IMG/VR virus record: IMGVR_UViG_3300034103_000309
Coordinates: 1-31,268 of that record
Origin: a virus
Strand: one strand, 5' to 3'
Length of the DNA: 31,268 bases
Shown: positions 1 to 31,268 of the stretch, piece after piece
Layout: every line of letters starts with the position of its first letter
Numbering within the stretch: the stretch's first letter is position 1
Notes under the pieces: model-generated
What the model was told of the DNA's origin: nothing
The model's input: the letters and a program-made list of their open reading frames with translations, nothing else
The model's database searches: none
Program-made: the position numbers and the translations under genes

Positions 1-672
1 ACACATGATTTGAATCAATACAATAGAAAAAGAATTGTACAGACTAAAATAAACTACGATCCTATCAACATTACTTTTCACGATGATGGATTGAATATGA
101 TTACAAAAATGTGGGATGCATATTATTCTTACTATTACAAAGACAGCACTAACCTAAGAGTATTCAAAGGTGCTACTGGTGCTGAAGTAGAGCCTAGTCA
201 GCCGGGAGCTGGCGCAGCAAATCAAAATTACAACGTTAGAAACATTTATGATGCTAGCTTAACTGGTAATAATAATTGGGGTTATATAGGAGAATCTTTT
301 GCAGATTCTCAGCAACAGGTTAAACAACCATTCTTTAGAAACATTACTGTATTTGGTTTTAACAGACACAACTTCACAGCATACACATTAATCAATCCAG
401 TTATTACTAAGTTTGATCACGACACCTATGCATATGCAGAGGCTGCCGGCACAATGGAACTTAAAATGGATATTTCCTATGAAACTGTAGTATACAACGA
501 GGGTGGCATGGATGGGCGTGATCCTAGCAATATCGTACAAGGTTTTGGATTAGATGCAACATACGATACAAAACGAAGTCCAATAACACCTGTAGGAGCC
601 AATGCAGTGGTTCCTGGACCCGGAGCATATCTAGATCCTGAAGGTGGATTCATTAAATCACTAAAGGATTAA
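1..672 (+). CDS. Tail-tube-like protein (gp19/gp54 family), 5' truncated
   Basis: The reading frame is open to the left edge (codons ACA CAT GAT precede a TTG at 10), so the true start is probably outside the window. About 220 residues are visible. The stretch around residues 110-165 (FGFNR...LINPVITKFDHD...MELKMDISYETVVYNEG, shortened here) has the alternating beta pattern and closing YE-V-Y strand typical of contractile-phage tail tube or tube-initiator proteins. The N-terminal half has an aromatic cluster (WDAYYSYYY) and a FHDD motif. The C-terminus is a Gly/Pro-rich tail ending GGFIKSLKD. It is followed 2 nt later by a small protein, then a further probable tail gene and gp4. Tube versus tube-initiator cannot be decided by eye. 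Confidence 0.55.
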   Translation, partial: THDLNQYNRKRIVQTKINYDPINITFHDDGLNMITKMWDAYYSYYYKDSTNLRVFKGATGAEVEPSQPGAGAANQNYNVRNIYDASLTGNNNWGYIGESFADSQQQVKQPFFRNITVFGFNRHNFTAYTLINPVITKFDHDTYAYAEAAGTMELKMDISYETVVYNEGGMDGRDPSNIVQGFGLDATYDTKRSPITPVGANAVVPGPGAYLDPEGGFIKSLKD

Positions 673-674
673 TC

Positions 675-941
675 ATGGGAACCATTGCAAAGAACAATGC
701 TAATGTAGCATACAATTATCAAAAAGTTCCTGGATTAGTAACATCAAATCAACTGCAATCTCAAGCAGGATTGGCAATTTCATTACGGGATAATCCTAAT
801 CTAAATAGAAATGTAGCCTTTTTATTTCCAACTAATTTGACTACACCTAACTATGGAGCGGGGTCACCTACTCTACTTGCTAGAAGTTCAATACAAACAT
901 CAGGTGATGTAACTTATGCAGGTAGACAGACAAACCTGTAA
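675..941 (+). CDS. Small probable virion protein, function unknown
   Basis: 88 residues, starting 2 nt after the stop of the tail-tube-like gene and ending 5 nt before the next start, so almost certainly co-transcribed with them. It is Asn/Gln/Thr-rich with no membrane segment, no cysteine and no motif I recognise (MGTIAKNNANVAYNYQ at the start, AGRQTNL at the end). Composition and position suggest a tail or neck component; that is inference from context only. Confidence 0.6.
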   Translation: MGTIAKNNANVAYNYQKVPGLVTSNQLQSQAGLAISLRDNPNLNRNVAFLFPTNLTTPNYGAGSPTLLARSSIQTSGDVTYAGRQTNL

Positions 942-946
942 ATTAC

Positions 947-1309
947 ATGCCTAGAATTATTGATGACAAAACAACATTAGACAGAACAGTTAGAATCTTT
1001 GATGCATTCTATCAAACTGATCTACGAATAAATGCCAGCGAGTACGATATCGTCAATGGTTATTTTACCAGTGTATGTGAAACAAAAAACATAGCAGATA
1101 ATTTCACAACAGTGTTGTTTAGAATATCGACACAGACAGGCGTACCCGTACTTCAATTATTAGATGAGTTGAAGGGTCAACCAAATGCGCTGTCAATGAA
1201 CAAGCAGATTTGCTATTGGTTAAACAGTCTTAAATCAAAAACATCACTGTATGGGGTAAGTGTAATACCTCAACCAGTAGTACCGGTCGCTAGAAACGTG
1301 GTACTATAA
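947..1309 (+). CDS. Conserved-looking small tail/baseplate-region protein, unknown function
   Basis: 120 residues. The first 80 look like a compact alpha-helical domain (DRTVRIFDAFYQTDL, then EYDIVNGYFTSVC, then FTTVLFRISTQTG), followed by a Pro/Val-rich tail. Its TAA shares one base with the ATG of the gp4-like gene (overlap at 1309), which indicates translational coupling. I considered baseplate wedge gp53, because in T4 gene 53 lies next to gene 4, but this protein is much shorter than T4 gp53 and shows no residues I can match. Function left open. Confidence 0.6.
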   Translation: MPRIIDDKTTLDRTVRIFDAFYQTDLRINASEYDIVNGYFTSVCETKNIADNFTTVLFRISTQTGVPVLQLLDELKGQPNALSMNKQICYWLNSLKSKTSLYGVSVIPQPVVPVARNVVL

Positions 1310-1746
1310 TGGCAAAGTATGCGCAAGGCATATATACGCCAAAGCACCCTGAAAAATATATAGGGAATCACCAACCTAAATACCGTTCAGGTTGGGAACT
1401 TACTTTTATGACATTCTGCGACACAAACAAAAATGTATTATACTGGGCTAGCGAAGCGTTAAGAATTCCCTATAAACATCCACTGACCGGAAAGCCTACT
1501 ATATACATCCCTGACTTTTTTGTAGTATATCAAAACAAGCATGGGCAGAAGATAGCAGAAGTAGTTGAGATCAAACCTAAAAAACAAAGCATTATTGAAA
1601 GCAAAGTTTCAAATGCCAAAGATAGAATAGTAGTAGCCATTAATCACGCTAAGTGGGCATCGGCTATGGCATATTGTAAAAGTCAAGGATACACTTTTAG
1701 GGTAATAACAGAAGATGACTTGTTTTATAACGGTAGAAGTAAATGA
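1309..1746 (+). CDS. gp4: Head completion nuclease, T4 gp4-like
   Basis: 145 residues with the layout of a TnsA/PD-(D/E)xK-like nuclease: Glu30 in YRSGWELTF, Asp69 in YIPDFFV and the Glu87-Ile-Lys89 pair in VVEIKPKK. In T4, gp4 (also called gp50/65) is a head-completion protein that finishes the packaged head before tail joining, and the family has this fold. Length matches T4 gp4 (about 150). The gene overlaps its upstream neighbour by 1 nt and its downstream neighbour by 4 nt, so it is part of a tight structural operon. The nuclease-residue reading is direct; the role is from the family. Confidence 0.85.
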   Translation: MAKYAQGIYTPKHPEKYIGNHQPKYRSGWELTFMTFCDTNKNVLYWASEALRIPYKHPLTGKPTIYIPDFFVVYQNKHGQKIAEVVEIKPKKQSIIESKVSNAKDRIVVAINHAKWASAMAYCKSQGYTFRVITEDDLFYNGRSK

Positions 1747-2936
1747 AAAATATATATATTAACCAAAGATTTATTGATCCTTCGGTCTTATTGAGATATC
1801 CCCTAATTACTAAATATTCTATATCAGATGTGTCTACAATTGAAGGCGCAGATATTGTAGATCATTCAGTCTACATACTTGAAAGATATTGTTTAACTAA
1901 CATATATGATTATGCATCAGTTGAGCAACTAAACACCTTTGCAAATCTTTCAGATGCACAGTTATTATTTTTGGAAGATTTTACAATGCCTGTCCAAGAT
2001 ACTGCACTTCAAATAAAAAATCTTATAAACACACATGGCTTTAATCCTCAATCGTTATGGTTTAGCATAGCCTGGGTTCACCAAAAAGTAGAATTAGATA
2101 ATGCACTTAAAGCGATGGGAATACATGGTGTAAATGTTCAAGTTTACAACCATTGGTTATCTACAATATATGATCAATATATCAGAAACAAGTCTCTTTT
2201 TAATAAACTAAAAGATAATACAATAGAAAAAAGATATAGTATCTTCACTAGAAGATATTATGAACCTAGATTCTCTCTATTTCTTGAACTAATTAACCAA
2301 GACTTACTAAAAGATTGCGAGTATACATTTACTAACTTTAGTCCGGAAGTTAGAGAATACCCAAATCCTTGGATTACTAAAGAAGAACTAAAAAATCTAG
2401 ATATAACCAAATCATACAAAGATAAAAAACATCTTATTGACAGATGGATAGACGGTCTTCCTTATTGCATAGATGTTAATAATCTTATCGACTCGTTTCC
2501 ATTAAACATATATGAAAAGTATAGTAAATCAGGTATCAATGTAGTAATAGAAACTTTACCTCAACATCCAGTTTGGCATGACAGTAATACGCAATCACTT
2601 ATGATTACTGAAAAAACCTTCAAGGCAGTAGTTACAGAAAAACCCTTTATGTTGTTTGCACCCTCAGGTAGTATAGATATACTAAAAAAAGAAGGTTTCA
2701 AAACGTTTGATTCTTGGATTGATGAAAGTTATGATAAGACGGATATTGTCGAAGAAAAGCAAAAATTGATAGTAGATCAATTAAAAGAGTTCAACAAACT
2801 AACTGACGCTGAGTATTATAGAAACTTAGATAATACGGCTAGAACTACAAACCATAACTTGCGCAGATTTTTGTATCTAGGTAAGCTGTCGGCTGAGAAT
2901 ACTATATATTATGATATGGGATTACTCCAAAAGTAA
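1743..2936 (+). CDS. Glycosyltransferase-like phage protein
   Basis: 397 residues, ATG overlapping the gp4 stop (ATGA). The best clue is the C-terminal block at about residues 280-330: SLMITEKTFKAVV, then KPFMLFAPSG, then GFKTFDSWIDESYD. This 'SEKT-K-x-x-x-x-PF...LK-x-x-GF-TF...DE-YD' pattern recurs in phage and viral proteins related to nucleotide-sugar glycosyltransferases of the exostosin/fucosyltransferase type. The N-terminal half (two alternating strand/helix units with no metal-binding DxD that I can identify) would be the acceptor-side domain. A plausible role is decoration of virion proteins or host polysaccharide. Family membership is recalled, not tested; it could be a non-enzymatic relative. 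Confidence 0.45.
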   Translation: MKNIYINQRFIDPSVLLRYPLITKYSISDVSTIEGADIVDHSVYILERYCLTNIYDYASVEQLNTFANLSDAQLLFLEDFTMPVQDTALQIKNLINTHGFNPQSLWFSIAWVHQKVELDNALKAMGIHGVNVQVYNHWLSTIYDQYIRNKSLFNKLKDNTIEKRYSIFTRRYYEPRFSLFLELINQDLLKDCEYTFTNFSPEVREYPNPWITKEELKNLDITKSYKDKKHLIDRWIDGLPYCIDVNNLIDSFPLNIYEKYSKSGINVVIETLPQHPVWHDSNTQSLMITEKTFKAVVTEKPFMLFAPSGSIDILKKEGFKTFDSWIDESYDKTDIVEEKQKLIVDQLKEFNKLTDAEYYRNLDNTARTTNHNLRRFLYLGKLSAENTIYYDMGLLQK

Positions 2937-2952
2937 TGATGCTCATAACCCT

Positions 2953-2962
2953 TAATAAATAC
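2953..2962 (+). promoter_or_regulatory. T4-type late promoter before small terminase
   Basis: TAATAAATAC matches the T4 late -10 element TATAAATA at the core. No -35 element is expected for this class. Only 7 nt separate it from the ATG at 2970, so the transcript would start at or almost at the start codon. Confidence 0.7.
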
Positions 2963-2969
2963 TGATATT

Positions 2970-3458
2970 ATGACAAAGAAACTAGAAGAACTATTTGAAC
3001 TTCCCAATGATGTAGAAAAAGATGTCAATCAGTCCAACCTTGAAAAAGCCAATATAGAAATCTCTACCCAAGATGCACTTTCTAATTTAGAAAAGATAGA
3101 ACAAGCATTGACGCAGGTACGTGGACTTGAATCTAGTGATGAAGAAATGGATGAACTTGCTGACTTGGCTAAGAACAGCTATAAAGACTTGATGGATTTG
3201 GGTATGCAAGTTGATAGCAGATTCAGTGCAGAAATCTTTAATAGTGCCGGTACAATGTTGAACCATGCTATCACTGCTAAAACTGCTAAAATGACAAAGA
3301 AGCTTAAAATGATTGAGCTACAGCTTAAAAAAGCCGCCTTAGATCAGAAACAAGCAGTAAAGGCTGAAGAAATTGAAGCTACTCCGTTAGGTGATGGTCA
3401 ATCTTTTGATAGAAATGAACTACTAAAAATTCTGTCTGGTAAAAAAGATGAACAATGA
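2970..3458 (+). CDS. gp16: Small terminase subunit, T4 gp16-like
   Basis: 162 residues, almost entirely helical and highly charged, like the ring-forming DNA-recognition subunit of the T4 packaging motor (T4 gp16, 164 residues). Residues about 60-120 hold the most family-like part: a helix with DLMDLGMQVDSRFS, then IFNSAGTMLNHAITAKTAK, then the basic helix KLKMIELQLKK, which reads as the central oligomerisation coiled coil. An acidic N-terminus (LEELFELPNDVEKD) and an acidic/basic tail flank it. It lies just after the gp4-like gene and before probable prohead core genes. No large terminase is in the window. Confidence 0.7.
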   Translation: MTKKLEELFELPNDVEKDVNQSNLEKANIEISTQDALSNLEKIEQALTQVRGLESSDEEMDELADLAKNSYKDLMDLGMQVDSRFSAEIFNSAGTMLNHAITAKTAKMTKKLKMIELQLKKAALDQKQAVKAEEIEATPLGDGQSFDRNELLKILSGKKDEQ

Positions 3459-3465
3459 TAAATAA
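3458..3465 (+). promoter_or_regulatory. T4-type late promoter, overlapping the gp16 stop codon
   Basis: ATAAATAA overlaps the last base of the small-terminase TGA and lies 18 nt before the ATG at 3484. It matches the late -10 core except for the final base (A rather than C). A GGA ribosome-binding element follows at 3474-3476. Confidence 0.6.
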
Positions 3466-3483
3466 TATATACAGGAATATGCA

Positions 3484-4107
3484 ATGAGAAGCCTAAAACA
3501 ATATATCACCGAAAGCGTCAAGCTTTACGATTATACAATTAAGATCGCCGGCGATGTTGACAAGAATTTCTTAGATTTGTTTGCACACAATCTAAAAGAG
3601 AAGTTCGATGCAGTTGACATCAGTAAGCCATCTACCACCCCTATACAGAAGGATCCATATGGATTCCCTGACTTGCGCAATCAATCTGTCACTATTATCA
3701 AAGCTAATTTTAGATATCCAGCAACAGAACCAATGATTCAACAAGTTGCTCAACTGTTAGGTTATAATATCAATATGGTTCGTGCTATACAGACAAACTA
3801 TAATGATAGCATCAATAGCGAAACACAAGCTTATGAGAATGAAGAAGGTCACAGTCCTCTACTAAATCATACTGAATTAGAAGAAATGCCTGGTGCTAAA
3901 GATGCAAATAAGGCATACGGTGACTCATATCTATCTAGCGTCAAAGAGCAAATGAAGGGCAATCAGATTCAAATGCAATATTCTGGTAAAGAAACACCTG
4001 ATGCATTTGATCCGTTCAAAGCTATTCCACAAGACAAGCAAGGTGCAAACAGCCCAATGAGTAAGATTACTCGACCAGAAAAGCCACAAACTGGCGCAAG
4101 AAAATAA
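3484..4107 (+). CDS. Putative prohead core / internal head protein
   Basis: 207 residues. The N-terminus MRSLKQYITE|S closely resembles the 10-residue capsid-targeting peptide of T4 internal proteins (MKTYQEFIAE|A), which T4 prohead protease gp21 removes after the Glu; the predicted cut here is after Glu10. A compact alpha/beta domain follows to about residue 110 (YDYTIKIAGD, then FRYPATEPMIQQVAQLLGY), then a disordered Pro/Gln/Lys-rich tail with ELEEMPG. It is driven by a late promoter and sits between small terminase and a scaffold-like gene. Head location is inferred from the leader and the context; no named family recognised. Confidence 0.55.
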   Translation: MRSLKQYITESVKLYDYTIKIAGDVDKNFLDLFAHNLKEKFDAVDISKPSTTPIQKDPYGFPDLRNQSVTIIKANFRYPATEPMIQQVAQLLGYNINMVRAIQTNYNDSINSETQAYENEEGHSPLLNHTELEEMPGAKDANKAYGDSYLSSVKEQMKGNQIQMQYSGKETPDAFDPFKAIPQDKQGANSPMSKITRPEKPQTGARK

Positions 4108-4125
4108 TTCAAAGGAATAATTGAA

Positions 4126-6489
4126 ATGAATTTAAAAGACATGCTAGCAAAAATGAGCCAGTTGAGCGAGGCTACAGAAAAGACTAAGACTGGTGTTAGG
4201 CACACTGCTGAACCAGGTGGCTATGGTCGTAAAGATGATGAAGATGAAGAAGGCAATAAAGTAAAGTCTGCTTCTACTGAGAAAAAGGGTCGTGGTCGTC
4301 CAAAGAAAGCTGCTGCTGCTTCGGGTGAAGATAAGAAGTATGACTTCAGTGCATTTGGCGTAAAACATGGTAAAGATATTAAATTACCTGCTCATGACAA
4401 AAAGAAAACTACTAAGCACAGTATCAAAGAATACTTTGACCAAATCGATGCTAGTAGAGAAAAGATGTATGAAGCTGAACAGATTCAAATCAAGCCAGCC
4501 GCTCAAATGCCTAAAAAGCCAGGCCAAACATCAATGCCAGGTCAGCAACAACAAGTTGCTGGTCAACCTGCTCAAAACACACAAGTTATTGCACAAGGTA
4601 ACAAGACTTTAGGCACAGTCAACAACCCGCAACTTGCTAATCAGATTAAACAATCTATTGGCAAGGGTGAAATGACATTGATGCCTGACCAACAAGTAAA
4701 TGAATTAGATGCTGGTACAGTTGCTAGATATCAAGATAAAGCATTTGACAAATATATGGGCGGTGATGAGAAACGTGCTCAAGGTTTAGATCGTGCATCC
4801 AAAAAACAAGCTGGCGCATTTGGTCATGTACCAACTACACAAAAAGTAAATGAAAAAGATATTGGTAAGCACAACAATGCTACTACCGGCTTTGACGCAA
4901 TGGTTCGTAAGCTAACACCAAAGTATGGCATTGAGGCAGCAAAACGTATTGCTGGTTCACAGATGAAGAAGATTAAAGAAGCTGATATGCCTACAGACCA
5001 GAACGACATGGGTGCAGGATTAGGCGCAGGCCGTAGTCAAGGCGTATTAGAAGGTCGTGCTAAAGCAGACAACAAAGCTGAAAAAGCAGGCAAGAAAGTT
5101 ACTAAAGATTTAGAATATGATATGAAGCACAAAGGTAAAGACGATGCAAAAGCTGAAAAGGCTGGCAAAAAGGTTACCAAAGACATTGAGTATGATGAGA
5201 AAAACAAAAAATCAGTAAAAGAGGCTGCAAAGCCAGACTATATCGATTTAGATAAAGACGGCGACAAAAAAGAAACTATGAAGAAAGCAGCCAGTGACAA
5301 GAAAAAGAAAGTTAAAGAAGGCATGGAACAAAGCTTACAAGCCGCAAGACTAACTGGTAAGTCACATGGATTAAAAGGCCACAGTCACTGTGGTAAAAAC
5401 TATGAAGACATGGAAGAAGCTCGTATGTACCATGAAGGCTATAAAGAAGGCCTAGATGAGTGCTATGGTCAAATGGGTCCTGCAGTTGTAGGTGAAGTAG
5501 ACATATTTGAAATGCCACCGGCCACAGTAGGCGGTATGGCAGATGCAGCAGTTGGTGAAGGCAATGCTTTCACTGCGGCTCTAGCAAGAACTCCTAAAGG
5601 TGACAAGTTCTCTGTAGGTGGAAAGACATTTACAGATAGAACAAATTACGACTCACGTGCTTTCGAAAGCCTAGAGACTCAATTAAATGCTTTGTTAGAA
5701 GGTAAAGTTGATGAAGGAATGACTGTATCTATTAGTAAAGGTCAGCAAGGATCTCCTGATTCAGTATCAGTAACTGCACAAGATGGTGAAGCAGATCAAC
5801 TATTGCAAGCTATCAAACAAGCTGGTTTAGGTTTGTTTGGTGGAGATGATGGTCAGCAAGGTCAATCAAGTGCAATGTCTCTTCAACCAGCTGATGGTGG
5901 ACAAGAAGGCGGAGAAATGGGAATTGACGTAGTTGATGATCATGACGGAATGATGGACCTAATTAGAAAAATAACCGGTGATACGCCAGCTCCATCGACA
6001 CAAGGCTTTGGTGGTGAAGAAGGTTCTGATGATTATGAAGATGAAGAAGGTTCTGATGAAGATCAAGATCAAAAAGTAGACGAAGTTGAGAGCTATGATC
6101 AAGAGGAAGAAGAAGTTGCAGAAGACAATCCTCCTGATTCAGGTGCAGCCGAAACTACTGCTGACGAAAACGCAGAAGCCGCAGAAGATCAAGCACTAGC
6201 TACTGCAATGTCTGAAGGTGGTGATGGTGGTGAAGCAAGTGAAGAACCAGAAGAAGTAAATGAGTGGGCGAACGATGCTGGTGAAAAGGCTAGAGATTTC
6301 GATGATGAGTCTTTCAAGACTGACATGGATTTCATGACTAAAGTTATTTCAGGTGGATTGAATAAACAAAAATCTACAGGACAATCAACTGTACCGGTTG
6401 TAGCTACACAAATGAGTCGTTTAGGTAATCCTATGCAAGAATCTGTTGATTTATTGCACGATTGGAAAAAATTAAGCGGCATTAAGTAA
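4126..6489 (+). CDS. Large scaffold-like / prohead core protein with many prohead-protease-type sites
   Basis: 787 residues, low complexity and predicted largely disordered. The N-terminal third is Lys-rich. A tandem duplication near residues 315-360 repeats AEKAGKKVTKDxEYD. A DxDxDG calcium-loop-like motif follows (Asp374, Asp376, Asp378, Gly379), but it lacks the acidic residue at loop position 12. The C-terminal third is strongly acidic (Glu/Asp runs, residues about 625-720), and the protein ends in a short helix (LLHDWKKLSG). At least nine [LVM]-x-E|[AGS] sites occur (Glu15, 309, 366, 398, 478, 525, 530, 697, 772), the pattern cut by T4-type prohead protease. Charge, length and sites fit a sacrificial core protein like T4 gp22, but there is no direct sequence match I can name. 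The RBS AAAGGAA precedes the ATG. The gene ends at a strong terminator. Confidence 0.5.
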   Translation: MNLKDMLAKMSQLSEATEKTKTGVRHTAEPGGYGRKDDEDEEGNKVKSASTEKKGRGRPKKAAAASGEDKKYDFSAFGVKHGKDIKLPAHDKKKTTKHSIKEYFDQIDASREKMYEAEQIQIKPAAQMPKKPGQTSMPGQQQQVAGQPAQNTQVIAQGNKTLGTVNNPQLANQIKQSIGKGEMTLMPDQQVNELDAGTVARYQDKAFDKYMGGDEKRAQGLDRASKKQAGAFGHVPTTQKVNEKDIGKHNNATTGFDAMVRKLTPKYGIEAAKRIAGSQMKKIKEADMPTDQNDMGAGLGAGRSQGVLEGRAKADNKAEKAGKKVTKDLEYDMKHKGKDDAKAEKAGKKVTKDIEYDEKNKKSVKEAAKPDYIDLDKDGDKKETMKKAASDKKKKVKEGMEQSLQAARLTGKSHGLKGHSHCGKNYEDMEEARMYHEGYKEGLDECYGQMGPAVVGEVDIFEMPPATVGGMADAAVGEGNAFTAALARTPKGDKFSVGGKTFTDRTNYDSRAFESLETQLNALLEGKVDEGMTVSISKGQQGSPDSVSVTAQDGEADQLLQAIKQAGLGLFGGDDGQQGQSSAMSLQPADGGQEGGEMGIDVVDDHDGMMDLIRKITGDTPAPSTQGFGGEEGSDDYEDEEGSDEDQDQKVDEVESYDQEEEEVAEDNPPDSGAAETTADENAEAAEDQALATAMSEGGDGGEASEEPEEVNEWANDAGEKARDFDDESFKTDMDFMTKVISGGLNKQKSTGQSTVPVVATQMSRLGNPMQESVDLLHDWKKLSGIK

Positions 6490-6503
6490 TTACATACTAC
6501 ACC

Positions 6504-6532
6504 AAATACCCGGCTTAGCCGGGTATTTTTTT
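6504..6532 (+). terminator. Rho-independent terminator after the scaffold-like gene
   Basis: A perfect 11-bp inverted repeat (AAATACCCGGC / GCCGGGTATTT) with a 3-nt TTA loop, followed directly by a T run to 6532. It starts 15 nt after the stop codon at 6489. Confidence 0.92.
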
Positions 6533-6557
6533 GGTAAGTCTGTTTGAACTACAAACG

Positions 6558-6565
6558 ATAAATAC
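6558..6565 (+). promoter_or_regulatory. T4-type late promoter before the collagen-like fibre gene
   Basis: ATAAATAC, 19 nt before the ATG at 6585, with an AAGGTGA ribosome-binding site between (6571-6577). It lies 26 nt after the terminator, so it restarts transcription for the fibre/lysis block. Confidence 0.8.
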
Positions 6566-6584
6566 TAGATAAGGTGACATAGAT

Positions 6585-9056
6585 ATGGCTCAACAGAATA
6601 TCGATTTTGGTACATTTCCAGACGATCCGGACGCGGATGCGATACGCACGGCGTTTTCGAAGGTACAGCAAAACTTTACAGAAATTTACAACGGCTTTGC
6701 GGGTGGTTCCGTCGTTTCTGTTAACAGAACACCCGGCGCTGGCATTACAGTTAGTTCTCCGACCGGCAACGTTATTATTACTGCTAACATTGCATGTGTT
6801 CAAGTACACACTAGCACACTAAGTATAGGCCGTGATGCAAACGGCCTGCAAGATACTTCAATTACTTCAAGTTCTCAGACTCTTTGGATTGACTTACCGG
6901 CAACAATTGCCAACGTAGATAACATAGTACTTAACGGATATGCAAATATTGCAGGAGCATTAAACGTCAATGGACTATCAACATTAGCTAATCTGGTAGT
7001 TTCTAGTACCGCAAATGTAACAGGAAATTTGAATGTAACAGGCAACCTTGATGTAGACGGTACAAGTTTTTTAACTCATGCCAATGTAAGCGGAAACTTA
7101 GTATCAACTGGTAATTTATTAGGTACAGGAAATGTATCGTTTACTGGTGCTAATGTGTCATTGGGCGCAGTTGGCAACCTTAGCATTACAGGTGGCAGTT
7201 CTGGCCAAGTTTTAATAACCAATGGTTCCGGCGTACTTTCATGGGGAAGTGCTACATCAGGCTTTAGTGGCACATCAGGAAGATCAGGTTGGAGCGGCGC
7301 GTCAGGCACAACCGGTATCAGTGGTACTACAGGTGTTAGTGGATTTACAGGTACATCAGGTACATCGGGTTGGTCAGGTACATCAGGTTGGTCAGGTACA
7401 TCGGGAGTAAGTGGCTGGAGTGGCGTAACGGGTGTTAGTGGATGGTCGGGCACAACGGGTACTAGTGGTACAAGTGGAGCTAGTGGCACAACAGGTGTCA
7501 GTGGATTCACAGGTACTAGTGGTACATCAGGTATAAGTGGTACATCGGGTTGGTCTGGAACAAGCGGCACATCAGGTATCAGTGGAACTTCAGGTACAAG
7601 TGGTACTACAGGTGTTTCAGGTTGGACAGGCACTTCAGGATTCAGTGGTACATCTGGTACTACAGGTGTTTCAGGTTGGACAGGTGTTTCAGGTAGATCA
7701 GGGTTTAGTGGTACCAGTGGTACAACAGGTGTCAGCGGAACATCTGGTACAACCGGTATCTCAGGTACTAGTGGCATTTCAGGTACAAGCGGATATACAG
7801 GCGTCAGTGGATGGTCAGGTACAACCGGTATATCTGGTACTTCAGGCTACAGTGGAACATCAGGTTGGTCAGGAATATCAGGAACTAGCGGAGTTTCAGG
7901 CTTTAGTGGCAGATCAGGTTGGTCAGGTGCATCCGGTCAGTCTGTATTATTATCAGGTTCAGTTGCTAACTCTACGTTATTACCACTTGGCACAGCTTTA
8001 GGAACTCTGTACATTGTTCAAGGAGCAGGCGGAGGATATGCTGCAGGTGATGGTGCATTAAGTAATGGTGATGATACCTGGACTAACATTGGTCCATTAC
8101 AAGGACCTTCGGGCTTTAGTGGTACTTCAGGTGTAAGTGGTACTTCAGGTGTAAGTGGTACTTCAGGTGTAAGTGGATGGTCTGGTGTATCAGGATGGTC
8201 CGGAACTAGTGGATTTAGTGGTACTTCCGGAACAAGCGGTACTTCAGGTACTTCAGGTATAAGTGGTACTGCTGGTGTATCAGGTTGGTCAGGTACGTCA
8301 GGTGTTAGTGGCACAACAGGTATTTCTGGTACGTCAGGTTTTAGTGGATTTACAGGTACATCAGGTTGGTCAGGTACCACTGGTTGGAGTGGTACTTCGG
8401 GTATAAGTGGAACATCAGGCATATCAGGCACTACTGGTGTATCAGGTTGGACCGGTGTATCCGGTTTCAGCGGAACAACAGGCACATCAGGTACTACTGG
8501 TACATCGGGTACGAGTGGCACATCAGGTTGGTCAGGTACCTCAGGTAGATCAGGATTTACAGGAGTCTCTGGCTTTAGTGGTATACCTGGACCAAGCAAT
8601 ACAATTAACGCAACGGCAGATTCAATCACAACTTCATTATTCCCTGTTATGGTGGGTACTACTGGATCTGATCAGACTGCTAAAGGCTCTTCGAAATTAG
8701 AGTTTGATGCTAGTTTAGGTGCATTGTCATCGACATACTTTGTTAAGTCAGTAGAAACAGGTATCAGTGCTGTAGGAACCGTACAAGCTAACGCTAAGGT
8801 TTTAGGTAATAGTATCAACGTAGTGACTTCTGTAATTAACGGAGCTAACTCTGTTAGGTTACCTAACGTTGATCCGGGAATGACAATTTTTATTACAAAC
8901 AACACAGCTAACGCTCTTAATGTATATCCTCCGGCAAACGCTGCTATTAACTCAGGTGCAGCCAATACTGTATACATTCAAAATTCGGGAGCAACATTAT
9001 TCTACATCGCACCTAGTACCACTCAGTGGTTTACAGTAGGTGCAACATACGCATAA
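6585..9056 (+). CDS. Collagen-like tail fibre protein with Gly-X-Y repeats
   Basis: 823 residues. An N-terminal virion-attachment-like domain (residues 1-80, MAQQNIDFGTFPDDPDADAI...) leads into a beta-solenoid-like stretch with Asn/Thr-rich 'ANVTGNLNVTGNLDVDG' periodicity (about 115-210). Two long Gly-X-Y blocks follow at residues 226-451 and 507-671, separated by a 55-residue globular insert. The C-terminal domain (about 675-823) is beta-rich and ends in TTQWFTVGATYA. Repeat triplets are almost all GTS, GVS, GWS, GFS, GIS, GTT; proline is nearly absent, unlike animal collagen. Such repeats in phage form extended trimeric shafts or polyglycine-II-type adhesin bundles; which applies here is not decidable by eye. 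Its late promoter, downstream endolysin and two other fibre-like genes support a host-contact role. Confidence 0.8.
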   Translation: MAQQNIDFGTFPDDPDADAIRTAFSKVQQNFTEIYNGFAGGSVVSVNRTPGAGITVSSPTGNVIITANIACVQVHTSTLSIGRDANGLQDTSITSSSQTLWIDLPATIANVDNIVLNGYANIAGALNVNGLSTLANLVVSSTANVTGNLNVTGNLDVDGTSFLTHANVSGNLVSTGNLLGTGNVSFTGANVSLGAVGNLSITGGSSGQVLITNGSGVLSWGSATSGFSGTSGRSGWSGASGTTGISGTTGVSGFTGTSGTSGWSGTSGWSGTSGVSGWSGVTGVSGWSGTTGTSGTSGASGTTGVSGFTGTSGTSGISGTSGWSGTSGTSGISGTSGTSGTTGVSGWTGTSGFSGTSGTTGVSGWTGVSGRSGFSGTSGTTGVSGTSGTTGISGTSGISGTSGYTGVSGWSGTTGISGTSGYSGTSGWSGISGTSGVSGFSGRSGWSGASGQSVLLSGSVANSTLLPLGTALGTLYIVQGAGGGYAAGDGALSNGDDTWTNIGPLQGPSGFSGTSGVSGTSGVSGTSGVSGWSGVSGWSGTSGFSGTSGTSGTSGTSGISGTAGVSGWSGTSGVSGTTGISGTSGFSGFTGTSGWSGTTGWSGTSGISGTSGISGTTGVSGWTGVSGFSGTTGTSGTTGTSGTSGTSGWSGTSGRSGFTGVSGFSGIPGPSNTINATADSITTSLFPVMVGTTGSDQTAKGSSKLEFDASLGALSSTYFVKSVETGISAVGTVQANAKVLGNSINVVTSVINGANSVRLPNVDPGMTIFITNNTANALNVYPPANAAINSGAANTVYIQNSGATLFYIAPSTTQWFTVGATYA
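7260..7937 (+). repeat. Gly-X-Y coding repeat block 1
   Basis: About 75 consecutive 9-nt units coding Gly-X-Ser/Thr (typical units ggtacatca, ggttggtca, ggtgttagt). Synonymous codons vary from unit to unit, so the repeat is kept at protein level and is less exposed to slippage than an exact DNA repeat. Confidence 0.9.
8103..8591 (+). repeat. Gly-X-Y coding repeat block 2
   Basis: About 55 triplets of the same kind, ending in GIPGPS, the only stretch with prolines typical of collagen caps. It begins after the globular insert, with GPSGFSGTSG. Three nearly identical GTSGVS units open the block. Confidence 0.9.
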
Positions 9057-9069
9057 TAAGGAAAAATAA

Positions 9070-9693
9070 ATGATAACTTTAGAATTATTACAGGCAATGT
9101 GCCCAAAAACAAAAAGAACAACATTAGAAGGTTATATAGAACCATTAAACACTGTAGCAGAATACTACGAGATGTTTGATAATCCAAAGCGAGTCGCAGG
9201 ATTCTTAGCGCAGATTGCACACGAATCAGGTGGCTTCAATGCTGTTGTTGAGAACTTGAACTACAGTGCTAAGGGATTGATGGGAACATTTAAGAAATAC
9301 TTCCCTAATGAAGAACTAGCAAAGCAATATGAACGTCAACCACAAAAAATTGCTAATCGTGTATATGCTAATCGTATGAAGAACGGTGATGAAAACAGTG
9401 GTGATGGTTTTAGATTCAGAGGTCGTGGCTTAATTCAATTGACCGGAAGAGATAACTACACTCGCTTTGCAGAAGCATTAGACATGAGCATTGAAGATAC
9501 AGTTGCTTATTTAGAAACTCCCAACGGTGCAGTCGCAAGTGCAGGTTGGTTTTGGGATAACAACAAATTAAATCAATTCTGTGATCGTGATGACTTTATT
9601 GGATTGACAAAACGTATCAATGGTGGTACGATTGGATTAGCAGATAGACAACACCACTATCACTTAGCATTGCAACATTTGGGCGCACATTAA
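9070..9693 (+). CDS. Endolysin, glycoside hydrolase family 19 (chitinase/muramidase-like)
   Basis: 207 residues with the GH19 layout: Glu52 in AHESGGF is the expected acid catalyst, followed by the substrate-cleft block FRFRGRGLIQLTG (residues 114-126) and a C-terminal helix set with WFWDNN and RINGG. There is no signal peptide, so it would need the holin at 19691-20305 to cross the inner membrane and cut peptidoglycan. RBS: TAAGGAAAAATAA before the ATG. It lies inside the fibre block, 13 nt after the collagen-like gene and 1 nt before the next gene, so it is probably late-transcribed with them. Confidence 0.88.
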   Translation: MITLELLQAMCPKTKRTTLEGYIEPLNTVAEYYEMFDNPKRVAGFLAQIAHESGGFNAVVENLNYSAKGLMGTFKKYFPNEELAKQYERQPQKIANRVYANRMKNGDENSGDGFRFRGRGLIQLTGRDNYTRFAEALDMSIEDTVAYLETPNGAVASAGWFWDNNKLNQFCDRDDFIGLTKRINGGTIGLADRQHHYHLALQHLGAH

Positions 9694-9694
9694 T

Positions 9695-12205
9695 ATGGCA
9701 CAACCGGTATGGAATACACCTGCAGGCTCTTTAGGGACATATCCTGCAGGCATAGCGTCTGTATACACTCTGTCTGCGTCGGCAGTATTACCTGCAGTAA
9801 CAATCACTTATTCATTATTAAGTGGTAGTTTACCTGCAGGATTTAGCCTTTCCGAAGACGGTATTATTTCAGGCATACCATCTCTAGTGACAACAGAAAC
9901 AGTATCTACTTTTGGAGTTAGAGTTACTGATAATTATAGTAACATACGTGATAGAACATTCAGTATAACTGTTACTGGTTCGGCTATTCCATCATTCACT
10001 ACGCCTGCAGGAAATTTACTAAGTACGAATGATAGCATATGGTTAGAGTTACCTATAGAATATAGTAATCCAGACCCCACTAATCCAATAACTATTAATT
10101 TACTTGAAGGCATCTTACCACCTGGATTAGAAATAAACACTGACGGCCTTATAAGAGGATATCCAGATGCACCTACTGTTAATGTAACTGTACCTAGCGT
10201 TACGACAGCCGCTACTATCACTGAAACAACAAACATTATTACATGTTTAAGCACTACTGGATTTACATTAGGTAGACCAGTAACATTCATAGGTACTACT
10301 GTGTTCGGCGGCATATCTGAAGGTACAACATACTATGTTAAGTCTATTATCAGTAGCACTGGGTTTACTATATCTACTACTCCAAACGGTTCAACACTAA
10401 GCTTGACGAGTGGTACTGGGTTCATGACAGTAACATTGGCTGCTATATCAGTAGGTCAACCTACAATCAGAACATACAACTTCTCACTTAGGTTAGAAAG
10501 TCCATTAGGCAATGACATAAATGCATATTCTATTACTGTAATCAACCAGAATACACCTATAAGTCAAGGTGGACCTGGCTACCCAGTCAATACTCGATCA
10601 CCTGTTATATTGAACACTAGACCTGAGACATATAACATACCTGATAATGATTACTACGGTTATTATGTATTGCCACCTGCAGGAAGTAGTTACGATACTT
10701 ATCCAACTAATACCCCTGCATTTATCGGTACTATAAAGAGCGATAATTTCTTTGCATTCAAAATTATAGGAAAAGATTTTGACAACAATGAGATATTATA
10801 CATTTACTCTGGCTTACCTTTAGGATTAGTTGGCAATCCAACGACAGGTTGGATAACAGGCACACCTGGTATTTCTTCAGAGGGTTTAAATCAATATAGT
10901 TTTAGTGTAGCGGTATACAAAAAAGTCAACCCTGCTATACAATCACCCTTCTTCAACTTCTCATTTAACTTATCTAACGAAATTAATGGTGATATTACTT
11001 GGATTACTCCTAGTAGTTTGGGATCAATATTCAATGGAACTATTAGTACCAAGAGTGTATTAGCAGTATCTGATGTTCCACTACAATACCGTATAGTTTC
11101 AGGTTCATTACCACCTAACTTAACACTACTAGATAACGGTGAGATTACGGGCTATGTTGCTAATCAACCAACCACTGAGTTATTAAATCAATATGAAGAA
11201 ACTCAATTTACTGTTACTATAGAAGCATACAGCCCACAATATCCCATCATCAAAAATTCTAGAAACTTTACATTAACGGTCGTGCAAGAATACAATCAGC
11301 CTACTGATATCTTGTACATTAAGGCTGCTCCTAGTATTGCTGATAGACAAATTATTGATACACTATTGAATAGTGAAACACTAATACCATCAGAGTATTT
11401 GTATAGACCAAATGACATATATTTTGGCAAAGCAACCAATGTTGTTTATGAACATGCTTATGGTATCTATGCAAGTGATATTGATGAATACCTTGCCGCA
11501 GTGACTAGAAATCACTACTGGAGAAATATCACATTAGGTGAATTGAAGACTGCACAAGCAAGAGATCAAAACGGTAATGTCATCTATGAAGTAGTATATA
11601 GCCAAGTAGTTGATAATCTAGTTAACCCAAGTGGGGTTAGTGTCTCTGAATCAATTTATTGGCCTAGACCAATCGACTTAGGGTTAGGCCCGTGGTATAC
11701 CAGTGTCACTAATGTTTTCACTAGTTATGCAGATATTATGGATCAGTTATACTATACTAGTTTGTCACCGGGCTATGCAAGAACTCTATACCCAAACAGT
11801 TTGTTTAACATGCGTACTAGAGTTGGACAAGTACTAGGACAAGAATTTGATAGTAGTTTGTTACCACAGTGGATGACAAGTCAACAAGAGAATGGTAGCA
11901 CATTAGGCTATACACAAGCTTGGGTTATCTGTTACACTAAGCCCGGATATGCGGAAATTATAAAAAATAACATTAATCTTTTCTGGGTTCAACCTGACGG
12001 ATTGCCTTACAAGTTAAATATGATTAATTTTAGGATCGACCGATTCAGTGTTGACAAGAGCATTACATATAATTACGACAAGAACACAAGTCCTCCTGCC
12101 TGGACTGGGTTACCTAGCGCAACTCCAGTACCGAATCCGTTGGATAGTAAGGACTTTTATGTATTGTTCCCTCGTCAAACAATTTTACCCGACACTGCGG
12201 ACTAA
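9695..12205 (+). CDS. Large beta-sandwich fibre/structural protein with putative Ig-like domains
   Basis: 836 residues. Several putative Ig/cadherin-like (He_PIG type) units are visible from the recurring core 'ITYSLLSGSLPAGFSLSEDG-ISG-P', then 'INLLEGILPPGLEINTDGLIRGYP', then 'LQYRIVSGSLPPNLTLLDNGEITG' (pieces shortened), at about residues 35-85, 120-155 and 455-495. Between the second and third lies an 'FGG(I)-x-x-GTTYYV' module (about 175-250) that also occurs twice in the next gene. From about 530 the fold changes to a longer alpha/beta region (Tyr/Trp-rich, ending DSKDFYVLFPRQTILPD). Bacterial and phage He_PIG proteins bind surface polysaccharide or build fibres; a receptor-binding or whisker-like role is inferred. 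Confidence 0.65.
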   Translation: MAQPVWNTPAGSLGTYPAGIASVYTLSASAVLPAVTITYSLLSGSLPAGFSLSEDGIISGIPSLVTTETVSTFGVRVTDNYSNIRDRTFSITVTGSAIPSFTTPAGNLLSTNDSIWLELPIEYSNPDPTNPITINLLEGILPPGLEINTDGLIRGYPDAPTVNVTVPSVTTAATITETTNIITCLSTTGFTLGRPVTFIGTTVFGGISEGTTYYVKSIISSTGFTISTTPNGSTLSLTSGTGFMTVTLAAISVGQPTIRTYNFSLRLESPLGNDINAYSITVINQNTPISQGGPGYPVNTRSPVILNTRPETYNIPDNDYYGYYVLPPAGSSYDTYPTNTPAFIGTIKSDNFFAFKIIGKDFDNNEILYIYSGLPLGLVGNPTTGWITGTPGISSEGLNQYSFSVAVYKKVNPAIQSPFFNFSFNLSNEINGDITWITPSSLGSIFNGTISTKSVLAVSDVPLQYRIVSGSLPPNLTLLDNGEITGYVANQPTTELLNQYEETQFTVTIEAYSPQYPIIKNSRNFTLTVVQEYNQPTDILYIKAAPSIADRQIIDTLLNSETLIPSEYLYRPNDIYFGKATNVVYEHAYGIYASDIDEYLAAVTRNHYWRNITLGELKTAQARDQNGNVIYEVVYSQVVDNLVNPSGVSVSESIYWPRPIDLGLGPWYTSVTNVFTSYADIMDQLYYTSLSPGYARTLYPNSLFNMRTRVGQVLGQEFDSSLLPQWMTSQQENGSTLGYTQAWVICYTKPGYAEIIKNNINLFWVQPDGLPYKLNMINFRIDRFSVDKSITYNYDKNTSPPAWTGLPSATPVPNPLDSKDFYVLFPRQTILPDTAD

Positions 12206-12212
12206 TAAATAC
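12205..12212 (+). promoter_or_regulatory. T4-type late promoter
   Basis: ATAAATAC, sharing one base with the stop codon of the Ig-like gene and lying 17 nt before the ATG at 12230. Confidence 0.75.
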
Positions 12213-12229
12213 TATACGGAATTTAATAT

Positions 12230-13492
12230 ATGAGCACAATTAACACTAACGGACTTGATGTAAACTATCCTGTTCCAGGACAGAACAATAGTTCACAAGG
12301 TTTTAGAAACAACTTTGCAAGTATCAAGAACAACCTTGATACTGCCGGCACCGAAATATCAGACTTACAAAACAAAGTAGTTGTCAAAGCAGCACTAGAC
12401 AATACCATTGTCAACAATGACATGGCTAACACGCTTATCAGCAATTGTGCTACCCGAAGTTTCAGAGCAACTACTTATAACTTAGGTAATGCATTATCAG
12501 GTATAGTAGTTGTAGATTGCTCATTGGGCGATGTGCAGTACGGAACAGTAGCCGGTAATGTGACATTAGACTTTGCAAGCTGGGGACCAAGTGGTACTCA
12601 AAGTAATGTAGAACTACAGTTGAATGTCAGTAACGCTAATGCTTTCATAACATTCCCGTCAGAAGTAGTAAGCTCAAACAATAACTTTGGCTTAACAACA
12701 TTAGAGAACTACAACGGAACTACAAGTGTTAGCATTCCGTACGGTCTTAGTGAAGTAGATTATAGATTGAGTACGAGGGATTGTGGAAATACAATCACAA
12801 TAGAGCCATATAATAGACCTAGACAAACTACACAGATTCAACAACGTACTCCAACTCCTAAGGGATATCAAGGTGATGTAGTAGGTACTACTTGTGTTGA
12901 TTCAGGTACAATTCAATTAACTGTAACCAACACCTATGCAAACGATCAAATATTAACTGCAAGTACAAGTAGCTTGTATATTGACCAACAAGTCGTGTTT
13001 ACAGGTATTGTGTTTGGTGGAGTCACTGCAGGAACAACATACTATGTTAACAATATTCCTTCAGCCACTAATTTTACTATAGCAACTACTCCAGGTGGTG
13101 CAAATGTTAACTTGTCAGCAGCTTCTGGTGCAATGGAAGTTAATCCAGTGCAGTACATGTATGTTGCTGTACAAGATTATAATTCTGCACAGTATACTAG
13201 AACTGTTACTGACACCAACGTAACCGGCAACTTAGTTACACTAAACTCTACTACAAGCTTGAATCCAAATGATCCTATAATATTCAGTGGGACAACGTTT
13301 GGTGGAATAACTGCAGGGGTAATTTATTACATTAAGGCTGTAGCATCCGGTACTACTGTCACATTAAGTCGATCTAGAACTAATGGTGTTGCAGACTCTA
13401 CTGTTGTGTTAACTACGGCTTCAGGAACATGCACAGCAACGATAAACGTTGGTTCGGACATTTGGAAAAGAATTCAACTCACCAATTGGTAA
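12230..13492 (+). CDS. Fibre-like virion protein with two repeated FGG-GTTYYV modules
   Basis: 420 residues. The N-terminus (INTNGLDVNYPVPGQNNSSQGF, then RNNFASIKNNLDTAGTEISDLQ) looks like a virion-anchoring segment with a short coiled coil. A beta-rich central domain follows (about 75-205), then two copies of a roughly 65-residue module at about 239-304 and 333-405 (VVFTGIVFGGVTAGTTYYV and IIFSGTTFGGITAGVIYYI). The second copy runs to the end (IWKRIQLTNW). A third copy is in the preceding gene, pointing to domain exchange between neighbouring fibre genes. It has its own late promoter. Role in host binding is inferred. Confidence 0.6.
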   Translation: MSTINTNGLDVNYPVPGQNNSSQGFRNNFASIKNNLDTAGTEISDLQNKVVVKAALDNTIVNNDMANTLISNCATRSFRATTYNLGNALSGIVVVDCSLGDVQYGTVAGNVTLDFASWGPSGTQSNVELQLNVSNANAFITFPSEVVSSNNNFGLTTLENYNGTTSVSIPYGLSEVDYRLSTRDCGNTITIEPYNRPRQTTQIQQRTPTPKGYQGDVVGTTCVDSGTIQLTVTNTYANDQILTASTSSLYIDQQVVFTGIVFGGVTAGTTYYVNNIPSATNFTIATTPGGANVNLSAASGAMEVNPVQYMYVAVQDYNSAQYTRTVTDTNVTGNLVTLNSTTSLNPNDPIIFSGTTFGGITAGVIYYIKAVASGTTVTLSRSRTNGVADSTVVLTTASGTCTATINVGSDIWKRIQLTNW

Positions 13493-13499
13493 TAAATAT
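13492..13499 (+). promoter_or_regulatory. T4-type late promoter, overlapping a stop codon
   Basis: ATAAATAT, sharing a base with the TAA of the preceding gene and only 5 nt before the ATG at 13505. This predicts a leaderless or nearly leaderless transcript. Confidence 0.6.
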
Positions 13500-13504
13500 A
13501 TAGG

Positions 13505-13741
13505 ATGAGACATCCTTTTATAGCAGATTTATCCGACAAGTCGTTAGAGGAATTGCAGGCAACAATTTCTACTCTAATGAGCAAGCTAACTTTTGCCTAT
13601 CGCATGGGCAACGCCCCGTTAATTCACCAACTTCAAATGGCTATAGATACTTACAAAGGTGAATATAGCAAGAAAATGGATGAACTTATGGGTAAGCAAA
13701 AAATAAAAACAAAAGTTAACATAGAGAAAGATTCTAAATGA
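13505..13741 (+). CDS. Small helical protein, unknown function
   Basis: 78 residues, two long helices (LSDKSLEELQATISTLMSK, then GNAPLIHQLQMAIDTYKGEY) and a Lys-rich tail. It looks like an oligomeric helical hairpin. I recall similar small proteins in T4-like aquatic phages but no function. Its stop overlaps the next start by 4 nt (ATGA at 13738). AGG at 13502-13504 is too close to the ATG to act as a normal Shine-Dalgarno site. Confidence 0.65.
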   Translation: MRHPFIADLSDKSLEELQATISTLMSKLTFAYRMGNAPLIHQLQMAIDTYKGEYSKKMDELMGKQKIKTKVNIEKDSK

Positions 13742-14337
13742 ACACCAGAGTTTCTAGAGATTTTGAGTTTTTCGCATCTATTCATCATGACGACTCCTTC
13801 ATCGTCAATCATTACGACTTAACTTTATCATTGGATGTAACTACAGAAAATATAGACTATCAAAATATTGCTATGGATAGAATCAAATATTTGTTTGATG
13901 TTTGTCTTGATAGTTGCGTATTTGTTGATATTAAAGACACTAAGGCAATAGACAACTACACTAAAGCAAATATGAAATTGTGCCCATTACCAGATGAGCC
14001 CTACGATCAAATTATTGCGGCTGTATTGATTAGTAAGATTAATGCTATTACTGAGAATCATTTGTTTTTGAATGAAGTATCAATTATCTCTAGGATATGC
14101 GATGATGTTTGCTTTTATGTAAGCTATGATGAAGAAGCTGATTTCCAAAATGTAAAAGATGTTTGGTGGGCTGAAAATAGTCCTAGCATCAACATGATTA
14201 AACGATCCAAAAAAGAAAAAGTAGTTCAACTTCATAAAGAGCCCAAAGATTGGAACTCTGTAGGTTTGGGCTGGACAACACCCGTTCGTACTAAATCTAA
14301 TAAGGGTGAAATAGTATTCATACCGGTTGACAAGTGA
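13738..14337 (+). CDS. Conserved-looking hypothetical protein
   Basis: 199 residues, alpha/beta, with regularly alternating hydrophobic segments (DLTLSLDVTTENIDYQ; AMDRIKYLFDVCLDSCVFVDI; IIAAVLISKINAI). Start overlaps the upstream stop. No membrane segment, zinc site or nucleotide-binding motif is visible. The C-terminus is basic, then beta-rich (GLGWTTPVRTKSNKGEIVFIPVDK region). Position between a small late gene and the DnaE-like fragment suggests an intracellular rather than virion role, but this is weak. Confidence 0.6.
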   Translation: MNTRVSRDFEFFASIHHDDSFIVNHYDLTLSLDVTTENIDYQNIAMDRIKYLFDVCLDSCVFVDIKDTKAIDNYTKANMKLCPLPDEPYDQIIAAVLISKINAITENHLFLNEVSIISRICDDVCFYVSYDEEADFQNVKDVWWAENSPSINMIKRSKKEKVVQLHKEPKDWNSVGLGWTTPVRTKSNKGEIVFIPVDK

Positions 14338-14361
14338 CTCACGATAGTGTATCATGCATCT

Positions 14362-14868
14362 ATGAAGATAGACAAGTATGGTCAACAGATATATAGCGAA
14401 ACAGATATCTGTAATTTATATTTGGTTGATCCAGAGAGACCAATCAAAGCAATAGTGGTAGACAATCCGATAAAAATATCGGACATCATTGACACAACCT
14501 CTATTCCTCAATTTATACTCTATACTAATCCAGAGCTATCCGTTCCTGAATTTGATAATAAGTTACAATCAAACTGGTCTATGCCCACTTCTTATAAAGA
14601 GTTTGACATTGCCAAATATGTATTAGAACTGTGTCAATCGGATGAAGAACTACAACGAGTAGGACAAGAACTGTTGTTATTTCAAGAACGAGATATGTTT
14701 CCATTACTGAGATATCTAAAGTATCTTGTTGATGCTATGCGAGAGAACAACATAGTATGGGGTGTCGGCAGGGGTAGTAGTGTATCAAGCTTTGTATTGT
14801 TTTTGATAGGTATTCACCGTATAAATAGTTTGTATTTTGACTTGTCTATAGATGAGTTTTTGAAATAA
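14362..14868 (+). CDS. Short DNA polymerase III alpha (DnaE)-like fragment
   Basis: 168 residues from ATG 14362 (MKIDKYGQQIYSE); a GTG at 14347 would add five residues but has no better RBS. The C-terminal 60 residues match the DnaE family motif around 'EL-x-V-I-x-x-x-x-F-x-x-YFLI-V-D-x-V-x-W-A-K-x-x-x-I-x-V-GPGRGSAAGSLVAY' : here FPLLRYLKYLVDAMREN, then IVWGVGRGSSVSSFVLFLIG, then NSLYFDLSIDEFLK. The DnaE PHP domain and the catalytic aspartates of the palm (downstream of this motif in DnaE) are absent, so it cannot be a polymerase alone. I recall such stand-alone fragments in other aquatic T4-like phages. It is intact, with no frameshift, and lies 10 nt before the next gene. Confidence 0.7.
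   Translation: MKIDKYGQQIYSETDICNLYLVDPERPIKAIVVDNPIKISDIIDTTSIPQFILYTNPELSVPEFDNKLQSNWSMPTSYKEFDIAKYVLELCQSDEELQRVGQELLLFQERDMFPLLRYLKYLVDAMRENNIVWGVGRGSSVSSFVLFLIGIHRINSLYFDLSIDEFLK
14821..14828 (+). promoter_or_regulatory. Possible late promoter inside the DnaE-like gene
   Basis: ATAAATAG lies within the coding sequence, 50 nt before the ATG at 14879. One mismatch to the ATAAATAC consensus and its intragenic place make it less certain than the intergenic copies. Confidence 0.3.
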
Positions 14869-14878
14869 GGAGAAAGAA

Positions 14879-15277
14879 ATGGCAAAATATCGCACAGCGT
14901 TAGGTAAAGTAGTTGACATGAGCATCTTGTCTGCTAAGAATGAAAAGACTAGGGCAGTAGGCAACATGAGAGTTAATGCTCGAGGTGATACCATCGATGC
15001 AAATGGTAACATTATCAAGCCTGCAACTAACAAAGTTAATGAGGCATATAGTAAAACAGTAGGTAATAGAGCGGCCCAACCTGTTAGAAAAGCCCCCAGA
15101 GCCGGAGATCAATCACCTAGAACTTCTAACAAGCCACAGGTTAAACCTCAACCGGTTAGAAGTGGCGGCGTTAATCAACAGATACTTGAACCGCTAACAC
15201 CGGCCGAAATGGAACTAGAAGAAGATTTGGATAATGATCTGGAAGTTGAGCAAATCAAAGCACAGGAAAAGAAATGA
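14879..15277 (+). CDS. Basic, partly disordered phage protein, unknown function
   Basis: 132 residues. The N-terminal 40 residues (AKYRTALGKVVDMS, then NEKTRAVGNMRVNARGDTIDANG) look ordered and conserved. The middle is Lys/Arg/Pro/Gln-rich and the C-terminus acidic (EPLTPAEMELEEDL). Strong RBS TAAGGAGAAAGAA before the ATG. Its stop overlaps the start of the GroES-like gene (ATGA at 15274), so the two are translated together. I recall this family next to gp31-like co-chaperonin genes in aquatic phages; it could be a virion or chaperonin-client protein, but no function is shown. Confidence 0.6.
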   Translation: MAKYRTALGKVVDMSILSAKNEKTRAVGNMRVNARGDTIDANGNIIKPATNKVNEAYSKTVGNRAAQPVRKAPRAGDQSPRTSNKPQVKPQPVRSGGVNQQILEPLTPAEMELEEDLDNDLEVEQIKAQEKK

Positions 15278-15651
15278 CAGAATACAGTAAACCAGCTTTT
15301 AGTCCTACTAAAGTAGATAAACTAAAGTTCTTTCACGATCATATCATCGTTTCGGATATGCATTTTGACGAACGCATCAGTAAGGGTGGTATTGTATTGC
15401 TTGATGATGATAAGAAAAGTTCTGGTATTCGTCCTCGTTGGGCAAAGATTTATGGTCTAGGTCCTGATGTAGTAGATCCTGATTTACAAATCGGTAAGTA
15501 CATTCTTATTAGTCATGGTCGATGGACCCGTGGTATTACAGTTGAAACACCGATGGGCAAACAAACATTGCGTAAAGTTGATCCTAATGATATACTATTG
15601 ATATCGGATGAGCCGATGGATGACGAAACAATGAGTGATAAGGTGTATTAA
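15274..15651 (+). CDS. GroES-like co-chaperonin (functional counterpart of T4 gp31)
   Basis: 125 residues. After a 15-residue extension, the GroES fold is recognisable: FHDHIIVSDM as the first strand, then the mobile loop with GGIVL (residues 38-42), the tripeptide that docks into GroEL. RWAKIYGLGPDV and QIGKYILISHGRWTRG correspond to GroES GEVLAVGNG and VGDIVIFNDGYG. DPNDILLISDE is the last strand. The loop is longer than in E. coli GroES, as in T4 gp31, which enlarges the cage for capsid protein folding. No GroEL is encoded in the window. It lies upstream of the clamp loader in a run of overlapping genes. Confidence 0.85.
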   Translation: MTEYSKPAFSPTKVDKLKFFHDHIIVSDMHFDERISKGGIVLLDDDKKSSGIRPRWAKIYGLGPDVVDPDLQIGKYILISHGRWTRGITVETPMGKQTLRKVDPNDILLISDEPMDDETMSDKVY

Positions 15652-15652
15652 A

Positions 15653-16036
15653 ATGGCAACATGGTCAGTAAAACCCACGTGGAAGAAATCAATTATCGAA
15701 CGTAACTATCTCACTAAAGACGGCAACACTGTCATGGTAGAGACTGGTTGGCGTTGGGGAGAGTTTACAGTTGAGACTGAGGATGACAATCCTCCTAATA
15801 TTGAAGCAGGCGTAGATATCTATGACTGTGGATATGAATCTGAACTAGTTGAAACTAATGATGGTTGTTGGGAAGAACACGACTTTGATGACTGTGATGA
15901 TGAAACCACTGAGTGGCTAGAAGAATTCTTTGAAGAAGGTAACAGTTGGCTTGATCTTGAAGAACACGGCTGGAGTCAAGATGAATGCAAAATGATTATT
16001 GATTGTGATTTAGAAATCACGAAGGTTGAAGAATGA
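15653..16036 (+). CDS. Acidic Trp/Asp/Glu-rich protein, unknown function
   Basis: 127 residues. The ATG at 15653 was chosen over an upstream GTG at 15635 because an AAGG (15640-15643) sits 9 nt before it and the upstream alternative would overlap the GroES-like gene. The protein is very acidic, with many tryptophans and the cysteine-containing acidic pieces IYDCGYESE, HDFDDCDDET and MIIDCDLEIT. It resembles a DNA mimic or a metal-binding small protein in composition only. Start of the next gene overlaps its stop (ATGA). Confidence 0.65.
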   Translation: MATWSVKPTWKKSIIERNYLTKDGNTVMVETGWRWGEFTVETEDDNPPNIEAGVDIYDCGYESELVETNDGCWEEHDFDDCDDETTEWLEEFFEEGNSWLDLEEHGWSQDECKMIIDCDLEITKVEE

Positions 16037-16353
16037 AATGGTTTTATAAATGGTTAGCGTCAAAGATTGATGACACCAAGTATTCAGAACCCGACGAAGC
16101 AATTTCTATTAATACTTTGAGTAGTAGTCGCCCAAAGTCTAATCGAATCTCTAAAGTCAGGGAGAGTGATGAATTGGGTTCAGAACCAATCACATTCAAA
16201 ATGTTTAAAGGAAATGGTGGGTGGGCAATTGAATTTAGACAATATGATCATAAAAATGATAGAGTAGATACTAGTTTGTATGTCGTTAATGACGAAGAAG
16301 AACTAGGCAAACACGTTTCACAAATCATCACTATGGAAGCACTAAAACGATGA
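16033..16353 (+). CDS. Small hypothetical protein
   Basis: 106 residues. N-terminal amphipathic, Trp-containing helix (MKWFYKWLASKID), a Ser-rich linker, then a small alpha/beta domain (ITFKMFKGNGGWAIEFRQYD, then SLYVVNDEEELGKHVSQII) that reads like a compact beta-meander plus helix. Overlaps both neighbours by 4 nt, so translation is coupled to gp44. No known function recognised. Confidence 0.6.
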   Translation: MKWFYKWLASKIDDTKYSEPDEAISINTLSSSRPKSNRISKVRESDELGSEPITFKMFKGNGGWAIEFRQYDHKNDRVDTSLYVVNDEEELGKHVSQIITMEALKR

Positions 16354-17273
16354 AACACGCACTCTGGGTAGAAAAATATAGGCCCTCATCGGTCAACGAT
16401 TATGTTTTTGTTGACGAACGGCAAAAAGAACAAGTTAAGCAATGGATTAAAGATCAATCTATACCGCATCTATTATTCAGTGGCGATGCTGGAACAGGCA
16501 AGACTACACTAGCAAAAGTCCTAATTAAAGAGCTAGGTGTAGAAGAATATGATGTAATGGAAATCAATGCAAGTCGTGAAAACGGTATCGATAACTTGCG
16601 TGAAAAGATTAATGGATTTGTGCAAACAATGCCATTTGGTAGTTTCAAGATCGTGTTACTAGACGAGGCTGATTATCTAACTCAACCTGCACAGGCAGCA
16701 TTGCGTAATGATATGGAAGCATATCATCAAACAGTGCGATACATCTTGACTTGTAACTATCAGTATAAGATTATCCCTGCACTAAAAAGTCGATGTCATG
16801 AGTTTCATATCGCTAAGCCGGATATGACAGAATTTACGGCACGAGCAGCCACTGTATTAGTGAGTGAGGCTGTAGAGTTTGACCTAGACACATTAGATAC
16901 GTATGTTCGAGGAACATATCCTGACTTGCGCAAATGTTTGAATCAACTACAAGTTAACAGCAATGGTGGTAAATTATTGCCTGCACAAGTTCAAGGTTCT
17001 AGCGAACATGAATTGTTGATTGAAACAACTACATTATTCAAGAAGGGCAAAATTCTTGAAGGTCGTCAACAATTGATGCAATACATTGCAATGTATCCTA
17101 CTAGGATCGAAGACACGTACAAGTGGATGTATGATAACATTGATCTTTGGGGTAAAGATCAAGAAAAGAAAGACGCCGCGATCATTACAATTCGCAACGG
17201 TCTAGCAAATTTGCCATTAGTGGGTATCCCTGAGATTTCATTGGCAGCAACATTAGTAGAACTAACATCATGA
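16350..17273 (+). CDS. gp44: Sliding-clamp loader large subunit, T4 gp44-like
   Basis: 307 residues, AAA+ ATPase. WVEKYRPSSVNDYV at the N-terminus is the clamp-loader/RFC signature, Walker A is GDAGTGKTT (residues 45-53), Walker B is IVLLDEAD (101-108), and the SRC box is in ALKSRCHEF (about 146-154), which supplies the arginine finger. Length matches T4 gp44 (319). It would load the gp45-type clamp for replication; in T4 the same clamp also activates late promoters of the type abundant here. The T4 partner gp62 is not recognisable downstream. Confidence 0.92.
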   Translation: MKHALWVEKYRPSSVNDYVFVDERQKEQVKQWIKDQSIPHLLFSGDAGTGKTTLAKVLIKELGVEEYDVMEINASRENGIDNLREKINGFVQTMPFGSFKIVLLDEADYLTQPAQAALRNDMEAYHQTVRYILTCNYQYKIIPALKSRCHEFHIAKPDMTEFTARAATVLVSEAVEFDLDTLDTYVRGTYPDLRKCLNQLQVNSNGGKLLPAQVQGSSEHELLIETTTLFKKGKILEGRQQLMQYIAMYPTRIEDTYKWMYDNIDLWGKDQEKKDAAIITIRNGLANLPLVGIPEISLAATLVELTS

Positions 17274-17527
17274 GATATTTGTTAATTACATTTTTTAGAA
17301 AACCAGGCGGACAGATTGACGAACAAGTCACTGTATCTAAAAGGTTGAAAACATCTGACCTTCAAATGTGCAATGTGATATTGGACTACAACAAAAAGAA
17401 GTTAGAGAAATGTGTTATTGAGGGTAAAGTAGTGGATTCAGACTTTCAACGAATGTCAGAGTACTATAGAAAAATTTATCCTAGCCTAGTTGACCAACTA
17501 GAAAAGAATAATACTGAATCAAAATAA
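17270..17527 (+). CDS. Small hypothetical protein downstream of gp44
   Basis: 85 residues, start overlapping the gp44 stop by 4 nt. One alpha/beta unit: strand YLLITFFRKPGGQIDEQVTV, helix and strand around MCNVILDYNKKKLEKCVI, then a helix (RMSEYYRKIYPSLVDQLEK). Though it occupies the T4 position of gene 62 (small clamp-loader subunit), it is less than half that length and shows no match, so I do not assign it. The stop codon lies inside the bidirectional terminator. Confidence 0.6.
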   Translation: MRYLLITFFRKPGGQIDEQVTVSKRLKTSDLQMCNVILDYNKKKLEKCVIEGKVVDSDFQRMSEYYRKIYPSLVDQLEKNNTESK

Positions 17528-17553
17528 GAAAGGGGCATTAATGCCCCTTTCTT
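17526..17553. terminator. Bidirectional terminator between convergent genes
   Basis: A perfect 28-nt palindrome (14-nt arms, AAGAAAGGGGCATT and its complement) with A-rich left and T-rich right ends. It works for the plus-strand gene ending at 17527 and the minus-strand phoH ending at 17553; both stop codons touch or overlap the palindrome. Confidence 0.93.
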
Positions 17554-18338
17554 TAACTGTATAATTTTAGAACATGTTCAATGATTCTATGTCGTTGTAC
17601 GTCCTTAACATCGAATTTGCACACACTTAGTCCGGGGACTTTGTATTGTGTTAATTTATCTATAAGGTCCATGAGTCCATTTTGAGCACTTTTTCTATCA
17701 GCTTGTTCTATATCTCCTGTAATAACAAGTTTACTTCCCTGACCAATGCGAGTCATAATCATTTTAAGTTGACTCGGTGTAGCGTTTTGAGATTCATCTA
17801 AGACTATCCAGCTATGTTTGAAGTTTCTTCCTCTGCAAAATGCTAGTGGTGCTATCTCAATGATTTGTTCTTCTAGCATTGTTTGTATTTCTTTAACTGA
17901 GTAATATTCTCTTAGAACGTCAAGTAGAGGACGAGTCCATGGTTCCATTTTAGCGTTTAAATCGCCCGGTAAGAATCCATGTTTTTCATCATCTACACTA
18001 ACCGCAGGTCTAGTCAAAATGATTTGTTTACATTCACCTGCTCGTAACGCTTTGATTGCTGCTTGCATTGCCAAATATGTCTTTCCTGTACCTGCAGGTC
18101 CTGAAACTACGACTACATCGGTTTCATCGTCTAGGAGAGAGACAATATATTTTTCTTGATTTAATGATTTGGGGATTAGATCAACCGGTTTTTTGGGTTT
18201 CGGTTTAGGCTGTGCTTGGGCAAAATCGATAGTTTTTGATTGATTCATGTAGAATGTCTTGACTTCATTTGAGGGGAACTGTGTATATCTGGATGTGTTT
18301 TCTTTACTGCGTACTGCACTGGTTTTGCGTTTGCTCAA
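17553..18338 (-). CDS. phoH: PhoH-like ATPase
   Basis: 261 residues. PhoH P-loop NTPase core: SLNQEKYIVSLLDD, Walker A GPAGTGKT (residues 80-87), LTRPAVSVDDEKHGFLPG (family block), Walker B in WIVLDESQNATPSQLKM, sensor block MIMTRIGQGSKLVITGD. The first 50 residues are a basic, Pro/Lys-rich extension (PKPKPKKPVD). The start is TTG at 18338, chosen because a full AAGGAG Shine-Dalgarno lies 6 nt upstream on the minus strand (18345-18350). PhoH is widespread in aquatic phages and often called phosphate-related, though its biochemical role (NTPase, possibly with RNA) is unsettled. It is one of only two minus-strand genes here and so is transcribed separately, possibly early. Confidence 0.9.
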   Translation of the reverse strand: MSKRKTSAVRSKENTSRYTQFPSNEVKTFYMNQSKTIDFAQAQPKPKPKKPVDLIPKSLNQEKYIVSLLDDETDVVVVSGPAGTGKTYLAMQAAIKALRAGECKQIILTRPAVSVDDEKHGFLPGDLNAKMEPWTRPLLDVLREYYSVKEIQTMLEEQIIEIAPLAFCRGRNFKHSWIVLDESQNATPSQLKMIMTRIGQGSKLVITGDIEQADRKSAQNGLMDLIDKLTQYKVPGLSVCKFDVKDVQRHRIIEHVLKLYS

Positions 18339-18444
18339 GTTGTTCTCCTTTGTTAGAGCGATGAATGCCTTTCAGAAGCATTCAAAGATATTTAAGGCGG
18401 TTGATACCAGCAATATAACTATCAGTTAAAACAAAAAATCTTAG

Positions 18445-18452
18445 ATAAATAT
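18445..18452 (+). promoter_or_regulatory. Second (upstream) late promoter motif
   Basis: ATAAATAT preceded by AG, 59 nt upstream of the ATG at 18512. It would give a normal leader, with a TAGGAGTGAG stretch that is too far upstream to serve as the RBS. Confidence 0.45.
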
Positions 18453-18500
18453 TAGGCTTAGGAGTGAGTTTTTGATTCTACGCAAATAAACTGTGTAGTG

Positions 18501-18508
18501 ATAAATAC
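18501..18508 (+). promoter_or_regulatory. T4-type late promoter abutting the start codon
   Basis: ATAAATAC preceded by GTG, 3 nt before the ATG at 18512. Transcription from it would start at or just inside the start codon; the copy at 18445 may be the one that makes a translatable mRNA. Confidence 0.6.
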
Positions 18509-18511
18509 TTT

Positions 18512-19126
18512 ATGAAACATAAATCCGCAGACAACTTTTTTGATGATATTGACTTTGTTAGCATTGTAAACAATGTCAAAGGTATCATGACCAGTGACGG
18601 TACTATGTCCACACTCTTAGATTTTGAGCGTGTTTTGGACGAAGCAGACCTATATGCATACCAGAACTGGGAGCTAGGTGAATTGGTGCAAGGCCCTGAT
18701 TCTGGAAGATATTCAGTATCATGTGTGTTCATGTGGCCATACAAATTAATGCCCGACCCAAGTGGTGCAAAGCGTTTAGCTGCTATTGGGTGCAATGTAT
18801 CATTCAAGAAAAGCAAAATCAAGGTACCTATTGAAATAAAGAACTATGATGACTTTGTTCAGGGTACCAAATACCCTAAGGGTGTTGAAAAGAAAGTTTG
18901 GCTTGTCTGTATTGAAGTACCTAAAGAATTAATGAACGAAATCAAAGAAGGATCAATTGATCTTGCTGACCAAACAATCGATTTGGATGATATTGAAACT
19001 GCATACGAAGACGATCTAGATAAAGAAAACTCTCAACAAGATCCAGGAGCAGAAGGTCAAGAAGACGATGCAATGGGAGGTATGGCACCTACACCGGGTC
19101 AAAACGGAGCAATGGGGGCTATATAA
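18512..19126 (+). CDS. Acidic late protein, unknown function
   Basis: 204 residues. An ordered N-terminal domain (about 1-140: FFDDIDFVSIVNNVKGIM, then LDFERVLDEADLYAYQNWELGELVQGP, then YSVSCVFMWPYKLMPDPSGAKRL) is followed by an acidic, Gly/Met-rich disordered tail. No RBS is visible, since the late promoter abuts the ATG. It is followed 1 nt later by another acidic unknown protein and then the holin, so it belongs to a late unit. No family function recognised; virion component is the most likely guess. Confidence 0.65.
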   Translation: MKHKSADNFFDDIDFVSIVNNVKGIMTSDGTMSTLLDFERVLDEADLYAYQNWELGELVQGPDSGRYSVSCVFMWPYKLMPDPSGAKRLAAIGCNVSFKKSKIKVPIEIKNYDDFVQGTKYPKGVEKKVWLVCIEVPKELMNEIKEGSIDLADQTIDLDDIETAYEDDLDKENSQQDPGAEGQEDDAMGGMAPTPGQNGAMGAI

Positions 19127-19127
19127 T

Positions 19128-19670
19128 ATGGAAAAGAAATATATAACAGAAGGTCTTGACTTTCATGCTATGGAAGGTCAAGTCCTTCCATTAGTGACAG
19201 TAGATGAATATGCAGCTAAAATGGGAAAAGACAGTGATATCGTCACCTTGTCTTTCATTGTAAAATCAGAAACTGCCGGCAATGATTTAGTTGACTGGTT
19301 CGAACGAGGATATGACTGGGTATTAGATGCTAGTTTAAGCGAAGGTGAAGTAGAACCAAATCGCTGGTTAGTATTTGTTGAAATGAATAGACGATCAACC
19401 GTACCTGACAGAATAATGGAACTTATCAAAGACTTAAAAACACTTACAAATCTTAAAGTATCTGAATGGACTATACAAGTTGAAGATGAAGATTATGAAC
19501 CTGAAGAACAAATAATTAGACAGGTAATCATCTGCAACCCTAATGAATACAAGATGGAAAAAGAAGACGAATTGAATGAAATGCGTGAAGCCGCAGGGTT
19601 AGCTATAAAACCTTTGTATGATACAAAAGATAACGAATTAAAAGACTTCATTGCTAAAGCAGGTTTATAA
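19128..19670 (+). CDS. Acidic protein with a prohead-protease-like leader, unknown function
   Basis: 180 residues from ATG 19128, placed just after the upstream stop and behind a GGGGG ribosome-binding stretch; an ATG at 19068 would overlap the upstream gene by about 60 nt and add non-conserved-looking sequence. The N-terminus MEKKYITE|G resembles a short capsid-targeting leader with an I-T-E|G cut site after Glu8. The rest is one alpha/beta domain (IVTLSFIVKSETAGNDLVDW, then RWLVFVEMNRRSTVPDRIMELI), then acidic. Function unknown; packaging in the head is a guess from the leader. Confidence 0.6.
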   Translation: MEKKYITEGLDFHAMEGQVLPLVTVDEYAAKMGKDSDIVTLSFIVKSETAGNDLVDWFERGYDWVLDASLSEGEVEPNRWLVFVEMNRRSTVPDRIMELIKDLKTLTNLKVSEWTIQVEDEDYEPEEQIIRQVIICNPNEYKMEKEDELNEMREAAGLAIKPLYDTKDNELKDFIAKAGL

Positions 19671-19690
19671 TAATAATAACGGAGTAACTA

Positions 19691-20305
19691 ATGCAAACTA
19701 TTCTACCAAGAAAAGCAGGTCAAATGCAGCCAACAGCGTTGGATGACGACCACTATCAATTGTTGGCCGCAGACCCATCAATACAAGAATTCCCGCAAGG
19801 TAGCACATATGGCACAACCAACTCATCATTTGGCGGGTCTTCAACATTTGGCTCACCTTCAACAGGAGGCTTCGGTCAATCCGCCAGTTTTGGTGCACCA
19901 GGATCGTTTTCGAGCCCAAACTTTAATCAACAATCAACATCAAGTTTTGGAAGCACACAAAACATTAATCAATCAACCGGAAGTCAACCTGTACTTACAG
20001 GAGCCGCTCCAACAAATGCCGCCAGCGGGGCAGATGTACTAGTAGCCAACGACAATACAGACTGGATCAATAAAAAGTGGCGTCCAGCTATGGGTTGGCT
20101 ATACATGATAACATGTACGTTTGACTTTATTATTTTTCCGATACTATGGTCATTACTACAAGCAATGAGCAAGGGTACAGTTACTAGTCAATGGCAACCA
20201 TTGACTCTACAGGGTGCAGGACTATATCACATTGCTATGGGTGCTGTTCTGGGTATCGCTGCTTACGGTCGTACAAAAGAAAAACTTGAAGGCGCGGCGA
20301 AGTAA
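19691..20305 (+). CDS. Holin (3TM / GTA-type) with Phe-Gly-rich N-terminus
   Basis: 204 residues. The C-terminal 75 residues carry WRPAMGWLY (from Trp130) leading into a membrane segment to about 155, and a second one at about 176-193 (LYHIAMGAVLGIAAYG), with QWQPLTLQGAG between. This is the pattern of the GTA_holin_3TM family. Ahead of it is a roughly 100-residue disordered Ser/Gly/Asn/Gln region with repeated FG dipeptides (SSFG, TFG, GFG, SFG). RBS ACGGAG before the ATG. Holins time lysis by opening the inner membrane to the endolysin, here the GH19 enzyme at 9070-9693. Confidence 0.72.
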   Translation: MQTILPRKAGQMQPTALDDDHYQLLAADPSIQEFPQGSTYGTTNSSFGGSSTFGSPSTGGFGQSASFGAPGSFSSPNFNQQSTSSFGSTQNINQSTGSQPVLTGAAPTNAASGADVLVANDNTDWINKKWRPAMGWLYMITCTFDFIIFPILWSLLQAMSKGTVTSQWQPLTLQGAGLYHIAMGAVLGIAAYGRTKEKLEGAAK

Positions 20306-20308
20306 ATA

Positions 20309-20338
20309 TTGACAGTAGCAGGTTAAATCTGCTATACT
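20309..20338 (+). promoter_or_regulatory. Sigma70-type promoter for dnaJ-clpA
   Basis: A perfect -35 TTGACA (20309-20314), 18-nt spacer, and -10 TATACT (20333-20338) with an upstream TGC (extended -10). The expected transcription start coincides with the dnaJ ATG at 20345. An imperfect dyad (CAGTAGCAG ... CTGCTATACTG, about 20312-20339) overlaps the spacer and -10 and could bind a regulator. Confidence 0.8.
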
Positions 20339-20344
20339 GTAACT

Positions 20345-21154
20345 ATGGATTATTACGCTACCCTAGGGATCGTCAAAACAGCAACCCCTGACGAAATCAA
20401 AAAGGCATATCGCAAATTAGCGAGTCAACATCACCCTGACAAGGGCGGCGATACTGCCATGTTTCAAAAAGTTGAAGAAGCATATCGTACTTTGAGTGAC
20501 CCAGAAAAGCGTCAACAGTACGATAACCCTAGTCCGTTCGGACAACACTCAGGTGGATTTGATCCGAACATGTTCACCGGTGATTACGATCCTAGAGATA
20601 TCTTTTCTCATATTTTTGGACAACGATCCGGCAATCCATTTGCAAATCAACGAAACAATCGTCAACTGTTTAGGACTACTGTTGCAGTGACATTGGAAGA
20701 TGCGTATACCGGATCTAATCAAATACTAAAAATACAGACTCCAACTGGACAAAAGGTTATCAATATTGAAGTACCTAAAGGTCTACATGAACAAGCCCAA
20801 GTAAAGTATGATAATGTCATTGACAACGGAACACTATTAGTAGAGTTTAAAATCTTACCCAATTTAAGATTTGAGCGTAGGAATCATGATCTATATTGTA
20901 ATCAAAAAATATCTGTACTTGATTTGATTGCCGGAACAACAATTAACTTTACTACCATTTCAGGGAAAGAGTTTGAGGTTCGAGTCCCTCCCAAAACACA
21001 ACCTTATATGCAACTGAAAATTACAGGTCAAGGTATGCCCATTCAAGGGACTAGTCAGTACGGAGACCAAATACTCTTGCTTAAACCCTATATACCTGAT
21101 ATTATTGACGATGAGATAACTCAAAGTATTTTGCGTTCCAAATCTAAAACTTAA
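20345..21154 (+). CDS. dnaJ: DnaJ/CbpA-like Hsp40 co-chaperone
   Basis: 269 residues. J-domain with the HPD motif at residues 30-32 (DYYATLGIVKTATPDEIKKA..., then QHHPDKGG), a short Gly/Phe region (FGQHSGGFDP; FGQRSGNPF), then two substrate-binding C-terminal domains (VTLEDAYTG...; then DLIAGTTINFTTISG). The zinc-finger domain of type I DnaJ (CxxCxGxG repeats) is absent, so this is a type II, CbpA-like protein, shorter than CbpA (306) at the C-terminal dimerisation end. HPD retention means it can stimulate a host DnaK. It starts a two-gene operon with clpA 7 nt downstream and probably lacks a 5' leader. Confidence 0.93.
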   Translation: MDYYATLGIVKTATPDEIKKAYRKLASQHHPDKGGDTAMFQKVEEAYRTLSDPEKRQQYDNPSPFGQHSGGFDPNMFTGDYDPRDIFSHIFGQRSGNPFANQRNNRQLFRTTVAVTLEDAYTGSNQILKIQTPTGQKVINIEVPKGLHEQAQVKYDNVIDNGTLLVEFKILPNLRFERRNHDLYCNQKISVLDLIAGTTINFTTISGKEFEVRVPPKTQPYMQLKITGQGMPIQGTSQYGDQILLLKPYIPDIIDDEITQSILRSKSKT

Positions 21155-21161
21155 GGAAATT

Positions 21162-23429
21162 ATGAATAATTCACCCGAAATTGAAAGCATTATTGAGCAA
21201 TCAATCACATACGCTAAAGAGCGCAAACACCAATATGTAACAGTTGAGCATTTGCTGTTAGCATTGATTACACACAAACCATTTAAAAAATGTCTGACCA
21301 GTTTTGGTGCAGATGTTGATACTATGGAAGAAGAAGTAGGTGCATATCTCAATGGATTACATGCCATTGAAGGTAAAGATCCGGACATCGTTCCACGCAG
21401 AACCAATAGTCTTGAACGCACAATGAATCGTTCAGTGACTCAAGTACTGTTTACTGGTCGCAGGCAAGTAACTACTATTGACTTGTACTTGTCTATTGCA
21501 AGTGAAGGTAACAGTCATGCACATTACTTTTTGCTAAAGTATGGCATTAATAAAAATGAATTTGTACAACACTGGCAAAAATCTTACAAAGGTCAGGATT
21601 ACAGTACAGGCTTAACTGACAACCAAGCTGATGAAATCTTAGAAGAATATACCACTAACATGACCAAGCTTGCTGAAAGCGGCAAACTTGAACCAGTCAT
21701 TGGTCGCACAAAAGAACTTGAAGACATTATTAATGTCTTGGCAAAGCGATTCAAATCAAATGTATTGATGGTAGGTGACCCAGGTGTTGGTAAGACTGCT
21801 ATCGTTGATGGTCTTGCACAATCTATTATTAACAACGAAGTACCTGACTTCTTGAAGGGTCATGAACTTTACAGTCTTGAAGTTAGTTCATTGCTTGCTG
21901 GATCTAAGTATCGCGGTGACTTTGAAGAAAAAGTAAAACAAGTCATTGAGGCTCTGAACACCAAGAAGAAAGCTATTCTGTTCATTGACGAAGCACACAC
22001 TATGCAAGGTGCAGGCTCTAGTAACAGTGGCGGCCCTGATTTTGCAAACATGATTAAGCCTGCGATTACTAAAGGCACATTGAAAGTCATTGCAAGCACA
22101 ACATGGGAAGAATACTACGAATCATTTGAGAAGGATCGTGCATTGATGCGCCGATTCTATCGCATTGGTATTGATGAACCAAGTCATGATGCAACTATTC
22201 GCATCTTGAGCGGCCTATCAGCCCGATTGAATGACTTCCACGAAGTTAACATCACTGATGAAGCTATCAAAGCAAGTGTTGAAATGGCAACTCGCTATAT
22301 CAACGACCGTAAAAATCCCGACAAGAGTATTGATTTGCTAGATGCCGCATGTGCTAAACAGCGTGTGGCAATGAACGAGGGAGCTATCATTACTAAGGAA
22401 CTAATCTACGAACAAGTAGAGAAATATACAGGTGTTCCTGCTGATAAGTTGAAGGGTGATAATCTGAGTCGTGTTCATACACTTGATGTTAATATCAAGG
22501 GTAAGCTATATGGTCAGGATGAGACCGTTGAGCAAGTGCTTGAGCGTATCTATGTTTCGTTTGCTGGTATCGGCAATGACACTAAGCCTCTAGCAAGTTT
22601 CTTGTTCTTAGGCCCAACGGGTACAGGTAAAACAGAATTGGCTAAGTTGTTGAGTAAGAACCTTGACATGCCATTGCTCAAGTATGATATGAGTGAATAC
22701 AGTGAGAAACATTCAGTATCAAGCTTGATCGGTCCGCCCCCTGGTTATGTTGGCTTCGGTGACAGTCAAGTTGGTGGAGGTCGTTTGATTAATGATTTGA
22801 GTAAGAACCCTCACTCTATCATGTTGTTTGACGAAGTTGAGAAGGCTCATCCTGATATCTTTAACATCTTCTTACAGATGCTTGACGAAGGTACTATCAC
22901 AGGATCTAACGGTAAGAAAGTCAATTGCAAAAATACTATCATTATCTTGACCAGTAACTTAGGTAGTCAAGCAGGTGAGCGTAACAACATTGGCTTCGGT
23001 AGTCAAGAAAAGACAGGTGAAGATGATAAAGCACTGAAGGACTTCTTCAAGCCCGAGTTTAGAAACCGCCTAGACTTAGTATGTAAGTTTGGTAAGCTTG
23101 ACACACTGAGTATCAAGAAAATCGTTATCAAGTTCACAGAAGACCTCAAGAAGTCACTATTGGAAAAACACAATATCAATCTGACTCTTACTGAGGAAGC
23201 TATTGAGCACTTAGCAGAGTCTGGATACGATAGCAAAATGGGAGCAAGACCATTAGCTCGTAAAATCGATGAATTGGTTCGTGTACCACTCTCAAAGAAG
23301 ATTTTGTTTGAGCAAGTAAAAAATGCTACGGTTGCTGTAACTGTTGACAGTGATAAGAAGGTGGTGTTTAACACAGTTACAAAAATGTCTGCAAAGGTGA
23401 ATGACGAGGGTATAATTATTGTTACCTAA
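21162..23429 (+). CDS. clpA: ClpA-like AAA+ unfoldase
   Basis: 755 residues, nearly the length of E. coli ClpA (758). Clp N-domain (residues 1-145, VTVEHLLLALI), first AAA+ module with Walker A GDPGVGKT (from residue 205) and FIDEAH, second AAA+ with Walker A GPTGTGKTE (484-492), pore GYVGFG and LFDEVEKAH. The roughly 125-residue coiled-coil insert of ClpB is missing, which separates it from ClpB disaggregases. In the position of the ClpP-docking loop stands Ile610-Gly611-Phe612 followed by a flexible stretch and FFKPEFRNRLD (E. coli ClpA Ile617-Gly-Leu). It therefore looks able to dock on host ClpP. RBS AAGGA overlaps the dnaJ stop. Confidence 0.93.
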   Translation: MNNSPEIESIIEQSITYAKERKHQYVTVEHLLLALITHKPFKKCLTSFGADVDTMEEEVGAYLNGLHAIEGKDPDIVPRRTNSLERTMNRSVTQVLFTGRRQVTTIDLYLSIASEGNSHAHYFLLKYGINKNEFVQHWQKSYKGQDYSTGLTDNQADEILEEYTTNMTKLAESGKLEPVIGRTKELEDIINVLAKRFKSNVLMVGDPGVGKTAIVDGLAQSIINNEVPDFLKGHELYSLEVSSLLAGSKYRGDFEEKVKQVIEALNTKKKAILFIDEAHTMQGAGSSNSGGPDFANMIKPAITKGTLKVIASTTWEEYYESFEKDRALMRRFYRIGIDEPSHDATIRILSGLSARLNDFHEVNITDEAIKASVEMATRYINDRKNPDKSIDLLDAACAKQRVAMNEGAIITKELIYEQVEKYTGVPADKLKGDNLSRVHTLDVNIKGKLYGQDETVEQVLERIYVSFAGIGNDTKPLASFLFLGPTGTGKTELAKLLSKNLDMPLLKYDMSEYSEKHSVSSLIGPPPGYVGFGDSQVGGGRLINDLSKNPHSIMLFDEVEKAHPDIFNIFLQMLDEGTITGSNGKKVNCKNTIIILTSNLGSQAGERNNIGFGSQEKTGEDDKALKDFFKPEFRNRLDLVCKFGKLDTLSIKKIVIKFTEDLKKSLLEKHNINLTLTEEAIEHLAESGYDSKMGARPLARKIDELVRVPLSKKILFEQVKNATVAVTVDSDKKVVFNTVTKMSAKVNDEGIIIVT

Positions 23430-24030
23430 ATTTACAATTATCAAGGTGGTATCTTTTCATTAAAGAGATACCACCTGTTTGATTGCAATGAGGACATGTA
23501 ATCCTAGTTTGATGGTAACCAATTAAACTCAACGACCGTTTGAAATTGCTTTGCTCCGAATGTGTTTTTCCTAAGTGTAACAGTGATAGCTTTTCTTTTT
23601 GAATTTCTGACATAGGGCCGCGGATTATTCCTGATAATTTTCTACTTATTTTACTTTTGGTTTCTTCTGTTCTTGGCCCGGTCTTTTTGCCTTTTAATTT
23701 TTTTCTGATTTTATCTCTAGTAGGTTGAGATACTATTTTACCGGAGACTCCTTCCCCGCCATCTGTTTTGTTATGCAGTATACCGGTACTCAAATCTACA
23801 CGACCGTACCATCTAATCATTCTTCTTTCGAGTGCAAGTGCCCCTATTTCAGTCAATCTCTGCTCTATCACAATGATACGAGATTTGTCTTTTGGTAAAT
23901 TAATAGTATGGTTAGGATTCCATGCCCTTAAACCTGATCCTTTTCCTATATAATATGGAGTATTATTCTCCCTCATATAGGCATACACATAGAATCCGTC
24001 AAGTGTGTTTGATTTTGAATAAATATTCAT
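23422..24030 (-). CDS. Free-standing GIY-YIG homing endonuclease with NUMOD3 repeats and a C-terminal zinc finger
   Basis: 202 residues on the minus strand, overlapping the clpA end by 8 nt. GIY-YIG core at the N-terminus: FYVYAYMREN, then PYYIGKGSGLRAW, with an ERRMIRWYGR block carrying Glu and Arg, and LHNKTDGGEG. Two NUMOD3-type DNA-binding repeats follow (GKKTGPRTEETKSKIS; GKTHSEQSNFK), then a CPHC-x(16)-C finger (TCPHCNQTGG ... RYHLDNCKF) with a conserved-looking GG and H. Such genes are selfish elements that spread between related phage genomes. RBS GGAGAG lies about 9 nt before the ATG on the minus strand. Confidence 0.88.
   Translation of the reverse strand: MNIYSKSNTLDGFYVYAYMRENNTPYYIGKGSGLRAWNPNHTINLPKDKSRIIVIEQRLTEIGALALERRMIRWYGRVDLSTGILHNKTDGGEGVSGKIVSQPTRDKIRKKLKGKKTGPRTEETKSKISRKLSGIIRGPMSEIQKEKLSLLHLGKTHSEQSNFKRSLSLIGYHQTRITCPHCNQTGGISLMKRYHLDNCKFR
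23445..23475 (+). terminator. Possible weak terminator hairpin after clpA
   Basis: A perfect 10-bp stem (GGTGGTATCT / AGATACCACC) with an 11-nt loop, 15 nt after the clpA stop. No long T run follows on the plus strand, and the same bases encode the zinc-finger end of the minus-strand endonuclease, so the symmetry may have another cause. Confidence 0.35.
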
Positions 24031-24055
24031 GCTGATTGCTCTCCATAGCGTTAGA

Positions 24056-24085
24056 GTAGTTGGGGATTCCCGTCCCGCGAACTAC
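24056..24085. other. Hairpin in the endonuclease leader
   Basis: GTAGTT (24056-24061) and AACTAC (24080-24085) flank a GC-rich GGGATTCCCGTCCCGCG segment, unusual in this AT-rich genome. It lies between the two divergent genes, upstream of the minus-strand ATG. Purpose unknown; it could mark the boundary of the mobile insertion. Confidence 0.35.
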
Positions 24086-24107
24086 ACTTTTATTTAGTCC
24101 TTTTTAC

Positions 24108-24135
24108 TTGATATTATTCACATTTGCTGTATAAT
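24108..24135 (+). promoter_or_regulatory. Sigma70-type promoter
   Basis: TTGATA (24108-24113), 16-nt spacer, TATAAT (24130-24135, perfect -10). It lies 18 nt before the ATG at 24154 with an AAAGGA ribosome-binding site between (24140-24145), so the gene is probably early or middle rather than late. Confidence 0.75.
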
Positions 24136-24153
24136 ACGTAAAAGGATTTATAT

Positions 24154-24870
24154 ATGGGATTATTGAAGTCAGTTGATAACGTACCCGGTATTAATTTTTA
24201 TGAATACCGGGACAGAGAATTTTATAACAAGTATGATTACCGTATGAGGGTTAAAATTCCATGTGTAAGATACACTTGGTTTTGTAAAAAACCAGAAGAC
24301 TTAGACATTAAAATCAAGGGTAAATTTAAGGGTTATGGAAATATTCGCAAAGAAGATTTACCGACGGTAACAGATAATATTGAGGCATTGAAAGCAATCA
24401 TTATTATCCAATCTACTAGAAAGAAACACAACGATTTGGGAGTTCGTGTAGAGGGAAGTACTGTTGCTATTTTTAGTAACGATTTGAGCGTATTACAAGC
24501 ACTTGAGTCAATTATTGGTACTCGCTACAGCTATGATTACACTCAGGTACAAACCTCAGAGTATGCAGGAGTGAAACTATTCGTTAATGACCCTCCTCAT
24601 AAATACCGTGTTTATTTAAAATCTAGACGAGTATCGGATACCTTCGTAGATGAATTAAAAGAACTACTTCAACGAACTCCTACGTTACATCCAAGTACTG
24701 CACTGAAAGCTTGGCTTACTGGTAGTAATCGTTTTTCTTGGAGATACAAATTTTCTAGTGCTAGTCACTTTATTGACTATAATGATGAGTCTACCCTCAG
24801 TTATCTTGCACTTATTCACGGCGAAATGCTAGGTAAAAAGTACAAGTTAGAAAAGCGTCCAGAAGTATAA
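24154..24870 (+). CDS. Hypothetical protein, probably early-expressed
   Basis: 238 residues, basic, alpha/beta (RMRVKIPCVRYTWFCKKPEDLDIKI region; VTDNIEALKAIIIIQSTRKK; GVRVEGSTVAIFSNDLSVLQALESIIG; YAGVKLFVNDPPHKYRVYLKSRRV; final helix YLALIHGEMLGKKYKLEKR). No known domain recognised. The strand-helix-strand pattern and many Arg/Lys residues would suit a nucleic-acid-binding protein. It has its own sigma70-type promoter and is followed by a late operon, so it is a separate transcription unit. Confidence 0.65.
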   Translation: MGLLKSVDNVPGINFYEYRDREFYNKYDYRMRVKIPCVRYTWFCKKPEDLDIKIKGKFKGYGNIRKEDLPTVTDNIEALKAIIIIQSTRKKHNDLGVRVEGSTVAIFSNDLSVLQALESIIGTRYSYDYTQVQTSEYAGVKLFVNDPPHKYRVYLKSRRVSDTFVDELKELLQRTPTLHPSTALKAWLTGSNRFSWRYKFSSASHFIDYNDESTLSYLALIHGEMLGKKYKLEKRPEV

Positions 24871-24877
24871 TTAAATG

Positions 24878-24885
24878 ATAAATAC
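24878..24885 (+). promoter_or_regulatory. T4-type late promoter within a 9-bp inverted repeat
   Basis: ATAAATAC, 23 nt before the ATG at 24909. The bases TAAATACTC (24879-24887) are mirrored by GAGTATTTA (24898-24906), so a second late-like motif points the other way just before the start codon. Confidence 0.75.
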
Positions 24886-24908
24886 TCTAATACAATGGAG
24901 TATTTACC

Positions 24909-25073
24909 ATGGCAAAGATTATCGAAGACGTATTAGTTATTAAATTCAGTAAAATCGTTAAGGACAGCGAAGAAGGTTCTTCTATCGCTGGTTCCGACGT
25001 TCAAGCAGCATTAGAGCAAGTCGCACAAGAATTAGTAGGCGACACCGTAGTAGTTGAAGTGGTGCAAGCATAA
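24909..25073 (+). CDS. Very small structural-like protein (54 aa)
   Basis: 54 residues: MAKIIEDVLVIKFSKIVKDS, a flexible EEGSSIAGSD turn, then an amphipathic helix (VQAALEQVAQELVGD) and a closing strand (TVVVEVVQA). Regular alternation, a late promoter and a TAATG overlap with the next start support a real gene. Small size and late expression suggest a capsid or tail accessory protein. GGAG at 24897-24900 serves as RBS. Confidence 0.75.
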   Translation: MAKIIEDVLVIKFSKIVKDSEEGSSIAGSDVQAALEQVAQELVGDTVVVEVVQA

Positions 25074-25459
25074 TGAGCCAAACTACCACTCTTATTCTGT
25101 TACCTCAAACAGTATACGTAAATCCAGGTAATAGCTCACCATACACAGTGACTGGCAACAGTCAACCAGCTGCCGCATACTATCTAGGCAATCAAGACCT
25201 ACAAACAGTTAATATAAAAGCAACCAACTGCACCGGTAACATTGTTATCGAAGCAAGTTTAGCAACAACACCAGGCTCAGGTGACTGGTTTAAAGTATAT
25301 GAACTAATCGCAGATGCAAACGCAGCGAGTAATTCAGCACCGCAAATTGCAAGCAATGCAAGTGTATACACAAATATCAATGGTAATTTTGTATACATGA
25401 GAGCAAAGATTGAAGATTTTCAAGCAGGCGCTGTTCAATTTGTTAAGTTAACTTACTGA
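25073..25459 (+). CDS. Small beta-rich probable virion protein
   Basis: 128 residues. Beta-sandwich pattern with Asn/Ala/Thr composition typical of head decoration or tail accessory proteins (TTTLILLPQTVYVNPGN, then NIVIEASLATTPGSGDWFKVYE, then YMRAKIEDFQAGAVQFVKLTY). The DWFKVYELI-type strand plus 'YMRAKI' strand recalls discoidin-like or carbohydrate-binding sandwiches, only loosely. Start overlaps the upstream stop; the next gene begins 1 nt after its stop. No cysteines, no signal peptide. Confidence 0.65.
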   Translation: MSQTTTLILLPQTVYVNPGNSSPYTVTGNSQPAAAYYLGNQDLQTVNIKATNCTGNIVIEASLATTPGSGDWFKVYELIADANAASNSAPQIASNASVYTNINGNFVYMRAKIEDFQAGAVQFVKLTY

Positions 25460-25460
25460 T

Positions 25461-26630
25461 ATGAAACAGATCGTTATTATGCCGGGAGGCTTTCATCCAT
25501 TTCACGCAGGACATTATGCGTTGTACAAGTCTGCATTAGAAGCCTTTCCACAAGCTGATGTTTATGTAGCCGCTACTAATGACCAAAGCGAAAGACCTTT
25601 CCCCTTCAGTATTAAGGAAAAGTTAGCTAAATTAGCAGGTGTGCAACAAGGTCGTTTTGTGCAAGTTAAGAGTCCTTTCCAAGCAAAAGAAATTACACAA
25701 AACTATGATCCTAACAGTGATGTACTGATCTTTGTCCGTAGTGAAAAAGACAAAACAGAACAACCTAAGCCAGGAGGAACAAAGAAGGACGGGAGTCCAG
25801 CATATTTTCAACCCTGGACTGGTAAAGATTTACAGCCATTCAGCAAACATGCCTACATCGCATATTTACCAACAGTAACATTTGGTCCTGGCATTAAGAG
25901 CGCAACTGAGATTCGTAACGCATGGCCTAACTTAGACAACCGTCGTAAGACAGCAATGGTCATGAGTCTATACCCTGCAACACAAAAGAATCCTAAACTA
26001 GCACAGAATGTTGTGCAACTATTAGACATGGGAATGGGCGGCTCTGAAAATGTAACAGAGAGCTATTCCAACACTACTTTTCAGACCGAAAGACGAAGAT
26101 TAAATGTGCCGGCACTAATTAAAGCAGGTGCATTATTTGTCACATACCCACACGGTGAGCAAGGCTGGGAAACAGACAACCAAGAAAATTGGGCATACAG
26201 TTTAATTTCACTGTACAATGTTATGCAAGGTGGATGGCCAGGTGAAGCAAAGAAATATCTTAAACCTGCAAGTTATAAAAAAGCTGAACAGCAAATAAAT
26301 TCCAGTGCTCCTAATTTAGGTTCTGATAAACTCGTATACGATGGTAAGTACAATCAGATTCTTTGGAGTATTAAAAAGCTAGGTATTCCGGACAATGTAG
26401 CATTTTTAGACAACGGCAAGCAAGGTGTGGCGGAAGGTGCTCCTATTGTGGTAGCACAAGCTCCTATTGATGTTCGCAATCCTAAAAAGGCTCCGCAGCC
26501 ATATAGAAATCAGGGTGACATTGTTCCACCAACTAAACCACCAAGCACAGAGAAGCGTGGAGTTAAAGGTCGTCCAGGACAAAGACCAATGCCTACTTAC
26601 GAGAGTCAAGACTATCTAGAAGAAAAATAA
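25461..26630 (+). CDS. HxGH nucleotidyltransferase fused to an unknown domain
   Basis: 389 residues. Residues 1-about 190 are a HIGH-superfamily nucleotidyltransferase: GGFHPFHAGHYALY (residues 8-21) is the T/HxGH nucleotide-binding loop and SATEIRNAW is the ISxxxIR motif that holds the triphosphate. The family includes NMN, phosphopantetheine and glycerol-phosphate transferases; the substrate cannot be told. Residues about 205-310 form a second domain (Trp/Tyr-rich, GALFVTYPHGEQGW, YNVMQGGWPGEAKKYL). The tail is Pro/Arg-rich and basic. V-T-E200|S and V-A-E325|G, of prohead-protease type, fall exactly between these three parts. It is third in a late operon, odd for a metabolic enzyme. Confidence 0.75.
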   Translation: MKQIVIMPGGFHPFHAGHYALYKSALEAFPQADVYVAATNDQSERPFPFSIKEKLAKLAGVQQGRFVQVKSPFQAKEITQNYDPNSDVLIFVRSEKDKTEQPKPGGTKKDGSPAYFQPWTGKDLQPFSKHAYIAYLPTVTFGPGIKSATEIRNAWPNLDNRRKTAMVMSLYPATQKNPKLAQNVVQLLDMGMGGSENVTESYSNTTFQTERRRLNVPALIKAGALFVTYPHGEQGWETDNQENWAYSLISLYNVMQGGWPGEAKKYLKPASYKKAEQQINSSAPNLGSDKLVYDGKYNQILWSIKKLGIPDNVAFLDNGKQGVAEGAPIVVAQAPIDVRNPKKAPQPYRNQGDIVPPTKPPSTEKRGVKGRPGQRPMPTYESQDYLEEK

Positions 26631-26639
26631 TCGTGCTGT

Positions 26640-26689
26640 TTTCTGACATTAAATAATCATATATTTTTATGAGGATCTCATGTCAGAAA
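26640..26689 (+). promoter_or_regulatory. Inverted repeat that can pair with the start codon of the glycosyltransferase gene
   Basis: TTTCTGACAT (26640-26649) is perfectly complementary to ATGTCAGAAA (26680-26689), whose first three bases are the ATG. The GAGGA ribosome-binding site lies in the 30-nt AT-rich loop. Folding would hide the start codon. Confidence 0.45.
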
Positions 26690-27558
26690 CAAACGAAGAA
26701 AAAACAGTACCTGTAGAAAAGGTACAAGAAATCGCAGAACAAGCGGCACAAAATCCACCAGAGGTGCCGGCTGCAGGACAAGTTCAAGTTAACGTAGATT
26801 TTTTGCGAACCACCCGAGTTCATATTGCAATGCCGTGTTATGGCGGGATGCTTACTGAATCTACATTCATGAGTTTCATCAAGTGGGCTAACACAGCCCG
26901 TCAACTTGGTATTGATTGGACATTGGAAACAATGGTCAACGAATCATTGATTAGTCGTGCTAGAAATACACTAACTGCAAAGTTCTTGGACATGCCGGAC
27001 GCTACTCACTTGTTCTTTGTTGACGCAGATATTGGCTGGGAACCATGGCATTTATTAGTTCTATTGAATCGTGACGTTGATGTTATCGGTGGTCTATACC
27101 CAATGAAGTCTATGCCAATTAAGTGGGTCGTTAACGGCTTTGAGGGTGCAGAAGAAGGCCCCGATCAACTGCAAGAAGTTAGTAAAGCAGGTACAGGTTT
27201 CTTATTGATGAAGAAGCATGTATTTGAAAAGATGAATAGTCATCCTGCAGTCAAGCAGTACAAGAACGACATTGGTTTAGATCCTAAGTTTGACCAATAT
27301 CTAAAGACTTACTTTGACACAGCAGTTCGACAGAATCGTTACTACAGTGAAGACTGGACATTCTGTGAGAATTGGCGTGATTTAGGTGGTAAGATTTATG
27401 TTGACAAGCGTGTTCTACTACGCCATAGCGGTAGTTATGTATTCTGCCAGGAAAATCAAACTAACCTAATGAACAGTATTGGTCCTATGTATCTTCAAGA
27501 AAGACGCAATCAAGGCTGTACACTAGTTGACAAAGACGGCAACGAAGTTGCACAATAA
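26680..27558 (+). CDS. GT-A-type glycosyltransferase-like protein
   Basis: 292 residues. After an acidic, disordered 40-residue lead comes a GT-A-like fold: VHIAMPCYGGMLTESTFMS (start of the nucleotide-binding strand), SLISRARNTLTAKFLD, then HLFFVDADIGWEPWHL with the DAD metal-binding motif, then DVIGGLYPMKSMPIKW and TGFLLMKKHVFEKM. The C-terminus has YYSEDWTFCENWRDLGGKIYVD, a likely acceptor-side block with an ED pair, and HSGSYVF. Related phage proteins modify virion proteins, DNA or host glycans; the acceptor is unknown. RBS GAGGA. It ends just before a strong terminator. Confidence 0.72.
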   Translation: MSETNEEKTVPVEKVQEIAEQAAQNPPEVPAAGQVQVNVDFLRTTRVHIAMPCYGGMLTESTFMSFIKWANTARQLGIDWTLETMVNESLISRARNTLTAKFLDMPDATHLFFVDADIGWEPWHLLVLLNRDVDVIGGLYPMKSMPIKWVVNGFEGAEEGPDQLQEVSKAGTGFLLMKKHVFEKMNSHPAVKQYKNDIGLDPKFDQYLKTYFDTAVRQNRYYSEDWTFCENWRDLGGKIYVDKRVLLRHSGSYVFCQENQTNLMNSIGPMYLQERRNQGCTLVDKDGNEVAQ

Positions 27559-27560
27559 AC

Positions 27561-27582
27561 AAAGCCCCGAAAGGGGCTTTTT
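27561..27582 (+). terminator. Rho-independent terminator
   Basis: A perfect 8-bp stem AAAGCCCC / GGGGCTTT with a GAAA tetraloop, followed by TT, 2 nt after the glycosyltransferase stop. It isolates pstS from upstream transcription. Confidence 0.92.
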
Positions 27583-27603
27583 AACGGGCAAATAGTATCG
27601 TGT

Positions 27604-27621
27604 TTGTCATCGTATTGTCAC
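27604..27621 (+). promoter_or_regulatory. Pho-box-like element upstream of pstS
   Basis: TTGTCAT (27604-27610), 4-nt spacer, TTGTCAC (27615-27621): two 7-nt direct repeats with an 11-bp period, the architecture of PhoB boxes (CTGTCAT-N4-CTGTCAT). Each unit differs from the consensus mainly in its first base. It ends 10 nt before GTAAATAC, the right spacing for a PhoB-activated -10. Confidence 0.6.
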
Positions 27622-27631
27622 AATTCCTGAA

Positions 27632-27639
27632 GTAAATAC
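27632..27639 (+). promoter_or_regulatory. Late-like promoter / -10 element of pstS
   Basis: GTAAATAC, one base off the late consensus ATAAATAC, 31 nt before the pstS ATG. It could act as a phage late promoter, as the -10 of a PhoB-dependent promoter, or both. Confidence 0.5.
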
Positions 27640-27659
27640 TTGTGTAATAAACACACAAG
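27639..27659 (+). promoter_or_regulatory. Leader hairpin covering the pstS Shine-Dalgarno
   Basis: CTTGTGT (27639-27645) pairs perfectly with ACACAAG (27653-27659) around a 7-nt AT-rich loop. The right arm includes the first bases of the AAGGAG ribosome-binding site (27657-27662). A 7-bp stem is weak but may tune translation. Confidence 0.35.
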
Positions 27660-27670
27660 GAGACTATTAC

Positions 27671-28678
27671 ATGAAAAAACTAACAGCATTATTAGGTGCA
27701 TTGTTAATATCAACTGTTGCATTTAGTGCAGACATTACAGGCGCAGGTGCGACCTTCCCTTATCCAATCTATGCCAAGTGGGCCGAAGGCTACAAAAAAG
27801 CTACTGGCACTGGTATGAACTATCAGAGCATCGGATCATCCGGCGGCATTCGTCAAATCAATGCAAAGACCGTTGACTTTGGAGCAACTGACGCGCCAGT
27901 AAGCGGAGAAAACTTAGACAAGATGGGACAAGTTCAATTCCCGGCTATTATCGGTGGAACAGTTCCTGTAATAAACTTAGAAGGATTCAAGCCCGGCGAA
28001 CTACGCATTACTGGACCAGTCATGGCTGAAGTGTTTATGGGCAATATTAATCGTTGGAATGACCCTAAACTAGTAGCACTAAATCCAGGTAAGAATTTGC
28101 CTAATACAGAGATAACTATTGTACACCGTGCTGACGGTTCGGGTACAACATTCAACTGGACAGACTATCTTGCTACAGTGAGCCCAGAGTGGTTACAACG
28201 TGTAGGCCGTGGTGCTGCTGTCAAGTGGCCTGCAGCCACATCAGTAGGTGGCAAAGGCAATGAAGGTGTTGCAGCCAACGTGAACAGAATCAAAGGTTCA
28301 ATTGGTTATGTAGAGTATGCCTATGTTAAGAAAAACAATATGACATTCCTACAGCTACAAAACAAAGCAGGACGATATGTTAGTCCAGATGACTTAACAT
28401 TTGCCGCAGCAGCAGATGGTGCTGATTGGTTTTCAGTTCCAGGTATGGGATTAAGTATTGTGGATCAACGCAACCCTAATGCTTGGCCAGTAAGTTCAGC
28501 AAGTTTTATCATCATGTACAAAGAACCAAAGAACAAAGCCAATAGTGACGAAGTATTAAAGTTCTTTGATTGGGCATTTAAGAACGGCAAGAAAGATGCA
28601 ATTGATTTAGACTATGTGCCATTACCGGACGCACTAACAAAGCAGATCCGTGAACGAGTTTGGACACAGATTAAGTAA
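27671..28678 (+). CDS. pstS: Periplasmic phosphate-binding protein PstS
   Basis: 335 residues. A Sec signal peptide (MKKLTALLGALLISTVAFSA, cut before DITGAG) directs it to the periplasm. Phosphate-binding motifs of the PstS family are complete: GAGATFPYPIY, YQSIGSSGGIRQI, FGATDAP, and VHRADGSGTTFNWTDYL; late blocks GGKGNEGVAANV and SIGYVEYAY also match. Length and all blocks match full-length proteobacterial PstS, so it is likely acquired from the host lineage and functional. It would feed host PstCAB to raise phosphate uptake during infection. AAGGAG RBS 8 nt before the ATG; own promoter, terminators on both sides (monocistronic). Confidence 0.95.
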   Translation: MKKLTALLGALLISTVAFSADITGAGATFPYPIYAKWAEGYKKATGTGMNYQSIGSSGGIRQINAKTVDFGATDAPVSGENLDKMGQVQFPAIIGGTVPVINLEGFKPGELRITGPVMAEVFMGNINRWNDPKLVALNPGKNLPNTEITIVHRADGSGTTFNWTDYLATVSPEWLQRVGRGAAVKWPAATSVGGKGNEGVAANVNRIKGSIGYVEYAYVKKNNMTFLQLQNKAGRYVSPDDLTFAAAADGADWFSVPGMGLSIVDQRNPNAWPVSSASFIIMYKEPKNKANSDEVLKFFDWAFKNGKKDAIDLDYVPLPDALTKQIRERVWTQIK

Positions 28679-28722
28679 ACCGCGTACAAAATAGAGTACG
28701 GCTAGACCTCGTAACTAGCACT

Positions 28723-28745
28723 AAGGGCCGCAAGGCTCTTTTTTT
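28723..28745 (+). terminator. Rho-independent terminator after pstS
   Basis: AAGGGCC / GGCTCTT stem (7 bp with one G-T pair), GCAA tetraloop, then a 7-T run. A small extra hairpin (CGTAC/GTACG, 28683-28700) precedes it. Confidence 0.88.
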
Positions 28746-28771
28746 ATTGCTTTTTAGTAAGTCGATATTTG

Positions 28772-28779
28772 ATAAATAC
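28772..28779 (+). promoter_or_regulatory. T4-type late promoter that fixes the start of the next gene
   Basis: ATAAATAC, 6 nt before the ATG at 28786. A TTG at 28747 lies upstream of this promoter and inside the terminator's downstream flank, so it is not the real start. Confidence 0.75.
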
Positions 28780-28785
28780 ATTACT

Positions 28786-30822
28786 ATGAACCTTAAAGAG
28801 CTTGATTCCTTCAAAATGTCCGATGCTGTGAAATTTCACAATGAGTTAAATCCCAATCTTTGGTATGGCTCTCGCCTTCGCCCTGAAGTAAAAAAGCAAT
28901 TAAAAATAATAGCAGATGACTTTATTGACGAACTTGGTGTTAGTGGACTAGATGTTTTAGATTTAACAATATCAGGATCTAATGCCGCTTATAGTTACAC
29001 ACCTCATAGCGACTTAGACTTGCACATCTTAATTGACATGAATCAATTATCCAATGACGAAGTGTATCGAGAATTATTCAATGCTAAAAAAACAATTTAC
29101 AACGATACTCACAATATAAAAATACACGGAGTACCGGTAGAATTGTATGTTCAAGATGCTAATGAACCAGTTATAAGTTTAGGTGAGTATAGCATACTTC
29201 AAGACAAGTGGCTTAAACTACCAAGTAAGCGTAGAGCTAATCTAGATCAAAATTCAGCAAGAGCCAAGTACGAAAAACTACACACATTAATTAAACATGC
29301 GTTAAAACTCAGAGATTTAAAAAAGCTAAACAACGTTATTAAGAAAATCAAACAATACAGACAAGCAGGGTTAGACAGTGGTGGCGAGTTTGGGCCTGAA
29401 AATCTAGCATACAAAGCACTACGAACCCAGGACTATATTACAAAATTATATGATTTGCGAGACAAACTTCACGGTGAAGAACTCACAATTGAAACTATGT
29501 ATAGTCAACCTGAACATAATAAGCTATTGAATAGACCTACATTGAGTGCTAGAATGCTAGCGGCTAAACACAATGTTTCTGTTGGTCATATTATAACTCA
29601 ACTTAGAAAAGGTATAGAAGTTGAAAAAGAACATACTACCTACGGTCAAACTGCACGTGAAATTGCGTTAGACCACCTGAGTGAAGATCCAAATTACTAT
29701 ACTAAACTTAAAAAAGCTAACCTAGAAGAAGACAAATATGATGATTTGCCTGAAAGAGTTTACCACGTAACACCTTCTGAAAACTTAGATAGTATAATGA
29801 GCAAGGGATTACTTCCTCAGATCGGTGATCGTACTAGAAAAATAGTAGATGAGAAACCTGCAATCTATTGCTTCCCTGACAAAAACGCAATGGAAGATGC
29901 AATGATGAATTGGTTAGGTGATGAATTTGATGAGGATGAAGCACTTGCTTTATTAGAAATCTACACTGCTGGTTTAAAAGGTCAAGTTACTGAAGGTGCT
30001 GAATACGAAGTTGCAATTATCAGTGCTATTCCTCCGCAAAACATACGTATCATATCTAGAGATTTAGCTACCCCTATAACTGAAAGTATAGTTAAAGAGG
30101 CGTTTAATCAACCCTATCCTATTAAATGGGAAAAAGGCGATCATGGTGATCTAGATGCATTAGCAAAATTACCAGACGGCTCACCATTAAGTATCATGTT
30201 TAATCAACAACAAGATGATGACGGTGATGAAATTACTCAAGTTGAATTCTATAGAAACAATAGTCAAGAAGTAACAGGTGAAGGTGACGCCCAACGAATA
30301 TTTGCTACAGTATTGACTGCTATTCAGCAATACATTAAAAAACGCAAGCCATTGAGATTAACGTTTGCAGCAAGTAAACAAGTAGACCCAACAGTTTATT
30401 ATGAACCAGATCAGCCCCAACCAAATCCTGAAAGTCGTGCTAAGTTATACGACCGATTAGTTCAGCGTTATGCTAAGGCATGGGGCTATAGAGCATTTAG
30501 AGCAGACAACGGTGACTTAGTTATGTACGAATTAAGCAGGATAAACAAGAAGGTATCAGAAGAAGATACAATGCAATATGCGGCTGAAAAAACACCTGTT
30601 ATAAGTCCATACTCAGGTCTTAAAGATAATCAATATCGTGGTGGAATATCAGAAGCTAGTGGATATATTCCTAGCGAAAAAGAGAAAAATGATCCACGTT
30701 TTAGTACAGCATTAACAGTAGATGTTAAGCCTGACAGTATCAAGAAAAACGCAAAAGCATTCAATAGCAAAGTAAGTCGTGCAGGTATCCCGCCAACATT
30801 AAGTCCTAGCGGGAAGTTCTGA
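28786..30822 (+). CDS. Multidomain protein: nucleotidyltransferase + DUF5661-like + ADP-ribosyltransferase-like + unknown C-terminal domain
   Basis: 678 residues from ATG 28786. (1) Residues about 15-150: polymerase-beta-type nucleotidyltransferase with Gly64-Ser65 and Asp76-x-Asp78 in SGSNAAYS...HSDLDLHILI, and VPVELYV for the third acidic residue. (2) About 266-312: a DUF5661-like helical piece (QLRKGIEVEKEHT; AREIALDHLSEDPNYYTKL). (3) About 322-425: an ADP-ribosyltransferase-like fold, RVYHVTPSENL (Tyr326, His327), then a GLLP turn, AIYCFPD (Tyr361), and EYEVAIIS...PPQNIRII (Glu408), an H-Y-E-like set. (4) About 440-600: an unknown domain (KPLRLTFAASK; NPESRAKLYDRLVQRYAKAWGY). (5) A basic tail from SGYIPSEKEKNDPRF. 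Sites I-T-E433|S, V-K-E438|A and I-S-E623|A lie between parts 3/4 and 4/5. It is late-expressed and reads as a packaged effector, like T4 Alt. Confidence 0.7.
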   Translation: MNLKELDSFKMSDAVKFHNELNPNLWYGSRLRPEVKKQLKIIADDFIDELGVSGLDVLDLTISGSNAAYSYTPHSDLDLHILIDMNQLSNDEVYRELFNAKKTIYNDTHNIKIHGVPVELYVQDANEPVISLGEYSILQDKWLKLPSKRRANLDQNSARAKYEKLHTLIKHALKLRDLKKLNNVIKKIKQYRQAGLDSGGEFGPENLAYKALRTQDYITKLYDLRDKLHGEELTIETMYSQPEHNKLLNRPTLSARMLAAKHNVSVGHIITQLRKGIEVEKEHTTYGQTAREIALDHLSEDPNYYTKLKKANLEEDKYDDLPERVYHVTPSENLDSIMSKGLLPQIGDRTRKIVDEKPAIYCFPDKNAMEDAMMNWLGDEFDEDEALALLEIYTAGLKGQVTEGAEYEVAIISAIPPQNIRIISRDLATPITESIVKEAFNQPYPIKWEKGDHGDLDALAKLPDGSPLSIMFNQQQDDDGDEITQVEFYRNNSQEVTGEGDAQRIFATVLTAIQQYIKKRKPLRLTFAASKQVDPTVYYEPDQPQPNPESRAKLYDRLVQRYAKAWGYRAFRADNGDLVMYELSRINKKVSEEDTMQYAAEKTPVISPYSGLKDNQYRGGISEASGYIPSEKEKNDPRFSTALTVDVKPDSIKKNAKAFNSKVSRAGIPPTLSPSGKF

Positions 30823-30837
30823 TTAATATGGTCTTAG

Positions 30838-30845
30838 ATAAATAC
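30838..30845 (+). promoter_or_regulatory. T4-type late promoter
   Basis: ATAAATAC preceded by AG, 22 nt before the ATG at 30868, with CGGAA as a weak ribosome-binding site between. Confidence 0.75.
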
Positions 30846-30867
30846 TATATTATCTCGGAATTCTACT

Positions 30868-31268
30868 ATGAAAATCAATCAAATTATATTAAGCGAAATG
30901 GCAACAGTGGCCGGGTCAGTTGCTACCGTAGCTAGACCAATGGGGGAAACTCAAAAGAGACCTAAAATTAAAGGTCTTGAACCAGCGGAGAGAATCATGT
31001 CTGGTGCAGCAAAGAAAAAAGGTCCATATGCTAATAGCCTAAGTGAGGGCGCAATGAAGCAGTTATCATCAGACTTAAAAGGTGGACCTGATGGATTGAG
31101 CGACCAAGAATTTCAAAAGAAATACAAGATGAGTAAGCAAGCTGCCCGTCAAGAGTTAACCTCTAATAGAAAACAATCTAAGCCAGAACCAGTACAAGAG
31201 GCTAGATTAGAAGAAGATGATATAATTCAAATGCCCGGTAGAGGTTCTAAACGCAAAACTGGATTTGT
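30868..31268 (+). CDS. Putative internal head protein, 3' truncated by the window edge
   Basis: 133 codons visible, with no stop before the edge. The N-terminus MKINQIILSE|M is a close copy in layout of T4 capsid-targeting leaders (about 10 residues ending in L/I-x-E). More such sites follow (NSLSE|GAM; PVQE|ARLEE). The rest is basic, Lys/Gln/Ser-rich and probably disordered apart from a helix around QEFQKKYKMSKQAARQEL. Late promoter, leader and charge resemble T4 internal proteins packaged with the DNA. Function unknown. Confidence 0.6.
   Translation, partial: MKINQIILSEMATVAGSVATVARPMGETQKRPKIKGLEPAERIMSGAAKKKGPYANSLSEGAMKQLSSDLKGGPDGLSDQEFQKKYKMSKQAARQELTSNRKQSKPEPVQEARLEEDDIIQMPGRGSKRKTGF

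Follow-up and report, generated by a model that had tools for sequence, protein, structure and literature searches.

A putative composite promoter pairing a Pho box with a late-type -10 element upstream of pstS in a virus record and its T4-like relatives

Introduction

At promoters without a -35 element, PhoB contacts region 4 of sigma70 (PMC4496699). In the late RNA polymerase of phage T4, gp33 is bound at the beta flap, and the clamp forms a ring around the upstream DNA (PMC7892883, PMC2988020). The late promoter of Aeromonas phage Aeh1 indicated that positions -13/-12 can vary (PMC2988020). Control of cyanophage phosphorus genes by a host regulator, PhoBR, was already known, as a preliminary description of the present locus had noted for pstS, and predicted phage Pho boxes failed in earlier tests (PMC10976474). 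Phosphate starvation induces the phospholipase PlcP, whose gene clusters contain Pho boxes (PMC4796936). Here we describe a phage pstS promoter in which a PhoB-type site stands at a fixed distance from a late-type -10 element.

Results

The virus record and its pstS gene

The window, that is, the whole stretch of 31,268 bases analysed here, is a virus record encoding a T4-type clamp loader, an endolysin, a collagen-like tail fibre, DnaJ and a ClpA-like ATPase. It is a genome fragment, and no late sigma gene was found in it. The DnaJ and ClpA-like ATPase genes are adjacent (20345-23429), and a homing-endonuclease-like gene lies on the minus strand at 23422-24030. The pstS gene (27671-28678, plus strand, as are all features described below) encodes a full-length phosphate-binding protein of 335 aa with a signal-like N-terminus, which scored above the cut-off of the NCBIfam PstS models and also matched PHROG 5385. 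The nearest cellular relatives of this PstS were Limnohabitans and other Burkholderiales (72-79%), and for this reason the host of the virus is probably a freshwater member of the Burkholderiales. A cyanophage origin was ruled out, since cyanophage PstS proteins reached at most 39% among the matches listed. pstS forms a single-gene unit with a terminator-like hairpin on either side. The upstream hairpin with its T run (27561..27582) belongs to the preceding gene, which ends at 27558, and insulates the unit; the downstream one (GGGCC-GCAA-GGCTC-T7, 28724..28746) was read by eye.

Parts and register of the promoter

The preliminary description had reported TTGTCAT-N4-TTGTCAC with an 11-bp period in front of pstS, and this was confirmed at 27604-27621: the Pho box TTGTCAT-CGTA-TTGTCAC (TTGTCATCGTATTGTCAC) consists of two 7-mer half-sites and occupies -40..-23 in the inferred register, i.e., the place of a -35 element. 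It is followed by a spacer of 11 nt, AATTCCTGAAG (27622-27632), whose length is invariant and whose last base, G, is position 11. The late-type -10, GTAAATAC, covers 27632-27639 with the core TAAATA at 27633-27638 and T(-7) at 27637, in the T4 register of PMC2988020. The distance of 10 nt given earlier thus holds for the G of GTAAATAC and not for TAAATA, which starts after 11. Transcription is predicted from the register to start at 27644, and a Shine-Dalgarno sequence (AAGGAG) follows at 27657-27662. As an internal comparison, the next gene has an ordinary late-type promoter, GATAAATAC (28771..28779), without a Pho box.

The base before TAAATA in the window is G rather than A, as in 19 of the 57 ordinary late sites of the relatives. 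Read in the host register the -10 becomes GTAAAT; because T(-12) and A(-11) are missing, use of the window's own copy by host sigma70 is doubtful on its sequence, and the element looks late rather than sigma70-like. G stands at position 11, and TG is out of register. An inverted repeat, TTGTGT/ACACAA, was observed just 5' of the pstS Shine-Dalgarno sequence (27640-27659; -7.5 kcal/mol, z -2.35). Since the predicted start falls inside it, the reading as an RNA hairpin of the pstS leader was set aside; straddling the start, the repeat may have a function at the DNA level or none.

Taken by itself, the window gave modest evidence, for a single composite was found at up to 3 mismatches against 0.26 expected from shuffles. 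Neither TATAAATA nor TAAATAC was more frequent in the window than expected by chance, and the same held for matches to an E. coli-type Pho pattern with 3 mismatches. With the parts singly at chance level, relatives were needed.

Late-type character of the TAAATA core

Upstream of genes bearing a Shine-Dalgarno sequence in non-redundant relatives, TAAATA occurred 57 times in sense and 15 times in antisense orientation; the base preceding the sense copies was A in 21, G in 19, T in 13 and C in 4. TAAATA is the phages' own predicted promoter core, and GTAAATAC of the window matches this style. A gp55-type late sigma is encoded in a close relative, G003 (pstS 90%, clamp loader 78%), which has the same promoter and a portal gene, as well as in other relatives. 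These sigma factors are about 300 aa long, and region 4 was not detectable in them. Of the 19 composite-bearing contigs with a length of 170 kb or more, 14 carried the T4 portal and/or a gp55-type sigma; neither was found in the remaining 5 of 19, records whose incompleteness means that absence proves little. By comparison, neither portal nor gp55-type sigma turned up in the 10 contigs whose -10 is of host type, a contrast that is only suggestive because most of these 10 are short.

Viral and host pstS promoters

We collected 81 viral pstS loci (80 relatives plus the window's own) by protein similarity only, ignoring the promoter. Box-N11-TAAATA was present in 77 of them, representing 43 distinct 35-mers, and was missing in four; no other box-TAAATA spacing from 5 to 17 was found in the 81 loci. 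In 40 distinct phage promoters (38 aligned by script and 2 mis-boxed ones by eye) TAAATA stood at offset 11 after the box, and TAnAnT was found at the host position, offset 10, in none of the 40. A Pho box of the same kind was present in the host pstS promoters (70 distinct, Burkholderiales), where TAnAnT stood at offset 10 in 68/70 and TAAATA in 0/70. A(-11), near-invariant in the host set, was lost in the phage promoters. Since T(-7) lies 16 bp after the box in phage and host alike (the T4 TATA box spans -13..-6, PMC2988020), the host -10 appears to have been swapped for a late -10 with no change in how far PhoB lies from the start. The composite thus has the half-sites with 11-bp period and the fixed box-to-start distance of a PhoB-activated promoter, and lacks its sigma70 TAnAnT -10; it has the TATAAATA-like -10 with core TAAATA of a T4-type late promoter, and carries a conserved sequence, the Pho box at -40..-23, where that type has none at -35.

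These comparisons bear on the simplest alternative, a plain host-type Pho promoter in which TAAATA would be an AT-rich sigma70 -10 and not a late element. The box and its distance are indeed as in host promoters. However, TAAATA never occurred in the latter, which keep TAnAnT one base earlier (68/70), it is the promoter core that the phages appear to use themselves, and the mostly short contigs with a host-type -10 gave no T4 markers (0/10). We regard this alternative as improbable. A screen of 300 Burkholderiales genomes did not find the composite, and this is a weak control because many host first half-sites are TTGACAC, the matching host-type pattern being found in just 2/60. The direct alignment of the 70 host with the 40 phage promoters is the better host control.

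Spacing and downstream genes in IMG/VR

When 5-17 nt were allowed between box and core in an IMG/VR scan (13 spacings), spacing 11 accounted for 62/81 readable matches among the matches listed (binomial p ~3e-52, which assumes independence, and related contigs are not independent). A scan with CTGT as the first half-site gave 79 matches at spacing 11 and 0 at spacing 14. The composite was present in all 31 records tested with 1 mismatch allowed, and the reversed pattern in 0/31. Among 179 distinct composite sites, 88 preceded pstS, 55 a PlcP/LpxH-like metallophosphoesterase gene and 8 a PiT-like membrane protein gene, the rest standing before others; several contigs held 2 or 3 sites within a few kb. 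The genes behind the composite are non-homologous, and most are phosphate-related.

This recurrence also concerns the view that the Pho box at a late promoter is a relic of the captured host gene, or that PhoB blocks the late RNA polymerase there. In favour of this view, the late core is complete, and PhoB sitting at -40..-23 could get in the way of the clamp. However, a relic would be expected to drift, yet half-sites and phase were kept in 77/81 loci; the composite arose before other genes too; and its phase is the same as in activated host promoters. We consider this view very improbable, more so than a plain host-type promoter.

The metallophosphoesterase gene was found behind the composite in L188, L203, L201, L230 and others, in some cases on a contig that also carries pstS. 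Its product is related to LpxH, with a score below the LpxH cut-off, and no good Pho box was found at its host homologue (46-50% identical). Because the name plcP would rest on this sub-threshold score and the Pho box, with a host homologue lacking a good box, we use it as a lead; phage-driven breakdown of membrane phospholipids under phosphate starvation is possible. In L186 and L190 the composite precedes a gene for a membrane protein with two ND/HD motifs, which we tentatively label PiT-like by these motifs; searches of Pfam, PHROGs, NCBIfam and PDB returned no match for it. An unknown protein starting MRFEDLAVRLVAVEAKLA is encoded behind the composite in L322, L323, L328, L337, L346 and L384, and its gene is a candidate for a new phosphate-responsive phage gene. 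A host-type Pho promoter, box-N10-TATATT, was observed before a dCMP-deaminase-like gene in L395, L408, L418 and L419, with the PiT-like gene next in 3 of these 4.

Discussion

The preliminary description had proposed a PhoB-type site merged with a late-type -10, and our results bore this out as one fixed geometry shared by many phages and several genes. Judged from its sequence, the composite is a genuine, selected promoter module that puts a host PhoB site at the position where a -35 is absent from T4 late promoters. We think it probable, with some reserve, that the phages evolved it as a promoter through which PhoB and the late programme both act on pstS. Phosphorylated host PhoB would bind -40..-23 in place of a -35 element and would activate RNA polymerase at a -10 recast from host TAnAnT to late TAAATA, the PhoB-to-start distance being kept. 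Phosphate starvation of the cell would then increase pstS expression, and the gene would in addition form part of the late programme of the gp55-type sigma, both inputs meeting at one start site. Against this stand the failure of earlier predicted phage Pho boxes in tests (PMC10976474) and the absence of a late sigma gene from the window fragment. This explanation holds two narrower readings within it, and our confidences in them therefore overlap with that in the whole.

In the stricter of these, one -10 would be used twice: by PhoB and host sigma70 early in starved cells, and by the gp55-type RNA polymerase late and independently of PhoB. T at position 11 (sigma70 -12) was enriched, with 33/44 pstS clusters against 13/57 ordinary late sites (p 2.5e-7). 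At positions 8-9, TG, an extended -10 in the sigma70 register, tracks T11 both at pstS (p 0.012) and at other genes (p 0.011). The TGnTTAAATA of many relatives thus hints at use by both polymerases, and use by host sigma70 is more likely there than at the window copy. A -10 shared by sigma70 and gp55 was also proposed for psbA (PMC5931967). However, A(-11) was lost, TAnAnT was absent from the host position in all 40 phage promoters, and the window copy has G11 with TG out of register. We hold strict dual use to be plausible, at somewhat less than an even chance.

The window copy looks more like the second reading, a phosphate-gated late promoter at which PhoB acts on the late polymerase and replaces the -35 contact, perhaps via a gp33-like factor or the beta flap. 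It is consistent with the conservation of the full late core where the sigma70 bases, including A(-11), were not conserved, with the invariant phase of the box, and with T4 late promoters being otherwise without -35 conservation (PMC2988020). However, no contact of PhoB with gp55 or gp33 is known, and in T4 the flap is held by gp33 and the upstream DNA surrounded by the clamp (PMC7892883). PhoB activates through region 4 of sigma70, which the gp55-type sigma lacks, and this leaves the mechanism of any PhoB effect on the late polymerase hypothetical. We put this reading forward tentatively, as less probable than strict dual use.

A wider and equally tentative proposal is a viral Pho regulon, in which many T4-like phages would have put pstS, the PlcP/LpxH-like phosphoesterase gene and others behind a late promoter with a PhoB site as its -35, the host stress regulator directly activating the late polymerase. 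T4 late promoters are described as lacking a -35 element, and the segment of sigma touched by PhoB is missing from gp55. A conserved late promoter carrying a precisely phased site for a host activator would therefore be a new promoter format. It makes testable whether a host two-component regulator drives a phage late polymerase or shares a -10 with it. Box-N11-TAAATA can also serve as a search key for candidate phosphorus genes in uncultured phages, unannotated ones included.

Comparison with known systems

The phosphorus genes of cyanophages (P-SSM2 pstS, S-PM2d) are under the host phosphate regulator PhoBR. However, their boxes are of the cyanobacterial type, and the composite was found at none of nine cyanophage pstS genes, which sit close behind a DUF680-type gene. 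The preliminary description had regarded a dual-use -10 as new. A precedent for a shared -10 was proposed with the cyanomyovirus psbA motif, in which one motif would hold the sigma70 -10 and the gp55 site (PMC5931967), as in strict dual use. The psbA motif has no activator box in fixed phase and concerns another gene and another signal. A search of the openly accessible literature gave no report of a late -10 with a Pho box in phase.

T4 late promoters, served by gp55, gp33 and gp45, have the same TAAATA core at -11..-6, and relatives carrying the composite encode a gp55-type sigma and a T4 portal. Unlike the composite with its conserved activator site, they have no -35 element, and the window copy differs from them in that -13/-12 is not TA. 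The PhoB-dependent pstS promoters of Proteobacteria (70 from Burkholderiales) share with the composite the half-sites of 11-bp period and the distance from the box to the -7 T, whereas they have TAnAnT at offset 10 in place of TAAATA at offset 11. The composite may thus be seen as a variation on known kinds of promoter; what is surprising is that it stands before several different genes.
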